Shown: piece after piece, positions 1-64,000 of the stretch | Layout of the letters: every line of letters begins with the position of its first letter | Position numbering within the stretch: the stretch's first letter is position 1 | Origin: Flavobacteriaceae bacterium UJ101 | Lineage (GTDB): Bacteria > Bacteroidota > Bacteroidia > Flavobacteriales > UJ101 | Length of the DNA: 64,000 nucleotides | NCBI GenBank assembly: GCA_001880285.1 | Contig: CP016269.1 | Location: forward strand, 62,001 to 126,000 | Direction: 5' to 3' | The notes under the pieces: model-generated | The model's input: the letters and a program-made list of their open reading frames with translations, nothing else | Databases searched by the model: none | What the model was told of the DNA's origin: nothing | Made by a program: the position numbers and the translations under genes

Positions 1-411
1 CATATCATGGTCATCTTCTAATCCCACATAATAATTTAAGCTAAAAAACCAACTATTTGAATTATATTGTGTAATTCCAAAAGGTACTTGTGTTAACCCT
101 ATTTGTATTTCATCTTTAGGATTAAAATCATAGGCTATCCAACCTTGCTTTAACATTCCTCCTCCAAAATCATCTGAATACAAACGGTATTCGGCATTTA
201 GTTTAATTCCTTTGTAAGAACCTTTAGCGTTCATTCTAAAAACATCATAGCCAAAATCTCCCCCTCGATCTTGTTGTCCATCTTTCCATGTGGAATAATT
301 ATAATTAAAGCGTAAAGCTCCTCCTAAACGTAGTTCAGGCTTTTCTTGTGAAAAAGCACATGCAGTAATCAACAAGGATAATAATCCCCATTGATATTTT
401 TTAAATATCAT
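1..411 (-). CDS. Outer-membrane porin-like protein, N-terminal part (cut by window edge)
   Basis: This is an open frame reading leftward off the window; its start codon is at 409-411 and 137 codons are visible. Residues 1-20 form a signal peptide ending near a CAFSQE cleavage site. The mature part begins with KPELRLGGALRFNYNY and continues as alternating hydrophobic and polar residues with aromatic ends, the look of beta strands of a porin. Family knowledge: this resembles phosphate-selective porin O/P-type barrels of Bacteroidota. The rest of the protein lies outside the window, so the barrel size and substrate cannot be told. It was found by reading the minus strand because the missing stop hides it from ORF callers. 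Confidence 0.6.
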   Translation of the reverse strand, partial: MIFKKYQWGLLSLLITACAFSQEKPELRLGGALRFNYNYSTWKDGQQDRGGDFGYDVFRMNAKGSYKGIKLNAEYRLYSDDFGGGMLKQGWIAYDFNPKDEIQIGLTQVPFGITQYNSNSWFFSLNYYVGLEDDHDM

Positions 412-702
412 ATTAATACTATTATGGTTTAACTGTTATTATTTGAGATATTTTTCTAAAATATATTAGAAGTGTTTGTTGAAATAAAATAAATTAAATC
501 ATTTCAAATCAGTAAAATAAACTATATATGAAATATTAAATTCCAGGAGGAATAAAACGTTTAGATAGATTTCTAAACACTAAAAATTGAAAGCAATAAA
601 TTCGGTTATTTCTCTTTTTGTGAAGTTTATTTATTCTCATATAAGTGTAAAGGTACAGAAAATAAACTCATTAAAACTTATATTTTCTTATCAATCAAAA
701 AA
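412..702. other. Noncoding AT-rich gap
   Basis: This gap separates the porin start from the stop of the next leftward gene. It holds a small hairpin (GTTTAGA at 559-565 with TCTAAAC at 572-578) and an isolated AGGAGG at 545-550 that is not followed by a start codon. No open frame or consensus promoter box stood out. Confidence 0.5.
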
Positions 703-1269
703 TCATACAGTACTATATAGCTCTCTTTTATTTAAAAAAACCAATGTAATTATATAAAGTAATACAATTGCAAAAGGAATTATAACGAAACGATCATCAG
801 GAAAAACATACCATAAAAGTACACAAACAAGTGTTCGAGCTACTGAATGGAAAATTCCTACCCAATGTTTGATAATCCATGAAAAAGGGACCCACATAGT
901 TCCTGTTAAAATCCCTACCGTTAAGGGCAAAGAAGTATAGTCTTGTAGAAAAAAAGGAATGGCAATTGAATAAATCAAAACAGCCTGTCCTACTGAAAAT
1001 AGAAAAAGCGTATCAAATGTATTTTTAGGCTTTGTTTTATCTAAAAAATTTTCCCCTGTAAACTTTGATATAAATAAAGCTAAATATACAATACTCCCTG
1101 TTCCAATGAATAAAATCCATACGGTTGTTTCTACAGGAAATACAAGACCTGAAACACCTATTATCAACCAAATAATTAATCCTGATAAAGGAGTAGCTAT
1201 AAATTTTCTATTAGCAAATTCTTCACGCTGTTCTTCTAATGTTCTCTTCGTTTTAGTATTAGTGTTCAT
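703..1269 (-). CDS. Integral membrane protein, possibly DUF7010-like
   Basis: The protein has 188 residues. A charged N-terminus with RTLEEQREEF (about 10-19) precedes roughly six hydrophobic segments spread from residue 25 to 180, which places it in the inner membrane. A conserved-looking WIIKHWVG stretch lies near residue 135. No catalytic motif is visible. The length and the N-terminal LEEQREEFANRKF pattern recall the DUF7010 family of uncharacterised membrane proteins, but that assignment is from memory of the family and is tentative. The gene sits alone between the porin and the purD terminator, in the same direction as both. Confidence 0.55.
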   Translation of the reverse strand: MNTNTKTKRTLEEQREEFANRKFIATPLSGLIIWLIIGVSGLVFPVETTVWILFIGTGSIVYLALFISKFTGENFLDKTKPKNTFDTLFLFSVGQAVLIYSIAIPFFLQDYTSLPLTVGILTGTMWVPFSWIIKHWVGIFHSVARTLVCVLLWYVFPDDRFVIIPFAIVLLYIITLVFLNKRELYSTV

Positions 1270-1371
1270 TTTTCTTACTATTTAGATTGGGTATAAGATA
1301 CTATATATTTTCAAGTCTTACTGTAACTATCATAATATACATTACATTAAAAACACCCCATCTACTCAAAT

Positions 1372-1407
1372 AAAAAAACCTTATTGAATCCTTGATTCAA
1401 TAAGGTT
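1372..1407 (-). terminator. Intrinsic terminator of the purine operon
   Basis: A perfect 14-bp stem (AACCTTATTGAATC at 1377-1390 pairs with 1394-1407) has a 3-nt loop. On the minus strand it is followed by a run of T residues (the A-run at 1372-1378). It lies about 30 nt after the purD stop. Confidence 0.85.
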
Positions 1408-1435
1408 ATCTATATATTATTTTAAATAGACCGTA

Positions 1436-2668
1436 TTACAAACCTATATCTTCTCGGTAATACTTAAAGTCAAAACGAATCTTCTTTACATTATCATAGG
1501 CTACTTTTCGAGCTTCTTCTAATGTATCACCATAGCCCACCACATTAATTACACGTCCTCCTGAAGTAATTTGTTTTCCATCTATAAGCTTTGCTCCTGC
1601 AATGTAATAATCAGTATCTACATTATTTAGCCCTGAAATTTCAAAACCTTTATCATAATTCATTGGATAACCTCCAGAAACCATTACTACACAACAAGAA
1701 TGTTGTGGTTTCCATTTTACTGATAATGATTCTTGATTCAATGCTTTTTCTGTAATTTCTAATAAATTGGATTCCATTAATGGCAAAACGGCTTGTGTTT
1801 CAGGATCCCCCATTCGTAAGTTATATTCTAACGAATAAACTCCTTTATCTGTAATCATTAAACCAAAGAAAATCACACCTGAAAAAATTAAATCTTCTTC
1901 TAACAAGCCTTTTAGTGTAGGATTTAAAATATCCTCTATAAAAGCATAATTCACTTCATCTGTTACATAAGGGTTTGGTGCAATAACACCCATACCTCCT
2001 GTATTTAAACCCGTTTCACCTTCACCTATTTTCTTATGATCTTTAGCTGAAATAAATGGAATAATTTCTTTACCATTAAAATACGAAAGTATTGAAGCTT
2101 CTTTTCCTTCTAAAAATTCCTCAATTACAACCGTATTCCCTGAATCTCCAAAGATTTTATCTTTCATGATTTCTTTTAAAGTTTCTTCGGCTGTTTCTTG
2201 GTCATGACAAATAACAACCCCTTTTCCAGCGGCCAATCCATCTGCCTTAATTACAGTAGGATAAGGACATTCTGCTAAATAATCTTTAGCGGCATAATAG
2301 CCTGTGAATGTTTTATAAGCAGCCGTTTTCACACCATACTTAGCCATAAACTCTTTAGCAAAGGCTTTACTTCCTTCTAATTGAGCTGCTTTTTGATTGG
2401 GTCCAAAAATCTTCAATCCTTTTGCTTGAAACTGATCTACAATCCCTTCCACCAACAAAGCTTCAGATCCTACCATTGTTAAATCAATACGTTCTACCTC
2501 AGCAAATTGTACTAATTCCGTAACAGTATTTGCAGAAATATTGGTTCCAATTTGAGCCGTTCCTCCATTACCTGTTGCAAAATACAATTGTACAGAGGGA
2601 TTATCTTTTAAAATCTTTTTTCCAATGGCATGCTCTCTACCACCACTTCCTATAATTAATATTTTCAT
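1436..2668 (-). CDS. purD: Phosphoribosylamine-glycine ligase
   Basis: This 410-residue cytoplasmic enzyme joins glycine to phosphoribosylamine with ATP, the second step of de novo purine synthesis. The N-terminus carries the family signature GSGGREHAIGKK (about 7-18), the ATP-grasp core shows KADGLAAGKGV (about 141-151) and NTGGMGVIAPNP (about 223-234), and the metal-binding LRMGDPETQAV follows near 285. The length is close to the family norm of about 420. It is the last gene of a leftward purN-purH-dinB-purD group and starts 1 nt after the DinB stop, so the two are almost certainly co-translated. A strong terminator follows. Confidence 0.97.
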   Translation of the reverse strand: MKILIIGSGGREHAIGKKILKDNPSVQLYFATGNGGTAQIGTNISANTVTELVQFAEVERIDLTMVGSEALLVEGIVDQFQAKGLKIFGPNQKAAQLEGSKAFAKEFMAKYGVKTAAYKTFTGYYAAKDYLAECPYPTVIKADGLAAGKGVVICHDQETAEETLKEIMKDKIFGDSGNTVVIEEFLEGKEASILSYFNGKEIIPFISAKDHKKIGEGETGLNTGGMGVIAPNPYVTDEVNYAFIEDILNPTLKGLLEEDLIFSGVIFFGLMITDKGVYSLEYNLRMGDPETQAVLPLMESNLLEITEKALNQESLSVKWKPQHSCCVVMVSGGYPMNYDKGFEISGLNNVDTDYYIAGAKLIDGKQITSGGRVINVVGYGDTLEEARKVAYDNVKKIRFDFKYYREDIGL

Positions 2669-2669
2669 T

Positions 2670-3164
2670 TTACATTCTTTTGAAATATTTATCTTCTATA
2701 ACTGTTACATGATGCAAAACATGTCCACAAATAATCTTAATCATATCTTCTACAGACATTTCAATGTCATTTGCTTTTCCTCTTTTGTTATAATCTTTTA
2801 ACTCTAAACTCTCTACCAGTGTTCTAGTAGATTGTCGCACTGCTTTAAATTCTTTTAATAAAGCTTCTTTGGTTCGAGTGTTAGCTCTTGAGTTTACGAC
2901 ATATTCATCTTCTTCAAAACTTAATAAGTTTTGTTTTTCTTCTCTTGCAAAGCATAATAAACGATAAGATAATATGCGTTCCGTATCATTAATATGTTGA
3001 ATCACTTGTTTAATAGTCCATTTGTTTTCATCATAAGCATACATCATATCCTTGTCTGATAAACTGGAAACCACTTCTAGCAAAGCTTGTTCACTTATTT
3101 GTAAACCTTCTTCTATAGTTATAATACGATCAACATAACGTTGATAAAATAGTGGTAAGCTCAT
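2670..3164 (-). CDS. DinB family protein
   Basis: The 164-residue protein fits the DinB/YfiT four-helix bundle family, whose members bind a divalent metal with three His and are often thiol-dependent transferases. Visible elements are KWTIKQVIQHINDTERIL (first His, near residue 55), helical charged stretches, and the C-terminal CGHVLHHVTVIEDKYF block that supplies the remaining His ligands. DinB members with the phrase WTIKQVIQHINDTERI are common in Bacteroidota. Its substrate is unknown. It sits between purH and purD in the same direction, 1 nt before purD, so it is transcribed as part of the purine operon although no role in purine synthesis is known. Confidence 0.85.
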   Translation of the reverse strand: MSLPLFYQRYVDRIITIEEGLQISEQALLEVVSSLSDKDMMYAYDENKWTIKQVIQHINDTERILSYRLLCFAREEKQNLLSFEEDEYVVNSRANTRTKEALLKEFKAVRQSTRTLVESLELKDYNKRGKANDIEMSVEDMIKIICGHVLHHVTVIEDKYFKRM

Positions 3165-3212
3165 TATTCAAATTATTTGTTTCTTAATTAATTCTTCTTA
3201 TCAAGATATTAT

Positions 3213-3248
3213 AATTCTTAGATTCCAAAATAAATTCGGAATGACAAT
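3213..3248. repeat. Small intergenic palindrome of the GTCATTCCGAA...GGAATCT type
   Basis: Read on the minus strand this is GTCATTCCGAATTTATTTTGGAATCTAAG-like, with ATTCC at 3222-3226 facing GGAAT at 3238-3242. Words of this form recur as dispersed hairpin repeats between genes in many Bacteroidota genomes. It is the only copy seen in the window, between purH and the DinB gene. Confidence 0.5.
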
Positions 3249-3274
3249 CCAATCCGCTCAACTATCAACTAAAT

Positions 3275-4786
3275 TTAGTGTTTAAAATGACGCATTCCTG
3301 TACACACCATAGGGATTTTATGCTCATTACAAGCTTCTATACTTTCCGTATCACGAATAGATCCTCCAGGCTGAATAATACCTACAATACCTTTTTCTGC
3401 TGCAGTATCCACTACATCACGAAAAGGGAAAAAGGCATCAGAGGCTAATACTAAATCATGAGTTTGTTTCTCTTGAGCACGTTCAATGGCTTGTTTCGCT
3501 GCCCAAATACGATTGGTTTCTCCTGTTCCAACACCTAATGCTTGTTGACCACTTGCAATTACAATAGCATTACTTTTCACATGTTTAATCACTTTTTGAG
3601 CAAAAATCATATCGTCCATTTGCTGCTTTGTTGGTTGAACCTCTGTAACTACTTTAATATCATCTGAGAAAGCATTATCTACGTCTTGAACTAATAACCC
3701 TCCATCTACTTTTACATATTCTATTTGATCTGCTACTGGTGAATTTACTTTTATGATACGTAAATTCTTTTTCTTCTTCAAAATTTCCAGAGCATCTTTT
3801 GAAAAAGCAGGTGCTATCACTATTTCTAAAAAGATTTTATTCAATTCTTCTGCAGTTTCAGCATTTACTTCTTTATTAAAAGCAACAATACCTCCAAAAA
3901 TGGAAATAGGATCACAATCGTGTGCTTTTTTATAAGCTGTTAGCATATCAGAATCAATGGCTACTCCACACGGTGTACTATGCTTCACTGCACAACATGT
4001 TGTCTCTTCAAATTCACAAACTACTTTATAAGCCATATCCATGTCACGGATATTATTAAAAGAAAGTTCTTTACCATGAAGTTGTTCCATATCTTTTAAC
4101 GTTCCTGTTCCAATGGTATCAACATAAAATGCTGATTTTTGGTGAGGATTTTCTCCATAACGTAAATCCATTACTTTTTTATAAGATGCATTTACATATT
4201 GAGGATAATCATCTTGTAATAACATAGTAGATATTGCAGCATCATAAGCAGATGTCAAGTTAAATACTTTACCAGCTAATTTTTTACGTGTTTCAAATGA
4301 TGTTTCTCCTTTCTCATCCAATTCTTTCTGAACTATTTCATAATCTTCTACATTTGAAATAACTGTAACATCAAAAAATGATTTTGCAGCAGCACGCAAC
4401 ATAGTAGGACCTCCAATATCAATAAATTCAACCAATTCTTCTAATTGTAATTCTTTTTGAGCATTTTCAAAGAAAGGATATAAATTAACTACTACCATAT
4501 CAATAGTACCTATATTATGTTCAGTCAAAGTCGTCATATGATCTTCTTTATCGCGCTTTGCCAAAATCCCTCCATGAATCATTGGATTTAATGTTTTCAC
4601 GCGACCATCTAAAATTTCTGGAAAATGAGTTACCTCTGAAATGTTAATTGCTTTAACTCCATTTTCTACTAAATGCTTATAAGTTCCACCTGTAGAAATA
4701 ATTTCATAATTCTTACTTTCTAAAAATTTAGCTAAATCAACACAATTTGTTTTGTCTGAAACACTTATTAATGCTCTTTTATTCAT
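3275..4786 (-). CDS. purH: Bifunctional AICAR transformylase/IMP cyclohydrolase
   Basis: The 503-residue cytoplasmic enzyme carries out the last two steps to IMP. The N-terminal MGS-like cyclohydrolase domain (about 1-190) starts [10 protein letters not shown] and contains STGGTYKHL and [15 protein letters not shown]. The transformylase domain (about 200-503) contains [24 protein letters not shown] near 260 with the catalytic Lys-His pair, [13 protein letters not shown], and ends with [12 protein letters not shown]. All expected blocks are present at normal spacing and length. It follows purN with 25 nt between them on the minus strand, and 110 nt holding an intergenic palindrome separates it from the DinB gene. 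Confidence 0.98.
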
Positions 4787-4811
4787 CTCTTTACTTTATT
4801 CTTTTAAATGC

Positions 4812-5387
4812 TTATTTAATTTTATTATTTTTTACTAGTACTCGAATGGCTTCTACTAAAATAATATGCTCTATTTTTTGTATTTTCTTTTTTAAAGAAT
4901 CAATTGTTTCATATTCATCAATACTACATGATTTTTGAAGAATAATAGCTCCTTTATCAACTTCACCTGTTACAAAATGGACAGTTGCACCACTTTCTTT
5001 TTCTTTATGATCTAAAACGGCACGATGCACATGATCACCATACATACCAACACCACCATATTTAGGCAATAATGAAGGATGCAAATTGATTATTCTATTC
5101 GACCATTTTTGACAAAAATCGGTAGGTATAATCGATAAAAAACCTGCTAAAACAATAAAATCTACTTCCGAAGATAGTAGATCATCTATTTGTTGAAACA
5201 TAGTTTTATCTTTTCTATAAAATTGATAGGAAGGTATTTGATGTTTTTTAGCTCTTTCAATCCCATAGCATGCTCTATCAGCTATTACAGATTGAATTTT
5301 CACTTGTTCCAAACTGCCATTTTCTATAGAATCAATAATAACTTGTAGGTTGCTTCCATTACCAGAAACGAATACGGCTATTTTCAT
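4812..5387 (-). CDS. purN: Phosphoribosylglycinamide formyltransferase
   Basis: This 191-residue enzyme transfers a formyl group from 10-formyl-THF to GAR, step three of purine synthesis. Signs are the N-terminal FVSGNGSNLQVIID (about 6-19), the catalytic Asn and His in INLHPSLLPKYGG (near 102-114), and SGATVHFVTGEVDKGAIILQ with the catalytic Asp. In many homologues GRGVYG replaces the GVGMYGDHVH seen here, a small variation at the folate loop. It is the first gene of the leftward purine group, so a promoter is expected in the 378-nt AT-rich gap upstream; no clear TAnnTTTG box was found there on the minus strand. Confidence 0.95.
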   Translation of the reverse strand: MKIAVFVSGNGSNLQVIIDSIENGSLEQVKIQSVIADRACYGIERAKKHQIPSYQFYRKDKTMFQQIDDLLSSEVDFIVLAGFLSIIPTDFCQKWSNRIINLHPSLLPKYGGVGMYGDHVHRAVLDHKEKESGATVHFVTGEVDKGAIILQKSCSIDEYETIDSLKKKIQKIEHIILVEAIRVLVKNNKIK

Positions 5388-5765
5388 TTGGTAAATTTAA
5401 TTCTTCCCTAATTTTTATTACTTTTTTCAATGTTAAGAGAACTTTAAATATTCCAATATAAATTCTTACAAATCAATTTAACAACCCTTTCATTTAATTT
5501 AACAATCTTTTTTATCATTCTATAGTTAAAATTCAATAATTATTTTATAATACTTTAACTTTATATACTTATATCAATTATATTTGTATCAATAAATGAG
5601 TATTACATCTAAAAAATGTTAAAAAACTAAATTATTATTTAATAATCTAATGCTAATATATAGAATAAACTTTCACAAATTTTTATTCATTATTTAATAT
5701 TTAAATATCTTATTTAAAACGAGTTTTACTAAAAATACGGACAAACAACTAAAAACACAATAAAA
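5388..5765. other. Divergent AT-rich intergenic region
   Basis: This gap separates the leftward purine operon from the rightward exported-protein run and must hold promoters for both. A rightward -7-like box TATATTTG is at 5579-5586 but no TTG lies at the right distance. No gene, strong hairpin or repeat was seen. Confidence 0.5.
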
Positions 5766-7523
5766 ATGAAACGTCTCTTTTTAAGCTTACTAACAACTAT
5801 TACACTAATTAGTTGTCAAAACAAGCAACAAAACAGTACTTCATCAGTGCAAGAAACCAAAACCCAAGACTCAAATGCAACTCTATTTTATGGAGGAACA
5901 ATTATTACAATGGAAAAGGAAGGAGAAACAACTGAGGCTGTTGTGACTCAAAATGGAGAAATTGCTTTTACCGGATCATTAGCTGATGCTCAAAAAGCCT
6001 TTCCTAATGCTAAAAAGCATGATTTGCATGGAGAAACCATGATGCCTGGTTTTATAGAACCACATGTACACCCTTCTATTGCAGCAACTATGCTACCTAA
6101 TGAAATCATTGCTCCTTACGATTGGGTATTACCTACCGAAACTAAAAAAGGGGTTTCAGGGCATGATGCGTATATTGATCGTATCACTAAATCCATTCAT
6201 GAAAATGCCAAAGAAAACGAAATGTATTTTATTTGGGGATATCATCCTCTATGGCATGGAGAATTATCCCGAGATATTTTGAACAAAATCTCACCTGATA
6301 TACCTGTTGGTATTATTCATCGCTCATTTCATGAAATCTACCTTAATGATAAAGCAATTGAAAAATTAGGTATAACAGAAGAAGATTTTAAAGGAAATCC
6401 ACAAGTAGAATGGGAAAAAGGGCATTTCTTCGAAGGAGGATGGCTTGCTTTAGTTCCTAAAATGGCTCCTATACTATTAGAACCTAATCGTTATATGAAA
6501 GGTTTAGGAATTATGACGCAATTAATTCAAAAAAATGGAATTACTACAATTGCTGAACCTGATTTTCCTAGTTCTGACTTTGATGGTGAATATTCTTTAT
6601 TAAAAAAAGAAATGGATAAAAATCCTCCATATAGTTGTTACTTAATCCCTAATGGAACTCAACTAAGGGGCATGAAAGGAGGTGATGACAAAGCAATGGC
6701 TTTTATGGAAACACTTCCAGAAACTTATAACACATCAAATATTACTTTTTTACCTAAACAAGTAAAATTATTTGCTGATGGAGCTATTTATTCGCAGCTT
6801 ATGCAAATGAAAGAACCTTATACCGACGGTCATCATGGAGAATGGATGACACCTCCAAACGAATTACTAAGTCAATTGAAACAATATTGGACCAATGATT
6901 ATAAAATACATATCCATACCAACGGAGATTTGGCTGTAGATGGAATTATCATGGTAGTTGATTCTCTTCAAAAATATAAAGCTCGAAAAGATCATCGTTT
7001 CACAGGACATCATTTAGGTTATTTTTCAGATGCTCAGGCACAAAGAATTGCAGATCTTGGTATGGAAGCATCCGTTAATCCTTATTATTTATGGGCTCTT
7101 TCAGATAAATATGCTGAACATGGTTTAGGGAAAGATCGTGCTGAAAATTTAGAACGAATTAAATCTCTTACAGACCGTCAAGTACCCGTTTCTTTCCATT
7201 CTGATTTTTCCATGGCTCCAATAGAACCTTTAACCTTAGCATGGACAGCAATCAATCGTATAACTTCGCAAGGCAGTAAATTTTCTCAAGATCAACGAAT
7301 TGATGTTTACACAGCAATGAAAGCCATTACACTTGACGCCGCGAGAACTTTAAATCTTGAAAATAAAATAGGTTCTATTAAAAAAGGTAAAGAAGCTGAC
7401 TTTGTTATACTAAAAGAAAATCCATTTACAATAGATCCTGTAAAAATTAAAGATATAACCATATTAGGAACGGTTTATAAAGGACAATTTCACCCTAATA
7501 AAGCCAATAATCTAAAAAAATAA
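5766..7523 (+). CDS. Exported amidohydrolase lipoprotein, YtcJ-like (first paralogue)
   Basis: The 585-residue protein starts with a lipoprotein signal (LISCQNKQ, lipid Cys at 17) and is expected outside the inner membrane. It belongs to the amidohydrolase_3/YtcJ group of TIM-barrel metal hydrolases: EPHVHPSIAA (HxH near 98) supplies metal ligands, IHIHTNGDLAVDG (near 380) and GHHLGYFSDAQ (near 417) the later His residues, and FHSDFSMAP (near 480) the final Asp. The C-terminus LGSIKKGKEADFVIL is typical of the superfamily's second beta domain. The natural substrate is unknown; family members hydrolyse amide or cyclic amide bonds. It heads a run of exported proteins and has a paralogue at 10127-11863. 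Confidence 0.88.
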   Translation: MKRLFLSLLTTITLISCQNKQQNSTSSVQETKTQDSNATLFYGGTIITMEKEGETTEAVVTQNGEIAFTGSLADAQKAFPNAKKHDLHGETMMPGFIEPHVHPSIAATMLPNEIIAPYDWVLPTETKKGVSGHDAYIDRITKSIHENAKENEMYFIWGYHPLWHGELSRDILNKISPDIPVGIIHRSFHEIYLNDKAIEKLGITEEDFKGNPQVEWEKGHFFEGGWLALVPKMAPILLEPNRYMKGLGIMTQLIQKNGITTIAEPDFPSSDFDGEYSLLKKEMDKNPPYSCYLIPNGTQLRGMKGGDDKAMAFMETLPETYNTSNITFLPKQVKLFADGAIYSQLMQMKEPYTDGHHGEWMTPPNELLSQLKQYWTNDYKIHIHTNGDLAVDGIIMVVDSLQKYKARKDHRFTGHHLGYFSDAQAQRIADLGMEASVNPYYLWALSDKYAEHGLGKDRAENLERIKSLTDRQVPVSFHSDFSMAPIEPLTLAWTAINRITSQGSKFSQDQRIDVYTAMKAITLDAARTLNLENKIGSIKKGKEADFVILKENPFTIDPVKIKDITILGTVYKGQFHPNKANNLKK

Positions 7524-7527
7524 ACGT

Positions 7528-8376
7528 ATGAAAAGGAATCATTTTATCACTTTTATTGGAATTCTAGCTTTTCTGGTAGCATGTAAATCAGTTGAAATGC
7601 CTGGAATTTCAAAAAGTCCAACCCATACTCATCGATACAATCAAGTGGTTTGGCACGACTTAATTACACCTGATATACAAGAAGCTAAAGATTTTTATGG
7701 TTCTATTTTTGGATGGACTTTTGAAGACTTTAAAATTGGTGGAAAAAATTATGTTATGATATCACATCATAATGAATATATAGGAGGCATGATTGAAATG
7801 CCTTCTTCTGAATCCTCTATATGGATTGCTTCTATTTCAATGGACAACATTGATGAACAAGCAGAAAAAGTCGTCAAAAATGGAGGAAAAATTCTTTTAA
7901 AACCCATAACCATCCCAGGAAGAGGAAGACAAGTTATTTTAGAAGGAAATCAAGGAGAAAAATTCTCCTTGATTAATTCTTCACAAGGTGATGCTTCGTT
8001 AAAAACAACAACTCCAAATGGTAATTGGCTTTGGATGGAACTTTGGGCAAATGATACTTCTAAAGCTCACAATTTTTATAACAAAGCCTTCTATACGAAT
8101 ATTGAACAAACTACTTCCGACGGAAGACCTTATTGGATTTTTAAATCTAAAGGGAAAAAAGCAGGTGGTATGATTCAAAATCCTCTTACAAATGTTGGCT
8201 CACAATGGATTCCTTACATACAAATGGATAATCCATCAAATATTATTGATAAAATAGCAGCAAATAAGGGATATGTTATTTTAAAGCCTGAACCATCTAT
8301 ACGAAAAGGATCTGTTGGAATTTTTCAAGATCCTAAAGGGGCTATTATCTGTTTACAATCATGGAATAATAACTAA
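7528..8376 (+). CDS. VOC-fold (glyoxalase-like) lipoprotein
   Basis: The 282-residue protein has a lipoprotein signal (FLVACKSVE, Cys near 19) and two tandem vicinal-oxygen-chelate domains, about residues 38-150 and 165-280. Each begins with a motif of the type VVWHDLITPDIQEAKDFYGSIFGWTF or WLWMELWANDTSKAHNFYNKAF and closes near FQDPKGAIICL. Such two-domain proteins resemble the hydroxylase/glyoxalase-like CFP-30B group. In the second domain the first expected metal ligand is Glu rather than His. It starts 4 nt after the first amidohydrolase and is surely in the same transcript. Being a lipoprotein is unusual for a VOC protein and suggests it acts on a periplasmic or surface compound. Confidence 0.85.
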   Translation: MKRNHFITFIGILAFLVACKSVEMPGISKSPTHTHRYNQVVWHDLITPDIQEAKDFYGSIFGWTFEDFKIGGKNYVMISHHNEYIGGMIEMPSSESSIWIASISMDNIDEQAEKVVKNGGKILLKPITIPGRGRQVILEGNQGEKFSLINSSQGDASLKTTTPNGNWLWMELWANDTSKAHNFYNKAFYTNIEQTTSDGRPYWIFKSKGKKAGGMIQNPLTNVGSQWIPYIQMDNPSNIIDKIAANKGYVILKPEPSIRKGSVGIFQDPKGAIICLQSWNNN

Positions 8377-8386
8377 AAAAGAAATT

Positions 8387-8572
8387 ATGAACAATTTAAA
8401 AAAAATAATATATTCCTTTATTATCCTTCTCTTCATCTTAAGTTTGACTAATTGTGCAAATGCTCGCTGGTCTACTAACGCAGGAGTTGACGTCATTTGG
8501 GGATCTCATGGCCCTAAAATCAGACCTAATCTTAGTGTTGATTTATATAATGGAGGAAGATTACATCATTAA
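8387..8572 (+). CDS. Small lipoprotein of 61 residues
   Basis: The ATG at 8387 was chosen because it begins a clean signal peptide with lipobox LTNCAN (Cys near 21); the longer open frame upstream overlaps the VOC gene. The mature peptide is only about 40 residues and contains STNAGVDVIWGSHGPKIRPN and a terminal GGRLHH. No family is recognised, although a short lipoprotein with the phrase GVDVIWGPHGPRI-like is something expected of small conserved Bacteroidota lipoproteins. It is 10 nt after the VOC gene and 21 nt before the next, so it belongs to the same operon. Confidence 0.6.
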   Translation: MNNLKKIIYSFIILLFILSLTNCANARWSTNAGVDVIWGSHGPKIRPNLSVDLYNGGRLHH

Positions 8573-8593
8573 ACTTAACAAAATAATATAAGT

Positions 8594-9229
8594 ATGAAAA
8601 AATCAACCTTTTTTCTAAAGTCGCTATTTCTATTTTTTCTCATTGGTTGTTTAAATGACGACTCAATAGATATAGCTTCTTATGATAGTGTTAAAGTAAC
8701 TTATACTGAAGAATATTGGAATAATAACAATCCTAAAACCTATTATCTTGATAATACCATTAGGTGGCTAGAAAACCAAGATGGATTTGGAAATTCAAAT
8801 CCATCCATTACGAGAGTTTATGATGATACTATTTTATCAAGTATTCAACAAAATATGAACGATTTAGGTTATACTCAATTAGCTGTAATCGATTCATCGA
8901 CCCCACCTGATCTTATTATCTCAGCCCAAGCCTTGGCTACTACTTTTACTGATATTGATATTATTTGGGATGATTGGTATAACTGGTGGGATTTTTACGA
9001 TCCTTGGTATCCAGGTGGGTACTACCCTATTATTTACCAATGGACCGAAGGAACTGTACTCATTGAAATGGGAGATTATGCTTCCTTAGATTCACAGAAT
9101 AAAAAAATTGATATCGTTTGGGCTACAGGAATTAATGGTTTAGTTAGAGAGAATCAAATTGGAAATGTAAATTTTATACAAAATAAAGTTGATGAAGCTT
9201 TTGATCAATCACCATATTTAAAAAATTAA
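8594..9229 (+). CDS. DUF4136 lipoprotein
   Basis: The 211-residue protein has a lipoprotein signal (FLIGCLND, Cys near 18) and a body fitting DUF4136: YDSVKVTYTEEYW near the start, paired strands around TYYLDNTIRWL, a helix with ILSSIQQNMNDLGYTQ (about 86-102), PPDLIISAQA, an aromatic stretch (WDDWYNWWDFYDPWYPGGYY, about 131-150), and GTVLIEMGDYAS then KKIDIVWATGINGLV. DUF4136 proteins are envelope lipoproteins of unknown role. The tryptophan/tyrosine-rich insert is typical of the family's middle loop. It lies 21 nt after the small lipoprotein and 10 nt before the barrel gene. Confidence 0.85.
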   Translation: MKKSTFFLKSLFLFFLIGCLNDDSIDIASYDSVKVTYTEEYWNNNNPKTYYLDNTIRWLENQDGFGNSNPSITRVYDDTILSSIQQNMNDLGYTQLAVIDSSTPPDLIISAQALATTFTDIDIIWDDWYNWWDFYDPWYPGGYYPIIYQWTEGTVLIEMGDYASLDSQNKKIDIVWATGINGLVRENQIGNVNFIQNKVDEAFDQSPYLKN

Positions 9230-9239
9230 AAAACACCTT

Positions 9240-10019
9240 ATGAAGATTAAAATTACTACACTTTGGGTTTTCATTCTATTTTCAATAGCCAGTACTGCTC
9301 AAGAACAAATGGAACAACATCATGATTTAGCAAACAAAATTCAAAATCCCGTTGCAGATTTAATTAGCCTCCCTTTTCAAAATAATATTGATTTTGGAGA
9401 TCGCAATACCAACACTCTTAATATACAACCGGTAATGCCCTTTAAAATAAATGAAAAGTGGAATTTAGTTACAAGAACAATTATTCCTGTTATTAGTGCA
9501 CCTATAGGTTTAAACGATCGATCTAATGGTGTTGGAAATATTACCTTATCAACATTTCTTACACCCGCCAATTCAGGTAAGTTTATTTGGGGTGCTGGAC
9601 CAACTTTTATGTTTCCAACCATCGAGGATAATTTAGGTTACGAAAAACTAGGAATAGCTCCTTCTTTTGCAGGTTTATTTCAAGAAAACGGATGGACTTA
9701 TGGAGCTCTATTACAAAATTTCTTTGGAATTGCAGGACCAAGTGATGCTCCTGATCTAAACTTTTTCTATTCACAAATTTTTGTCACAAAAAACTTACAA
9801 AATGGATGGTATGTAAACTCTGCTCCTATCATTACAGCTAATTGGGAGGCAGATAGCGATCATACTTGGACAATTCCTTTAGGGGCAGGAACTGGAAAAT
9901 TATTTACTTTAGGAAAAATGCCTATCAATGCACAAATTGGAGCATATAAATACTTGGAACATCCTACAGATGCTGATTGGCAATTAAGAACTCAAATTGT
10001 ATTACTTTTTCCTAAATAA
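9240..10019 (+). CDS. Outer-membrane beta-barrel of the neuromedin U-named family
   Basis: The 259-residue protein has a signal peptide (cleavage near STAQEQ, residue 20), then DLANKIQNPVADLISLPFQNN and a series of amphipathic strands with LVTRTIIPVIS, GVGNITLSTFLTP and GAGPTFMFPT. It ends in LRTQIVLLFPK, a final strand typical of outer-membrane barrels. Databases often label this family neuromedin U by historical error; it is better viewed as a small outer-membrane channel of unknown substrate. Its place between two exported amidohydrolases suggests it may pass their substrate or product, which is inference from context only. Confidence 0.8.
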   Translation: MKIKITTLWVFILFSIASTAQEQMEQHHDLANKIQNPVADLISLPFQNNIDFGDRNTNTLNIQPVMPFKINEKWNLVTRTIIPVISAPIGLNDRSNGVGNITLSTFLTPANSGKFIWGAGPTFMFPTIEDNLGYEKLGIAPSFAGLFQENGWTYGALLQNFFGIAGPSDAPDLNFFYSQIFVTKNLQNGWYVNSAPIITANWEADSDHTWTIPLGAGTGKLFTLGKMPINAQIGAYKYLEHPTDADWQLRTQIVLLFPK

Positions 10020-10126
10020 TTTAGGTTTTAAATCTGTACAATCAACCTAATTCTTTATTCTAAAAAGCCATCTTAAAAAGTCAACTAAAGGAGGGAAACA
10101 ATTTTATTAATTAAAAAATACAGATT

Positions 10127-11863
10127 ATGAAAAAAATTATTTTATTCATTTTACTGATTATAAACACATTAAGTTGTAATCAGAAAAAAGAAAGTACGAC
10201 TACGCCAAAAGATGTAAAAGCCGAAAATGGCAAATATACTTTAAACCAAAAAATATACTATGGTGGAGATATTATTACGATGGATGGTGATTCACCTCAT
10301 TATGTAGAAGCTATTGTTGAACGTGAAGGAAAGATTATTTTTGTAGGAAATAAATCCGAAGCATTGGATCAATTTGAAGGAAAAGCTGAACAAATTGATT
10401 TAAAAGGAAAAACTTTATTACCAGGGTTTATAGATCCACACGGGCACTTTATGTCTGCACTAGAAATGGTAAATCAAGTTAATGTAGCAAGTCCTCCCGT
10501 AGGAACTGTTACTGATATCCCTTCTCTTGTTGAAATTTTAAAAAACTTTAAAAAAGAGCGTAATATCAAAGATGGTGAATGGATTATTGGTTGGGGTTAT
10601 GATAATGAACAATTAAAAGAAAACCGACATCTTTTAAAAACAGATTTAGATAGTACTTTCCCCAATAACAAAGTTATGGTTATCCATGTTTCTATGCATG
10701 GAGCTGTTTTAAATTCTAAAGCTTTAGAGTGGGCAAAAATTAATGCTAACACTCCTACTCCTAGTGGTGGTGTTATTGCACGAATGGAAGGCTCAAACGA
10801 ACCTGCTGGTTTAATAATGGAAACTGCTTATTTACCTGTTTTTGAAAATTTACCTAAACCTACAGAAGAAGAATTATTAGAATTAATGAAACCTGCTCAA
10901 ATGATGTATGCAAAAGAAGGGTACACCCATGCACAAGAAGGTTTTACACATATACCCGATATTGACTTTCTACAAAGAGCAGCTGAAAAGGGAAAAATAT
11001 TTTTAGATATTGTTTCTTTACCAGGGTTTCCTGATTTTGATAAATGGCTCAATAACCCTAAATATAAATTAGGCACATATAATAATCATTTAAAATTACA
11101 AGGATTAAAAATCACACAAGATGGCTCTCCTCAAGGAAAAACAGCTCATGTTACCCACCCATACTTAACAGGTGGCCCTGCAGGACAAAAAAATTGGACT
11201 GGAGAGAGTACCTTACCTGATAATCAATTCAAAGCTCTTGTAAAAAAAGCTTTAGATAATAACATTCAAGTATTTGTTCATGCTAATGGTGATGCTACTA
11301 TTGATCAACTCATTGAAGCTGTTCATGATGCTGGTATCACAGCAAAAGATGATCGAAGAACAGTTGCCGTTCATTCTCAATTTCAACGTCCAGATCAATT
11401 ACCAAAATATCTTAAATTAGGTATTACACCTTCTTATTTTACAAATCATTGCTTCTTTTGGGGAGATGTTCATATTAAAAATATAGGTAAAAAAGCGGCT
11501 AATTTTATTAGCCCTGTTGAATCAGCCACAAATCAGGGCTTAATTTACTCTAATCACACTGATTTTAATGTAACTCCATTAGATCCTTTCTTTGTTATGT
11601 GGACTGCCATGGCACGTGAATCGCGTTCTGGTAAAATTATCGGGAAAGATGAACAAATAAAAGCTTATAAGGCATTGCAAGGTTTAACTACTGGCCCTGC
11701 TTATCAGATATTTGAAGAAAATAGAAAAGGAAAATTAAAAGAAGGATTACTTGCTGATTTTGTTATTTTAGATAAAAATCCACTTAAAGAAGGTGTAACT
11801 GGCATCAAAGACATTCAAGTTCTTGAAACGATTAAAGAAGGAAATACCATCTATAAGAAATAA
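10127..11863 (+). CDS. Exported amidohydrolase lipoprotein, YtcJ-like (second paralogue)
   Basis: The 578-residue protein has a lipoprotein signal (LSCNQKKE, Cys near 17). Motifs match the amidohydrolase_3 group: DPHGHFMSALE (HxH near 104), VFVHANGDATIDQL (near 385), AVHSQFQRPDQL (near 413) and YSNHTDFNVTPLDP (near 480), then the closing ILDKNPLKEG. It is a diverged paralogue of the protein at 5766-7523, sharing the YYGGDIITM-type opening strand. A gap of 107 nt separates it from the barrel gene, with a weak stem (TTAGGTT/AACCTAA), so it may have its own promoter. A bidirectional terminator follows. Substrate unknown. Confidence 0.88.
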   Translation: MKKIILFILLIINTLSCNQKKESTTTPKDVKAENGKYTLNQKIYYGGDIITMDGDSPHYVEAIVEREGKIIFVGNKSEALDQFEGKAEQIDLKGKTLLPGFIDPHGHFMSALEMVNQVNVASPPVGTVTDIPSLVEILKNFKKERNIKDGEWIIGWGYDNEQLKENRHLLKTDLDSTFPNNKVMVIHVSMHGAVLNSKALEWAKINANTPTPSGGVIARMEGSNEPAGLIMETAYLPVFENLPKPTEEELLELMKPAQMMYAKEGYTHAQEGFTHIPDIDFLQRAAEKGKIFLDIVSLPGFPDFDKWLNNPKYKLGTYNNHLKLQGLKITQDGSPQGKTAHVTHPYLTGGPAGQKNWTGESTLPDNQFKALVKKALDNNIQVFVHANGDATIDQLIEAVHDAGITAKDDRRTVAVHSQFQRPDQLPKYLKLGITPSYFTNHCFFWGDVHIKNIGKKAANFISPVESATNQGLIYSNHTDFNVTPLDPFFVMWTAMARESRSGKIIGKDEQIKAYKALQGLTTGPAYQIFEENRKGKLKEGLLADFVILDKNPLKEGVTGIKDIQVLETIKEGNTIYKK

Positions 11864-11874
11864 TTATTTCTGAT

Positions 11875-11917
11875 AAAAAAAAGAATCTTATTTATAATAA
11901 ATAAGATTCTTTTTTAT
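11875..11917. terminator. Bidirectional intrinsic terminator
   Basis: A perfect 15-bp inverted repeat (AAGAATCTTATTTAT at 11881-11895 with its complement at 11897-11911) has A residues before and T residues after. It sits between the convergent amidohydrolase and M3 peptidase genes and can serve both. Confidence 0.9.
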
Positions 11918-11931
11918 TAATCCTCTTTACT

Positions 11932-14052
11932 TTACTTCATAAAACCTTTACTTTTTAATAAAGGTTCAATTTTAGGCTCTCTACCTCTAAATTCTTCATA
12001 TAACTCCATTCCGTCTTTAGAACCTCCTTGACTTAGCATTTTACGATAACGCTTTGCTGTTTCTTGATCAAAAATAGAAGTTTCTTTAAATGCTTGGAAA
12101 GCATCGGCATCTAATACTTGCGACCATAAATAACTATAATATCCCGAAGAATAACCTCCTCTAAAAATATGTTGAAAATATGTTGAACGGTAACGTGGTA
12201 TAATTTCTTCAATTAAGCCTAAACGATCCATTTCATTTTTTTCAAATTCATTCGTATTTTGTTTAATACTATCTTTCAATGTATGCCATGCCATATCTAA
12301 ATAGGCTGCAGCCATATATTCAACCGTAGCAAAACCTCCGTTAAATTCATTAGCTTCATTCATTTTCTTTATTAAACTGTCTGGAATAACTTCTCCTGTT
12401 TTATAATGCTTAGCAAATAATTTTAATACTTCAGGCTCACTCATCCAATTTTCCATTACTTGAGAAGGAAATTCTACAAAATCACGAGGCACATTAGTTC
12501 CAGAAAGTGACTCATATTTAACATCAGAGAATAAACCATGCAAAGCATGACCAAATTCATGAAAAACCGTTTCTGCTTCTGAAAAAGATAATAAAGTAGG
12601 TTCATTTTCAGTTGGTGGCGCATAATTAAAATTATTCGTTACAATTGGAGTTATTTCTCCATCCAATTTAGATTGTGAACGTAAGGCATTCATCCATGCT
12701 CCTCCTCTTTTACTTTCACGAGCATAAAAGTCCATATAAATCACACCTAAATGTGTTCCATCTGCTTCTAATACTTCATATACTTGTTGCGTTGGATGCC
12801 ATTTTGGTAAATCATTTCGTTCTTTAAATGTAATTCCAAACAATTTATTTGCTAAAGCAAATGCACCTTCACGAACAGCATTTAATTCAAAATAAGGGCG
12901 TGTTTCATCTTCATTGAAACTATATCGCTCGTTACGAACTTTTTCTACATAATGGCGCCAATCACTTCCATCAAATTTTTCTTCTATTCCTTCTTCTTTC
13001 ATCTTCTCAGCTAAAGCATTTCGTTCTTCCTTAGCCATCTTCAATGCTTTCGGCCATATTTTATCCATAAAATCATACACTGCCTTAGGATTTTTAGCCA
13101 TATTATTTGATAATATATAATCTGCATGTGTTTCATATCCTAATAAGTGTGCTTTTTCAACACGTAATGATGCCAATTCTTCTAAAATAGCTTTGTTATC
13201 ATTTTCATTGTTATTATTTGCTCGATTCGCATAACCATCAAATATTTTTTTGCGCAGTGTACGATTCGAAGAGGCTTGTAAAAAAGGATTAATACTGGGT
13301 CTATGCAATGTAAATGACCATCCTCCTTCATGTCCTCTTTTAATAGCTTCTTGAGCTGCTACAGCTCTCAAATTTGTTGGTAATTTTCCTAAATTTCGTT
13401 CTTCATCAACAAATAATTCAAAAGCATTCGTTTCATTTAACAAATTTTCTCCAAACTCTTGAGACAAAGTAGCCAACTTTGTATTAATTTCACGTAATCG
13501 TTTTTGCTCTTCTTGCCCTAATTTAGCTCCCGAACGTATAAATCGTTTATAGGTTTTATCTAATAATTGCATTTCTTCAGAAGATAAACCTAATGATTCT
13601 CTTTGATCATAAATTGTTTTTACCTTTTCAAATAATGCTTTATTTAAATATATGTCATCTTTGTTGGAAGATAATTTAGGAGCAATTTCTTTACTAACTG
13701 CTTCTAATTCACTATTTGTATTGGCTGCATTAACAGCTGAGAATATTCGATTCACTTTTCCTAGTGTTTTACCAGAACGTTCTATCGCTTCAATTGTATT
13801 TTGAAATGTTGGTTTTTCACTATTCGTGACAATTTTTTCAATATTCTTTTTTTGTTCTGCAAATGCTTCTTCAAAAGCAGGTAAATAATGTTTATTTTCT
13901 ATTAAATCAAAAGGAGGAACTCCAAATTCTGTTTTCCATTCTTGTAAAATGGGGTTCTCTATTTTCACATCTTCTTCAATTGTTTTTGATTCTTTTTTTT
14001 GACATGAAAAAAGAATCATCATTATAGCGACTCCTAAAAGTTGTACTTTCAT
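11932..14052 (-). CDS. M3 family zinc peptidase lipoprotein (Dcp-type)
   Basis: This is a zinc peptidase of the M3 family, close to peptidyl-dipeptidase Dcp and oligopeptidase A. The zinc site HEFGHALHG lies near residue 497 with the third Glu ligand about 25 residues on. C-terminal blocks IFRGGYSSGYYSYLWSQV and SQGGSKDGMELYEEFRGREP are diagnostic of Dcp. The start at 14052 was preferred over the in-frame ATG at 14070 because it gives a clean signal peptide with lipobox MILFSCQKK; the protein then has 706 residues and is anchored in the envelope, where it would trim peptides. It is separated from upstream genes by an 18-bp hairpin. Confidence 0.94.
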   Translation of the reverse strand: MKVQLLGVAIMMILFSCQKKESKTIEEDVKIENPILQEWKTEFGVPPFDLIENKHYLPAFEEAFAEQKKNIEKIVTNSEKPTFQNTIEAIERSGKTLGKVNRIFSAVNAANTNSELEAVSKEIAPKLSSNKDDIYLNKALFEKVKTIYDQRESLGLSSEEMQLLDKTYKRFIRSGAKLGQEEQKRLREINTKLATLSQEFGENLLNETNAFELFVDEERNLGKLPTNLRAVAAQEAIKRGHEGGWSFTLHRPSINPFLQASSNRTLRKKIFDGYANRANNNNENDNKAILEELASLRVEKAHLLGYETHADYILSNNMAKNPKAVYDFMDKIWPKALKMAKEERNALAEKMKEEGIEEKFDGSDWRHYVEKVRNERYSFNEDETRPYFELNAVREGAFALANKLFGITFKERNDLPKWHPTQQVYEVLEADGTHLGVIYMDFYARESKRGGAWMNALRSQSKLDGEITPIVTNNFNYAPPTENEPTLLSFSEAETVFHEFGHALHGLFSDVKYESLSGTNVPRDFVEFPSQVMENWMSEPEVLKLFAKHYKTGEVIPDSLIKKMNEANEFNGGFATVEYMAAAYLDMAWHTLKDSIKQNTNEFEKNEMDRLGLIEEIIPRYRSTYFQHIFRGGYSSGYYSYLWSQVLDADAFQAFKETSIFDQETAKRYRKMLSQGGSKDGMELYEEFRGREPKIEPLLKSKGFMK

Positions 14053-14085
14053 TATTATAAATTTAAACATGGGTATAAATATACT

Positions 14086-14122
14086 AAAATCTCTATGGAA
14101 TAGACTATTCCATAGAGATTTT
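14086..14122 (-). terminator. Long perfect inverted repeat, likely terminator
   Basis: An 18-bp perfect inverted repeat (14086-14103 with 14105-14122) is centred on one base and ends in T residues on both strands. It lies after the FMN reductase stop and 34 nt before the M3 peptidase start, both leftward, so it should end the upstream transcript. Confidence 0.75.
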
Positions 14123-14149
14123 ACTTATTTTAAAGATCGTACAGTTAAA

Positions 14150-14677
14150 TTATAATTTAGATTGTAACTTCTTCACTTCTACTAATAATTTATTACTTTC
14201 TTCTTCATTACTAATTTTTCCATCTGAAAAATTATCATAAAATGTTCCTAAAGAATATTCTGCTACAATTTGTGCTCCCATGTGAGGGAAACCTGCTTTT
14301 GCAATTCCAAAAGCACTTGAAGCAGCTCTTCCTCCTGGCGAAGTACTCATAAGTAAAACAGGTTTATCTCCAAAAATATTTCGATCTAAACGAGAAGTCC
14401 AATCATATAAATTTAAAAATGCACTTGTAAAATTCCCATTATGTTCTGCTACAGAAATAATAAATGCATCTGCTGAATCTAACTTTGATTTAAATGATTT
14501 TACATTTTCAGAAAAACCTTTAGCTTCTTCATCTTCACTATATAAAGGCGCTAAAAAATCATTTAAATCCAAAACTTCAGTTTCTGCATTTTCTATTAAA
14601 CTTGCTGCAAATGTTGCTAATTGCTTATTAATTGATTTGGAACTTGTACTTGCTCCAAAAGCGATTACTTTTTTCAT
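14150..14677 (-). CDS. NADPH-dependent FMN reductase family protein
   Basis: The 175-residue flavodoxin-fold protein belongs to the NADPH-dependent FMN reductase (SsuE/ArsH/chromate reductase-like) family. Visible blocks are the FMN phosphate loop IAFGASTSSKSINKQLA (4-20), the mid motif ISVAEHNGNFTSAFLNLYDW (about 94-113) that holds the isoalloxazine, and LLMSTSPGGRAASS (about 127-140). The family uses NAD(P)H to reduce flavin or quinones in the cytoplasm; the true acceptor is unknown. Its start lies 2 nt after the carbonic anhydrase stop, so the two are one leftward transcript. Confidence 0.87.
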   Translation of the reverse strand: MKKVIAFGASTSSKSINKQLATFAASLIENAETEVLDLNDFLAPLYSEDEEAKGFSENVKSFKSKLDSADAFIISVAEHNGNFTSAFLNLYDWTSRLDRNIFGDKPVLLMSTSPGGRAASSAFGIAKAGFPHMGAQIVAEYSLGTFYDNFSDGKISNEEESNKLLVEVKKLQSKL

Positions 14678-14679
14678 AT

Positions 14680-15513
14680 CTATTCTATATCTATTTTCCT
14701 ATTATCTAAATCTTGAATATGTCGTGCATTATTCCCTATCACTTTATTGATTGTTTGAATCTGATCAGGAGTTGCGGTTAAAATAGTTGAACAAACATAC
14801 CATGAAACACTTTCTGTATAAGGTGGTGTCGTTAATGATCCATTATAATGATAATATGCTAAATCTTGTGCTGTTTCACCTTTTATCATATCATCTAATT
14901 TTACTTCGTGAGGAGCTGTTTTAATTATTTCATTTTCTTTTGAAGGAATAATATCAATAAATTCTTCTATAAACTCATTAGATTCTCCCATTTCAAACAT
15001 ATAACCTAATACCATATATTTCTTAGCTCCTTTAGCAATTAATGTAGTATCGGCTATAGTGGTAACTAAATGAGCTTCCATTGGATAAGTTACACCATTA
15101 ATTAAATGTTCTGAAGGGGTATGAAAATGCACTTGTTTAAAGTCATACTGAACTCCATCAACTTTAATACTACTTCCTTTTTCAAAATCTAATTGAACTG
15201 TATGTCCCAAATTTTCAATTGCGATAATCTTATCTTGAAAATTCACTTCAATTTCAGGTCTATTACCTGACATTGCAGAAGTTAAGATATTAATTGGTGA
15301 TTGCATTTTCCCTGTATTAGAAGGGATATTGTATGCTTTCGTCATATAATCATATTCAGCATCTGGTGCTTCATTTTTCACATGATTATCGTGTTCCAAT
15401 TTTTCCTCAGCATGATGTTCTTTATGATGTTCTCCCTTATCACCATCATGGTCATGATGTTTTTTACAACCTATTATCATCATAGATAACAATACGAATA
15501 CAACTTTTTTCAT
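14680..15513 (-). CDS. Alpha-class carbonic anhydrase lipoprotein with His-rich N-terminus
   Basis: The 277-residue protein converts CO2 and water to bicarbonate outside the cytoplasm. A lipoprotein signal ends at MMIIGCKKHH (Cys near 16), followed by a histidine- and acid-rich tail (about 18-47, with ten or so His). The catalytic domain (about 55-277) shows QSPINILTS, the zinc His pair in QVHFHTPSEH (about 127-136), the third His in MEAHLV (about 144-149) and YNGSLTTPPYTESVSWYV, where Tyr replaces the usual Cys after the PP. The active site is complete. The His tail may bind or buffer zinc, which is inference. It is followed 2 nt later by the flavin reductase. Confidence 0.95.
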   Translation of the reverse strand: MKKVVFVLLSMMIIGCKKHHDHDGDKGEHHKEHHAEEKLEHDNHVKNEAPDAEYDYMTKAYNIPSNTGKMQSPINILTSAMSGNRPEIEVNFQDKIIAIENLGHTVQLDFEKGSSIKVDGVQYDFKQVHFHTPSEHLINGVTYPMEAHLVTTIADTTLIAKGAKKYMVLGYMFEMGESNEFIEEFIDIIPSKENEIIKTAPHEVKLDDMIKGETAQDLAYYHYNGSLTTPPYTESVSWYVCSTILTATPDQIQTINKVIGNNARHIQDLDNRKIDIE

Positions 15514-15534
15514 TACTTTATTATTTATATTAAT

Positions 15535-15819
15535 TTATAATCGAATTCCATTTAATAACATTCTTTTATATTCAGGGTTTTCTTTAATAAAGTTTTTGAT
15601 TGATTTTGTATAAGGAATAACTTTTTGACCATCATTCTCAATATAATCTAAAACCGATCGTATTAATTTTTGTTTTATTTCGTCAGCATTTTCTAAATCA
15701 GGAACCATAACCTTTGTTAAATAAACCTTATTGGGTTGTTTTTCATATTCAATATAGGCTTTTTCTTTTCCTATTACTACTTCAAAATGTCGTGAAGTTT
15801 GGTTATCTACTATTTCCAT
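15535..15819 (-). CDS. Small GNAT-fold N-acetyltransferase (YjdJ/At1g77540 type)
   Basis: The start was set at the ATG at 15819 (94 residues) rather than a TTG at 15855, because a minus-strand -7 box TAACTTTG (15860 down to 15853) overlaps the TTG and would place transcription start inside that extension. The protein has the short single-domain GNAT form: HFEVVIGKEKAYIEYE, VYLTKVMVPDLENAD, then a helix and QKVIPYTKSIKNFIKENPEY. The last block is the conserved C-terminal signature where a Cys usually stands in place of Thr in VIPYTKS. The glycines of the acetyl-CoA loop are also poor here, so activity is uncertain. Acceptor unknown. Confidence 0.75.
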   Translation of the reverse strand: MEIVDNQTSRHFEVVIGKEKAYIEYEKQPNKVYLTKVMVPDLENADEIKQKLIRSVLDYIENDGQKVIPYTKSIKNFIKENPEYKRMLLNGIRL

Positions 15820-15897
15820 GACTTCTAGATTTTTAATTACTAAAGTTTCGTACAAAGTTAATTAATTATATAATCAACCATTCTAAAAATGTTTTAC

Positions 15898-15905
15898 TAT
15901 TTTTG
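15898..15905 (+). promoter_or_regulatory. Flavobacterial -7 box close to the antiporter start
   Basis: TATTTTTG fits TAnnTTTG and ends 15 nt before the ATG at 15921, which implies a leader of only a few nucleotides. No TTG was seen at the -33 distance, so this is a weak call. Confidence 0.4.
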
Positions 15906-15920
15906 CACAAAAGTAAAAAA

Positions 15921-17054
15921 ATGGGAATTAGTATTGCTGTTATTTTAATCATCATAAGTTGTGTTATCATATGGAAAGCAAGTGATGGTTTTGACACGGC
16001 TTCAGAATATTTAGGGAGAAATCTTGGTGAAGGAGTTAAAGGAGCTACTATTAATGCTATTGGGAGCTCAATGCCAGAATTGTTTACAACCCTATTATTT
16101 CTTTTTTTATATCAAGATGACCAAGGTTTTGCTAGTGGGATAGGAACTTCTGCTGGATCTGCTATTTTTAATGCTATCATAATTCCTGCTGCAGTTATTC
16201 TTGCGGTTACTGTTACACTCAAATCAACGGTTACTATTTCTAAAAAAGTGATTCTTCGTGATGGTATTTCTTTACTTATAGCTGAACTAGTTCTCATCTA
16301 TTTTATTGGAGGTGGTGTTTTAACATGGAAACATGGTGTATTTTTAATGTTCTTATATGTAATCTATGTGGCAATATTATTTCTTACCATGAAAAAAGGG
16401 AAAGCACAAACATCTATTGAAGAAGAAGAAAATGAACCTCCAAGACATCGTTTATCAGCATTATTAAAACTTGATTTAGAAACTGCTTTAATTGGAGATA
16501 AGCCTCTTAATGCATTAAATGCTTGGACTTTACTTATCGTATCCATGTTTGTAATAGGAACTGCTTGTTTTTTATTAGTTCACTCTTGTGAATTATTTGG
16601 TCAAATTACAGGTATACCGTTGTATTTTGTTTCCGTTATTATTGCTGCTGCTGCAACGAGTGTTCCTGATACCATATTATCTATTCGAGATGCTCAAAAA
16701 GGGAATTATGATGATGCCTTATCTAATGCAATAGGAAGTAATGTTTTTGATATATGTTTTGCCTTAGGATTTCCTTTACTTTTATTTACACTTATTTATA
16801 ACCGTGATATTATCCTTTCAGAGCAAGTTATTCAAGATATTACCATTCTACAAGTATTACTATTATTCATGACTTTAATAACTATTATTATTTTCTTAAT
16901 AGGAAATAGTATGGGAAAAATAAAAGCGTATATATTATTTTTAATGTATGTTTTATTTGTAGGATTTATTATTGCACAATCTTTAAATGCAGATTGGACT
17001 CAACAAATCATTGATATACTGGTTTCACTTGGTCATAAAATTCAAATGAAGTAA
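15921..17054 (+). CDS. Calcium/cation antiporter, CaCA family (YrbG-like)
   Basis: The protein has 377 residues with about ten membrane helices and two inverted alpha repeats. The first repeat shows AIGSSMPELFTTL (near 43-55) and GIGTSAGSAIFNA; the second shows AAATSVPDTILSIRDA (near 240-255) and ALSNAIGSNVFDI. These Gly-Ser and Pro-Glu/Asp motifs bind the ions exchanged, usually Ca2+ or Na+ for H+/Na+. The ATG at 15921 was preferred over a TTG at 15903 because the TTG overlaps the promoter box. The loop between halves is acidic (IEEEENEPP). It diverges from the GNAT gene and converges on the cupin gene. Confidence 0.92.
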   Translation: MGISIAVILIIISCVIIWKASDGFDTASEYLGRNLGEGVKGATINAIGSSMPELFTTLLFLFLYQDDQGFASGIGTSAGSAIFNAIIIPAAVILAVTVTLKSTVTISKKVILRDGISLLIAELVLIYFIGGGVLTWKHGVFLMFLYVIYVAILFLTMKKGKAQTSIEEEENEPPRHRLSALLKLDLETALIGDKPLNALNAWTLLIVSMFVIGTACFLLVHSCELFGQITGIPLYFVSVIIAAAATSVPDTILSIRDAQKGNYDDALSNAIGSNVFDICFALGFPLLLFTLIYNRDIILSEQVIQDITILQVLLLFMTLITIIIFLIGNSMGKIKAYILFLMYVLFVGFIIAQSLNADWTQQIIDILVSLGHKIQMK

Positions 17055-17079
17055 AAACTCTTTCTTACAATTTTGATTT

Positions 17080-17442
17080 TTATAAATATTGGTTTTCTAC
17101 GGTTCTATCATTAAGTTGATCACCCGTGTTCAATACCGTTTTTGGTTCAAAAAGCATTACAGAAACTTCATTCTCTGCAATAGGTTTATGTTCTACACCT
17201 TTAGGAATTATTATAAATTCTTTTTCCTTTACTATAATTTCTTTATCACGAAAGGCTATTTTTAATTCCCCTTCTACTATATAAAACATTTCATCTTCTT
17301 CCTCATGTTTATGCCAAATAAACTCACCTTTAAATTTTGCCAATTTTACTACCTGGCCATTTAATTCTCCTACAATCTTTGGACTCCAATAGTCAGAAAA
17401 CTTTGTAAACTTCTCTACTATGTTTACTTTTTCTAAACTCAT
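17080..17442 (-). CDS. Cupin-domain protein
   Basis: The 120-residue single-domain cupin has the two expected metal motifs: FIWHKHEEEDEMFYIVEGEL (about 37-56, with the His-His-Glu set) and FIIIPKGVEHKPIAE (about 75-89, with the last His). Such small cupins are isomerases, dioxygenases or sugar-binding proteins; the substrate cannot be read from sequence. It starts 3 nt after the FAH-family hydrolase stop in a two-gene leftward operon, so it may act on a related keto acid, which is inference. Confidence 0.88.
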   Translation of the reverse strand: MSLEKVNIVEKFTKFSDYWSPKIVGELNGQVVKLAKFKGEFIWHKHEEEDEMFYIVEGELKIAFRDKEIIVKEKEFIIIPKGVEHKPIAENEVSVMLFEPKTVLNTGDQLNDRTVENQYL

Positions 17443-17445
17443 ATT

Positions 17446-18048
17446 TTACATAATTTCTATTTTAAAAAAAGATTCTTCTTCAATAAATCCTTCTAATTTG
17501 TCTCCTTTAATAATTGGACCAACTCCTTCAGGTGTACCTGTGTAAATCAAATCTCCTTCCTCCAAAGTAAAATATTTTGAACAATTTTCTATTAGTTCAT
17601 TTATAGAAAACAACATATTTTTGGTTTGACCTTCCTGAACCGTTTGATTATTCTTCTTCAAAGAAAAAAAAGTTTCACTTGTAACGATTTCTTTAGAAAA
17701 AAAACGACTCAAAAAGGCAGATTGATCAAATGCTTTAGCTTTTTCCCAAGGTAAGCCTTTACTTTTTAAATTCGATTGTATATCCCGTGCTGTAAAATCA
17801 ATTCCTAAAGCCAATTCATTATAAAAATTAGGTGCTTCTTCTTTTGAAATATTTTTCCCTTTTTGATTAATTTTAACCACAATTTCTAATTCATAATGTA
17901 TCTCTTCTGAAAACGAAGGAGTTAAAAACGTGTCAGAAAGTGATAAAGCACTTTCGGGTTTCATAAAAATAACCGGTTCTTTTGGAATTTGATTTCCTAA
18001 TTCTTTAGCATGATTGGCATAATTTCTTCCAATACAAATAATTTTCAT
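17446..18048 (-). CDS. Fumarylacetoacetate hydrolase-family protein
   Basis: The 200-residue protein is the catalytic core of the FAH superfamily, similar to acylpyruvases and fumarylpyruvate hydrolases. It shows CIGRNYANHAKELG (5-18), PVIFMKPESAL, the metal residues in IHYELEIVVKI (about 50-60), the Asp in LALGIDFTARDIQ (about 85-97), PWEKAKAFDQSA and the closing GDLIYTGTPEGVGP (about 165-178). It cleaves a C-C bond in a beta-diketo acid; it is distinct from the long FahA at 28108-29364 and its substrate is unknown. It leads a small operon with the cupin gene. Confidence 0.9.
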   Translation of the reverse strand: MKIICIGRNYANHAKELGNQIPKEPVIFMKPESALSLSDTFLTPSFSEEIHYELEIVVKINQKGKNISKEEAPNFYNELALGIDFTARDIQSNLKSKGLPWEKAKAFDQSAFLSRFFSKEIVTSETFFSLKKNNQTVQEGQTKNMLFSINELIENCSKYFTLEEGDLIYTGTPEGVGPIIKGDKLEGFIEEESFFKIEIM

Positions 18049-18123
18049 TTAAATTATGATTTTATTTATCTAAAGATACTTAAAATAATATTTTTTAATA
18101 CATTTATTCAAAATTTTTGAGTC

Positions 18124-18858
18124 ATGAATAAAATGATCGGTATTGTGGGAGGCGTTGGTAGCTATGCAGGAATCGATTTAATAAAAAAAATCTATGATAA
18201 CACGGATGCTAAATCAGATCAGGAGCATCTGCCTGTTTCTATGTTATCTGCACCTCATAAAGTAATGGATCGGACCAAGTTTTTATTAGGAGAAATACAA
18301 GAAAACCCTGGTATTTCTATAGCTGAAATCATTACTACCTTAACTCAAAATGGTGCAAAGGTTATTGGTATTCCTTGTAATACAGCTCATGCTCCCAAAA
18401 TTTTTAATAAAATTAAAGATTCTATCTCTCAAGATTACCAATTGTTACATTTAATTGAAGAGGTAGGAAATTACATAAAAAACACACACCCTTCTATAAA
18501 AAAAGTAGGTGTTTTATGTACTAACGGTACTTTTATGACAAATATATATCCTGAAATTCTTTCTCAATTTAATATAGAAGTCATTCATCCTTCTAAAGAA
18601 ATACAAGAAGTTTTTGTTCATCCTTCCATTTATGATCAAAATTACGGTATTAAAGCTTTTTCTAACCCAGTAAACGATAAAGCAAAACAAGATTTACTTT
18701 TTGCAGCCTCTTACCTATCAAGAATGGGAGCTGAAGCTATTATTTTAGGATGTACAGAAATTCCATTAGCTATTAATGAAGAAAAAATTGAAAATAGTAT
18801 TGTTATTGATGCTACAAATATTTTAGCAAAGGCATTAATCAGAGAGTCACAAAAATAA
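18124..18858 (+). CDS. Aspartate/glutamate racemase family protein
   Basis: The 244-residue protein belongs to the Asp/Glu/hydantoin racemase family. Both cofactor-free catalytic cysteines are present: Cys85 in IGIPCNTAHAP and Cys210 in ILGCTEIPLAI. The N-terminus MIGIVGGVGSYAGIDLIKKI matches aspartate racemase, and GVLCTNGTFMTNIY lies mid-protein. It would interconvert L- and D-aspartate or glutamate in the cytoplasm; D-aspartate is used in some peptidoglycans, but specificity is not readable. The gene abuts the convergent glycosyltransferase gene with no intergenic base at all (stops at 18858 and 18859). Confidence 0.9.
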   Translation: MNKMIGIVGGVGSYAGIDLIKKIYDNTDAKSDQEHLPVSMLSAPHKVMDRTKFLLGEIQENPGISIAEIITTLTQNGAKVIGIPCNTAHAPKIFNKIKDSISQDYQLLHLIEEVGNYIKNTHPSIKKVGVLCTNGTFMTNIYPEILSQFNIEVIHPSKEIQEVFVHPSIYDQNYGIKAFSNPVNDKAKQDLLFAASYLSRMGAEAIILGCTEIPLAINEEKIENSIVIDATNILAKALIRESQK

Positions 18859-19896
18859 TTAATTACGAAAATTTTCAGGGAAAGCCTTTTCAGGATGCTT
18901 CTTCAACAAATTAATTTGTATTTGTGAGCATAAAAATCCCCATCCATAACTATAAAATTGTATTAGAGTTGTCAAAATAGTTAAAAAACCTATTTTCAAT
19001 GATTTATTTTTAATGGACGCATCTATCATGATCAGTAGTAAATACAAAATAAATAATATAAAAGGTATTTTCAACCAAAAAGTAAATAATGATGACGAAT
19101 TCATAAAAAATGAGGACATAAATAGAAAACAAGAAAAAAGAGTTCCCATCATAAAAATTGTTGGAAACCAAAAAGTTAGTTTACTATAATTCTTATGAAA
19201 ATAATTTAACATTGGCCGAACTTTTCCAAAACCATATACTTGCTTAGAGAATTTTGAAAAAGAAAGTCTTCTCTTATGGTAAACATACGCTTTCGGAAGA
19301 AATCGTGTTTGAAAACCAGCCTTCCAAATTCGTAATGTAAAATCAGGATCCTCTCCAGGGAAAATTCGACCAAAACCACCTGTTTTTTGAAAAACTTCTT
19401 TTGAAACACCCATATTAAAACTTCTAGGCTGAAACTGTCCTATAGCTTGCTTTTTCCCCCTTATTCCACCCGTTGTAAAAATTGAAGTCATGGAATAATT
19501 AATCGCTTTTTGTAAATCAGTAAATGAATCATGAGCTGTATCGGCACCTCCAAATGCATCAACATAATGACTTTGTAACTCTTCATATACCTCTTGAATA
19601 TAATTGGGAGGGATAACACAATCAGAATCAAAAAAAATAAAGTAATTTCCCTTTGCTAACTTCATACCATAATTACGAGCAAAAGCAGGTCCCGTATTTT
19701 TCTGGTAAACATAATGTATTTTTAATCTGTCTTCAAATGCTCTAACAATCGATTCGCAAGTTGATTCCGATCCATCTTCAACAATTATAACTTCAAAATC
19801 TGTATTAGTTTGTAAAATTAAACTATTTAACAACTCCTGAATTTCTTCTGGACGATTATATACAGGTATGATTATAGAAAGTTCTACTTCGTACAT
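18859..19896 (-). CDS. Family 2 glycosyltransferase with C-terminal membrane segments
   Basis: The 345-residue protein has a GT-A domain (about 1-230) with LSIIIPVYNRPEEIQELL, FEVIIVEDGSES, the metal-binding FFDSDCVIPP (DxD-like, near 93) and the acceptor-site FPGEDPDFTLRIWKAG (near 185). Two or three hydrophobic segments (about 250-330) anchor it in the inner membrane. It transfers a sugar from an activated donor to a lipid or glycan; donor and acceptor are unknown. A minus-strand box TATATTTG (19925 down to 19918) is 22 nt upstream of the start. It abuts the racemase gene tail to tail. Confidence 0.9.
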   Translation of the reverse strand: MYEVELSIIIPVYNRPEEIQELLNSLILQTNTDFEVIIVEDGSESTCESIVRAFEDRLKIHYVYQKNTGPAFARNYGMKLAKGNYFIFFDSDCVIPPNYIQEVYEELQSHYVDAFGGADTAHDSFTDLQKAINYSMTSIFTTGGIRGKKQAIGQFQPRSFNMGVSKEVFQKTGGFGRIFPGEDPDFTLRIWKAGFQTRFLPKAYVYHKRRLSFSKFSKQVYGFGKVRPMLNYFHKNYSKLTFWFPTIFMMGTLFSCFLFMSSFFMNSSSLFTFWLKIPFILFILYLLLIMIDASIKNKSLKIGFLTILTTLIQFYSYGWGFLCSQIQINLLKKHPEKAFPENFRN

Positions 19897-20070
19897 TTAA
19901 AATAATTGTAAACACTGCAAATATACTTTTATTTCATAAAACTGTGTTGAATTTCATCAACGAAACAAATTCATCTACCTATTGAACATAGCTATTCATC
20001 GTATTAACCATATTAAAAAACATCATATATGATACTTTTATATTACTACTAAACAAAAAACTTATTACAA

Positions 20071-20625
20071 ATGTCATTTATTTCAAAAATAATAATGAAT
20101 TTCAAACCTAAAAAATATATAAATTATCGTTATTTATATCATGACATAGAAGGTGCCATAAATAATAAAAAAATTATAAACAGTTCATCCTCTATTATCA
20201 TATCTCCTATTCAGTTTGGTGATAATTTTTTCTACATCAAAAAAAAATATCCTAATCACACTTTAAATTTTTTCAAAGGAAATCAAGATATTAAAATTTT
20301 GTCTTTTAAAATTAAAACACATAATATAAAAATATATTGTAAGGTACATTTTTACTTAAATAAGGTTTTCCTAATTCGTTATAAGATTCCCTATATCAAC
20401 CAATATGATCAATTAAAAATTAATCGATTTTTCAATATAAAATATTTACAACAACAACAATATAGAGGAACAGAAATTATAAAAGGAAACTCAGGAAACT
20501 TAATTTTAATTTCAAATAATGTTAATTATACAATCAACTATATTGAGCAAAGAACACTCCATCTCATCAATAACACCACTATTGAAGAGGTTAAATCTTC
20601 TTCAATTAAAAGAGCTTATTCTTAA
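20071..20625 (+). CDS. Unknown 184-residue protein
   Basis: No family was recognised. The protein is very rich in Ile, Asn, Lys and Tyr and has no signal peptide or membrane segment. It shows GDNFFYIKKKYPNHTLNFFKG near 50-70, strand-rich KTHNIKIYCKVHFYLNKVFLI (about 88-108) and YRGTEIIKGNSGNLIL near 135-150. The alternating strand pattern suggests an all-beta fold. Its AT content is above its neighbours, a possible sign of recent arrival. The TAA stop lies in the exact centre of a 32-bp palindrome that acts as terminator. Confidence 0.6.
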   Translation: MSFISKIIMNFKPKKYINYRYLYHDIEGAINNKKIINSSSSIIISPIQFGDNFFYIKKKYPNHTLNFFKGNQDIKILSFKIKTHNIKIYCKVHFYLNKVFLIRYKIPYINQYDQLKINRFFNIKYLQQQQYRGTEIIKGNSGNLILISNNVNYTINYIEQRTLHLINNTTIEEVKSSSIKRAYS

Positions 20626-20639
20626 GAATAAGCTCTTTT
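20608..20639. terminator. Perfect 32-bp palindrome, bidirectional terminator overlapping a stop codon
   Basis: The arms (16 bp each) run from AAAAGAGCTTATTCTT to its complement. The stop codon of the upstream gene is at 20623-20625, in the loop. The palindrome separates that gene from the convergent asnB and ends in T residues in both directions. Confidence 0.88.
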
Positions 20640-20665
20640 GACTATTAACTTTATATAAAAACTAT

Positions 20666-22282
20666 TTATAATTTTACTTCTATTACTTCCGTTGTTTGTT
20701 CGTGTATTTTATTAGCACGACCTGATGGATCTGTATTTTCTTGCCATTTTGGAATCCATTTTAACACTGTTTTTGCAGCTGCTTTACTAGGAAAATGCTT
20801 TTCATAAATACTTCTCATATAGAAGGCTTCCTTGGTATCAGGTGTGTTATGCGGAAATAGCTGAGCAGCCTGAGCCATCTGCTCATCTGAAACTTGTGCT
20901 GCACAATGATCCATTAATTGATCAATCCAACTATAACCTACCCCATCACTAAATTGTTCTTTTTGTCTCCATAAAATTTCATCAGGTAACCATGGATTGG
21001 TTTTATCATCAAAAGCTTGTCGCAATACCAATTTTTCCATAGACTCTCCTTTGACTGGTTTCTTATATTTAGGATCTAAACTCATTGCTACTTGTAAAAA
21101 ATCCTGATCTAAAAACGGAACTCTGGCTTCCAAACCATGTGCCATCGTTGATTTATCAGCACGTAAACAATCTGCTGTTGATAATAAACCTACTCTACGA
21201 ATTGTTTCTTTTTGAAACTCCTCCAAACTTGGTGCATTATAAAAATACAAATAGCCTCCTAAAATTTCATCTGATCCTTCTCCCGACAATACTACTTTAA
21301 TACCCAAATCTTTTATATATTTTGATAAAAAATACATCGGTGTCGAAGCTCTGATCGATGTAATATCATACGTTTCTAAGTGCCATACTAATTTTTCTAT
21401 AATTTGAATCCCTTCATCTATTGTAAAATGAACATTATGGTGAATTGTACCTAAAAAATCGGCTACTTTCTGAGCTGCAATTAAATCAGGTGCTGTTTCA
21501 TCTAAACCAATTGAAAATGAATGAATTTTTTGTCCACGCTCTTTCATCAATCGAGCTGCAATAGAAGAAGTCAAAGAAGAATCCAATCCTCCTGATAACA
21601 ATACTCCTAATGGAACATCACTCATTAATCGTTTTTCAGTCGCTCTCACTAAACTATCTCGAAGCTTTTTTAAATCCAAACTTTCATGACAATTTTTCGC
21701 ATCCTGCCAACTTGGCTGAAAATATTGTACAAACCCTGTTTCTTCAGTATAATAATGTCCTGGAGGAAAAGCTTTCACATCTTGACAAACATCTTCAATT
21801 ACTTTCATCTCAGATGCAAAACATAAAGATCCATCTTCCAAACTACCATAATACAAAGGTTTTACACCTATTGGATCTCTTCCTGCAATAAATTTTTCAC
21901 CATCTATCACTACAAAAGAAAAAACGCCATCTAATTTTGAACAGAAATCATAACCATACTCTTCGTACAGGTGAACAATTACTTCACTATCACACGTCGT
22001 ATGAAATACATGATCTTTTAATTCTCCATCACGTAATTTTTGGTGGTTATAAATTTCTCCATTATGAACAACATAAGCATTATCAGTTCCTTTAATAGGT
22101 TGTTTACCAGTATGTAAATCAATAATTGAAAGACGCTCATGCGTTAATACATACCCTTTTTCATTTACATGAATATCTCTTTCATCAGGACCTCTATGCC
22201 CCATTCTTAAGGACATTCCCTGAATTTTTTCAATCGAAATACTCTCTTCTGATTTTCTAATAATACCTAATATTCCACACAT
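20666..22282 (-). CDS. asnB: Glutamine-hydrolysing asparagine synthase
   Basis: The 538-residue protein has an N-terminal class II glutaminase domain with the catalytic Cys2 (MCGILGII), RLSIIDLHTGKQPI, and HNGEIYNH (about 73-80), and a C-terminal synthetase domain with the ATP loop VLLSGGLDSSLT (near 228) and VVLSGEGSDEILGGYLYF (near 334). It makes asparagine from aspartate, ATP and glutamine in the cytoplasm. Length and motif spacing match E. coli AsnB (about 550). A minus-strand -7-like box TAAATTTG is at 22387 down to 22380, about 100 nt upstream of the start. Confidence 0.96.
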   Translation of the reverse strand: MCGILGIIRKSEESISIEKIQGMSLRMGHRGPDERDIHVNEKGYVLTHERLSIIDLHTGKQPIKGTDNAYVVHNGEIYNHQKLRDGELKDHVFHTTCDSEVIVHLYEEYGYDFCSKLDGVFSFVVIDGEKFIAGRDPIGVKPLYYGSLEDGSLCFASEMKVIEDVCQDVKAFPPGHYYTEETGFVQYFQPSWQDAKNCHESLDLKKLRDSLVRATEKRLMSDVPLGVLLSGGLDSSLTSSIAARLMKERGQKIHSFSIGLDETAPDLIAAQKVADFLGTIHHNVHFTIDEGIQIIEKLVWHLETYDITSIRASTPMYFLSKYIKDLGIKVVLSGEGSDEILGGYLYFYNAPSLEEFQKETIRRVGLLSTADCLRADKSTMAHGLEARVPFLDQDFLQVAMSLDPKYKKPVKGESMEKLVLRQAFDDKTNPWLPDEILWRQKEQFSDGVGYSWIDQLMDHCAAQVSDEQMAQAAQLFPHNTPDTKEAFYMRSIYEKHFPSKAAAKTVLKWIPKWQENTDPSGRANKIHEQTTEVIEVKL

Positions 22283-22439
22283 ATCAATTTATTTTGATTA
22301 CAAATCAATGATTTTTAATTCAAATAAATAACTAAAAAATAAATATTAATATATATTATAAACTTTAATATTAAATTTACAAATTTATATAAACTAAAAA
22401 TACTTTTTTTACTTATTTAAAAGATACATGTAAACTTTG

Positions 22440-22470
22440 TTGCTTTTTACAGCTGACATTAGTACTTTTG
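22440..22470 (+). promoter_or_regulatory. Consensus flavobacterial promoter for the DUF2795-secA unit
   Basis: TTG at 22440-22442 and TACTTTTG at 22463-22470 are 20 nt apart, which fits the TTG/TAnnTTTG consensus of Bacteroidota primary sigma. The start codon of the DUF2795 gene is 58 nt downstream. Confidence 0.7.
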
Positions 22471-22528
22471 GCAAGAATTTTGAGTAGCGATACTTAAAAT
22501 AAGTTATTAATACACAAAAGTTAAAAAT

Positions 22529-22750
22529 ATGTATTGGACATTAGAATTAGCATCGTATTTAAGTGATGCACCATGGCCAGCAACAAAAGATGAATTGATT
22601 GACTATGCGATACGAACAGGTGCACCTCTAGAAGTTGTAGAAAATTTGCAATCAATCGAAGATGAAGGTGATAGTTATGATTCTATCGAAGAAATATGGC
22701 CTGACTATCCTACCGAAGAAGATTTTCTTTGGAATGAAGACGAATATTAG
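22529..22750 (+). CDS. Small acidic DUF2795 protein upstream of secA
   Basis: The 73-residue protein starts MYWTLELASYLSDAPWPATKDELIDYAIRTG-like and fits DUF2795, a small fold of unknown function. The family core is LSDAPWPATKDELIDYA (about 10-26) and GAPLEVVENLQSIED (about 32-46). The second half is strongly acidic (SIEEIWPDYPTEEDFLWNEDEY). There is no signal peptide. It has a good promoter, and a clear hairpin terminator lies between it and secA 71 nt downstream. No promoter box was seen after that hairpin, so secA expression may depend on read-through. Confidence 0.88.
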   Translation: MYWTLELASYLSDAPWPATKDELIDYAIRTGAPLEVVENLQSIEDEGDSYDSIEEIWPDYPTEEDFLWNEDEY

Positions 22751-22767
22751 TCAAACTATACAAATAG

Positions 22768-22789
22768 AAAAGCCCTAGTAAGGGCTTTT
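22768..22789 (+). terminator. Hairpin between the DUF2795 gene and secA
   Basis: A perfect 9-bp stem (AAAAGCCCT at 22768-22776 and 22781-22789) has a 4-nt AGTA loop, and the 3' arm ends in TTTT. It has the form of an intrinsic terminator or attenuator. Confidence 0.8.
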
Positions 22790-22821
22790 CTTAATTAATT
22801 TTATAATTTAATTACACGAAA

Positions 22822-25800
22822 ATGGACTTTGTAAACAATATACTAAAAGCTATTCTTGGTGATAAGAGTAAGAAAGACTTAAAACCTATTCAACCTCTTA
22901 TTAAAAAGGCAAATAGCTTTAACTACCAGAACTTATCTCATGACGAACTTCGTAATAAAACACTCGAATTTCGTTCTAAAATCAAAGAAGCTACCCAGGC
23001 ACAAACAGATAAAATTGCTGAGTTAAAAACCTTGATTGAAGAGGAAAAAGATATTTATAAAAAAGACGATTACTATAATCAAATTGATGCTTTAAGTAAA
23101 GAATCGTATAAAATTGAGGAAAAAGTATTAAATGAAATACTTCCTGAAGCTTTCGCTGTTATCAAAGAAACAGCACGTCGATTTACCAATCATACCGAAA
23201 TTGAAGTAACTGCTTCTGAATTTGATCGACAACTTTCTGGTTCAAAAAATTATGTTTCCTTAGTCGACGATACAAAAGCCGTTTGGAAAAACTCTTGGGA
23301 TGCTTCTGGAAAAGAAGTAACATGGGATATGGTTCACTATGATGTTCAACTTATTGGAGGAACCGTTTTACACCAAGGAAAAATTGCAGAGATGGCTACT
23401 GGAGAAGGGAAAACCTTGGTTGCTACACTTCCTGTTTATTTAAACGCTTTACCAGGCCGAGGTGTTCACGTTATTACCGTAAATGACTACTTAGCAAAAC
23501 GTGACTGTGCATGGATGGCTCCTATTTTCCAATTTCATGGTTTAACGATTGACTGTATTGACAATCATCGTCCTAACTCTGAAGAAAGAAAAACAGCATA
23601 CAAATGTGATATCGTTTATGGTACCAATAATGAATTTGGTTTTGACTACTTACGTGACAACATGGCGCACTCCCCAAAAGATCTCGTTCAACAAGAGTTA
23701 AATTATGCTATTATTGATGAGGTAGATTCTGTTTTGGTAGATGATGCTCGTACTCCTTTGATTATTTCAGGACCTGTTCCAAAAGGAGGAGATCAAGAAT
23801 TTGATGCTCTAAAACCTAAAATAGAAAGTTTAGTAAAAGTACAACAAGCCTTAATCAAAGACTTATTTTTAGAAGCTAAAAAGGAAATGATTGAAGGTCC
23901 TAAGAAAAATAATTCTGGAGATTTTAAATTATTACAAGTATATAGAGGGTTACCTAAATACAAACCATTATTAAAATACTTAAATGAAGAAGGTACTAAA
24001 ACTCGTCTTCAAAAAATAGAAGGTGTTTATTTAGCCGATAATCAACGTGAGATGCATAAAGTAGATGCTGATCTTTTCTTTACAATTGAAGAGAAAAACA
24101 ATTCCATACAATTAACCGATAAAGGAATTGATTTTCTATCTCAAGGTGTTGAAGATGATTCATTCTTTATTATGCCTGATATTGCTACAGAATTAAGTCA
24201 AATTGAAACATTAGGACTTTCTTCTGAAGAAGAAGGAAATAAAAAAGACGAATTATTCCGTGATTATAGTATCAAATCGGAGCGTTTGCATACTATGAAT
24301 CAATTACTAAAAGCCTATACCCTATTCGAAAAAGATGTAGAATATGTAGTAATGGACGGTAAAGTAATGATTGTAGATGAGCAAACAGGTCGTATTATGG
24401 ATGGACGTCGTTACTCTGATGGATTACATCAAGCAATCGAAGCAAAAGAAAATGTGAAAATTGAAGATGCTACACAGACGTACGCAACCATTACTCTTCA
24501 AAACTACTTCAGAATGTACAACAAACTTTCTGGAATGACGGGTACAGCGGAAACGGAAGCAGGAGAATTCTGGGAAATCTACAAATTAGACGTAGTAACC
24601 ATTCCTACCAACAAACCGATTGCACGTAAAGATATGAACGATTTAATTTATAAAACAAATCGTGAAAAATATAACGCTGTCATTAGTGAAGTTGTTCGCT
24701 TGGCAAAAGAAGATAAACGTCCTGTATTAGTAGGAACCACTTCAGTTGAAATTTCTGAATTGTTGAGTCGTGCTATGAAGATGAATAAAATTGAGCATAA
24801 CGTATTAAATGCCAAATTACATAAAAAAGAAGCTGATATTGTTGCAGAAGCAGGACGCCCAGGTATTGTAACCATTGCAACCAATATGGCAGGTCGTGGT
24901 ACAGATATTAAAATTTCTGATGAAGTAAAAGAACGTGGAGGATTAGCCATTATTGGTACAGAACGTCACGATTCTCGCCGTGTTGACCGCCAGTTAAGAG
25001 GTCGTTCAGGACGTCAAGGAGACGTAGGAAGCTCTCAATTCTATGTTTCATTAGAAGATAAATTAATGCGTTTATTCAATTCAGAACGTATTGCCAAATT
25101 AATGGATAAGATGGGGCATCAAGATGGAGATGTAATTCAAAGTGGAATGGTGACCAAATCGATTGAAAAAGCACAAAAGCGTGTTGAAGAGAACAATTTT
25201 GGTGTACGTAAACGTCTAATTGAATATGATGATGTAATGAATAAACAACGTGATGTTATTTACAAACGTCGTCGTCATGCATTAGAAGGAGAACGTTTAT
25301 CGATCGATATTAGTAATATGGTATACGATACTGTAGTTAATATTGTCACTACGAATAAGAACCTTAATGATTATAAAAACTTCGAATACGAGTTAATCAA
25401 ATTCTTTACATTAAAAACTGCTATTTCAGAAGTTGATTTCAAATCAAAAAGTCTTCAAACTTTAATTGATGATGTTTATGATGAAGCCATGACACATTAT
25501 GAGGAGCGAGAAGTGAAAACAGCTAAAATGGCATTACCGGTTATCGCCAATGTATACGAACAACAAGGAGATCGTTTTGAACGTATTGTGGTTCCTTTTA
25601 CAGATGGATTGAAAACCATGAATATTACAACCAATTTAAAAGAGGCTGTTGAATCAGAAGGGAAACAACTCATTCGTGATTTTGAGAAAAATGTAACCTT
25701 AGCTATGATCGATGATCAATGGAAAGATCATTTGAGAGAAATGGATGAATTAAAACGATCTTCTCAAAACGCTTCATATGAGCAAAAGGATCCTATTTTA

Positions 25801-26169
25801 ATTTATAAAGAAGAAGCTTTTGGATTATTCCGAAATATGATTGACCGTTTAAATAAGGAAATTGTTTCTTTCTTATTCAAAGGAGAATTACCTACTCCTG
25901 ACCCAGAACAAGTACGTCAGGCAGAAGAAAGAAAACAAGAAAAACTGCAAACGTCTCATCAATCATATGAAGAACAACAAGCTCAAGCGACTCAAACTAA
26001 TGCACCTAAACAACAAGTTCAAGTTACAGAACCAAGACATGTTGTAAAAATTAATCGTAACGACTTAGTAAAAGTTCGTAATGTTGCTACAGGAGCTTTA
26101 GAAGAAATGAAGTTTAAGAAAGCAGAACCTTTATTGAAAAAAGGCTCTCATGTTTTAGTAAAAGAATAA
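22822..26169 (+). CDS. secA: Protein translocase ATPase subunit SecA
   Basis: The 1115-residue motor drives preproteins through SecYEG at the inner membrane. The Walker A motif is MATGEGKTLVA (GEGKT at 194-198), the Walker B/DEAD-like box is AIIDEVDSVLVDDARTPLI (near 295-313), the second motor shows VGTTSVEISELLSR, NMAGRGTDIKI and QLRGRSGRQGD. It is about 200 residues longer than E. coli SecA, mainly through an insert between residues about 330 and 480 that is usual in Bacteroidota. The C-terminal tail lacks the zinc-binding Cys motif that contacts SecB; it ends LLKKGSHVLVKE. Confidence 0.98.
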   Translation: MDFVNNILKAILGDKSKKDLKPIQPLIKKANSFNYQNLSHDELRNKTLEFRSKIKEATQAQTDKIAELKTLIEEEKDIYKKDDYYNQIDALSKESYKIEEKVLNEILPEAFAVIKETARRFTNHTEIEVTASEFDRQLSGSKNYVSLVDDTKAVWKNSWDASGKEVTWDMVHYDVQLIGGTVLHQGKIAEMATGEGKTLVATLPVYLNALPGRGVHVITVNDYLAKRDCAWMAPIFQFHGLTIDCIDNHRPNSEERKTAYKCDIVYGTNNEFGFDYLRDNMAHSPKDLVQQELNYAIIDEVDSVLVDDARTPLIISGPVPKGGDQEFDALKPKIESLVKVQQALIKDLFLEAKKEMIEGPKKNNSGDFKLLQVYRGLPKYKPLLKYLNEEGTKTRLQKIEGVYLADNQREMHKVDADLFFTIEEKNNSIQLTDKGIDFLSQGVEDDSFFIMPDIATELSQIETLGLSSEEEGNKKDELFRDYSIKSERLHTMNQLLKAYTLFEKDVEYVVMDGKVMIVDEQTGRIMDGRRYSDGLHQAIEAKENVKIEDATQTYATITLQNYFRMYNKLSGMTGTAETEAGEFWEIYKLDVVTIPTNKPIARKDMNDLIYKTNREKYNAVISEVVRLAKEDKRPVLVGTTSVEISELLSRAMKMNKIEHNVLNAKLHKKEADIVAEAGRPGIVTIATNMAGRGTDIKISDEVKERGGLAIIGTERHDSRRVDRQLRGRSGRQGDVGSSQFYVSLEDKLMRLFNSERIAKLMDKMGHQDGDVIQSGMVTKSIEKAQKRVEENNFGVRKRLIEYDDVMNKQRDVIYKRRRHALEGERLSIDISNMVYDTVVNIVTTNKNLNDYKNFEYELIKFFTLKTAISEVDFKSKSLQTLIDDVYDEAMTHYEEREVKTAKMALPVIANVYEQQGDRFERIVVPFTDGLKTMNITTNLKEAVESEGKQLIRDFEKNVTLAMIDDQWKDHLREMDELKRSSQNASYEQKDPILIYKEEAFGLFRNMIDRLNKEIVSFLFKGELPTPDPEQVRQAEERKQEKLQTSHQSYEEQQAQATQTNAPKQQVQVTEPRHVVKINRNDLVKVRNVATGALEEMKFKKAEPLLKKGSHVLVKE

Positions 26170-26200
26170 AGAACTTCATTATAAAAAAGAAGAAAGACTA

Positions 26201-26246
26201 AAAAAACAAAGAGAAAAGATCTATAATCTAATCTCTTTGTTTTTTT
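26201..26246. terminator. Terminator after secA
   Basis: AAAAAACAAAGAGA (26201-26214) pairs with TCTCTTTGTTTTTT (26232-26245), with a 17-nt loop and a long T-rich tail. It lies between secA and the convergent hydrolase gene. Confidence 0.8.
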
Positions 26247-26281
26247 CTCTTTTTTTATCTTTCCTCTATAATCTATACATT

Positions 26282-27319
26282 TTACTTTTCAGAGTTATAG
26301 GTTCTTTTTATAAAATCAATAACTCCTTCCATATAAAAATCTTGTTCATCCCACATAGCTAAATGACTACCGTTTGCACAATATAAATATTCTCCATTTT
26401 GAACTAGTTTTGACATCTCTTCCATTTCTTTCGGATTCATCGAATCATATTTAGCTCCAATCATTAAAGTAGGAACTTTTATTTCATCTAATTGATCCCA
26501 AACCGACCATCCCTTTAAAATTCCACCTGGAACAAATTCACTTGGGCCTTGAATATATTCATAAACAGGTTGATTAATATGTTTAAAACTTCTCATAATA
26601 GGTTCTGGCCATTCCTCTTTTGGAAAACGACAAATATGTTTCGTATAAAACTCATCAAAAACTAAATCTTGATAAACAGGATTATGAAAATCTCCTTTCT
26701 TTTCATAAAATTCTAAAGAATCTATTAATGAAGGACGCATTTGCTTTCGTAATTCGGCATTATATGCTTCATATTTATCAAAATCAGCTGTCATATTACT
26801 CACAATCAATCCTTTTAAATTCTGTTGATATTTCAAAGCATATTCCATCGCTAAAATGCCACCCCAAGAATTTCCAAATAAAAAGAAATTATCTTTATTC
26901 AGTCCCAAAGCCTTTCTTACTTGCTCTACCTCTTCTACAAAACGATCTAAAGTCCACAAAGAAGTATCTTCTGGTTGATCAGAGTAATACGAACCTAATT
27001 GATCATAATGGTAAAATTCAATATTTGCTTGTGGGAAAAAACTTTCAAAACATTGCATATATTCATGTGTTAGAGCTGGACCTCCATGAAGTAATAAAAC
27101 TTTCATAGGTGAATTTCCATGACGCTTTGTCCAAACTTTATATCCTTCCTTTAGGGGAATCATTTGTATACCTGCTTGTTGAAAGTTACCATCTGTCTTA
27201 AAATCCCAATAAGTATTATGGGGCTCAATCTCTTTAATTATCTCTACTTTTTTTTCTTGTTTACAGGAAGTTAAAAACAATATCAACCCTACTAAAAAAA
27301 ATCTTATCATATCTTTCAT
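26282..27319 (-). CDS. Proline iminopeptidase-like alpha/beta hydrolase, lipoprotein
   Basis: The 345-residue protein has a lipoprotein signal (FLTSCKQEK, Cys near 19; an alternative start is the ATG at 27310). The alpha/beta hydrolase domain shows the oxyanion segment LLLHGGPALTHEYM (about 75-88), the nucleophile elbow FLFGNSWGGILAMEYAL (about 146-162, Ser in GNSWGG), PTLMIGAKYDSMNPKEM with the acid, and a terminal His in CANGSHLAMWD. The layout matches proline iminopeptidase-type S33 peptidases, which remove N-terminal proline from peptides. As a lipoprotein it would work on peptides outside the inner membrane. Confidence 0.9.
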   Translation of the reverse strand: MKDMIRFFLVGLILFLTSCKQEKKVEIIKEIEPHNTYWDFKTDGNFQQAGIQMIPLKEGYKVWTKRHGNSPMKVLLLHGGPALTHEYMQCFESFFPQANIEFYHYDQLGSYYSDQPEDTSLWTLDRFVEEVEQVRKALGLNKDNFFLFGNSWGGILAMEYALKYQQNLKGLIVSNMTADFDKYEAYNAELRKQMRPSLIDSLEFYEKKGDFHNPVYQDLVFDEFYTKHICRFPKEEWPEPIMRSFKHINQPVYEYIQGPSEFVPGGILKGWSVWDQLDEIKVPTLMIGAKYDSMNPKEMEEMSKLVQNGEYLYCANGSHLAMWDEQDFYMEGVIDFIKRTYNSEK

Positions 27320-27511
27320 CTTAATACTTTTTGGTTCTTTTTAAAGATACATTTTTTTAATTAATCTTTTAAATTCAATATTTCACTAATTACCCCTTAT
27401 TTATAAGAACATTCAAAAACCAGCTTACCTAGCTGCCTATGCTATAGTATTAATTAAAAATCACTCCTATTATCATATTCTATTTTGCTAAAAACTTTAT
27501 ATCTTTAATAT

Positions 27512-28036
27512 ATGATAAATACTATGACCAACATATCTAAAAAACATCTACATTATATATTTCTCAAACAAACTTTAAGTTCTGTTTTTATGAATTTTAT
27601 AATGACTGGATTCATGACATGGGTTACACTTAAAGAAAACAAAACCATGTCATTATCAGGTGAGAATAACTTTGTTATGGATCTTATTATGACCACTTTC
27701 TTTTTTATGTTTTTTACTTGTCTTTTTACTTCTAGGGCTAGTCGAAAAGCTATTCGTTCAAAAGAACTTCCTTTAATTCAATGGGATAGCAAAACAAAAT
27801 TATTTATAAACCATCAACCTTCCCCTTTTATAGGAAGTTTAGGTATTGCTTTCATTACAACCATTATAGTCACCCCTATTTTATTTGGTATTTTAATTCT
27901 TACTGAAAATACTACTTTCTCTCTATGCAATTATATTCTATTAAAATCATGTTATGCTGCTTTATTAGCTGCCTTATTGACTCCACTAGTTTCATTACTA
28001 TCGCTTTCTGAAAATAGTTATGATGCTCCTTTATAA
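27512..28036 (+). CDS. Small four-helix membrane protein, unknown
   Basis: The 174-residue protein (or 170 if it starts at the ATG at 27524) has four hydrophobic segments, at about 25-40, 55-75, 108-132 and 140-165. A polar cytoplasmic loop with TSRASRKAIRSKELPLIQWD lies between helices two and three. The two halves look loosely repeated, recalling DUF2798-like proteins, but no diagnostic motif was recognised. It stands alone between a leftward hydrolase and the convergent fahA. A hairpin terminator follows its stop. Confidence 0.5.
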   Translation: MINTMTNISKKHLHYIFLKQTLSSVFMNFIMTGFMTWVTLKENKTMSLSGENNFVMDLIMTTFFFMFFTCLFTSRASRKAIRSKELPLIQWDSKTKLFINHQPSPFIGSLGIAFITTIIVTPILFGILILTENTTFSLCNYILLKSCYAALLAALLTPLVSLLSLSENSYDAPL

Positions 28037-28059
28037 ATTTTACTATTAAAACATAAAAA

Positions 28060-28088
28060 AATATCCTTTCAAAATTTGAAAGGATATT
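28060..28088. terminator. Bidirectional terminator between the membrane protein gene and fahA
   Basis: A 14-bp perfect inverted repeat centred on one base (28060-28073 with 28075-28088, containing ATATCCTTTCAAA) is preceded by an A-run and lies 24 nt after the rightward stop and 20 nt after the fahA stop. Confidence 0.85.
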
Positions 28089-28107
28089 AAATTTAACACT
28101 AATTCAA

Positions 28108-29364
28108 TTAATCTTTTGCAGGTAATAATTGACTCTTTACCTCTCCAAAACCAATGCGAATATCATCTTTCTCACAATGTCCTCGCATAATAACCGTATC
28201 AAAATCGTTAATAAATTTACGTTCTGAACCGTCTTTCATTTTTAAAGGTTTTGTTCCACGCCATGATAACTCCAACATAGAACCATACGAATCAGGTGTT
28301 TTACCACTAATGGTACCACTAGCGTATACATCTCCTATTTCAATATTACAACCATTCACTGTATGGTGAGCCAGTTGTTGACTCATATTCCAATACATAT
28401 ATTTAAAGTTACTTTTACAAACAACCGTTTCTTCTTGGTTTTCAGGCTGAATAGCTACTTGTAATTGAATATCAAAATTCCTTTTTCCTTCATATTGTAA
28501 ATAAGGTAATACTTCCGGATCTTGTTTAGGGCTTTCTACACGAAAAGGTTCTAAAGCATCTAGTGTAACTACCCATGGAGAAATAGAGGACCCAAAATTC
28601 TTTGCTAGAAAAGGACCTAACGGTACATATTCCCATTTTTGAATATCACGAGCAGACCAATCGTTAAATAATACCATACCAAAAATATAATCTTCAGCAT
28701 CATTTACATGAATAGCATTTCCTAATTGTGTATTGGTATTGGTAATAAAAGCCATTTCTAATTCAAAATCAACCAAACGAGAAGGTCCAAAAACAGGTGT
28801 AGTTGAATCCCCTATTACTTGCTGCCCTTTCGGTCTATGTAAGGGAACTCCTGAGGGTACAATTGAAGAAGAGCGTCCGTGATAGCCTACCGGGATATGT
28901 TTCCAATTGGGTAACAATGCATTATCAGGATCACGAAACATGGTTCCTACATTGGTAGCATGTTCTATGCTACTATAAAAATCGGTATAGTTTGGTATAA
29001 AAATAGGTATTTGCATGTTTACTTCTTCCAATGGAATAAAAGCCTTTTCACGCGTATCTTGATCTTCTTTTAAACGATTTTCATTTGTAGAAAGAAGATT
29101 TTGAATATGTAAACGTACTTTTGAAGTGGTTTCCTTACCTAATCCTATAAACGGATTGAGAATATAACTATCAAAATAATTTACATCTAATAAATCATTA
29201 TCAAAATAACCTTTTTCAAACAAAACACTTAAATCAACTGCATAGTTTCCTATTGCTACAGCAGCTCTTGGTGGTAATTCTCCATATTGAATAATTCCAA
29301 AAGGGATATTGTATATGGTAAAATCTGAATTTTCTGGGACTTCAACCCATGATTGTAATTTCAT
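28108..29364 (-). CDS. fahA: Fumarylacetoacetase
   Basis: The ATG at 29364 was chosen because MKLQSWVEVPENSDFTIYNIPFG is the usual family start; the longer frame to 29403 runs through a simple intergenic repeat. The 418-residue enzyme splits fumarylacetoacetate to fumarate and acetoacetate, the last step of tyrosine breakdown. It shows YHGRSSSIVPSG (about 155), the metal site LVDFELEMAFI (about 192-202), FNDWSARDIQKWEYVPLGPF (about 233-252) and GTISGKTPDSYGSML near 355. It is the last of the leftward hmgA-hppD-fahA cluster. Confidence 0.96.
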   Translation of the reverse strand: MKLQSWVEVPENSDFTIYNIPFGIIQYGELPPRAAVAIGNYAVDLSVLFEKGYFDNDLLDVNYFDSYILNPFIGLGKETTSKVRLHIQNLLSTNENRLKEDQDTREKAFIPLEEVNMQIPIFIPNYTDFYSSIEHATNVGTMFRDPDNALLPNWKHIPVGYHGRSSSIVPSGVPLHRPKGQQVIGDSTTPVFGPSRLVDFELEMAFITNTNTQLGNAIHVNDAEDYIFGMVLFNDWSARDIQKWEYVPLGPFLAKNFGSSISPWVVTLDALEPFRVESPKQDPEVLPYLQYEGKRNFDIQLQVAIQPENQEETVVCKSNFKYMYWNMSQQLAHHTVNGCNIEIGDVYASGTISGKTPDSYGSMLELSWRGTKPLKMKDGSERKFINDFDTVIMRGHCEKDDIRIGFGEVKSQLLPAKD

Positions 29365-29370
29365 AAAATT

Positions 29371-29435
29371 GTTATTGGTTATTAGCTGTTGGTTATTGGT
29401 CATTTTCTAAAAGCAGATAACCAACAACCAATAAC
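29371..29435. repeat. Imperfect inverted repeat of GGTTATTGGTTATT-like words
   Basis: GTTATTGGTT (29371-29380) and GTTGGTTAT (29388-29396) on one side pair with the single run at 29417-29435 (ATAACCAACAACCAATAAC) on the other, leaving a 7-nt bulge. It fills the hppD-fahA gap and could form a hairpin in the transcript. Confidence 0.6.
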
Positions 29436-29440
29436 TAAAT

Positions 29441-30601
29441 TTATAATGTACCTCTTAATTCTTGCTCTCTTTCAATAGATTCAAATAAAGCCTTAAAGTT
29501 TCCAGCTCCAAAACCTTTTGCTCCCATTCGTTGAATAATCTCAAAGAATAAAGTCGGTCGGTCTTGAACAGGTTTAGTAAAAATTTGAAGCAAATAACCT
29601 TCTTCATCTGCATCAATCATAATTCCTAAACGAGCTAATAAATCAATGTCTTCTTTTAACTCATGAGAGAATTCTTCTAAACGTTTTGGAACCATTTTAT
29701 AATATTCATCAGGTGGTGTAGATAAAAACTCTACTCCTCTTGCTCGCATCTCAGAAACGGTTTTCGCAATATCATTCGTTGTTACGGCAATATGTTGAAC
29801 ACCGGGTCCCTCATAAAAATCAAGATATTCTTCTATTTGTGATTTTTTCTTTCCTTCAGCAGGTTCATTAATTGGGAATTTGACACGTCCATTTCCATTT
29901 GACATAACTTTACTCATCAAAGCAGAATATTCGGTATGAATTTGCTTATCATCAAAAGATAAGAAATTTTCAAATCCCATTACTTCTTCATACCATTTTA
30001 CCCAAATATTCATTTCATTCCAACCTACATTTCCTACCATGTGGTCAATATATTTCAAACCTGTAGAAGTTGGATTATAATCCGATTTCCATTCTTGATA
30101 TCCTGGTAAAAAGATTCCATTGTAATTTTTTCTCTCAACAAAGATATGTACGGTTTCTCCGTAGGTATAAATTCCCGAGCGAACCACTTCTCCATGTTCA
30201 TCTTTCTCAACAGTAGGTTCCATAAAAGGCTTTGCACCTCTTTTAATTGTTTCTTCAAATGCACTTTTAGCATCTTCTACCCATAATGCTACCACTTTTA
30301 CTCCATCTCCATGTTTTACAATGTGGTCATTTAGTTTTGAATCACTTTTTAAAGGTGTTGTTAATACCAAACGAATTTTATCTTGCTTTAATACATACGA
30401 AGCTCGATCTTTTACTCCAGTCTCCAATCCTGCATAGGCTAATGATTGAAAACCAAAGGCTGTTTTATAATAATGAGCTGCTTGTTTTGCATTTCCTACA
30501 TATAATTCTACATAATCTGTCCCTAGTAAAGGAAGAAAATCTTGAGCTCCTTCAAATATTTTTTCTAATCCGTATTCTGTATTTTTTAAATCTGTTGACA
30601 T
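29441..30601 (-). CDS. hppD: 4-hydroxyphenylpyruvate dioxygenase
   Basis: This 386-residue non-heme iron enzyme converts 4-hydroxyphenylpyruvate to homogentisate in tyrosine breakdown. It has two VOC-type domains. Iron ligands are the His in YIDHMVGNV (near 187), the His in GVQHIAVTTNDI (near 271) and the Glu in LFFEIIQRMGAKGFGAGNFKAL (near 352). The C-terminal block is the most diagnostic part and is intact. Length fits the family (about 360-390). The gene lies between hmgA and fahA on the same strand; a hairpin with a T-run stands between hmgA and this gene, so it may have its own promoter. Confidence 0.97.
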   Translation of the reverse strand: MSTDLKNTEYGLEKIFEGAQDFLPLLGTDYVELYVGNAKQAAHYYKTAFGFQSLAYAGLETGVKDRASYVLKQDKIRLVLTTPLKSDSKLNDHIVKHGDGVKVVALWVEDAKSAFEETIKRGAKPFMEPTVEKDEHGEVVRSGIYTYGETVHIFVERKNYNGIFLPGYQEWKSDYNPTSTGLKYIDHMVGNVGWNEMNIWVKWYEEVMGFENFLSFDDKQIHTEYSALMSKVMSNGNGRVKFPINEPAEGKKKSQIEEYLDFYEGPGVQHIAVTTNDIAKTVSEMRARGVEFLSTPPDEYYKMVPKRLEEFSHELKEDIDLLARLGIMIDADEEGYLLQIFTKPVQDRPTLFFEIIQRMGAKGFGAGNFKALFESIEREQELRGTL

Positions 30602-30607
30602 TTCTTT

Positions 30608-30645
30608 ATCGCTTTTAGCCTTTAGCTTTTAAGCTTTAGGCAATT
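30608..30645. repeat. Simple-word intergenic repeat (CTTTTAGCCTTTAGCTTTTAAGCTTTAGG type)
   Basis: Just upstream of hppD the sequence repeats the word TTTAGC/CTTTAG several times, three copies in about 30 nt. It looks like the same class of short-word intergenic repeats seen at 29371, 41236 and 53749. Confidence 0.45.
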
Positions 30646-30668
30646 ATTAATTATATATTTATATTTTG

Positions 30669-30693
30669 AAAAAAGTGCTTGAATATTAAGCAC
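30669..30693 (-). terminator. Terminator or attenuator between hmgA and hppD
   Basis: On the minus strand GTGCTT-loop-AAGCAC (30693 down to 30675) is followed at once by six T residues. It lies about 120 nt after the hmgA stop and 70 nt before hppD. Confidence 0.65.
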
Positions 30694-30816
30694 AACTAAA
30701 ACCTTCATTAAAAATGAAGAAAAGATATGAAACACATTACCACATGGCTCTGTGTAAAGAAGATAAATAAGGTCGATGTAAATTTCTCATCTAATTATTT
30801 TCAATTTATACTACTA

Positions 30817-31971
30817 TTATTCTAACCATGATTTATAATAATCTCCTTTCTCTATAGACAATGCTTGCTCTGTAATTTGCAAAGGTCTAAAAGGATCAAT
30901 CATTACGGCCAATTCATTGGTTTCTTTTTTACCAATACTACGTTCCATAGCTCCTGGTTGTGGTCCATGTGGAATTCCTCCTGGATGCAACGTAATATAA
31001 CCTGGTTGAATATCATTGCGACTCATAAAGTCTCCATCTACATAATACAACATCTCTTCAGAATCAATATTACTATGATTATAAGGTGCCGGTATTGCTT
31101 CCGGATGATAATCATACAACCTAGGAACAAAAGAACATACTACAAAATTATGCCCTTCAAAATTTTGATGTACAGGTGGTGGTTGATGAACTCTCCCAGT
31201 GATAGGTTCAAAATCATGAATGGAAAAACCATAAGGATAAAATAAACCATCCCAACCTACTACATCAAATGGATGTGTTGCATAGGTTACTTCATGAATA
31301 ACACCATCTTTTTTAATCTTCATTAAAAAATCTCCTTTTTCATCAATAGGTTCTTTGTATTCAGGCATTTTAATATCACGCTCACAAAATGGGGCATGCT
31401 CTAACAATTGTCCAAATTCATTTCGATAACGTCTAGGTGTTACAATAGGACTTGCTGACTCAATAATCAACAATTTATTATCTTCTGTTTCAAATTCAAT
31501 CTGATAAATGGTTCCTCTTGGTATCACCAAATAATCTCCATATTCAAATGAAATATCTCCTAAAAACGTTTTCAATACTCCTTTTCCTTTTTGGATAAAA
31601 AGTAATTCATCACACATTCCATTTTTGTAAAAATACTCTTTTGTAGAATGTTTGGGTGATGCTACTTGAATTTCCAAATCATGATTAAAGAAAATAGGAA
31701 TTCTACTTTCTAAAAAATCATCTATTTCTGGAACTTCAAATGCATCAAATTTTCTAGGAACGATGTTTTTTTCAATTGCTGCTACCGGAGCTACATCTTT
31801 TGTTTTTCCTATAGACTTAATTTGAGTAGGTCGATGAATGTGGTACAATAAAGAAGAAATTCCATGAAACCCTTCTGTACCGAATAATTGTTCGTAGTAA
31901 TGATTCCCCTCCGGACTTTTAAAAACAGTATGCCGTTTTGGAGGAATCTTTCCTAATGAAAAATATCTCAT
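30817..31971 (-). CDS. hmgA: Homogentisate 1,2-dioxygenase
   Basis: The 384-residue cupin-fold iron dioxygenase opens the ring of homogentisate to maleylacetoacetate. The start RYFSLGKIPPKRHTVFKSPEG and YYEQLFGTEGFHGISSLLYH (about 26-45) match the family, as do YNHSNIDSEEMLYYVDGDF (about 297-315), which carries the iron Glu, and LHPGGIPHGPQPGAME (about 322-337), which carries the iron His. Bacterial homologues of this shorter form (about 385 residues) are common in Bacteroidota, against about 440 in others. It is the first gene of the leftward tyrosine catabolic cluster. Confidence 0.95.
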   Translation of the reverse strand: MRYFSLGKIPPKRHTVFKSPEGNHYYEQLFGTEGFHGISSLLYHIHRPTQIKSIGKTKDVAPVAAIEKNIVPRKFDAFEVPEIDDFLESRIPIFFNHDLEIQVASPKHSTKEYFYKNGMCDELLFIQKGKGVLKTFLGDISFEYGDYLVIPRGTIYQIEFETEDNKLLIIESASPIVTPRRYRNEFGQLLEHAPFCERDIKMPEYKEPIDEKGDFLMKIKKDGVIHEVTYATHPFDVVGWDGLFYPYGFSIHDFEPITGRVHQPPPVHQNFEGHNFVVCSFVPRLYDYHPEAIPAPYNHSNIDSEEMLYYVDGDFMSRNDIQPGYITLHPGGIPHGPQPGAMERSIGKKETNELAVMIDPFRPLQITEQALSIEKGDYYKSWLE

Positions 31972-32134
31972 ATCTTTATAATTTTAGTAGCGTCAAGTTA
32001 CGAAATTAAATCTATACTTTTGCAAACTAAAAATCGATTTCCGATCTCTGTAAGAAATCCAGTAAATCTTTAAATTTTTATATAAAATATTTTCCTAAAC
32101 CCTATTAAATTCTTAAAATAACTTCCTATACTCT

Positions 32135-32539
32135 TTACGGATATAGAAACGCTACAGTTTGTTTTAACTCAGGATGTAAACTTTTTGCCACAGGACATGT
32201 TAGCGCTGCTTTTTCCAATATTGTTTTCGTTTTATCATCAAAATTTTGATTCATGATTATGGTTATCTGAACTTCATTAATTCTTCTAGGCTCAGTACCC
32301 ATGAGTTTTGTTACTTCTGCTTTTGTTCCTTCTAAATCAACTTCCATTGTATTGGCTTTGATTCCCATAATAGTCATCATACAACTGGCTAGCGCTGTTG
32401 CTACTAAATCAGTTGGAGAAAAAGCTTCTCCCTTTCCATGATTATCAACTGGTGCATCTGTTATAATTTCATTATTCGATTTTACATGAACTGCAGTTGT
32501 TCTTAATCCACCTAAATATTGTACTTCTGAAGTTATCAT
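32135..32539 (-). CDS. OsmC family protein
   Basis: The 134-residue protein matches the OsmC/Ohr fold, whose members reduce organic hydroperoxides with two cysteines. Visible elements are GKGEAFSPTDLVATALASCMMTIMGI (about 34-59, first Cys in ASCMMT), and the closing LTCPVAKSLHPEL (about 113-125, second Cys in TCPVAKSLH). Both reactive cysteines are in place. This subgroup (YhfA-like OsmC) is broad and the exact peroxide is unknown. It follows CsaA with 24 nt between them, in a leftward pair. Confidence 0.92.
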   Translation of the reverse strand: MITSEVQYLGGLRTTAVHVKSNNEIITDAPVDNHGKGEAFSPTDLVATALASCMMTIMGIKANTMEVDLEGTKAEVTKLMGTEPRRINEVQITIIMNQNFDDKTKTILEKAALTCPVAKSLHPELKQTVAFLYP

Positions 32540-32563
32540 AATTTATTATTTGCTTTTTTATTA

Positions 32564-32902
32564 TTAATACATTTTAGCTCCGTTTGGAACTTTTGTTTGT
32601 GGTTGTGAAATTACAATTTTTCCTTCTTCATCTTCAAATCCTGTTAATAAAAATTGACTCATAAAAGGACCTATTTGTTTTTCACTAAAATTAACTACAC
32701 CTATTATTTGCTGATCAAGTAATTCTTCTTTTGTATAATTTTCCACAATTTGAGCACTTGTTTTCTTTATACCTATTTCCTTTCCAAAATCTACTGTAAC
32801 TTTATATGCTGGTTTTCGAGCTTCAGGAAAATCTTCTACTTCAATAATGGTTCCAACATGCAGTGCAATTTTTTCAAAATCATTCCATTCAATTATTTCC
32901 AT
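32564..32902 (-). CDS. csaA: CsaA-type tRNA-binding domain protein
   Basis: The 112-residue protein is a stand-alone OB-fold domain related to the tRNA-binding region of methionyl- and phenylalanyl-tRNA synthetases. It shows [26 protein letters not shown] (about 9-34), [27 protein letters not shown] (about 46-72) and the end [12 protein letters not shown], which track Bacillus CsaA closely along its length. CsaA has been linked to protein export as a chaperone and forms dimers. It diverges from the T9SS cargo gene with only 32 nt between the starts, and leads into the osmC gene. Confidence 0.92.
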
Positions 32903-32934
32903 ATATTTTTTAAATTTGGAGAAAACTTAAATTT

Positions 32935-35403
32935 ATGAGAAATTTACTACAAAGCATAATCTTTTTATTTTGTATTAATATTTTTTCACAAACCAATAAT
33001 TTTAATGATTGTGTTGGTGCCATTCCTATTTGTGGAGATGAACCTATTTCATATGACCCAAAAGGAAGTGGCCTTAATGATTTTTCTTCTCCTAACAATT
33101 TTCCACCCAGTTGTCAATTCACAGAAAGTGCTTCTCTATGGTTAAAAATTAAAGTTGCAACTAAAGGAACTCTAAGTTTTACCATTGCTCCAAATAATAA
33201 TATAGATGATTATGATTTTGCTATTTATAAACCAGAGTCTTCATGCAACGATTTAGGGAGATCAATTCGATGTTCTTCAACTAATCCTCAAGCAGCAGGT
33301 GTTTCAGCACTTACAGGATTAAGGGATTCTGAAAATGATACTTCTGAAGGCCCAGGCACACTTGGAAATGGTTTTGTTAAATCACTTTCAGTAGAAACTG
33401 GTGAAATTTATTATATTTTTATAAATAACTATTCTCAAAGAAATGGTTTTCAGCTTTCTTGGGGAGGAACAGCTTCATTAGATTGTAATATCACATGTGA
33501 TTTAGGTATTGATGTTGAAAAAGATGCTTGTAATACCAATACATTTGATTTAAATGAATTAGAAACAGAAGTAAAAAATGGGGATGATCAACTCGATATA
33601 ATTTTCTATAAAACATTAAGAGATGCTCAAAATAACATTACACGAAATCAAATAACAGGAACCACTTATACAACACAAAATGAATCTGAAACAATTTATG
33701 CTAAAATTACAAATGAAGAAAATTGTGTTGATTACAAAACAGTCAAACTTAATTCTGTTAATTTTCAAGTAAATAATGAAACTTTTTATTTTTGTGAAGA
33801 TGATAGCTCCCCTTCTATTATGCTCGAAAATAATTATTCCAATGCTCAATTAAATTGGTACGATTCTGAATCAAGTAATACACCTATTTATACAGGAACT
33901 ACTTTTAACCCTCCTCTTGTAACACATGATTATTTTATTCAATTTGCACATAATGAAATATCTTGTACAAGTTCTAAAGCTAAAATAAGTGTTATTGTAG
34001 AACCTAAACCGACTCTTTCAATCAATACTCTTTATACCAATTGGTTTTATAATCAAACAGTTAATTTACAGGCTATAGGAAATGGATTAACTTATCAATG
34101 GTCAGGCCCCAATACTACCAGTACTGATCCTGAAATTAAGTTTATAGCTTCTTCTGATCAAAAAGGAACCTATACTGTAACAAGTAAACAAAACTCAGCT
34201 TGTGAAACAAGTACTTCAATTGATTTAAACATATATCAAGATGTAGAATCATATTTAGGAGAAGATGTAATACTATGTAATGATAGTCAATTTAAATTAT
34301 CTTACCCTTCAATCGATGGTTTTCAGTACAAATGGAGCACAGGAGAGAGTACCAATGAAATATCTATTACAAAAGAGGGAACTTATCAACTTACGGTTAC
34401 AACTCCTGATGGAAACCAATCTACAGGAGAAATAAACATTACTTTTTTACCAAATATTGAACTATCCATCACAACACCTTATAACCATTATTTTTATGGA
34501 GATGAAATGAACTTATCCGTTAATACTAATGTAAAAGATCTTACTAACTTTTCTTACGAATGGACACTTCCAAATTCAAATACAATAATAATGGAAGGAG
34601 AAACTATTTTGATTCCTATTGAAAGCGAAGAACAAACTGGAGTATACACTGTAACAGGAACTACTTCAGAAAATTGCATAGCACAAAACAATCTTAATAT
34701 TACAACTTATATTGATGTAGAAACTGCCTTAGGTGATGATATTTATTTATGTAAAGACCAAATAATTACATTATCATACCCTATAGATGGATTAACCTAT
34801 CAATGGAATAATGGTGAAACTACTCAAAGTATTGAAATAAATGAAGAAGGTACTTATCAATTGACCGTTACAACTCCAGATGGGAACCAATCTACAGGGA
34901 CTATATCAATTATAGCTTCTAATCTTCAATTAAATGAAGTTTACACTTGTTTCAACCAAATTATTGCACAAGCAAAAGGAGGAACAGCTCCTTATCAATA
35001 TTCATTAGATGGTATCAATTATCAAGATAATCCCTTATTTACCAATATTCAATCATCAGGTAATTATCAAATCCACATAAAAGATGCTAACTCTTGTGAA
35101 GTAAAAACAGATTATACATTTATACAATCATTTGTTCTTCATCAATTGTTTAGTCCAAATGGAGACCATATCAATGATGAATGGAATTTAAGTGCTTTAC
35201 GAGGTTGTAATAAAATAGATGTCAAAATATTTGATCGCTATGGACGATTTATATACAGAATGAATTCTAATAACTTAATTTGGAATGGGAAAGTAGGAAA
35301 TAAAGTATTACCTAGTAATACCTACTGGTATCATATTGATTTTAATGATGGGATTACACCTTCTATAAAATCTCATATCACCATTAAACGAGTTAAAAAT
35401 TAA
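32935..35403 (+). CDS. Large T9SS cargo protein with type B sorting domain
   Basis: The 822-residue protein has a signal peptide (cleavage near NIFSQTNNF, residue 20) and ends with a type B type IX secretion domain: LHQLFSPNGDHINDEWNLSAL (about 735-755), IKIFDRYGRFIY-like DVKIFDRYGRFIYRM and SNTYWYHIDF. It begins with a domain of DCVGAIPICGDEPISYDPKGSG type (about 23-200) that is common in flavobacterial adhesins, then has Ig/PKD-like modules. Two of these, about 436-498 and 594-655, share TYQLTVTTPDGNQSTG exactly. It is expected on the cell surface or secreted. Function unknown; adhesion or gliding are family possibilities. Confidence 0.92.
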   Translation: MRNLLQSIIFLFCINIFSQTNNFNDCVGAIPICGDEPISYDPKGSGLNDFSSPNNFPPSCQFTESASLWLKIKVATKGTLSFTIAPNNNIDDYDFAIYKPESSCNDLGRSIRCSSTNPQAAGVSALTGLRDSENDTSEGPGTLGNGFVKSLSVETGEIYYIFINNYSQRNGFQLSWGGTASLDCNITCDLGIDVEKDACNTNTFDLNELETEVKNGDDQLDIIFYKTLRDAQNNITRNQITGTTYTTQNESETIYAKITNEENCVDYKTVKLNSVNFQVNNETFYFCEDDSSPSIMLENNYSNAQLNWYDSESSNTPIYTGTTFNPPLVTHDYFIQFAHNEISCTSSKAKISVIVEPKPTLSINTLYTNWFYNQTVNLQAIGNGLTYQWSGPNTTSTDPEIKFIASSDQKGTYTVTSKQNSACETSTSIDLNIYQDVESYLGEDVILCNDSQFKLSYPSIDGFQYKWSTGESTNEISITKEGTYQLTVTTPDGNQSTGEINITFLPNIELSITTPYNHYFYGDEMNLSVNTNVKDLTNFSYEWTLPNSNTIIMEGETILIPIESEEQTGVYTVTGTTSENCIAQNNLNITTYIDVETALGDDIYLCKDQIITLSYPIDGLTYQWNNGETTQSIEINEEGTYQLTVTTPDGNQSTGTISIIASNLQLNEVYTCFNQIIAQAKGGTAPYQYSLDGINYQDNPLFTNIQSSGNYQIHIKDANSCEVKTDYTFIQSFVLHQLFSPNGDHINDEWNLSALRGCNKIDVKIFDRYGRFIYRMNSNNLIWNGKVGNKVLPSNTYWYHIDFNDGITPSIKSHITIKRVKN
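34240..34428 (+). repeat. Internal repeat unit 1 in the T9SS cargo gene
   Basis: This module runs from DVESYLGEDVILC to TYQLTVTTPDGNQSTG (last 16 residues at 34381-34428). It is the closest relative of the unit at 34714-34899, 474 nt further on. The DNA differs at third positions while the last 16 residues are identical. Confidence 0.85.
34714..34899 (+). repeat. Internal repeat unit 2 in the T9SS cargo gene
   Basis: This module runs from DVETALGDDIYLC to TYQLTVTTPDGNQSTG (34852-34899). It matches unit 1 in order: LGxDxxLC, LSYPxxDG, xWxxGExT, TYQLTVTTPDGNQSTG. Confidence 0.85.
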
Positions 35404-35428
35404 TCTCTTGAATTATTTAATATAAAAA

Positions 35429-35459
35429 TTGTACAGTTCAACAAAAATTTCTAAATTTG
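35429..35459 (+). promoter_or_regulatory. Consensus promoter of the rpsF-rpsR-rplI operon
   Basis: TTG at 35429-35431 and TAAATTTG at 35452-35459 are 20 nt apart, an exact fit to the Bacteroidota consensus. The rpsF start is 34 nt downstream. Confidence 0.75.
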
Positions 35460-35493
35460 CAGACTTATTAACAAAATTTTAAATTTAAACAAG

Positions 35494-35832
35494 ATGGCAA
35501 ATCAGTACGAAACTGTTTTCATTTTAACTCCCGTTTTATCTGAGGCACAGGTAAAGGAAGCAGTTACAAAGTTTGAAGATTTCTTGAAAGAAAATGGAGC
35601 AGAAATTCTTCACAAAGAGAATTGGGGTCTAAAAAAACTAGCCTACTCAATTCAAAACAAAAAAAATGGGTTCTACCACCTAATCGAATTCAAAGGAGAA
35701 GGTGATATCGTAGATAAACTAGAATTAACTTATAGACGTGATGAGCGCGTTATGCGTTATTTAACTGTAAAAATGGACAAACACCATGTAGATTTTGCAG
35801 TACGTCGAAGAGAAAAAATGTCAAGTAAATAA
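35494..35832 (+). CDS. rpsF: 30S ribosomal protein S6
   Basis: The 112-residue protein is S6 of the small subunit platform, which pairs with S18. It starts [22 protein letters not shown] and shows [25 protein letters not shown] (about 43-67) and [15 protein letters not shown], the typical S6 blocks. It lacks the long acidic C-terminal tail of some species. It is first in the conserved rpsF-rpsR-rplI operon, 17 nt before rpsR, behind a clear promoter. Confidence 0.98.
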
Positions 35833-35849
35833 CCCAAAAACAGTACAAA

Positions 35850-36140
35850 ATGGCTTTAGATAATTTATCAAAAGGAAATGAAAGTAAAGTTCGTTATTTA
35901 ACTCCACTTTCAATTGAAAATAAAAACGAAAAAAAATATTGTCGATTTAAAAGATTTGGAATCAAATACATCGATTATAAAGATGCAGATTTCTTATTAC
36001 GATTTGTTAACGAACAAGGTAAAATTTTACCACGTCGTTTAACTGGAAACTCTTTGAAATACCAAAAGAAAGTATCTCAAGCAATTAAAAGATCACGTCA
36101 TTTAGCTTTAATGCCATATGTAGGTGATTTATTAAAGTAA
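35850..36140 (+). CDS. rpsR: 30S ribosomal protein S18
   Basis: The 96-residue protein is S18, the partner of S6 on the small subunit platform. It shows [39 protein letters not shown] in order (about 28-66), with the conserved ILPRRLTGN and then [21 protein letters not shown]. Only one of the Cys positions of zinc-binding S18 forms is present (YCRF). It lies between rpsF and rplI with short gaps. Confidence 0.98.
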
Positions 36141-36169
36141 TGTTTACTAATTAAAAACAAATCGTAGAA

Positions 36170-36625
36170 ATGGAAATTATATTACATAAAGACGTAGAAA
36201 ATTTAGGATTTAAAGATGATATCGTAACAGTAAAGAATGGTTATGGTCTTAACTTTTTAATCCCTGGTGGTTATGGAGAAATTGCCACTCCTTCTGCAAT
36301 AAAAAACTTAGAAGAAACGTTAAAACAACGTGCTAAAAAAGAAGAAAAATTAATTACTGATGCTAAAACATTAGCTACTACTTTAGAAAGTATTGATTTA
36401 AAAATCAAAGCAAAAGTAGGTGCTGCTAATAAATTATTTGGTTCAATTAATTCTGCTTCAATTGCAGAAGCTTTATCTAAAGAAGGACAAGAAATTGATC
36501 GTAAATTTATTAAATTACCAGGTAATAGCATTAAAAAGGCAGGAAAGCATACTGCTAAAATTCGCTTACACCGTGAAGTATTAGTTGATTTCGACTTCGA
36601 AATTATTGGAGAAAAAGAAGCTTAA
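36170..36625 (+). CDS. rplI: 50S ribosomal protein L9
   Basis: The 151-residue L9 is a two-domain protein of the large subunit joined by a long helix. The N-terminal domain (1-50) starts MEIILHKDVENLGFKDDIVTVKNGYGLNFLIP with the usual GYGxNFLIP motif, the helix runs about 45-75, and the C-terminal domain has KLFGSINSASIAEALSKEG and IGEKEA at the end. It closes the rpsF operon, followed 21 nt later by a strong terminator. Confidence 0.98.
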   Translation: MEIILHKDVENLGFKDDIVTVKNGYGLNFLIPGGYGEIATPSAIKNLEETLKQRAKKEEKLITDAKTLATTLESIDLKIKAKVGAANKLFGSINSASIAEALSKEGQEIDRKFIKLPGNSIKKAGKHTAKIRLHREVLVDFDFEIIGEKEA

Positions 36626-36646
36626 AATAGGCTTATTTCAAATATC

Positions 36647-36677
36647 AACCCTCAATACAAAATATTGAGGGTTTTTT
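36647..36677 (+). terminator. Terminator of the rpsF operon
   Basis: An 11-bp stem (AACCCTCAATA at 36647-36657 with 36663-36673) and a 5-nt loop precede a TTTTTT run. It follows the rplI stop by about 20 nt. Confidence 0.92.
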
Positions 36678-36693
36678 ATTAAATTATTTTAAA

Positions 36694-37527
36694 ATGAGTA
36701 TTAGAAAAATTATGGGATATCTATTATCAATAGTATTTATAATATTGTTAGGTGGTATAATTTACATCTTATCTCAAAATTTCAGGAAATCAAATAACGA
36801 AATTGCTAACATATTTCGTTCTAAAAATTTACATTTTGAAATAATCAATAATGATACGCTTCGCTATATAAAAACAGGTAATTCTAATAGTGAAAAAGCT
36901 ATTCTATTTATACATGGTGCTCCAGGAGGTTTAGACACTTTCAATCCTTATCTAACAGATGAACAACTCAATGCAAACTATACATTATTTTCAATTGACC
37001 GTTTAGGTTATGGTTATTCACATTTTGGTAATGCTGCACTATCTATACCTGAACAAGCTCAACCTATCATCAATATTATAAATCAATATCCAGAAAAAAA
37101 ATGGATCATTGTAGGTCATTCATACGGAGGAGCCATTGCCGCATATCTTGCCTATGAAAATCCTAGTATGACTGAAAAATTAATATTAATTGGAGCTGCA
37201 GCTGATCCTGAAAAAGAAAACTTTGTCAATTGGGCAAAAGTTGGAAATTTATTTTTAATAAAACCAATATTATCAAATGCCTGGAAAGTAGCTACCGAAG
37301 AAAAACTATCCCATTCAAAACAACTAACAGATATAAATAATATTTGGCCAATTATCAAAGTGCCTACCATAGTTTTACATGGTACAGATGATCGTATTGT
37401 TCCTTACGAAAACGCCTTATTCATTGAAAATAAAATGAATCCAAAATATTTAGAATTAGTATCTCTAAAAAACCTCGGACATCTTTTTTTATTTTCTAAA
37501 ACTGATATTCTTTTAAACTATCTTTAA
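36694..37527 (+). CDS. Alpha/beta hydrolase with N-terminal membrane anchor
   Basis: The 277-residue protein has one membrane segment (about 8-26) and then an alpha/beta hydrolase domain outside the inner membrane. Signs are AILFIHGAPGGLDTF (about 69-83, oxyanion), the nucleophile elbow WIIVGHSYGGAIAAYLAY (about 136-153, Ser in GHSYGG), VLHGTDDRIVPYENA (about 228-242, Asp) and the final His in LKNLGHLFLF (near 262). The catalytic triad is complete. The substrate is unknown; lipase, esterase or peptidase are all possible. It begins right after the rpsF operon terminator. Confidence 0.85.
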   Translation: MSIRKIMGYLLSIVFIILLGGIIYILSQNFRKSNNEIANIFRSKNLHFEIINNDTLRYIKTGNSNSEKAILFIHGAPGGLDTFNPYLTDEQLNANYTLFSIDRLGYGYSHFGNAALSIPEQAQPIINIINQYPEKKWIIVGHSYGGAIAAYLAYENPSMTEKLILIGAAADPEKENFVNWAKVGNLFLIKPILSNAWKVATEEKLSHSKQLTDINNIWPIIKVPTIVLHGTDDRIVPYENALFIENKMNPKYLELVSLKNLGHLFLFSKTDILLNYL

Positions 37528-37629
37528 TACGATTTAATCCTTATTATATTAGCCTACATAAAAGGCTTTAACTTTATTTAACATAGATAGTGTACAAAAA
37601 ACACATTTATGGCATCTTTATTGTAAAAC

Positions 37630-37715
37630 TATAATTGGAAGTTTAAACCTAGTAACTTCTCATAATAATGTAAAAATAGTCAACTACACCACCTTTTTAT
37701 AGGTGGTGTTTTTAT
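37630..37715 (+). ncRNA. Candidate structured small RNA ending in an intrinsic terminator
   Basis: A small hairpin (GAAGTT at 37638-37643 with AACTTC at 37654-37659) is followed by a strong terminator hairpin (ACACCACCT at 37686-37694 with AGGTGGTGT at 37701-37709, then TTTTTAT). The terminator is about 160 nt after the hydrolase stop, far for that gene, so the segment may be a separate small RNA or simply a 3' untranslated region. No consensus promoter was found upstream. Confidence 0.4.
37686..37715 (+). terminator. Strong intrinsic terminator
   Basis: A 9-bp GC-richer stem (ACACCACCT/AGGTGGTGT) with a 6-nt loop and a TTTTT tail. It ends either the hydrolase mRNA or the candidate small RNA upstream. 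Confidence 0.85.
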
Positions 37716-37723
37716 ATAAATCA

Positions 37724-37950
37724 TTATTCATTTTTGTAAACAATTTCATAACATGGTGCTTCCATACTTCCCTCTTCTAAATATTATTCCATAGTTTGAT
37801 TTATCTGACTTATTAAAATTCTTCAACTGTAGATACAACAAAGACCTCCTAAAAGTTATCTCCATCTGATTTTTCTTCCATCATGAAACTAAAAGCAGAA
37901 ATCTCTGTAGATTTTAAAACAGTACCTAGACTATCTTTTATATCAAACAT
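37724..37950 (-). pseudogene. Remnant of an unknown leftward gene with stops and a frameshift
   Basis: Reading leftward from an ATG at 37950 gives MFDIKDSLGTVLKST then EISAFSFMMEEKSDGDNF, a TAG stop, and EVFVVSTVEEF in the same frame. A frame change then gives LISQINQTME, a TAA stop, and YLEEGSMEAPCYEIVYKNE ending at a stop at 37724. The residue content is clearly protein-like across breaks, unlike random AT-rich sequence. The parent family was not recognised. The beginning of the gene may also be lost. Confidence 0.5.
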
Positions 37951-38040
37951 CGATAAAATAAAAAAGTAAATAATACAGTTATATTTCAGAAAACTATATA
38001 TTTGCCCATTATTTTAATAATCAATTTAAAACACAAGAAA

Positions 38041-38382
38041 ATGAAAATTATACCAATTTTAGCATTTAGCTCATTACTAATATTTGCTTCATGTAATCAA
38101 AAAACAATGAATACTAGTGACACTCATACTCAAAGATTGGTTGGAGGATGGCAAACAACTGAAGTTACACCTGATGTAGAAAATGCAGTTAATTTTGTCT
38201 TAGGACAGATGAATACAGCTTCTAAATTAGATGAAATTGTTCAAGTTAAAACACAGGTTGTAAATGGTCTTAATTATGATATTGATTTCAAACTAGAAAA
38301 TGGTGAAATATGGAATGTCATGGTTTATAGAGATTTGAAAGGTAATTTTACCATGACCAAAACAGCACAATTAAAAAAATAA
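38041..38382 (+). CDS. Cystatin-like lipoprotein
   Basis: The ATG at 38041 was chosen since it opens a clean lipoprotein signal (LLIFASCNQK, Cys18). The mature 96 residues look like one cystatin domain: VGGWQ (34-38) supplies the N-terminal glycine, TPDVENAVNFVLGQMN (about 42-57) the helix, QVVNG (72-76) is an exact QxVxG first-loop motif, and YDIDFKLENGEIWNVMVYRDL (about 78-98) the following strands. Cystatins block papain-like cysteine proteases. A lipid-anchored inhibitor would act at the cell surface or periplasm. A -7 box TATATTTG is at 37997-38004. Confidence 0.8.
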   Translation: MKIIPILAFSSLLIFASCNQKTMNTSDTHTQRLVGGWQTTEVTPDVENAVNFVLGQMNTASKLDEIVQVKTQVVNGLNYDIDFKLENGEIWNVMVYRDLKGNFTMTKTAQLKK

Positions 38383-38383
38383 A

Positions 38384-38443
38384 TTTTTTAATCATAAATG
38401 ATTAAAAAAGGCTCTAATATATTATAAATTGGAGCCTTTTGAC
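38384..38443 (+). terminator. Double hairpin terminator after the cystatin-like gene
   Basis: The first hairpin is a perfect 12-bp stem (TTTTTTAATCAT 38384-38395 with 38398-38409). The second (AAAAGGCTCTAAT 38406-38418 with ATTGGAGCCTTTT 38428-38440, one G-U pair) shares its A-run with the first. The two cannot form fully at the same time. Confidence 0.8.
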
Positions 38444-38528
38444 ATTTTATGCAAAATATATCTGACTCTATATATAAAACTATTATTATATATTATAAGA
38501 AAAACACATTTAATTTTATTTGATATTT

Positions 38529-38559
38529 TTGATTTTTAAATTATAATTATATAGTTTTG
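38529..38559 (+). promoter_or_regulatory. Consensus promoter of the 126-residue orphan gene
   Basis: TTG at 38529-38531 and TAGTTTTG at 38552-38559 are 20 nt apart. The start codon of the next gene is 26 nt downstream. Confidence 0.6.
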
Positions 38560-38585
38560 ATATAGAAAAACATAGATTATTTATT

Positions 38586-38966
38586 ATGATTAATTCAAAA
38601 TCAAAAAGCCAAACAATAAAATCAATTGACAAAAATGATATTAACTTTATTGTAGATTTTAAAGATTTGGCCAAAAACCTGAATACTACTCCTAATCTTT
38701 TAGATAATTTTGCTAAAGAATGTGAAGAACTAAAATTAATTAAAATTACTCGATTTAGTGATGATTCTGCCTATATTGAATTAAAAGTTAAAGCTTCTGA
38801 TTTAATCTATTTCAGTGAATTTATGGCACAAAAAGAATCTCTAAAACTTAATCTTCAAAAACTTCAAACTGAAACTGATTTTCTTAAAAACACTTTTCCT
38901 GAAAAGTCAGAAAAAATAGCTAGCATTCTACTTAACGTAGCTACTATTTGCTCTTTTTACCTTTAA
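38586..38966 (+). CDS. Unknown 126-residue protein
   Basis: No family was recognised. The first half reads like a small helix-turn-helix unit: FVDFKDLAKNLNTTPNLLDNFAKECEELKLI-type order (about 21-53) resembles a winged helix with a short wing (KITRFSDDSAYIELKV). A charged helical stretch with KESLKLNLQKLQTETDFLKN (about 82-101) could form a coiled coil. There is no signal peptide. It has its own consensus promoter. A small stem (TTAATTG/CAATTAA, 38963-38980) covers its stop codon. A DNA-binding role is inference only. Confidence 0.5.
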   Translation: MINSKSKSQTIKSIDKNDINFIVDFKDLAKNLNTTPNLLDNFAKECEELKLIKITRFSDDSAYIELKVKASDLIYFSEFMAQKESLKLNLQKLQTETDFLKNTFPEKSEKIASILLNVATICSFYL

Positions 38967-39015
38967 TTGTTTTCAATTAATACTACTATCTATAACTAAA
39001 CAAAATCAAATAGAG

Positions 39016-39135
39016 TTAATCCTTATGATTTAATTTTTCAAAATCAGTTTTTAGAAGCGAATATACTACTGGATCCTCCATTTGATTATTTTTGAAATAA
39101 TGCTGTCTTAATTGTCCTTCCTTAATAAAATTCAT
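39016..39135 (-). pseudogene. C-terminal remnant of a RimJ/RimL-type GNAT acetyltransferase
   Basis: Reading leftward from 39135 gives 39 residues: MNFIKEGQLRQHYFKNN then QMEDPVVYSLLKTDFEKLNHKD and a stop at 39018-39016. The order F-x-x-EGxLRQ, then D-x-VVYSLLKTDF, is the standard C-terminal end of GNAT acetyltransferases that modify ribosomal proteins or other amines. The acetyl-CoA site and all upstream sequence are missing, so it is a dead fragment. Confidence 0.7.
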
Positions 39136-39204
39136 CTTTTAACATGATTTACTATTATTTCACAAATTGTCACAAAATACATTCTAGTTTAAATAATATA
39201 TCTT

Positions 39205-39212
39205 AACTTTGT
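39205..39212 (+). promoter_or_regulatory. -7-like box before hairpin 1
   Basis: TAACTTTG matches TAnnTTTG and lies 33 nt before the first hairpin arm. No TTG is found at the -33 position. Confidence 0.35.
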
Positions 39213-39245
39213 ATAGTTTTTTTAAATTATTTAAATAGTTTTGAG

Positions 39246-39320
39246 GCATACAGGATGTAAAAAAGATGTAGTAATATTCATATTTATTTTTTTCATATTT
39301 TAGATTTTACACCTGTATGC
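39246..39320. repeat. Long hairpin 1 of 3
   Basis: Left arm GCATACAGGATGTAAAA (39246-39262) pairs with right arm TTTTACACCTGTATGC (39305-39320) with one bulged A and a 42-nt AT-rich loop. The right arm contains an ATG (39317) that opens a 16-codon hydrophobic frame. The core TACAGG/CCTGTATG recurs in hairpin 3. Confidence 0.75.
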
Positions 39321-39367
39321 TTTCCATTTTAGATATCCTCCTATTCTTGATGTTTATTATCTTATGA
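39317..39367 (+). other. Short hydrophobic reading frame (16 codons) starting in hairpin 1
   Basis: ATG at 39317, TGA at 39365. The peptide MLSILDILLFLMFIIL is almost all hydrophobic. It may be a chance product of T-rich DNA. It is listed because each of the three hairpins carries such a frame. Confidence 0.25.
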
Positions 39368-39385
39368 CTTTCTATTATTTAAACC

Positions 39386-39437
39386 ATGAAACATATAGAA
39401 TTTACACTCATAGTCACAACCTTTCTATATGTTTCAT
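39386..39437. repeat. Long hairpin 2 of 3
   Basis: A perfect 15-bp inverted repeat (ATGAAACATATAGAA 39386-39400 with 39423-39437) has a 22-nt loop and is followed by TTTTTT (39437-39442), so it could also end transcription. Its arm shares GAAACRTAYAG with hairpin 3. Confidence 0.8.
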
Positions 39438-39457
39438 TTTTTATCTTCCATTATTGA
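39386..39457 (+). other. Short hydrophobic reading frame (23 codons) spanning hairpin 2
   Basis: ATG at 39386 in the left arm and TGA at 39455. The peptide starts MKHIEFTLIVTTFLYVS and is hydrophobic with a short polar head, like type I toxin peptides. Coding is unproven. Confidence 0.3.
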
Positions 39458-39486
39458 ACTTTCGCAGCCACTTTTCTCCTATTAAT

Positions 39487-39518
39487 CAAAAATATTGTTG
39501 TAACTTTTTATATTTCAA
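39487..39518 (-). promoter_or_regulatory. Possible leftward promoter antisense to hairpin 2
   Basis: On the minus strand TTG (39518 down to 39516) and TATTTTTG (39494 down to 39487) are 21 nt apart. A transcript would run leftward through hairpin 2. It overlaps the rightward promoter at 39498-39527. Confidence 0.35.
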
Positions 39519-39527
39519 TTATATTTG
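39498..39527 (+). promoter_or_regulatory. Consensus promoter before hairpin 3
   Basis: TTG at 39498-39500 and TATATTTG at 39520-39527 are 19 nt apart, an exact consensus fit. A transcript would start near 39534, just before hairpin 3, and could continue into the membrane protein gene at 39726. Confidence 0.55.
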
Positions 39528-39546
39528 AACCAATAAACTTAGTAAT

Positions 39547-39609
39547 GAAACGTACAGGTTATTTTCAGCGTATATAATTCCCTTATCTATGTGAAACCCT
39601 GTATGTTTC
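39547..39609. repeat. Long hairpin 3 of 3
   Basis: GAAACGTACAGGTT (39547-39560) pairs with AACCCTGTATGTTTC (39595-39609) with one G-U pair and one bulged C, around a 34-nt loop. The right arm contains the ATG (39603) of a 24-codon hydrophobic frame. Confidence 0.75.
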
Positions 39610-39677
39610 TTATTTTAATACAATTCCTCCACATCAATTTTATCTTTTTGACTTCAATAATTTTAACATATACCTGA
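39603..39677 (+). other. Short hydrophobic reading frame (24 codons) starting in hairpin 3
   Basis: ATG at 39603, TGA at 39675. The peptide begins MFLILIQFLHINFIFL and is mostly hydrophobic. Its start codon would be hidden in the stem. Coding is unproven. Confidence 0.3.
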
Positions 39678-39725
39678 ATAACCATTTCAAAATTCGTATC
39701 TTACAAATTAATTATTTAAAACCCT

Positions 39726-40271
39726 ATGAAAAACATTCTAACTACATTAAAACTTATCGATACTTTCACTTTAGAACTTGATATTAATAAAAATGATTTT
39801 ATAAAAAATTTCAAACAACATATTAAATCAAGTGAGTTTAGTTTTCCTTCTAATACACTTGATTTTTCTTCTAATAAAACTAAATATAAAGGATATATAA
39901 AGCAATCTGAATTTAAAATATCAAAACCTTTAAGAGCTTTCAAGCAGAAAAATTTTGCTGTTGCGGATGGTATATTTATACAAAAAGACAATAAATTATT
40001 TATTGAAACCAAAATATTCATCCCTAATGAACAGCTATTTAACTTTTATTTTTTTATAGTAATGTTTATTATTGGATTGATTATTTTTATTTTTAACCAT
40101 GACGATGATGGAGTTCGTTTTCTATTCGGTTTTGGTTCCATTATAGGTAGCGTAGTATTCTTTTTTGGAATATTAATGGCTCAAGATGGTGTAAGAAGTT
40201 TGAAATACGAATTAAATAAGGAATTCAAAAATATTGAATTAATGCAAAAAGAAAACAACAAATTAAACTAA
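39726..40271 (+). CDS. Unknown two-helix membrane protein
   Basis: The 181-residue protein has a soluble N-terminal half (about 1-100) with SSNKTKYKGYIKQSEFKISKPL and VADGIFIQKDNKLFIETKI, then two membrane helices (about 103-122 and 130-150) split by a short NHDDDG loop. It ends in a charged helical tail. This layout of a small beta-rich domain plus two helices is often seen in uncharacterised flavobacterial proteins, but no named family was recognised. Hairpin 3 and a consensus promoter lie in its 190-nt leader, so that hairpin may control it. A terminator follows at 40402. Confidence 0.55.
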   Translation: MKNILTTLKLIDTFTLELDINKNDFIKNFKQHIKSSEFSFPSNTLDFSSNKTKYKGYIKQSEFKISKPLRAFKQKNFAVADGIFIQKDNKLFIETKIFIPNEQLFNFYFFIVMFIIGLIIFIFNHDDDGVRFLFGFGSIIGSVVFFFGILMAQDGVRSLKYELNKEFKNIELMQKENNKLN

Positions 40272-40401
40272 TTACCATAAAAAAATATTCAGTACAAATA
40301 TTTTAATATTTTCAGGAATAATTATTCTAGGATAAAATAAAATTAATCATATCAAATTATTACCAAAAAAATAGAAATTATATATTCTTTTATAAAGAAC
40401 G

Positions 40402-40427
40402 AAAGGTATTTCAATGAAATACCTTTT
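40402..40427. terminator. Bidirectional terminator
   Basis: AAAGGTATTTCA (40402-40413) pairs with TGAAATACCTTT (40415-40426), a perfect 12-bp inverted repeat with T residues following on either strand. It lies between the membrane protein gene and convergent yebC-family gene. Confidence 0.8.
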
Positions 40428-40453
40428 ATTCTATACTATATATTTTTTAACTC

Positions 40454-41200
40454 TTACTGCATTGCAGCAATAATCTCATCGGTCATTTCCATATTGTGAT
40501 AAACATTTTGAACATCATCGTCATCCTCATATTTTTCAAGCATTTTTAAGATAGGTTGCGCTTGTTCCACCGTTAAATTTACCATAGTAGTAGGAAAACG
40601 TTTTAAACCAGATGATTTAGCTTCTATATTCAGTTCCTCTAATTTATTAGCCATATTACCAAAATCATCATACTCGGTTGTAATCATGATCATTTCATCA
40701 TCTTTCTCTACCTCTTCTGCTCCTCCATCAATAAATTCTAACTCTAATTCTTCAAAATCCTTACCTTCTACCTGAGAAGCTTCAATTTCAAAAACTCCTT
40801 TACGATCAAAAATAAAACTTAAAGAACCTGAAGTACCTAAATTTCCATCATGCTTATTAAAAATAGCTCGAACATTCGCTACTGTACGTGTAGAATTATC
40901 TGTTGCTGTTTCAACTAAAATCGCTACCCCACCTGGACCATAACCTTCATACACTACTTCTTGATAATCTTTTGCATCAGAACCTAGCGCCTTTTTTATT
41001 GCCCGTTCTACATTATCCTTAGGCATGTTAGCTCCTTTAGCATTTAACATAGCTCTTCGTAAAGTCAAATTAGAATCTGGATCAGGTCCTCCTGCTTTTA
41101 CTGCCATAGTAATTTCCTTTCCTATTTTTGTAAATGCCTTTGACATTTTCGACCAACGTGCCATCTTTGTGGCTTTTCTATATTCAAATGCTCTTCCCAT
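40454..41200 (-). CDS. YebC/PmpR-family protein
   Basis: The 248-residue protein matches the YebC family: MGRAFEYRKATKMARWSKMSKAFTKIGKEI at the start (short pieces MGRAFEYRK, KMARWSKMSK), AGGPDPDSNLTLRRAMLNAKGANMPKDNVERAI (about 36-68), YEGYGPGGVAILVE (about 84-97) and SGLKRFPTTMVNL near 198. YebC-type proteins were named transcriptional regulators; recent work links them to translation through difficult proline-rich stretches. It is cytoplasmic. A minus-strand -7 box TAAATTTG lies at 41231 down to 41224, 24 nt upstream of the start. Confidence 0.95.
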   Translation of the reverse strand: MGRAFEYRKATKMARWSKMSKAFTKIGKEITMAVKAGGPDPDSNLTLRRAMLNAKGANMPKDNVERAIKKALGSDAKDYQEVVYEGYGPGGVAILVETATDNSTRTVANVRAIFNKHDGNLGTSGSLSFIFDRKGVFEIEASQVEGKDFEELELEFIDGGAEEVEKDDEMIMITTEYDDFGNMANKLEELNIEAKSSGLKRFPTTMVNLTVEQAQPILKMLEKYEDDDDVQNVYHNMEMTDEIIAAMQ

Positions 41201-41235
41201 TGTATTTCTTAATTTACTAAAAACAAATTTACACG

Positions 41236-41270
41236 ATTAAATGAAAAACTAAAAATGAAAAATCATTAAA
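41236..41270. repeat. Simple-word intergenic repeat (AATGAAAAACTAAAAATGAAAAA type)
   Basis: The gap between the YebC and GH3 genes repeats ATGAAAAA and CTAAAAATG. The same word AATGAAAAACT-x-AAAAAT recurs at 53750, and its complement at 53791-53808. Confidence 0.5.
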
Positions 41271-41271
41271 A

Positions 41272-42360
41272 TTATTTCAATCCCTTCTTGTATTCTTGAA
41301 TTCGTTTATATGAATTATTAATTTGTTCTTCAGAAAGTTCACCATCTTTAACCATTTTTTCTATGATTTTCACCACATCTTCAGCTACAACATTACTTCG
41401 ACCTTTCATGGGGATATGATTGGAGAACATTAAAATATCATTTCCAGCCAAAACAGCTTTCTTTACGCCTTCTTCAAAACCATAATACTTAGTAATGGCA
41501 TGCATTTGTAGATCATCTGTAAAAACCAAACCATCGTATCCTAAATCATTTCTCAAATAATTTGTAATTATTTTTTTCGATAATGAAGCAGGCAATCCTG
41601 AAGGATCAAGTTTTTTATTTACTATATGTCCTACCATAATCGCATCAACCTCACCATTTTTCATCATTTTTGTATACGGTTCTACTTCTGATTCCTTCCA
41701 ATAATTTGTCACATCAGCAATTCCTTTATGTGAGTCTGTTCTTGAATTTCCATGACCAGGAAAATGTTTCAATGCAGTCCTTACATCATGATTTCGATGA
41801 CTTTCCACAACCTGAGAAGCATGTTTCACAATTTTATCTGTGTCAGAAGAATAAGCTCTACCATGTTTCCCAATAACAGGACATAAAGGATTATCTACAT
41901 CTACAACGGGTGCATAATTCACATTAATTCCTACTTCGTTTAATGTTTTTGCTGTAGAATCGGCATATTTTTTAGTTAAAGTTAAATCATCCTGATCTCC
42001 TAAATATTTAGCTGTAACCGATTCAGGAAAACCATATTTTGTTTTCATACGATTTACCAATCCTCCTTCTTGGTCAATACTTATTAATAAAGGTGTACTC
42101 GAATAACTCTGAAGATCTTTGGTAAGTTTTTGTAATGTTTCTTTTGAATTGGTTTTTGAAATATTTTTTTCAAACAATAGAATTCCTCCAATTTTTCCAT
42201 CCTGAATTGCTTTTGCAATAGCAGAATTTTCAGAAATTGCAGTTTTATTTCCTATTCCCATCATTAACATCTGTCCTATTTTGATTTCTAAGCTATCTTG
42301 CTTCTGAGCCAATATGACACTTGAAATCATAACACAGCCCACTAAAACTATTTTTTTCAT
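41272..42360 (-). CDS. Glycoside hydrolase family 3 enzyme (NagZ-like), exported
   Basis: The 362-residue protein has a signal peptide (cleavage near ILAQKQDS, residue 19) and one GH3 catalytic domain. It shows LLISIDQEGGLVNRM (about 94-108), the general-acid region LKHFPGHGNSRTDSHKG (about 200-216, with the His-Asp dyad of NagZ), and the nucleophile Asp in GLVFTDDLQMHAI (about 277-289). Enzymes of this type remove beta-N-acetylglucosamine, often in peptidoglycan recycling; here it acts outside the cytoplasm. It starts 8 nt after the unknown gene upstream, in a leftward pair. Confidence 0.93.
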   Translation of the reverse strand: MKKIVLVGCVMISSVILAQKQDSLEIKIGQMLMMGIGNKTAISENSAIAKAIQDGKIGGILLFEKNISKTNSKETLQKLTKDLQSYSSTPLLISIDQEGGLVNRMKTKYGFPESVTAKYLGDQDDLTLTKKYADSTAKTLNEVGINVNYAPVVDVDNPLCPVIGKHGRAYSSDTDKIVKHASQVVESHRNHDVRTALKHFPGHGNSRTDSHKGIADVTNYWKESEVEPYTKMMKNGEVDAIMVGHIVNKKLDPSGLPASLSKKIITNYLRNDLGYDGLVFTDDLQMHAITKYYGFEEGVKKAVLAGNDILMFSNHIPMKGRSNVVAEDVVKIIEKMVKDGELSEEQINNSYKRIQEYKKGLK

Positions 42361-42368
42361 TCTTTTCT

Positions 42369-43427
42369 TTATTGATATCCTGTTTGGTAGTTTCTTAAAA
42401 CAAATTTCAAGCCAACTTCTAAAATTTCACCCATTGTATCACACAATTTAAAATCTTTATCTTTAACTTCTTCATACAGAGACAATTTCAATTCATCAAT
42501 TTTAAATTGTAATGATAATGGTTCTTTCTTCATTACATTCATTAATTTAATTAAACGGTATTGTTCTACTAAAATACGTTTTGCCATTAAGGAACGCTCT
42601 TCTATTTTATATTGTTCAATACTATCACGATGTAATAAATTCAATACCATCTTTACATAAGGATAATTCTCTTTAAAAAACTGAGGTTTATACATTTTTA
42701 TATTCCCTTCATAACTTTGTTGATCAAAATCAATACTTCGTATTCGATACTGCATTTTATCAAAATCAGGGGTTAATTCTACTAAAAAATTATACGAACG
42801 CTGATCACCTAATAAACGTAAAAAGCAACGTTCATTAAACTTCACAAATTCTTTTGATAAACGAATTAAATCTTGATTAGGGTCTTTATATTTATCTAAA
42901 TACATATCTCCTGGAATTCCCGATATATGATCCTCCACTAAAGTATCTTTATAAACCAAAAAATTAATATAATTAGGTGATAATAAATGCTCTAACTCTA
43001 ATCCGTATACACGTGAAGCATCTGCTTTTTTTACATAAAAATAATCATGATTATCATTTAATATATTTCGAATTTTAATTCGAAATGGTTTAGAATTTCC
43101 AAAAACACAACAGTCAACACTATCTACACTTAAGTGATGACCTTTTTCAAGATTTCCATCAGACTTTAGAACCAAATATAATTCTATCAACCCTGAATAG
43201 ATCTCTTCCATATCAAATTGGCTATACAATGCCGTACACCATAGTGTATCATTCCCTTCATCATCTACTATTGGGTATAAATCTTCTGTTCGTTCTAAAT
43301 CATCATACTCTACCGGCATTTTATAAGTACGGTTATACTTATCAAGATACTCTTTAAATCTATCTAAAATAGGAAATGTTTTCTTTTTCTTTGATATTTT
43401 TATATCAGTTACATCCTTCTTATTCAT
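42369..43427 (-). CDS. Unknown 352-residue protein with a kinase-like residue pattern
   Basis: No named family was recognised. There is no signal peptide or membrane helix, so it is cytoplasmic. The middle has RLLGDQRSYNFLVEL (Asp208, Asn213) and, 20 residues later, IRSIDFDQQSYEG (Asp233, Asp235). This order, D-x4-N then a hydrophobic strand and DFD, recalls the catalytic and metal loops of protein-kinase-like folds such as HipA, where two Asp are about 23 residues apart. A lysine-rich head (DIKISKKKKTFP) and a helical tail flank it. Glycine-rich loop and Lys assignments could not be made. It starts a leftward pair with the GH3 gene, 8 nt apart. Confidence 0.55.
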   Translation of the reverse strand: MNKKDVTDIKISKKKKTFPILDRFKEYLDKYNRTYKMPVEYDDLERTEDLYPIVDDEGNDTLWCTALYSQFDMEEIYSGLIELYLVLKSDGNLEKGHHLSVDSVDCCVFGNSKPFRIKIRNILNDNHDYFYVKKADASRVYGLELEHLLSPNYINFLVYKDTLVEDHISGIPGDMYLDKYKDPNQDLIRLSKEFVKFNERCFLRLLGDQRSYNFLVELTPDFDKMQYRIRSIDFDQQSYEGNIKMYKPQFFKENYPYVKMVLNLLHRDSIEQYKIEERSLMAKRILVEQYRLIKLMNVMKKEPLSLQFKIDELKLSLYEEVKDKDFKLCDTMGEILEVGLKFVLRNYQTGYQ

Positions 43428-43458
43428 ATCTTTGTTTTACCCTTCCAATATATTTTTT

Positions 43459-43947
43459 ATGAAGAATTTAATCTTTTTTTTAATTTTTTTATTATTCACT
43501 TCATGTGCTGTTCAAAACACCTATCCTGAAAAAGGGTTATACCGTTCAAGCTGGTCTAAATCTACATATGAAATATCGGTTGAAAAAGATACTAATTTAC
43601 TTCAATATAATAATCAAACTTACTCACTTTTCCCTTTAACAACTCATGAAAATCAAGAATTGTTTGATTTTTTTCATTGGGACACACAATTTTTAAATGA
43701 CATCTCATGTTATCGTGCTGAAAATTATGATTTAACCAAACTTCAAAAAACGGTTTCTTCTGAAAATCATATTGATTTAACTCTAACAGAATCTCTTATT
43801 TCTACACCAAAAGTTAAAAAATGGATTTTATTATGTAAAAATAATCATTATCCAAAAGTAAAACCTTCTCAAAATACAATCCCTAATACTCCCTATTTTT
43901 TTTACAATTCGTTTTTAGGTATTCAAAATTTAAAAAAATCACCTTAA
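43459..43947 (+). CDS. Unknown 162-residue lipoprotein
   Basis: The ATG at 43459 was chosen over the upstream one at 43432 since it starts a clean lipoprotein signal (LLFTSCAVQN, Cys18). The mature part has PEKGLYRSSWSKSTYEISV (about 24-42), strand-rich YNNQTYSLFPL and the helix-free DLTKLQKTVSSENHIDLTLTES. Two free cysteines remain (ISCYRAEN and LLCKNN), about 44 residues apart, which could form a disulfide. No family recognised. It starts only 32 nt from the divergent kinase-like gene and converges on the Lrp regulator gene. Confidence 0.6.
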   Translation: MKNLIFFLIFLLFTSCAVQNTYPEKGLYRSSWSKSTYEISVEKDTNLLQYNNQTYSLFPLTTHENQELFDFFHWDTQFLNDISCYRAENYDLTKLQKTVSSENHIDLTLTESLISTPKVKKWILLCKNNHYPKVKPSQNTIPNTPYFFYNSFLGIQNLKKSP

Positions 43948-43966
43948 TTTTTCACTATCTCTATAC

Positions 43967-44410
43967 TTAAAATATTTTTTTTACACTTCTATCAACAATA
44001 GTATCTGAAAGAACAATATACGTTTTTACTTCTCCGTAATTATTAAATACATCAATAATCTCTTCCATATGTTGATGATCTTTAAAAATCACTTTCATCA
44101 CAACATTTTCATAACCTGTAATTCGCTTACAACTTTTAACTTCCTCTATTGTTTTCACTTTTTCTAAAAAGCCATTCAATTTCCCTCTAAAAGTCTTTAA
44201 TGTAATGATAGCTTCTAAATAAAAACCTACTTCTTTATAATTAACAATAGTTCTATACCCTGTAATAATTTCAGCATCTTCCATTTTTTGAATACGATCT
44301 GAAACAGCAGGAGCAGTTAACCCCACTTTTCTCCCAATTTCAGCATATGAAAGACGTGCATTTTCTTGAATAATCTCTAAAATAGCCCAATTAATTGAAT
44401 CTAATTTCAT
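43967..44410 (-). CDS. Lrp/AsnC family transcriptional regulator
   Basis: The 147-residue protein has an N-terminal helix-turn-helix (about 1-60: LDSINWAILEIIQENARLSYAEIGRKVGLTAPAVSDRIQKMEDAEII) and a C-terminal ligand-binding RAM domain (about 65-147) with CKRITGYENVVMKVIFKDHQHMEEI. Such proteins sense amino acids and act as dimers or octamers. It diverges from the hydroxyacid dehydrogenase gene with 116 nt between starts, so it may control that gene as well as itself, an inference from layout. Confidence 0.95.
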   Translation of the reverse strand: MKLDSINWAILEIIQENARLSYAEIGRKVGLTAPAVSDRIQKMEDAEIITGYRTIVNYKEVGFYLEAIITLKTFRGKLNGFLEKVKTIEEVKSCKRITGYENVVMKVIFKDHQHMEEIIDVFNNYGEVKTYIVLSDTIVDRSVKKIF

Positions 44411-44511
44411 TTCTATCTTTTTTTAAGAATTTTACCTTCGATTCGAAATAAAATTAACTATTTTATTTTAGATTCATAAATTTATTTTCCTTTTTCTCAT
44501 CTAATTTTGTA

Positions 44512-44519
44512 ATAAATTA
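44512..44519 (+). promoter_or_regulatory. -7 box very close to the dehydrogenase start
   Basis: TAATTTTG matches TAnnTTTG and ends 7 nt before the ATG at 44527, which implies a nearly leaderless mRNA. No TTG at the -33 distance. Confidence 0.4.
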
Positions 44520-44526
44520 AGTAATT

Positions 44527-45453
44527 ATGGCAATCGTTTTAATTAGTCAACACCCTAATTCGAGTAAATGGATTCATCTTTTAAAGTCTTTTAATAAGAA
44601 TTTAGATTTACGTATCTATCCTTTTGATTCTGATCGAGAAGAAGTGGATTATGCCTTAACATGGAAACCTCCTTTGGGCGCTTTAAAAAACTACCCTAAC
44701 TTAAAAGCCATTGCATCTTTAAGGGCTGGTGTTGACGATTTATTAAAAGATCCTGATTTACCTAAAATTCCTATCACAAGAATTATTGATCCAAAGGTTG
44801 CTCAATCTATGGGTTATTATCTTCTAGGAACTATTATGAATTATTTTTGCCATTTAACTTCTTATAAAGAAAGACAAGAGCAAAAAGTTTGGGAACAACG
44901 TCCTAATATCATAGCCGATAATTTAACTGTTGGAATAATGGGATTAGGTGCTATTGGAAAAGAAGTTGCTTTAAAATTAAATAGTATAGGACTTAATGTT
45001 ATAGGATGGGCTAAATCGAAAAAAGAGATTTCTAACATTAATTGCTTTCAAGGAGAGAAAGAATTTTATTCTTTTTTAAATCAATCTAATATTCTAATAT
45101 GTTTGCTTCCTTTGACTAAAGAAACAAAAGGTATTTTAAATAAAAAGACGTTTCAACAACTTCCAAAAGGAGCTCACATTATTAATGTTGCTCGAGGAGA
45201 ACATTTAGAAGAAGACCATTTAATTGAAATGTTGAATAACAATCATCTATCGGGGGCTACACTTGATGTTTTCAAACAAGAACCATTAGATCCTTCACAT
45301 CCTTTTTGGGAGCATGATAAAATAACGATTACCCCTCATGTTTCCAGTTTATCTAACCCTAATATTGTTATTCCACAAGTTCTTAAAAATTATGAATTAC
45401 TCAAACAAAATAAACCTTTAAACAATATCATTTCTCTGGAGAAAGGATATTAA
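44527..45453 (+). CDS. D-2-hydroxyacid dehydrogenase, glyoxylate/hydroxypyruvate reductase A-like
   Basis: The 308-residue NAD(P)-dependent enzyme belongs to the GhrA branch of the D-2-hydroxyacid dehydrogenases. Signs are LKAIASLRAGVDDLL (about 59-73), the Rossmann loop GIMGLGAIGKEVALKL (about 138-153), LLPLTKETKGILN, the catalytic Arg in INVARGEHLEEDHLIEML and the Glu/His pair in DVFKQEPLDPSHPFWEHDKITITPHVSS. It reduces glyoxylate or hydroxypyruvate; the exact substrate is not fixed by sequence. It diverges from the Lrp gene. Confidence 0.93.
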   Translation: MAIVLISQHPNSSKWIHLLKSFNKNLDLRIYPFDSDREEVDYALTWKPPLGALKNYPNLKAIASLRAGVDDLLKDPDLPKIPITRIIDPKVAQSMGYYLLGTIMNYFCHLTSYKERQEQKVWEQRPNIIADNLTVGIMGLGAIGKEVALKLNSIGLNVIGWAKSKKEISNINCFQGEKEFYSFLNQSNILICLLPLTKETKGILNKKTFQQLPKGAHIINVARGEHLEEDHLIEMLNNNHLSGATLDVFKQEPLDPSHPFWEHDKITITPHVSSLSNPNIVIPQVLKNYELLKQNKPLNNIISLEKGY

Positions 45454-45482
45454 ACATAATAAACCCTATCATTTATATAAAT

Positions 45483-45517
45483 AAAAAGTCGTGTTAATTT
45501 CTCAACACGACTTTTTT
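45483..45517. terminator. Bidirectional terminator between the dehydrogenase gene and dnaJ
   Basis: AAAAAGTCGTGTT (45483-45495) pairs with AACACGACTTTTT (45504-45516) with an 8-nt loop and a T-run. It separates two convergent genes. Confidence 0.92.
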
Positions 45518-45536
45518 ATGTTTTGATTTTTACTTC

Positions 45537-46643
45537 TTAAAACATTTCTCTTACACGATCAAAGAACGATTTCTCCTCATCAGGTTGAGGTTCAAAATTA
45601 GAATCTTCCATCATGCTTTCAAAGAATTTTTTCTGATCTTTGGTTAATTCCTGCGGCGTCCAAACATTCACATGAACTAATAAATCACCATTTCCGTATC
45701 GATCTAAACTAGGCAATCCTTTTTTTGCTAAACGTAATATCTTTCCAGATTGTGTTCCTGAATCAATTTTAATTTTAGCTTTCCCATCTACAGTTGGAAT
45801 CTCTTTACTAATACCTAAAGCAGCCTCTGCAAAAGAAATATATAAATCATAATGTAAATTATTTCCATCTCTTTTTAATGATTCATGTGGGATTTCTTCA
45901 ATTAAAACTAACAAATCTCCTGGAATTCCTCCCATAGGAGCTTCATTCCCTTTTCCAGAAACTTTTAGTTGAATTCCATCTGAAACACCTCCTGGTATTT
46001 TAATTGAAACTGTATCTTCTTCTTTTTTAAGTCCTTGATTATTAGCTCCTGGAGGGATATGATCTGCCACTTGTCCTGTTCCCCCACATGTTTGACACGT
46101 TACAGCCGTTTGCATACGTCCTAAAATCGTATTTTGAACACGCATTTGTTGTCCTTGACCGTTACAAGTAGAACATGTTTTATAAGTCGTTCCTTCTGCT
46201 ACTTTAAAACGGGTAACTTTTACTTTCTTTTCGACACCATTGGCAATTTCTTCTAAAGTCAGCTTTACTTTGATTCGCAAATTTTGACCCTTCACTTGGC
46301 GACGGCCTCCACCTCCACCAAAACTACCTCCAAAAGCACCTCCAAAGATATCTCCAAATTGTGAAAATATGTCTTCCATGTTCATACCTCCACCTCCGAA
46401 GCCTCCTCCGGCAGCACCACCCATTCCAGCATGACCAAATTGATCATAACGAGCACGTTTATTGTCATCACTTAAAACTTCATAAGCTTCAGCTGCTTCT
46501 TTAAATTTTTCTTCAGCTTCTTTATCATCTGGATTTTTATCAGGATGGTATTTAATAGCTAATTTTCTGTATGCTTTTTTTATTTCTGCTGCAGAAGCAC
46601 CTTTATCTACCCCTAAAACTTCGTAATAATCTTTCTTTGCCAT
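45537..46643 (-). CDS. dnaJ: Chaperone DnaJ with a reduced zinc domain
   Basis: The 368-residue co-chaperone stimulates DnaK. The J domain (1-70) has [10 protein letters not shown] with the HPD motif at about 34-36, the Gly/Phe region spans about 73-112, and the C-terminal domains follow with [11 protein letters not shown] near 215. The zinc domain has only two of four CxxCxGxG motifs: CSTCNGQG (near 157) and CQTCGGTG (near 184). Their 18-residue spacing fits motifs 2 and 3 of E. coli DnaJ, so motifs 1 and 4 (zinc centre I) appear lost; the region where motif 4 should stand reads [10 protein letters not shown]. It follows grpE by 32 nt. Confidence 0.96.
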
Positions 46644-46675
46644 ATCCTTAATTAAAAATTAAAAACTAACCTTAA

Positions 46676-47263
46676 TTAGTTTCCTACTACTACTTTTGCA
46701 AAACGGATTACCTTCTCGTTCAAAGTATAACCGGTCTCTACCACATCTATAATTTTACCTTTCAAATCTTCACTTGGAGCAGGTATTTGTGTTATTGCTT
46801 CGTGAAAATCAGTATCAAAATCTGATCCAGCTCCAACTTCAATTTTAGCAAGTCCTTTACTTTCTAATGTAGAATTTAATTTATTTTGAATTAATTCTAC
46901 TCCTTCAACCACACCCTGATCTATATTTTCAATCTTTTGTATGTTTTCTAGTGCTCTTTCAAAATCATCACAAACAGGTAAAAGAGCCTGTAACACTTCT
47001 TGGTTGGCTGTTTTAAATAAATCTACACGTTCTTTTTGTGTACGTTTTTTATAATTTTCAAATTCTGCAAAAAGACGTAAAAATTTATTTTTTTCCTCTC
47101 CTAATTGTGTTTTTAACTCTTCCAATTCGTTTACTTCAACTACTTCTCCTGTTGATGTTTCCTCTGTTTGATTTTGTATATCTTGATCTTCTATAATTTC
47201 TTTTTCTTTATCACTCATTCTAAAAAAATTTTTCAACTTACTCTTATTCAAAAAATCTGCCAT
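46676..47263 (-). CDS. grpE: Nucleotide exchange factor GrpE
   Basis: The 195-residue protein releases ADP from DnaK. It has a charged acidic N-terminus, a long helix with NKFLRLFAEFENYKKRTQKERVDLFKTANQEVLQALLPVCDDFERAL in pieces (about 58-105), and the C-terminal beta domain with ESKGLAKIEVGAGSDFD and GYTLNEKVIRFAKVVVGN at the end. An alternative start is the ATG at 47218 (MSDKEKEII), which would drop a 15-residue basic head. It leads the grpE-dnaJ operon. A perfect 16-bp palindrome lies 41 nt upstream of its start. Confidence 0.95.
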   Translation of the reverse strand: MADFLNKSKLKNFFRMSDKEKEIIEDQDIQNQTEETSTGEVVEVNELEELKTQLGEEKNKFLRLFAEFENYKKRTQKERVDLFKTANQEVLQALLPVCDDFERALENIQKIENIDQGVVEGVELIQNKLNSTLESKGLAKIEVGAGSDFDTDFHEAITQIPAPSEDLKGKIIDVVETGYTLNEKVIRFAKVVVGN

Positions 47264-47303
47264 TTGCTATATACTGTCTATTTGACTGAAAAGAGATGAA
47301 TAC

Positions 47304-47319
47304 ATGACAAATTTGTCAT
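47304..47319. promoter_or_regulatory. 16-bp perfect palindrome upstream of grpE, candidate operator
   Basis: ATGACAAATTTGTCAT is a perfect palindrome with no spacer, placed 41 nt before the grpE start. It differs from the CIRCE heat-shock element. Its short form and position suit a dimeric repressor site. Confidence 0.4.
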
Positions 47320-47326
47320 ATAAAAT

Positions 47327-47358
47327 AACCGTGTCAAGATCTAAACACTGACACGGTT
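47327..47358 (-). terminator. Terminator after the Gfo/Idh gene
   Basis: AACCGTGTCA (47327-47336) pairs with TGACACGGTT (47349-47358), 10 bp with a 12-nt loop, 21 nt after the stop of the leftward oxidoreductase gene. Confidence 0.7.
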
Positions 47359-47379
47359 TATTATTTACAATACTATATT

Positions 47380-48339
47380 TTAAAAACAATCGATTACTTG
47401 CTTAGCTACACGCAATGCTTCAGTTCCATCTTCTAAAGTTACAATAGGCATTGTATCATTCTCAATAGCATCAGCAAAGGTTTCTAATTCATCTAGAATA
47501 GCATTATTAGTACCAATTTCAGGATTATCAAAATAAATTTGTTTCTTTTCTCCATCTGCATTTTGAAGAATAAAAGCAAAATCACCTGGATTTTCAGGAG
47601 CATCTTTCATTTTTACTACTTCTACTTTTTTCTCTAAATAATCTACTGAAATATAAGCGTCTTTTTGAAAGAAACGTGATTTACGCATATTTTTTAAAGA
47701 AATACGACTAGATGTTAAATTGGCTACGCACCCATTTTCAAATTCAATACGAGCATTGGCAATATCAGGGCTCTTGCTAATCACCGATACTCCACTTGCA
47801 TACACTTCTTTTACTTTTGATTTTACAACACTTAAAATAGCATCAATATCGTGAATCATTAAATCCAACACAACAGGAACATCCGTTCCTCTTGGATTAA
47901 ATTCAGCCAAACGATGGGTCTCAATAAACATTGGGGAATCAAATTTATCTTTTACTCCTACAAAAGCAGGATTAAAACGTTCCACATGACCTACCTGTCC
48001 TTTCACATTGTATTCTTTGGATAAACGAATTAATTCTTCAGCTTCTTCGACAGTTGTTGTAATCGGTTTTTCAATAAAAACATGTTTTCCTTTCATGATA
48101 GCCTTCTTTGCACAATCAAAATGTGACAAAGTAGGCGTTACAATATCAATTACATCAACAGCCTCAATTAATTCATCAATAGAATCAAAAGACTGATAAC
48201 CAAATTCTTCTACTACTTTTTTTACATTATCAGGATCAGCATCATAAAATCCAACTAGTGTATATTTTGAAGATTGATTTGCTAATTTTAAATGTATTTT
48301 ACCTAAGTGCCCTGCACCTAAAACGCCTATTTTTAACAT
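47380..48339 (-). CDS. Gfo/Idh/MocA family oxidoreductase
   Basis: The 319-residue NAD(P)-dependent enzyme has a Rossmann domain starting IGVLGAGHLGKIHLKLA (3-19), IDIVTPTLSHFDCAKKAIMKGKHVFIEKPIT (about 65-95) with the EKP motif whose Lys is catalytic, and VGHVERFNPAF (about 117-127). The C-terminal domain supplies VVLDLMIHDIDAIL with the conserved HDID. The substrate is a sugar or cyclitol derivative that cannot be named from sequence. A minus-strand box TATATTTG is at 48363 down to 48356, 17 nt before the start. Confidence 0.93.
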   Translation of the reverse strand: MLKIGVLGAGHLGKIHLKLANQSSKYTLVGFYDADPDNVKKVVEEFGYQSFDSIDELIEAVDVIDIVTPTLSHFDCAKKAIMKGKHVFIEKPITTTVEEAEELIRLSKEYNVKGQVGHVERFNPAFVGVKDKFDSPMFIETHRLAEFNPRGTDVPVVLDLMIHDIDAILSVVKSKVKEVYASGVSVISKSPDIANARIEFENGCVANLTSSRISLKNMRKSRFFQKDAYISVDYLEKKVEVVKMKDAPENPGDFAFILQNADGEKKQIYFDNPEIGTNNAILDELETFADAIENDTMPIVTLEDGTEALRVAKQVIDCF

Positions 48340-48438
48340 TTAATAACTTTTTGAACAAATATAAGGTTAAACAACGAAGTTAAAAAGCTACTCAAGCAAA
48401 AAGTTACTCAAGTTCACGCTCATAGATTATTTCTTTTA

Positions 48439-48446
48439 TAATTTTG
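48439..48446 (+). promoter_or_regulatory. -7 box abutting the esterase start
   Basis: TAATTTTG fits TAnnTTTG and ends 4 nt before the ATG at 48451, implying a leaderless transcript if used. No TTG at the -33 distance. Confidence 0.4.
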
Positions 48447-48450
48447 TCTT

Positions 48451-49095
48451 ATGAAGAAACAAAAAACGATCTCTTACCAAACCATCAATACCTATCATAC
48501 GTTAAGCAAGTTAACGGCTAAAACTCAAAATATATGGTTGGCCTTTCATGGTTATGGAGAATTGAGTGAAAAATTCAGTAAACATTTTGAATTGGTTAAT
48601 TTAGAAACGAATTATATCATCGTTTTTCAAGCTCCTGCAAAATTTTATTTAGGAAATGATTTTAATCATATTGGGGCTTCTTGGCTCACAAAAGAGAATC
48701 ATGATATTGAAATTAAAAACACATTACACTATGTTGATGCTGTCATGAATCAAGAATTACAGAATTATAAAACCATCACAATTAACACTTTAGGATTCTC
48801 TCAAGGTGTTTCCATCATGATGCGATGGTTAAGTTATAGTAAGCAAAAAGTGAACAAAGTCGTATTATGGGCAGGTATTTTACCTAAAGAACTTCATAAA
48901 GAAGATTATACATCACTTTCTACTTCTAAAATACTATCAGTTGTTGGAAATCAAGATCACTTTGTAACTCCAGACATAGCTATAGAACAGTTTTCAAAGC
49001 TTACTCAATATTTTAATAATCATACTCCTATTACCTACACAGGGGTACATCGAATAAAAAGAAAATTATTACACGAAATAATGGAATCTGAATAA
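48451..49095 (+). CDS. Alpha/beta hydrolase, carboxylesterase-like
   Basis: The 214-residue cytoplasmic protein resembles the phospholipase/carboxylesterase group. It shows WLAFHGYGELSEKFSKHFE (about 30-48, oxyanion), IIVFQAPAKFYL, the nucleophile elbow NTLGFSQGVSIMMRWL (about 111-126, Ser in GFSQG), the acid in VVGNQDHFVTPD (about 165-176) and a terminal His in TGVHRIKRKLL (near 203). The triad is complete. The substrate is likely a short acyl ester or thioester. No Shine-Dalgarno site or leader is evident. Confidence 0.87.
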   Translation: MKKQKTISYQTINTYHTLSKLTAKTQNIWLAFHGYGELSEKFSKHFELVNLETNYIIVFQAPAKFYLGNDFNHIGASWLTKENHDIEIKNTLHYVDAVMNQELQNYKTITINTLGFSQGVSIMMRWLSYSKQKVNKVVLWAGILPKELHKEDYTSLSTSKILSVVGNQDHFVTPDIAIEQFSKLTQYFNNHTPITYTGVHRIKRKLLHEIMESE

Positions 49096-49167
49096 CCTAA
49101 ATTGTTATATACAATACTCCAAGGTAATTTAGTATATTTGTTTTCAAAATAGAATTATATAATTTAC

Positions 49168-50301
49168 ATGAAAAAAATACATATGGTAGACCTAAAAGGT
49201 CAGTACCAACACATAAAAACCCAAATCGATCAATCCATAACTGAAGTAGTAGAATCGGGTACTTTTATTAACGGACCTGAAGTTCATGCTTTTCAAAAAG
49301 ATTTAGAAGACTATTTGGATGTTAAACACGTAATTCCTTGTGCCAACGGAACGGATGCTTTACAAATTTCAATGATGGCTTTAGGATTACAACCAGGAGA
49401 TGAAGTTATTACAGTTGATTTTACTTTTGCTGCTACTGTAGAAGTAATTGCTTTATTACAATTAAAACCAATATTAATTGATGTAGATATTGATACCTTC
49501 AATATGAATATTGAAGCTCTTAAAAAAGCCATTACACCAAAAACAAAGGCTATCGTTCCTGTTCATTTATTTGGACAATGTGCTAATATGGATGCTATCA
49601 TGCAAATTGCCGAGGAGCACAATTTATATGTTATAGAAGATGCAGCCCAAGCTATTGGTGCTGACTATACATTTAATGATGGGACAGTAAAAAAAGCAGG
49701 TACCATAGGGCACTTTGGTTCCACTTCATTTTTCCCTTCTAAAAATTTAGGTTGCTATGGTGATGGTGGTGCCATTTTTACCAATGATGATAAATTAGCA
49801 CAAATAGCACGTGGTATAGTTAATCATGGAATGTATAAACGTTATTATCATGATGTGGTAGGAGTTAATTCGCGATTAGATTCAATTCAAGCAACTATTT
49901 TACGTACTAAATTACCACGATTAAATCAATACAATGAAGCAAGACAAAAAGCTGCTCAAGCTTACGATCAAGCTTTTGCTTCTTCCGATAAAATCATTAC
50001 ACCTGTACGTAATGCTGATAAAACTACCCATGTTTTTCATCAATATACCTTACGAATTGTAAACGGTGGAGATCGTGATGGTTTACATCAATTCTTATTA
50101 GAAAACGATATTCCAAACGCCATCTACTATCCGGTACCTTTACACGCTCAAAAGGCCTACACATCAGATCGTTATAAAGAAGAAGATTTTGAAGTTACTA
50201 ATCAGTTAATACAAGAAGTGATCTCCTTACCTATGCATACCGAATTAGACGAGGAGCAATTAAACTTTATCACAGGAAAAGTTTTAGAGTTTTTAGGATA
50301 A
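49168..50301 (+). CDS. DegT/DnrJ/EryC1/StrS family aminotransferase
   Basis: The 377-residue PLP enzyme transfers an amino group to a keto sugar, usually a nucleotide-linked one for surface glycan synthesis. It shows HVIPCANGTDALQISMMALGL (about 54-74), VDFTFAATVEVIALL, VIEDAAQAIGADY (about 154-166), the PLP Lys in TSFFPSKNLGCYGDGGAIF (Lys near 192) and NSRLDSIQATILRTKLP (near 235). The set is complete. A -7-like box TATATTTG lies at 49133-49140. The neighbouring Gfo/Idh oxidoreductase gene is divergent, and such enzymes often act in one amino-sugar pathway, which is only a suggestion here. Confidence 0.94.
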   Translation: MKKIHMVDLKGQYQHIKTQIDQSITEVVESGTFINGPEVHAFQKDLEDYLDVKHVIPCANGTDALQISMMALGLQPGDEVITVDFTFAATVEVIALLQLKPILIDVDIDTFNMNIEALKKAITPKTKAIVPVHLFGQCANMDAIMQIAEEHNLYVIEDAAQAIGADYTFNDGTVKKAGTIGHFGSTSFFPSKNLGCYGDGGAIFTNDDKLAQIARGIVNHGMYKRYYHDVVGVNSRLDSIQATILRTKLPRLNQYNEARQKAAQAYDQAFASSDKIITPVRNADKTTHVFHQYTLRIVNGGDRDGLHQFLLENDIPNAIYYPVPLHAQKAYTSDRYKEEDFEVTNQLIQEVISLPMHTELDEEQLNFITGKVLEFLG

Positions 50302-50320
50302 AACTTTTTAATAATATATA

Positions 50321-50350
50321 AAAAGGCAGAAATTAAAATTTCTGCCTTTT
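50321..50350 (+). terminator. Terminator between the aminotransferase gene and glmM
   Basis: A perfect 14-bp inverted repeat (AAAAGGCAGAAATT at 50321-50334 with 50337-50350) is followed by T-rich sequence. It also serves the minus strand in this convergent gap. Confidence 0.88.
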
Positions 50351-50408
50351 TATATTATTCCTAATTATCCATTATAAATTACAAATTTATAATTCCAACT
50401 TTTCTTTT

Positions 50409-51794
50409 CTACGTCAAGCTTTTCACAACTTCCATGATTTCTTGGGCTAAAGCATCTGCACGTTCTTGTGATTTTGCTTCTGTATAAATACGAATGATAG
50501 GTTCTGTATTGGATTTACGTAAATGTGCCCATTCTTCTGCAAAATCAATTTTCACACCATCAACCGTATTGACTTCTTCATTAGCAAATTTAGCTTCCAC
50601 AGCTTTTAAAATAGCATCTACATCTATAGAAGGAGTTAGTTGTACTTTATTTTTAGACATATAATAATCTGGGTACGATTGTCTTAATTCTAAGCATGAT
50701 TTTCCTTGTTTTGCTAAATGAGTTAAAAACAAAGCAATTCCTACAATAGAATCACGTCCATAATGTAAAGCAGGATAAATAATTCCTCCATTTCCTTCCC
50801 CTCCAATAATAGCATTATTAGCTTTCATTTTCTCTACTACATTTACTTCTCCTACAGCCGAAGGTTCATAAGAACATCCTTCATATCTCTGAGTAATATC
50901 ACGTAAAGCACGAGAAGAAGACATATTGGAAACGGTATTCCCTGGTGTTTGTGATAATACATAATCAGCACAAGCAACTAAAGTATATTCTTCCCCAAAC
51001 ATAGAACCATCTTCACATACCAATGCTAAACGGTCTACATCAGGATCGACTACAATACCAAAATCTGCTTTTTCAGTCACCACTTTTTCAGAAAGATCGG
51101 TCAAATGTTCTTTCAGAGGTTCTGGATTATGAGGGAAATGTCCTGTAGGATCACAATATAGTTTTATACATTCAACTCCCATCTTTTCCAATAAAGCTGG
51201 CACAAAAATACCTCCAGTTGAATTTACAGCATCTACCACTACCTTAAAATTAGCTTTTTTAACTGCTTCTACGTCCACTAAAGGTAAATCAAGTGTTGCT
51301 TGAATATGCTTTTCAACATATGATTCATCTAAGGATACTTTTCCTAAATCATCTACTTCGGCAAAATTAAAATCATCATTTTCAGCAATTTCTAATATGC
51401 GTTCTCCATCCTTTCCTGACACAAATTCACCTTTTGCATTCAACAATTTTAAAGCATTCCATTGTTTTGGATTATGACTTGCTGTTAGAATAATCCCTCC
51501 ATCCGCTTTTTCCATTGGGACTGCCACTTCCACTGTAGGTGTAGTTGAAAAATTCAAATTAATTATATCAATTCCTAATCCTTGTAAGGTCGAAATCACC
51601 AAATTTTGAATCATTTCCCCAGAGATACGGGCATCACGACCTATTACAACGGTCAATTTATCTTTATGTGTTGTTTCTTTTAACCAAGTTCCGTAAGCTG
51701 CTGCAAATTTTACAGCATCCACTGGTGATAAGCCTTCTCCTACTCTTCCACCAATAGTCCCTCTAATTCCTGATATTGATTTTATTAAAGCCAT
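50409..51794 (-). CDS. glmM: Phosphoglucosamine mutase
   Basis: The 461-residue alpha-D-phosphohexomutase fits GlmM, which converts glucosamine-6-phosphate to glucosamine-1-phosphate for peptidoglycan. It starts LIKSISGIRGTIGG, carries the phosphoserine loop ILTASHNPKQWNALKLL (Ser near 102), the metal loop VDPDVDRLALV (about 249-259), the sugar-binding GGEGNGGIIYP (about 334-344) and the phosphate loop RKSNTEPIIRIYTEA near 433. It could also be a phosphomannomutase by family alone; the Bacteroidota GlmM set has this length and start. A minus-strand box TATTTTTG is at 51830 down to 51823. Confidence 0.9.
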   Translation of the reverse strand: MALIKSISGIRGTIGGRVGEGLSPVDAVKFAAAYGTWLKETTHKDKLTVVIGRDARISGEMIQNLVISTLQGLGIDIINLNFSTTPTVEVAVPMEKADGGIILTASHNPKQWNALKLLNAKGEFVSGKDGERILEIAENDDFNFAEVDDLGKVSLDESYVEKHIQATLDLPLVDVEAVKKANFKVVVDAVNSTGGIFVPALLEKMGVECIKLYCDPTGHFPHNPEPLKEHLTDLSEKVVTEKADFGIVVDPDVDRLALVCEDGSMFGEEYTLVACADYVLSQTPGNTVSNMSSSRALRDITQRYEGCSYEPSAVGEVNVVEKMKANNAIIGGEGNGGIIYPALHYGRDSIVGIALFLTHLAKQGKSCLELRQSYPDYYMSKNKVQLTPSIDVDAILKAVEAKFANEEVNTVDGVKIDFAEEWAHLRKSNTEPIIRIYTEAKSQERADALAQEIMEVVKSLT

Positions 51795-51873
51795 AATTAA
51801 CTCTTTTCAATTATTTTTTAGACAAAAATAACTGAAAATTAAGAATTAAGAACGCTCATTAACATTTTTATTT

Positions 51874-52335
51874 TTATATCAACTGATTTTCTATTTCTTC
51901 TTTTACTTCTTTTAATTGATTTAACACGGAACCTTCTTGTTCTCTAAAATCAAAACGCTCATCATGCAACGCACAAACGGTTCCTACTACTTCACCATTC
52001 TGTTCAATTGGTAAACCTAAATACGTTCCTAGGCCAAACTCTACTAAATCTTCATTATATTTCCATTCCTCATCAATGGAAGCATCTTGTACTTCTAAAA
52101 TTTGATTGGTATTGACTACTTTTTCACAATACAACGGATGTTTCCCTTCTGGATGAACACTTTTTTTACCTCTATCCGTCGCATGATAGATTTCCTTTCC
52201 TTCTTTTCCACCACTTAAAACTACTTCCATTTCTTCTGGATGTGACTTCATTACCAATACCGATTTCAAACCTGACTCTGAGGCTATTCGATCTATTTTC
52301 TCTTGTAGTTTCTGATGATTAAAAATATTTTCCAT
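51874..52335 (-). CDS. GAF-domain protein
   Basis: The 153-residue protein consists of one GAF domain, with SESGLKSVLVMKSHPEEMEVVLSGG (about 19-43), VSTNQ-like KVVNTNQILEVQDASIDEEWKYNEDLVEFGLGTYLGLPIEQNGEVVGTVCALHDE in order (about 70-125) and a charged helix at the end. The GLGTYLGLPI and GEVVGTVCALHD blocks are typical of GAF folds that bind small ligands or sense redox state. There is no output domain, so it may be a stand-alone sensor or an enzyme like free methionine sulfoxide reductase, but the Cys pattern of that enzyme was not verified. Confidence 0.85.
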   Translation of the reverse strand: MENIFNHQKLQEKIDRIASESGLKSVLVMKSHPEEMEVVLSGGKEGKEIYHATDRGKKSVHPEGKHPLYCEKVVNTNQILEVQDASIDEEWKYNEDLVEFGLGTYLGLPIEQNGEVVGTVCALHDERFDFREQEGSVLNQLKEVKEEIENQLI

Positions 52336-52443
52336 AATTGTTTTATTTACTAATTTAGTCTAACTTCTTAAAAAAACTGACAATCTATACTAAAAAAAAA
52401 TATAATCACGTTATTCAGTTAAAATTATATAAAATACTACATT

Positions 52444-53733
52444 ATGAAAAACTTAATTATGTTGTTTTCTATGGCTTTCCTTTTTGTTAATTGTTCAAAT
52501 GAAGATGATTCTAATTCTTCTAATTCAATTAATATTGAAGAAGGAAATATTGAGGGAGGAGTATCCTTCGATTCAAATAAAATTCTTTCAATAAATCTTG
52601 AAATGGATATCGATTCTTATAAAAAATTACAACAAGAATCACGTTTTGCTGTATCTACCAACAATCTAGCTGAAATAATACAAACTATTCAAACTACAAT
52701 AGGCCAATGTAATGAACCATGGCCTTCAGATTTTAATTGGTATACAGCTAATATAAAATTAGATGGGAATTTGTTACATAATATTGGAATTCGTAAGAAA
52801 GGTTTTTTTGGATCTATTTTCTCAAATATTCCTTCATTCAAAATAAGAACTGATAAATATATTGAAAAACAAAAGTTTAATACAACCAAACGAATTACTT
52901 TAAACAATAATGCTGAAGATCCTTCTAAAATTTTAACATGTCTATCATATGATATTTTTGCTTTAGCTAATTATCCTGCTCCTTTAGCTAACCTGGCATC
53001 CGTTCACCTGAATAATACATTATTAGGAACTTACACTCATGTTGAAGATATGAAAAAACCTTTTCTTAAAAGAGCATTTGGAAACGATAATGGAAGTTTC
53101 TATGAAGGTCAATTTATTGATTTTAATACACAAGCTCTAAATAGATGGGAAACACAAACAAAAAATACTGATGATACTATGGTCCCTATTTTAAAGATAG
53201 CAGAGACACTAGAACTTCCTGATGATCAACTTGAAATGGAATTAGCTAAATATGTAAATATAGAACGATTTATGACATTTTGGGCTTTAGAAGTATTAAT
53301 TGACCATATAGATGGTTACAGCTCTAATAAAAATAATTTTCTAATCTACTTTGATCCTAATGATAATAATAGAGCTACATTCATTCCTTGGGGTGTTGGT
53401 TCATATGATCATATTAATAATACTAAAAACCTAGATCAATACTTAAATTCTGAGTTAACTCGACGAATTTCAAGAATTCCCAATCTTTATATCAAATTTG
53501 AAAATGAACTACAACGTTTATTAGATGAAATATGGAATGAAAAACTATTACTATCCAAAATAGAGCATTATTCATCTCAAGTAAATTCTATTCAAACATT
53601 ACCATTTCATGCTTCAAAAATTGAAAACTTGAAATCATGGGTTGTTAATAGGAAACAAAATATTCAAAATTTAATAAAAAAAGGAATGCCAATAGGGACT
53701 CTAGAATCAATAGCATGCCCTTCAAGCTTTTAA
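52444..53733 (+). CDS. CotH-like kinase-fold lipoprotein
   Basis: The 429-residue protein has a lipoprotein signal (FLFVNCSNED, Cys17) and a CotH domain. Signs are NIGIRKKGFFGS (about 109-120), FKIRTDKYIEKQKFN, ITLNNNAEDPSKILTCLSYDIF, ASVHLNNTLLGTYTHVEDMKKPFLKRAFG (about 193-221), and VLIDHIDGYSSNKNNFLIYFDPN (about 283-305). CotH proteins of Bacillus spores are kinase-like and phosphorylate coat proteins; bacterial surface homologues are common. The usual PWDLD after the iPW strand reads FIPWGVGSYD here, so the metal site may be altered. It would act outside the inner membrane. Confidence 0.87.
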   Translation: MKNLIMLFSMAFLFVNCSNEDDSNSSNSINIEEGNIEGGVSFDSNKILSINLEMDIDSYKKLQQESRFAVSTNNLAEIIQTIQTTIGQCNEPWPSDFNWYTANIKLDGNLLHNIGIRKKGFFGSIFSNIPSFKIRTDKYIEKQKFNTTKRITLNNNAEDPSKILTCLSYDIFALANYPAPLANLASVHLNNTLLGTYTHVEDMKKPFLKRAFGNDNGSFYEGQFIDFNTQALNRWETQTKNTDDTMVPILKIAETLELPDDQLEMELAKYVNIERFMTFWALEVLIDHIDGYSSNKNNFLIYFDPNDNNRATFIPWGVGSYDHINNTKNLDQYLNSELTRRISRIPNLYIKFENELQRLLDEIWNEKLLLSKIEHYSSQVNSIQTLPFHASKIENLKSWVVNRKQNIQNLIKKGMPIGTLESIACPSSF

Positions 53734-53748
53734 AATAATATTCACTAT

Positions 53749-53824
53749 TAATGAAAAACTGAAAAATAACTTCTTCATCTATCTCTTATATTTTTTAGTT
53801 TTTCATTTTTAGTTTTTAGTTTAA
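53749..53824. repeat. Simple-word inverted repeat / terminator after the CotH gene
   Basis: AATGAAAAACTGAAAAAT (53750-53767) faces its near complement ATTTTTTAGTTTTTCATT (53790-53807), with a ~22-nt loop. The right side goes on as repeated TTTTTAG words. It is the closest match to the repeat at 41236-41270. Confidence 0.55.
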
Positions 53825-53827
53825 TAC

Positions 53828-53835
53828 TATCTTTG
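53828..53835 (+). promoter_or_regulatory. -7 box before rimO
   Basis: TATCTTTG matches TAnnTTTG, 19 nt before the rimO start. No TTG at -33. Confidence 0.4.
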
Positions 53836-53854
53836 CAGGACTAAAGACAAAAGG

Positions 53855-55162
53855 ATGCGTACAAAATCAATCAAAAAGAATAAAATTAACATGATTACCT
53901 TAGGTTGTTCAAAAAACCTTTACGATAGTGAAGTGATTATGGGGCAACTAAAAGCTAATGGTAAAGAAGTTGCTCATGAAGCTGAAGAAGGAAATATTGT
54001 TGTAATCAATACATGTGGTTTTATTGATAATGCAAAAGAAGAAAGTGTTAATACAATATTACAATACGCAGAAGCTAAGGAAAAAGGAACTATTGATAAA
54101 TTATTTGTAACCGGATGTCTTTCAGAACGCTACAAACCTGATTTAGAAAAAGAAATTCCAAATGTAGATCAATATTTTGGTACACGCGATTTACCTTTGT
54201 TATTAAAAGCTTTAGGAGCAGACTATAAACACGAACTTATTGGAGAACGTTTAACCACTACTCCACGTCATTATGCTTATCTCAAAATATCCGAAGGTTG
54301 TGATCGAACCTGTTCTTTTTGTGCAATTCCTTTAATGAGAGGAGGTCATATTTCTACTCCTATTGAAAATTTAGTTGAAGAAGCTAAAAAACTAGCCAAA
54401 AATGGTACAAAAGAACTTATTTTAATTGCTCAAGATTTAACTTTTTATGGTTTAGATATCTATAAAAAAAGACGTTTAGGTGATCTATTAAAAGAGCTAG
54501 TTAAAGTAGAAGGAATTGAATGGATTCGATTGCATTATGCTTTCCCAACAGGTTTTCCAGAAGATGTTTTAGAAATTATGAATCAAGAACCTAAAATTTG
54601 TAATTACTTGGACATTCCTTTACAGCATATTTCAGATAATATCTTGAAGTCTATGCGAAGAGGAACTTCATTTGAAAAAACAAATCGTTTGTTGGCTGAA
54701 TTTCGTAAAAAAGTACCCAATATAGCCATTCGTACTACTTTAATTACAGGATATCCTGGAGAGAGTGAAGAAGATTTTGCTATTTTAAAACAATGGGTTA
54801 AAGATCAACGTTTTGATCGTTTAGGTTGTTTTACCTACTCTCACGAAGAAAACACACATGCTCATCAATTAATAGATGACGTTCCTGATGAAGTGAAAAA
54901 AGTTCGTGCTGCAGAAATTATGGAGCTACAAGAACAAATTTCTAAAGAACTTAATCAAAGTAAAATTGGTAAGACTTACCGTTGTTTGTTTGATCGAAAA
55001 GAAGGTGACTATTTTATTGGGCGAACAGAATTTGATTCTCCTGATGTAGACAATGAAGTTTTAGTAAATGCAGAGAATACCTACATCTCTATTGGTGAGT
55101 TTTGTAATATTCAAATAGTCGATGCAGACGAATTTGATCTATTTGGAGTAATAGTAGATTAA
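53855..55162 (+). CDS. rimO: Ribosomal protein S12 methylthiotransferase
   Basis: The 435-residue radical-SAM enzyme adds a methylthio group to Asp of ribosomal protein S12. The N-terminal MTTase domain shows ITLGCSKNLYDSE (about 14-26), VVINTCGFIDNAKEES and FVTGCLSERY, the three Cys of the second 4Fe-4S cluster. The radical-SAM motif is GCDRTCSFCAIPLMRG (Cys149, Cys153, Cys156). The C-terminal TRAM domain begins near 370 (KIGKTYRCLFDRKEGDYFIGR). PLxxxxDIPLQHISDNIL further supports RimO over MiaB, as does the exact start INMITLGCSKN. Confidence 0.97.
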   Translation: MRTKSIKKNKINMITLGCSKNLYDSEVIMGQLKANGKEVAHEAEEGNIVVINTCGFIDNAKEESVNTILQYAEAKEKGTIDKLFVTGCLSERYKPDLEKEIPNVDQYFGTRDLPLLLKALGADYKHELIGERLTTTPRHYAYLKISEGCDRTCSFCAIPLMRGGHISTPIENLVEEAKKLAKNGTKELILIAQDLTFYGLDIYKKRRLGDLLKELVKVEGIEWIRLHYAFPTGFPEDVLEIMNQEPKICNYLDIPLQHISDNILKSMRRGTSFEKTNRLLAEFRKKVPNIAIRTTLITGYPGESEEDFAILKQWVKDQRFDRLGCFTYSHEENTHAHQLIDDVPDEVKKVRAAEIMELQEQISKELNQSKIGKTYRCLFDRKEGDYFIGRTEFDSPDVDNEVLVNAENTYISIGEFCNIQIVDADEFDLFGVIVD

Positions 55163-55263
55163 CAAAAAAATCTTCTTAAGATTAAAGAATTCTTTAAAAA
55201 TTATATAAAAATTTGATACATTAACTATATTTCATATATTACAGTATTAAATTGTGTAATTTT

Positions 55264-56244
55264 ATGAAAATTGTTTTTTTATTGTATCCTTGGGAAACTA
55301 TAAATCCCAAGAAAGATACTAGTATCATACTTATTCATGAAGCTTTAAAACGAAATCATGATGTATATATCACTTTACCAGAAGATATAATGATGAGTAA
55401 AGGGAAAGCAATGGCTTTAGCTCATAAGCTATCAAATTTCACTATCTCTAAAGCTTCAAATGATTCTGATTATCAAGAATTTTATCAAAATCTTATGCTA
55501 ACATCTGAAACTATTATTTTGAAGGAAATAGATACTATATTCATTCGCTCCAATCCTCCCATAAATCCTTATACCATGGATATATTGGAAACGGTACAAG
55601 ATGATGTGTTTATTTGTAATTCCATTCGAGGTTTACGCAAAGGAAAAACCAAAATATATACTGCACTAAATGATGATGGATTAGGAACCGTCACCCCTAT
55701 TACACATATCACACGCAATATTGATCAAATTGTAGATATCGTCAAGAATTCAAAAGAAGAAGGTATGATTTTAAAACCTTTAGACGGTATGGGTGGAAAA
55801 GGAGTTTTGAAATTAAACAAAACGATGACGTCAAATTTACGTGTTATTTTAGACTATTATTTGGTAGATGGAAATTACATTATACTCCAAGATTTCATTA
55901 AAGGAGCTGAAAAAGGAGATACCAGAGTTTTAGTATTAAATGGAGAACCTATTGGTGCCATTCAACGAATTCCAGCACAAGGAGAACATCGATCTAATTT
56001 ATCAGCAGGAGGAAAAATGGAAATTGCAGAAATTACACCTGAAATTGAAAAAATTTGTAACTTTATTGCACCTAAATTAAGAGAAGATGGTCTTTTCTTT
56101 TGTGGATTAGATATTATTTCAAATCAATTAGTTGAAATCAATGTTACCAGTCCAGGAGGAATTAGAGAAGTCAATCAAACCAATCAGAATATTCGAATTC
56201 AAGAAAAAGTGATTGATTTTATAGAACAAAAGATAAAGGAATGA
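55264..56244 (+). CDS. gshB: GshB-type ATP-grasp ligase (glutathione synthase-like)
   Basis: The ATG at 55264 was chosen over the one at 55252 as MKIVFLLYPWETI is the usual family start; the protein then has 326 residues. It shows the GshB set: IKEIDTIFIRSNPPINPYTMDIL region, ILKPLDGMGGKGVLKL (ATP loop, about 171-186), GDTRVLVLNGEPIGAIQRIPAQGEHRSNLSAGG in pieces (about 219-251) and VEINVTSPGGIREVNQ at the end. E. coli GshB joins gamma-Glu-Cys and Gly. No gshA is nearby. It overlaps the next gene by 4 nt (ATGA), so the two products are made together, and the partner suggests a wider role than glutathione. Confidence 0.88.
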   Translation: MKIVFLLYPWETINPKKDTSIILIHEALKRNHDVYITLPEDIMMSKGKAMALAHKLSNFTISKASNDSDYQEFYQNLMLTSETIILKEIDTIFIRSNPPINPYTMDILETVQDDVFICNSIRGLRKGKTKIYTALNDDGLGTVTPITHITRNIDQIVDIVKNSKEEGMILKPLDGMGGKGVLKLNKTMTSNLRVILDYYLVDGNYIILQDFIKGAEKGDTRVLVLNGEPIGAIQRIPAQGEHRSNLSAGGKMEIAEITPEIEKICNFIAPKLREDGLFFCGLDIISNQLVEINVTSPGGIREVNQTNQNIRIQEKVIDFIEQKIKE

Positions 56245-58244
56245 AAAAATTAAGTACAGACGAATTTATCCAATATATTGAAAAAGAAGAACTATTTGAA
56301 GCCATCCATAAAGATGGCTCTTTTAAATTAAAGATTGAAGATTATGCTCCTTACATCTGTGGGGCTGTTCATAATGGACATAATTTTAGAAAGGAGCTTA
56401 AAAAACAAACCATTTTATCTGAGTATGAACGTTGGTATGAAGAAGATCCTCATACAACCGATTTTATATCTTCTTTCCCTATCGTTATAGAAGGTTGTGA
56501 TTCTCGATTTGAATACGATTTAAACCGTACACCTGAAAATGCAGTATATGAAACAGCTTGGGGAAAACAATGTTGGAAAAAACCTTTAACTAAGAAACAA
56601 AAAGACGTTAGTTTAAAAAAACATAGTGAGTTTTACCGCGTTGTTCATGCTCTCGTTAAGAAAATTGAAGAAAAACACCAAGCTTGTATTGTTTTTGACA
56701 TTCATTCCTATAATTACCGCCGTTGGGATCGCCCCGTTCCTGTATTCAATGTTGGAACAGAAAATGTAGACAAGCGTAAATACAAATCCGTTATTCAAAC
56801 TTGGCTACATGAATTATCTAAAATAGAACTCCCTGATATCAAAAACACCACAAAAGAAAATGATGTTTTTTTAGGTCGAGGCTATTTTTTACAATACATC
56901 ACAAATCATTTCAACAAAACACTTGTTTTGGCTACTGAAGTTAGCAAAGTCTATTGTGATGAATTAGCTGGCACCTCTTACCCTAGCGTTATCAACGCTG
57001 TTAAAGAAGGTTTTAAAACCGCTATTGTAAACACGGTTATGGAATTTACTCAAAAGAAAACCAATCTGGTTATTAAGAATAAAGTAAACCTTCTGTCTTC
57101 TGAAATTGATCCTGATTTATTAAAAGTAGATACACAGCTTTATAATCTTACAAAAGATTTTGAATTGTTGTCTATCATAAACCCTATAAACTTAGAAGCT
57201 GAAAAAAAGAAGTTTTTCAAAGGTAAGTTTAAAAATAATCCAGAATTTGTATACAAACAATTGAATTCTAACCCTTTTGAATTTAAACGTAAATTAGCTT
57301 CAATTCCTGTAGAAAAGATTAAAGATATTAACATTCAAAGTATGTATGTTGATACAATTAATGCTTTTATGGACAAAGTAGATTTAATTGGTAATCTGGA
57401 TTCTGATAAGTTTTTATATAATTCTCTTCGCTATTTTGGAGAACCTTCTAAAAAAGATATTGATAATGCACAGTTCTTAATGTATTGTCCTGAATTTAGA
57501 GATGCTAAAGACCAAGAAATTTATACTTCTAAAGAAGCTGAACGATTATTTTTAGAAGCTGCAGAATATTATGGATTTAAATTTAAAGTAGCTACAAATC
57601 CTCATATTGTTTCTAAAGCTCTAGTTTTAAACAGTAAAAGAACTGTAGTATTAAAGAAAGGAGCAAAATTTTCAAAACGAGGTATTGATGGTCTAGTAGA
57701 ACATGAAATTGGTGTTCACATGACTACCACCATGAATTCATTAATGCAACCTTTAAAAATATTCACAATCGGATTACCTGTTAATACCATGACACAGGAA
57801 GGTTTTGCTGTACTATCAGAATATCTTTCTGATAATATGAATTTAACCCGTCTGCGTGAATTAGCAATACGTGTACTTGGAATTCGCTCAATGGTGGAAG
57901 GAAATGATTTTAAAACAACCTTTTCTAAATTAGTTGAAGATTATGGTATGACGCCTGATGATGCTTATTATTTAAATACTCGTATTTATCGTGGTGGTGG
58001 TTTTACTAAAGACTATTTATATTTAAAAGGATTATCTACTATTCTACAATATCTAAATCAAAAAATTCCTTTAAAAAATATGTTAATTGGAAAAACCTCC
58101 ATTGAATATCGAGATATTATTTATGAAATGGTTGAACGTGATATGCTAAAACCAACAAAATATTATACTAAGGCTTTTGCTGAATATGATGAAACTAAAA
58201 AATTAAATCCAGTTCTCAAATATATTTTATCAGGCTTAAAATAA
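56241..58244 (+). CDS. Two-domain formylglutamase / DUF1704 (QEGLA) metallopeptidase
   Basis: The 667-residue cytoplasmic protein is of the TIGR02421 type, named flavohemoglobin expression-modulating QEGLA motif protein. The N-terminal part (about 1-275) resembles N-formylglutamate amidohydrolase, with YICGAVHNGHNFRKEL, ACIVFDIHSYNYRR and FLGRGYFLQYITNHF. The C-terminal part (about 290-667) is DUF1704, with VEHEIGVHMTT (His488, Glu489, His493, an HExxxH site) and TQEGFAVLSEYLS (Glu520). The same fold occurs in human MATCAP, a tubulin-tail carboxypeptidase. The stop of the ligase overlaps its start by 4 nt. Its substrate is unknown. Confidence 0.88.
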   Translation: MKKLSTDEFIQYIEKEELFEAIHKDGSFKLKIEDYAPYICGAVHNGHNFRKELKKQTILSEYERWYEEDPHTTDFISSFPIVIEGCDSRFEYDLNRTPENAVYETAWGKQCWKKPLTKKQKDVSLKKHSEFYRVVHALVKKIEEKHQACIVFDIHSYNYRRWDRPVPVFNVGTENVDKRKYKSVIQTWLHELSKIELPDIKNTTKENDVFLGRGYFLQYITNHFNKTLVLATEVSKVYCDELAGTSYPSVINAVKEGFKTAIVNTVMEFTQKKTNLVIKNKVNLLSSEIDPDLLKVDTQLYNLTKDFELLSIINPINLEAEKKKFFKGKFKNNPEFVYKQLNSNPFEFKRKLASIPVEKIKDINIQSMYVDTINAFMDKVDLIGNLDSDKFLYNSLRYFGEPSKKDIDNAQFLMYCPEFRDAKDQEIYTSKEAERLFLEAAEYYGFKFKVATNPHIVSKALVLNSKRTVVLKKGAKFSKRGIDGLVEHEIGVHMTTTMNSLMQPLKIFTIGLPVNTMTQEGFAVLSEYLSDNMNLTRLRELAIRVLGIRSMVEGNDFKTTFSKLVEDYGMTPDDAYYLNTRIYRGGGFTKDYLYLKGLSTILQYLNQKIPLKNMLIGKTSIEYRDIIYEMVERDMLKPTKYYTKAFAEYDETKKLNPVLKYILSGLK

Positions 58245-58424
58245 TAACTCAATTTATATCTCATAAAAAATATATCATTATCACAGTGTTTTTTGCATTG
58301 TTTTTAATATTTCTTTAATTAAACAATATGATACTCAATTATATGACTTTATTTTAGTGTACATAGAGAATATTATTATATAATTATGTATATTTCTATT
58401 ATAAAAACTACAAATTGAAAGGTA

Positions 58425-59327
58425 ATGAGAAAAAGAGTATTTGTTGTGATAACAACTGTTGTAATGTGCACCTATTTAATAGCACAGGTTGGAATTGGAG
58501 TTAACGGTAGCAGTATGTCCCCTTCCGCTGTATTAGAAATCGTAAGTCAAACAAAAAATCAAGGAGTTCTATTCCCCAAACTAACAACCGCCGAAATTTT
58601 AGCCATTACAAATCCTGCCCAAGGACTTTTAGTATACAATAAGGAAAGTCATTGTATTTATATGCATAATGGAACTACATGGCTTTCAAGCTGTGGAATT
58701 GCACCTAATTCTTCTGCTGTAGATCAAATTAGTTATAATGCATTGGGTTATGTCTCAAATGGATCAGCTAGTTCTGCTGCCGAAAACCTAACCATTCCCA
58801 ACACAAGTATTACTGCTGAAAAAAAAGCCTGTTATAATAACACAATCAACAATCATGATTATTGCGCCTATCAATTATCTACGGGTGTTACATGGCAAGA
58901 TGCTTTTAATTTAGGAAAAGAATTAAAAGGTTATTTGGTTACGATAACAAGTGATGCTGAGTGGTCTTTTATAAAATCTTCTGTTATTGGTGGTTCAGCA
59001 ACCTTTGATTTAGATAACAATATCTGGATTGGTTACAACAGAGTTAGCTATCCAGGTAACGATGCTGAATTTATGTGGATAACCGATGAAAAATCTTTAA
59101 TTAATTGGAGTAATAATTCATCAACACAAAATAATTTCAATGCAGGAGAACCTAATGACTCAGGAGGTAATGAAGGTTGTAGTCATATATGGCATAATGG
59201 TAGTAGTACATCTGATAGAACTTGGAATGATGAAGATTGTACCTCTACAGAAGTAGGTTTTGGGTTATTTAGTACTGATCGTCCTTTTGACCAAGTAATC
59301 ATTGAATTTGAATCAAACAACCAATAA
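58425..59327 (+). CDS. Exported C-type lectin-like surface protein
   Basis: The 300-residue protein has a signal peptide (cleavage near LIAQVGIG, residue 20), then a stalk of the form VGIGVNGSSMSPSAVLEI, GVLFPKLTTAEILAITNPAQGLLVYN, seen at the head of many flavobacterial surface proteins. Residues about 130-300 make a C-type lectin fold: GYLVTITSDAEWSFI, IWIGYNRV (WIG), the sugar motif EPN (242-244) in NAGEPNDSGGNEGC, and WND (267-269) in RTWNDEDC. EPN plus WND is the calcium site for mannose-type sugars. There is no T9SS tail, so its surface route is unclear. Confidence 0.87.
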   Translation: MRKRVFVVITTVVMCTYLIAQVGIGVNGSSMSPSAVLEIVSQTKNQGVLFPKLTTAEILAITNPAQGLLVYNKESHCIYMHNGTTWLSSCGIAPNSSAVDQISYNALGYVSNGSASSAAENLTIPNTSITAEKKACYNNTINNHDYCAYQLSTGVTWQDAFNLGKELKGYLVTITSDAEWSFIKSSVIGGSATFDLDNNIWIGYNRVSYPGNDAEFMWITDEKSLINWSNNSSTQNNFNAGEPNDSGGNEGCSHIWHNGSSTSDRTWNDEDCTSTEVGFGLFSTDRPFDQVIIEFESNNQ

Positions 59328-59345
59328 CAAAACTACAGACTATTG

Positions 59346-59386
59346 AAAATCAATTGAAAACTAAAAATTCAATTGATTTTTTATTT
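59346..59386 (+). terminator. Terminator after the lectin gene
   Basis: A perfect 13-bp stem (AAAATCAATTGAA at 59346-59358 with 59368-59380) has a 9-nt loop and a TTTTTT tail, 19 nt after the stop. Confidence 0.88.
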
Positions 59387-59465
59387 TACACTGTATTTTT
59401 AACTTTATCATATTAAAAAATGGCGTTATATTTGTCTCTTTGAAAAAAAGTAATCCATTATAAAT

Positions 59466-61130
59466 ATGAAAACCAAATTATTATCTATACTATTTTTAAC
59501 CTCTTTAACACAAATAAACGCACAAAAAACGTATCCTCAAGACTTTTCAACTCCTCTAAAGATCCCTATGATTTTATCAGGAACTTTTGCAGAATTACGT
59601 ACCAATCATTTCCATGCAGGTTTGGATATAAAAACACAAGGGCGAGAAGGAATTAACGTCTATGCTATTGGAGATGGTTATATATCTCGAATTAAAGTAT
59701 CACCTAGAGGGTATGGAAAAGCAATTTACATTACACACCCTAATGGATACACCTCCGTTTATGCCCATTTAAAAGAATTTAAAGGTGAAATAGCCGATTA
59801 TGTACGTCGTCAACAATATTCAAGACAATCATTTGCTGTAGATTTATATCCTAAAAAAGGAACATTAAAAGTTACTCGAGATGAAGTCATTGCTCTTTCA
59901 GGAAATTCTGGTGGATCTGGAGGCCCTCACTTACACTTTGAAATCCGTGAAACGGCTTCTGAAAAGCCTGTTAATCCAATGGAATTTGGTTATGAATTTG
60001 CTGATACTAAAAAACCACTCATCAACGGTGTTTATGTTTATCCTATTGACGGAATGGCTGGAGGAAATAAAAAAAACGTATACAAAGTTGGTTTTAGTAA
60101 AGGAACATTAACACGTAATACCCCTATTCCTGCTTCTGGTAAAGTAGGTGTTGGTGTTAAAACATATGATCAATTGAATGGTGCCTCTAATATGAATGGG
60201 GTATATTCTATTGATTTATATGTAAATAATGAGCATACTTACAATTTTACAGCAGAAAAAGTTTCTTTCTCTCAAACACGTTACATCAACTCACATACCG
60301 ATTATCATCATAAAAAAACCAGTAAGGGATGGATTAACAAATGTTTCTTAGATCCTGGAAATAAATTAGCGATGTATAAAACAAAAGTAAATAGAGGAAT
60401 TATTGATGTAGAATCAGGAAAATCCTATAACATTCGTTTGGTTGTTAAAGATTTTAAAGGTAATCAGAAAACAAGTACTTTCACATTGATTGGTAGAGAA
60501 AACACTCCTGAAATTGAAGTTCAAAATGGTTCTTCTAAAAGATTTAAATGGAATATTGCTCATAACTATGAAAACGAAGGTATTAAGTTACATTTTCCTG
60601 CTAATTCTTTTTATGAAGATATTGATTTTACCTATTCTAAAGTAGGAACTTCACATAAAGTAGGAAATACTACCATTCCTGTTCATAAACTATTTACTAT
60701 TTCAATTAAACCAGAAGGAATCCCAGCACAAGATTTAAATAAAACGGTATTAACCCGAAATGGGAAAAGCATTGGAGGTGAATATAAAAATGGTTGGATT
60801 ACAGATAAATCAAAAGAATTTGGAACTTTTGCTTTAAAGGTAGATCGTACTCCTCCTAAAATTGTATCTGTTAATTTAAGTAACGGTTCTACTTTTACAT
60901 CCAATTCAAAAATTAAATTAAAAATATCAGACAATTTAGCTGGCATTGCTAAATATGTTGGAAAAATTGATGGGAAATGGGTTTTAATGGATTATGATAA
61001 AAAATATCGATTGCTAACTTTTGCCTTTAAAAATGAAGATATTAGCGTAGGAAATCATATATTTGAATTAACCGTTACAGACAAAAAAGGGAATCAAACT
61101 CGCTTTGAAAGAACGTTTATAAAGAAATAA
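59466..61130 (+). CDS. M23 family zinc metallopeptidase
   Basis: The 554-residue protein has a signal peptide (cleavage near NAQKTYP, residue 19) and an N-terminal LytM/M23 domain (about 30-180). The zinc residues are His50 and Asp54 in TNHFHAGLDIKT and His157 in GGPHLHFEIRE (with His155), the full HxxxD...HxH set. Such enzymes cut peptidoglycan cross-bridges or short peptides. The rest (about 190-554) is beta-rich, with LVVKDFKGNQKTSTFTLI and LKISDNLAGIAKYVGKIDGKW near the end, likely Ig-like domains. It is 4 nt before the TonB receptor gene, so the two form one operon. Confidence 0.95.
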   Translation: MKTKLLSILFLTSLTQINAQKTYPQDFSTPLKIPMILSGTFAELRTNHFHAGLDIKTQGREGINVYAIGDGYISRIKVSPRGYGKAIYITHPNGYTSVYAHLKEFKGEIADYVRRQQYSRQSFAVDLYPKKGTLKVTRDEVIALSGNSGGSGGPHLHFEIRETASEKPVNPMEFGYEFADTKKPLINGVYVYPIDGMAGGNKKNVYKVGFSKGTLTRNTPIPASGKVGVGVKTYDQLNGASNMNGVYSIDLYVNNEHTYNFTAEKVSFSQTRYINSHTDYHHKKTSKGWINKCFLDPGNKLAMYKTKVNRGIIDVESGKSYNIRLVVKDFKGNQKTSTFTLIGRENTPEIEVQNGSSKRFKWNIAHNYENEGIKLHFPANSFYEDIDFTYSKVGTSHKVGNTTIPVHKLFTISIKPEGIPAQDLNKTVLTRNGKSIGGEYKNGWITDKSKEFGTFALKVDRTPPKIVSVNLSNGSTFTSNSKIKLKISDNLAGIAKYVGKIDGKWVLMDYDKKYRLLTFAFKNEDISVGNHIFELTVTDKKGNQTRFERTFIKK

Positions 61131-61134
61131 CTCT

Positions 61135-63537
61135 ATGAGAAAACATATAACGCTTTTAATTTTATTACTCACCTCCTCTATTATTTTAGCACAAAATGCT
61201 ATACTTAAAGGAACGGTTATCGATAATATTCGAAAGCCTTTATCTAATGCAGAAATAAGTATCAATAATCAAGATTATAAAACAGATACTTATGGAAAAT
61301 TTTCCATTTCAATTCCCGCAAATACAGACCTACAGGTAGAGGTATTTTTAGAAGGTTATTTACCTTTTCAATCAACAATTAATTCTAACAATAAAAAATA
61401 CTATACATTAAATGTTCTTTTACAAGATGACCCTAGTATAAGTTTAGATCAAGTTACTTTTCACAAACAAAAACAAGATCAACAAATAGGAAGTTTCCAA
61501 ATCACTACTAAAAATATTGATAAGCTACCTTCTATTACGGGTGGGATCGAAGAAATATTAAAAACTAACCCTATGGTTAACTCCAATACTGAATTAAGTT
61601 CTCAATATATGGTTCGCGGTGGTAATTATGATGAAAACTTAGTTTATGTAAACGGTATTGAATTATATCGTCCTCAATTAATTCGTTCAGGACAACAAGA
61701 AGGTTTAAGTTTTTTAAATCCTTCTATGGTTGATGCCATTAGTTTCTCTGCTGGTGGTTTCGAAGCAAAATATGGAGATAAAATGTCTTCTGTATTGGAT
61801 ATTATTTATAAACAACCTCGATCATTTGAAGGGGAATTTGAAGCTAGCCTTTTAGGAGGAAGTCTTACACTAGGAAGTGGAACACCAGATGGAAAACTTT
61901 CTGCTATTGTAGGAGCTCGTTATAATGATAAACGATTGCTAGTCGATTCACAAAATTCTGATGTTGATTTTCAACCTATTTACTTTGACGTACAATCAAA
62001 TGTTACCTACCGTTTAAATGATCAATTAAAATTTAATTTCTTAGGAAGTTTTTCTCAAAACGATATCGATATCTACCCAAAATTACGTGAAACAACCTTT
62101 GGAACGTTAACCAATCCTTATAAATTAGTTGTAAACTATACGGGTCAAGAGAATGATCAATTCCAAACAAGTTCAGGTGCTTTTTCAACCATCTATGAAC
62201 CCAATAAACGCTTAACTTTAACTGCAGATATTTCTGCTTTTCATTCAAAAGAAGAGGAATATTTTGATATTACCAGTCGGTATATATTAGGTAGAATCGA
62301 TCCTGAAACGGGACGATTTACTTCTACCTTTGATACCGCTAAACAAATTGACCATGCACGTAACGATTTAGACCTACTCGTTACCTCTTTCCAACATAGA
62401 GGAAAATATAAAATTAAAAATGGAGATATCGAATGGGGATTTAAATTCCAAAATGAAGATATCAAAGATCGTTTAAATGAATACCATCGTATAGATTCCG
62501 CAGGCTATATTCGTCCAGTGACCTCATTACCGGGATTTGATTATATATATGATGTAACTAATGTTGACGTTCAAAATAATTTAAATTCAAATCGTATTTC
62601 AGGATATGCCCAATACTCTAAAAAACATCAACTAAATCATGGAAAATTGATGTATAATATCGGTTTACGTACAACTCATTGGGATTATAATGGAGAGACC
62701 AATTTTTCTCCACGAGGACAAATTGCTTACAAACCTGATTGGAAACATGATATGCTATTCCGATTCTCAACAGGACTATATTATCAACCACCTTTTTATA
62801 AAGAAATTCGTGATGTCTATGGTAATTTAAATCCTGAAATTAAATCACAACGTTCTATACATTTCATTGCAGGAAATGATTATGAATTTGAAATGAAAGA
62901 ACGTCCCTTTAAATTAACCACGGAACTTTATTATAAAGCATTAGATGATGTTATTCCCTATTACATAGATAATGTACGTACAGTTTACGTAGGAGAAAAT
63001 AGTGCTACAGGAAATCAATATGGAATTGACATGCGTTTAAATGGAGAGTTTGTACCTGGAAATGAATCTTTTATAAGCTTGTCTTATGCACGTGCAAAAT
63101 GGGATATTAACGATCAAGGAAGTATTCCTATGCCAACTGATCAACGTTTAAAAGTAGGGTTGTTCTTTCAAGACTATATGCCTTCCTTCCCTTCTTTTAA
63201 AGTACATTTAAATGCCGTTTATGCATCAGGATTACCTAATGGAGCTCCATTATATACCAATCCTTATGGTTATTCTGGAGAATTAAATGACTATAAACGA
63301 TTAGATATTGGTTTTACCAAGACTTTTATTGATCAAAACGAAATGAAACCTAAGCGAGGTACTTTTTGGAGTAATTTTAAAGAGCTATCATTAGGATTAG
63401 AAATTTTCAATTTATTTGATATTGAAAACCACATCAGTAATTTATGGGTACAAGATTTGACTAATTCACAATATTATGCTGTTCCTAACCGATTAACTGG
63501 ACGTTTTTTTAATGCTAAAATGTGGATGAAGTTTTGA
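61135..63537 (+). CDS. TonB-dependent receptor with carboxypeptidase-regulatory N-terminus
   Basis: The 800-residue outer-membrane protein has a signal peptide (cleavage near IILAQNAI, residue 21), a CarboxypepD_reg-like domain (about 22-110: LKGTVIDNIRKPLSNAEISINNQDYKTDTYGKFSI in order), and a plug domain (about 120-230) with SSQYMVRGGNYDENLVYVNGIELYRPQL. The remaining 570 residues form a 22-strand-type barrel ending LTGRFFNAKMWMKF, a good C-terminal aromatic. It imports some large substrate with TonB energy; no SusD partner is seen. It follows the M23 peptidase by 4 nt and ends 6 nt from the convergent metX. Confidence 0.93.
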   Translation: MRKHITLLILLLTSSIILAQNAILKGTVIDNIRKPLSNAEISINNQDYKTDTYGKFSISIPANTDLQVEVFLEGYLPFQSTINSNNKKYYTLNVLLQDDPSISLDQVTFHKQKQDQQIGSFQITTKNIDKLPSITGGIEEILKTNPMVNSNTELSSQYMVRGGNYDENLVYVNGIELYRPQLIRSGQQEGLSFLNPSMVDAISFSAGGFEAKYGDKMSSVLDIIYKQPRSFEGEFEASLLGGSLTLGSGTPDGKLSAIVGARYNDKRLLVDSQNSDVDFQPIYFDVQSNVTYRLNDQLKFNFLGSFSQNDIDIYPKLRETTFGTLTNPYKLVVNYTGQENDQFQTSSGAFSTIYEPNKRLTLTADISAFHSKEEEYFDITSRYILGRIDPETGRFTSTFDTAKQIDHARNDLDLLVTSFQHRGKYKIKNGDIEWGFKFQNEDIKDRLNEYHRIDSAGYIRPVTSLPGFDYIYDVTNVDVQNNLNSNRISGYAQYSKKHQLNHGKLMYNIGLRTTHWDYNGETNFSPRGQIAYKPDWKHDMLFRFSTGLYYQPPFYKEIRDVYGNLNPEIKSQRSIHFIAGNDYEFEMKERPFKLTTELYYKALDDVIPYYIDNVRTVYVGENSATGNQYGIDMRLNGEFVPGNESFISLSYARAKWDINDQGSIPMPTDQRLKVGLFFQDYMPSFPSFKVHLNAVYASGLPNGAPLYTNPYGYSGELNDYKRLDIGFTKTFIDQNEMKPKRGTFWSNFKELSLGLEIFNLFDIENHISNLWVQDLTNSQYYAVPNRLTGRFFNAKMWMKF

Positions 63538-63543
63538 TTATAA

Positions 63544-64000
63544 TCAAACAACAAATCTTCTTACAAAAACATGTTTTAAAATAATATTTAATTGCTTATA
63601 TTCTATTAAAAATGCATCATGGCCATGAATAGAACGTAATTCATAATATTTTGAACTTGCTCCTTTATGTTTTAAAATTTGATGGTTTACTCGATTTTCA
63701 GCTGCTGTAAATAATAAATCTGAATTAATTGCTATTTGATATACATTAGCTTTTACAGTACCTGCTAATTCTTCAAAATTATTTTTACCATGTGTAATAT
63801 CGGCAGAACTTAATAAATAATTCATTGTTTTATAGGATTTCAAAGCAAAACGCTCCTTAATTTTAGTTCCATGATGGTTCAACCAACTTACTACATTGGG
63901 AATATGTTGCTTTTCACATTCCGAGCGGTTAAATTTACTAGTAAAAGATTCAGGTGTTCTATAAAATAACATAGCCATTTTACGAGCATCTTCCATCGGT
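63544..64000 (-). CDS. metX: Homoserine O-acetyltransferase, C-terminal part (cut by window edge)
   Basis: The last 152 residues of an alpha/beta hydrolase are visible; the frame stays open to the window edge. It shows DARKMAMLFYRTPESFTSKF, the MetX block seen as IAMISYRSPESF in others, VVSWLNHHGTKIKERFALKSYKTMNYLL, INSDLLFTAAEN with the catalytic Asp, and the His in IHGHDAFLIEYKQL near the end. The enzyme makes O-acetylhomoserine from acetyl-CoA for methionine synthesis. The Ser nucleophile elbow lies outside the window. The gene converges on the TonB receptor gene with only 6 nt between them. Confidence 0.88.
   Translation of the reverse strand, partial: PMEDARKMAMLFYRTPESFTSKFNRSECEKQHIPNVVSWLNHHGTKIKERFALKSYKTMNYLLSSADITHGKNNFEELAGTVKANVYQIAINSDLLFTAAENRVNHQILKHKGASSKYYELRSIHGHDAFLIEYKQLNIILKHVFVRRFVV

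Follow-up and report, generated by a model that had tools for sequence, protein, structure and literature searches.

In the window, a stretch of 64,000 nucleotides from Flavobacteriaceae bacterium UJ101 (contig CP016269.1), a gene for a GshB-like ATP-grasp ligase (LIG1) overlaps a gene in which an amidohydrolase domain resembling N-formylglutamate amidohydrolases (FGase) is fused to a MATCAP (DUF1704) gluzincin domain. Comparison with relatives supports the view that the ligase and FGase/MATCAP are functionally linked and belong to a conserved module. We propose, with a probability of about one half, that the two genes encode a single cytosolic module for making and trimming a small compound of peptide type.

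Both genes lie on the forward strand. LIG1 (326 aa, 55264..56244) was recognized by PF02951 and PF02955 and by a phmmer match to 1gsa, and the FGase-MATCAP gene (667 aa, 56241..58244) by its open reading frame, residue conservation and an AlphaFold (AF2) model. The initial annotation had described two open reading frames sharing 4 nt; both are present, and the ATGA overlap can be read directly (56241..56244, forward strand; junction sequence AAAGGAATGAAAAA). A Shine-Dalgarno-like AAAGGA lies within the ligase gene just 5' of the overlap, and 54 of 60 relatives likewise have overlapping ligase and FGase-MATCAP reading frames. A TTG at 55252 is a possible alternative start of the ligase, but ATG 55264 is preferred because it yields the MKIVFLLYP start found in relatives. 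The neighbouring genes in the window encode a RimO-like radical-SAM protein (upstream) and a C-type-lectin protein (downstream); neither is among the recurrent neighbours of the relatives' loci.

The FGase-like domain of the 667-aa protein was matched by PF05013 (E 9.6e-13; 49.2 bits vs a cut-off of 28.9 bits) at residues 37-225 (56349..56915, forward strand), with a structural domain of about residues 1-274 in the AF2 model. The HutG profile of true N-formylglutamate deformylases (TIGR02017) gave 13.1 bits, below its cut-off of 278.75 bits. The MATCAP domain was matched by PF08014 (E 4.1e-91) and spans residues 323-663 (57207..58229, forward strand). The AF2 model, built with an alignment of 63 homologues, had a pLDDT of 92.9 and a pTM of 0.90. 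Residues 310-667 of the model resemble human MATCAP (PDB ID 7z5g) with a Z-score of 26.7 and an rmsd of 2.8 Å over 296 residues, bearing out the earlier equation of DUF1704 with the MATCAP fold; this part is also similar to DUF885 and M32 carboxypeptidases. Residues 25-273 resemble the N-formylglutamate amidohydrolases 2q7s (Z 24.8) and 2odf (Z 22.2) and, more distantly, M14 carboxypeptidases including carboxypeptidases A/B (Z 11-13).

The catalytic residues of both domains are kept. The MATCAP domain contains HEIGVH (488-493) and QEG (519-521), as initially described, together with GGGFTKD (585-591). In the 63 homologues, H488, E489, G491, H493, E520, G521, K590 and D591 are invariant and Q519 is nearly invariant; H488, E489, H493 and E520 provide the HExxxH motif and the downstream metal-ligand glutamate of MATCAP gluzincins. 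In the FGase domain, H44, R64, E68, R89 and D153 are invariant and D69, T72, D93, N95, R96, H155 and E233 nearly invariant in the same homologues. No signal peptide is evident in the sequence of the 667-aa protein, which is presumed to be cytosolic.

LIG1 contains GSH-S_N (E 4.7e-22) and GSH-S_ATP (E 1.3e-54) domains with the ATP-grasp catalytic residues. K130, K171, D283, E291 and N293 at the ATP/Mg positions, as well as R95, R221, R235, R243 and N245, are invariant across LIG1, GshB and LIG2, a second ligase family that forms a clean clade (100/100) in the ligase tree. The best solved relative of LIG1 is E. coli glutathione synthetase 1gsa (phmmer E 2.4e-42, 148.7 bits), with 55 bits for RimK structures. 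LIG1 stayed below the cut-offs of the RimK family (88 vs 143.4 bits), MptN (111 vs 350 bits), CofF (22.8 vs 300 bits) and LysX (39.1 vs 275.6 bits). Considering the conserved residues of the ligase, FGase and MATCAP and the folds of the latter two, the pair is predicted to comprise three intact enzymes.

A genome scan (GTDB) yielded 585 relatives of the MATCAP domain, and the best 80 of these were examined, the nearest coming from Empedobacter and Algoriella (61-62% in the MATCAP domain). A GshB-like ligase was found near FGase/MATCAP on the same strand at 72 of these 80 loci, so the possibility raised by the initial annotation, that the two genes are rarely adjacent in relatives, did not materialize. 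Of the eight remaining loci, one sits at the edge of its contig and three have no FGase either; the other four (L059, L072, L073 and L089) are genuine exceptions, with FGase-MATCAP and no adjoining ligase. The adjacency spans Bacteroidota, Gammaproteobacteria, Rhizobiaceae and one Verrucomicrobiota-labelled MAG, with outer neighbours that vary between lineages and three gene arrangements around the pair.

A second, independent and evenly drawn sample covered 198 Bacteroidota genomes, of which 12 had MATCAP and 13 a close ligase; the 11 genomes with both always had them adjacent (hypergeometric 3e-15, with kinship ignored). All FGase-linked MATCAP genomes of this sample had the ligase alongside (11/11). 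The sole MATCAP genome without ligase (G186) has the stand-alone MATCAP type, and the two extra ligases without MATCAP are weaker matches from one genus. The distances of ligase and FGase-MATCAP correlate with r 0.68, against a permutation maximum of 0.18. The FGase domain had been regarded as secondary, a view we had to abandon: FGase is present at 11 of the 12 Bacteroidota MATCAP loci, stand-alone MATCAP genes come without the ligase, and the domain is essential to the picture. Among 299 Pseudomonadota sampled, 29 had MATCAP, mostly as a stand-alone protein of 430-470 aa with no adjoining GshB-like ligase. One stand-alone MATCAP gene is divergent beside rimK (L149), which we treated as an isolated case.

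Three arrangements of the genes were distinguished. In arrangement (i), LIG1 is followed by the fused FGase-MATCAP gene, as in the window, many Bacteroidota, Photobacterium, Shewanella, Marinobacterium and Thalassomonas. In arrangement (ii), found in Flavobacteriaceae, the order is SDF symporter, LIG1, often a 3-mercaptopyruvate-type sulfurtransferase, FGase and MATCAP, all as separate genes; FGase and MATCAP are fused at most loci and are separate neighbouring genes in this family. In arrangement (iii), found in other Bacteroidota and on Rhizobiaceae plasmids, FGase is followed by a MATCAP protein of 610-650 aa and then by LIG2. Two flavobacterial loci (L017 and L018) have both LIG1 and LIG2 flanking one FGase-MATCAP set. 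The N-terminal extension of the arrangement (iii) MATCAP proteins had no Pfam match; an hhalign comparison revealed that its 240 aa are a degenerate FGase (probability 97%, E 8.6e-11). This copy has lost all metal and catalytic residues, whereas the adjacent free FGase retains every one of them, which points to descent of arrangement (iii) from a fused FGase-MATCAP ancestor.

The genes around the pair give clues to its substrate. An SDF-family symporter gene of the Glu/Asp type lies directly upstream of the ligase at ten flavobacterial loci (L014, L015, L017, L018, L020, L097, L100, L102, L104 and L106). The flavobacterial SDF symporter has a visible DRPLDMCRTVVNVTGD motif, which we take to be the acidic-substrate arginine motif, whose arginine presumably reads the acidic side chain as in GltPh. 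The symporter linkage is confined to the flavobacterial branch; one Colwellia MAG has a distant second SDF gene, 480 nt downstream. N-acyl-glutamate is the substrate in FGase chemistry. Besides Tyr, eukaryotic MATCAPs take off C-terminal Glu and polyglutamate (PMC10499314). Considering the FGase chemistry, MATCAP deglutamylation and the upstream symporter, acidic amino acids (Glu/Asp) are most likely the building unit, as our best guess.

A published RNA-seq study of Photobacterium damselae at 1% vs 3% NaCl reported two neighbouring locus tags, RS17020 ('GshB') up 38.4-fold and RS17025 ('QEGLA') up 27.5-fold, and discussed RS17020 as a glutathione synthetase linked to virulence (PMC10308900). 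Judging from the locus-tag order, and because related Photobacterium genomes show exactly that order, RS17020 and RS17025 are most likely LIG1 and FGase-MATCAP. This suggests that the P. damselae pair forms a single operon connected with the response to low salt.

A joint amide-forming and amide-cleaving module is likely because of the adjacency, the fusion, the coupling and the intact active sites, and it is plausible from the genomics that the ligase and the hydrolases act on one substrate. Judging from its conserved active site, the ATP-grasp ligase would activate a carboxylate with ATP and join it to an amine, forming an amide, with substrates that are probably other than gamma-Glu-Cys and Gly. 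The metal sites of the fused protein suggest that it would use two metallo-carboxypeptidase-type centres, one FGase-like and one MATCAP gluzincin, to hydrolyse amides beside a free carboxylate. The target of hydrolysis would most likely be the ligase product or its precursor. The module may run as a cycle, in which the same bond is made and broken, or as a sequence of ligation and then trimming, and it speaks for the sequential version that co-inducing a ligase and a hydrolase looks futile for a simple unregulated cycle. The initial annotation had proposed that the pair adds and removes an amino acid on a shared substrate rather than making glutathione. The functional linkage and a role other than ordinary glutathione synthesis are supported, whereas successive build-and-trim steps are as possible as addition and removal.

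A more specific pathway, possible in our estimation, is sequential biosynthesis: the ligase would load a carrier or precursor with an amino acid, and cleavage of a different bond by FGase and MATCAP would then release a finished small molecule. LysX and LysK act in this way on LysW, and amino-acid-addition/peptidase systems on scaffold peptides. The translational coupling and apparent co-induction of the ligase and the hydrolases agree better with successive steps than with a futile cycle, and a 3-mercaptopyruvate-type rhodanese (sulfurtransferase) lies inside the operon of several flavobacteria. However, no small gene for a carrier or precursor is conserved beside the pair in the window or in most relatives examined, and a partner gene of 108-109 aa is limited to a few Flavobacteriaceae. 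The idea of a LysW-like carrier protein was rejected, since no conserved small gene is present at most loci.

It is unlikely that the pair runs a protein-tail cycle, in which the ligase would add an amino acid to a protein C-terminus or side chain and FGase-MATCAP would remove it, as TTL/TTLL, CCP and MATCAP do on tubulin. The kinds of enzymes in the tubulin cycle are present, namely an ATP-grasp ligase, an M14-like fold and a MATCAP, and eukaryotic MATCAPs deglutamylate. Furthermore, a human MATCAP fragment of 208 residues scored 38 bits with the arrangement (i) profile and 33 bits with that of arrangement (iii), against 13 bits with the stand-alone profile. A single-sequence PDB search with the window protein found human MATCAP (E 1.6e-5), and one with a stand-alone MATCAP did not. 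These are scores rather than a tree, and they hint that human MATCAP may be closer in ancestry to the MATCAP of the module than to the bacterial QEGLA proteins of the stand-alone type. However, the ligase is GshB-like, a subfamily that acts on small peptides, lies far under the RimK and MptN cut-offs, and has no linked protein target gene. A RimK/S6 glutamylation partner was rejected: no RimK was seen in the window genome, because its only PF02955 match is LIG1. We consider still less likely a bacterial 'tail code', in which the ligase and the M14-like/MATCAP double carboxypeptidase would reversibly attach acidic residues to a bacterial target and take them off again, and the MATCAP lineage of this system would be the source of the eukaryotic tubulin-trimming MATCAPs.

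That shared inheritance alone keeps the two genes side by side, with unrelated roles for each, is very improbable. The four loci with FGase-MATCAP and no adjoining ligase, and the stand-alone MATCAP genes in many Pseudomonadota, would fit such a reading. It is largely refuted by the adjacency counts among the best 80 of 585 relatives and in the Bacteroidota sample; the breadth of the adjacency across phyla, with differing outer neighbours and three arrangements, and the frequent overlap of the reading frames also argue against it.

The database names, and E. coli GshB as the best solved relative, would suggest that LIG1 is an ordinary glutathione synthase whose neighbour degrades or recycles glutathione-like peptides, which the following findings make hardly credible. 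The initial annotation had seen no gshA near the pair, and the search could be widened: neither PF04262 nor PF04107 (gshA) was found anywhere in the complete 3.07-Mb window genome, with positive controls, so a gshA elsewhere in the genome did not come to light. PF08886 had no match either, but its control matched nowhere. The bacillithiol gene bshC is present instead, and bacillithiol is therefore the expected thiol of this genome. The expectation that gshA would be absent from the genomes carrying the pair held for the window genome and, with respect to PF04262, for the non-gammaproteobacterial hosts among the 46 searched, none of which had a match, but it failed for the gammaproteobacterial hosts, where PF04262 was found in 19 of 19. 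In 18 of these 19, a canonical gshB (261-276 bits) is present besides LIG1 (~183-203 bits); the exception is a 2.1-Mb MAG. In the ligase tree, whose rooting cannot be trusted since the ligases of the window and Empedobacter sit on long branches, canonical GshB forms its own clade (100/99) apart from LIG1, as does LIG2. K96, T298 and C299 (window numbering), fixed in the GshB proteins compared, are replaced in LIG1, while the window ligase retains K16, K17, R301 and E302, which are lost in most LIG1. LIG1 also stayed below the glutathione synthase equivalog cut-offs of PRK05246 (265.6 vs 272 bits) and TIGR01380 (246.5 vs 299.05 bits). Ordinary glutathione synthesis was rejected on the basis of the missing gshA (PF04262/PF04107), the presence of bshC, the separate clade and the changed residues, and the conclusion that the pair has another function is supported.

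Two further candidates were discarded. Neither the ligase nor the FGase-MATCAP protein matched any PADLOC anti-phage defence profile, and a role in a defence system was therefore rejected. Nothing turned up when viral contigs were scanned with the domain from the window, and a phage link was dismissed: the only phage record with MATCAP, Pseudomonas phage Y1 (UNVERIFIED), looks like host-chromosome contamination because lysS, an OmpA-like gene and other bacterial genes are found there.

The second architecture, with a MATCAP protein carrying a metal-less FGase remnant, is new, as are the recurrent linkage of the pair to an acidic-amino-acid symporter and the assignment of a published low-salinity induction (38- and 27-fold) to what is most likely this pair. 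The database names, glutathione synthase and haemoglobin modulator, appear wrong or empty. At least one published transcriptome takes what is most likely this ligase for a virulence-linked glutathione synthetase (PMC10308900). The occurrence of the module in Bacteroidota, Gammaproteobacteria and Rhizobiaceae suggests that there may be an amide metabolite or modification still to be discovered. A bacterial MATCAP beside an ATP-grasp ligase also offers a tractable bacterial setting for an enzyme family that trims microtubule tails.

The comparison with known systems places the pair among several enzyme families. LIG1 shares with E. coli GshB (1gsa) the two-domain GSH-S_N/ATP-grasp build, the ATP/Mg residues and R210, R225 and R233 (E. 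coli numbering). Unlike GshB, it belongs to a separate clade across which GshB-fixed substrate-side residues are altered, it is linked to FGase/MATCAP, and it occurs in Bacteroidota hosts in which no gshA was found. The FGase domain has the fold and the EEDxxT, DLNR and DxHS motifs of N-formylglutamate amidohydrolases (2q7s, 2odf; PF05013), but it is not HutG, is fused to MATCAP and has a degenerate pseudo-copy in the second architecture. The window protein passes the cut-off of NCBIfam TIGR02421, 'flavohemoglobin expression-modulating QEGLA motif protein' (351.3 vs 338.65 bits), a name that, as the initial annotation held, is silent on the chemistry; a literature search for what bacterial DUF1704/QEGLA proteins do chemically found nothing. 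Unlike the window protein, the stand-alone TIGR02421 type of Pseudomonadota has neither an FGase domain nor an adjoining GshB-like ligase. With MATCAP/TMCP (KIAA0895L, 7z5g), a tubulin detyrosinase and deglutamylase, the window protein shares the fold, the HExxxH + E site and GGxFTKD/GxFSKD; unlike that enzyme, it is bacterial, presumably cytosolic, fused to FGase, encoded with an ATP-grasp ligase and without a tubulin substrate. The 2009 ATP-grasp amidoligase survey of Iyer and Aravind is said to treat related neighbourhoods and may already predict this linkage. ATP-grasp ligases are paired with peptidases in CphA/CphB, LysX/LysK, RimK/RimB and TTL/CCP/MATCAP, and to our knowledge none of these joins a GshB-type ligase to an FGase-MATCAP double hydrolase. 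What the window pair has in common with all four is ATP-driven amide formation matched by, or encoded with, an amide hydrolase.

Just 3' of the pair in the window lies a gene for a 300-aa C-type-lectin-domain protein (58425-59327), which is probably secreted; this gene was absent from the recurrent neighbours of the pair in the relatives examined. Some Flavobacteriaceae carry a gene for a 108-109 aa protein between those for the sulfurtransferase and FGase (L020, 8112-8438; L102, 6766-7095; L106, 6735-7064). The L020 protein is weakly TerB-like, and that of L102 has no Pfam match. In a Colwellia MAG (L098), a 712-aa protein combining an SDF symporter domain with a periplasmic amino-acid-binding domain is encoded (9569-11707) 480 nt downstream of FGase-MATCAP.

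At least two MATCAP copies were found in some genomes, including G210 (Shewanella, locus L159), G324 and G344. Shewanella nanhaiensis exemplifies such multi-copy genomes: it has a second FGase-MATCAP, around which no ligase was found over a distance of about 0.5 to 1.4 kb.

Stand-alone MATCAP also occurs in a record of Pseudomonas phage Y1 (L167, OQ572403.1, 59521-68087), which is marked UNVERIFIED. Because the gene is accompanied there by lysS, a TetR regulator gene and an OmpA-like gene, the record looks like bacterial chromosome contamination. In locus L149 (153-1058 and 1375-2727), stand-alone MATCAP and rimK, which encodes another ATP-grasp ligase, are divergent neighbours, an adjacency that is possibly due to chance.
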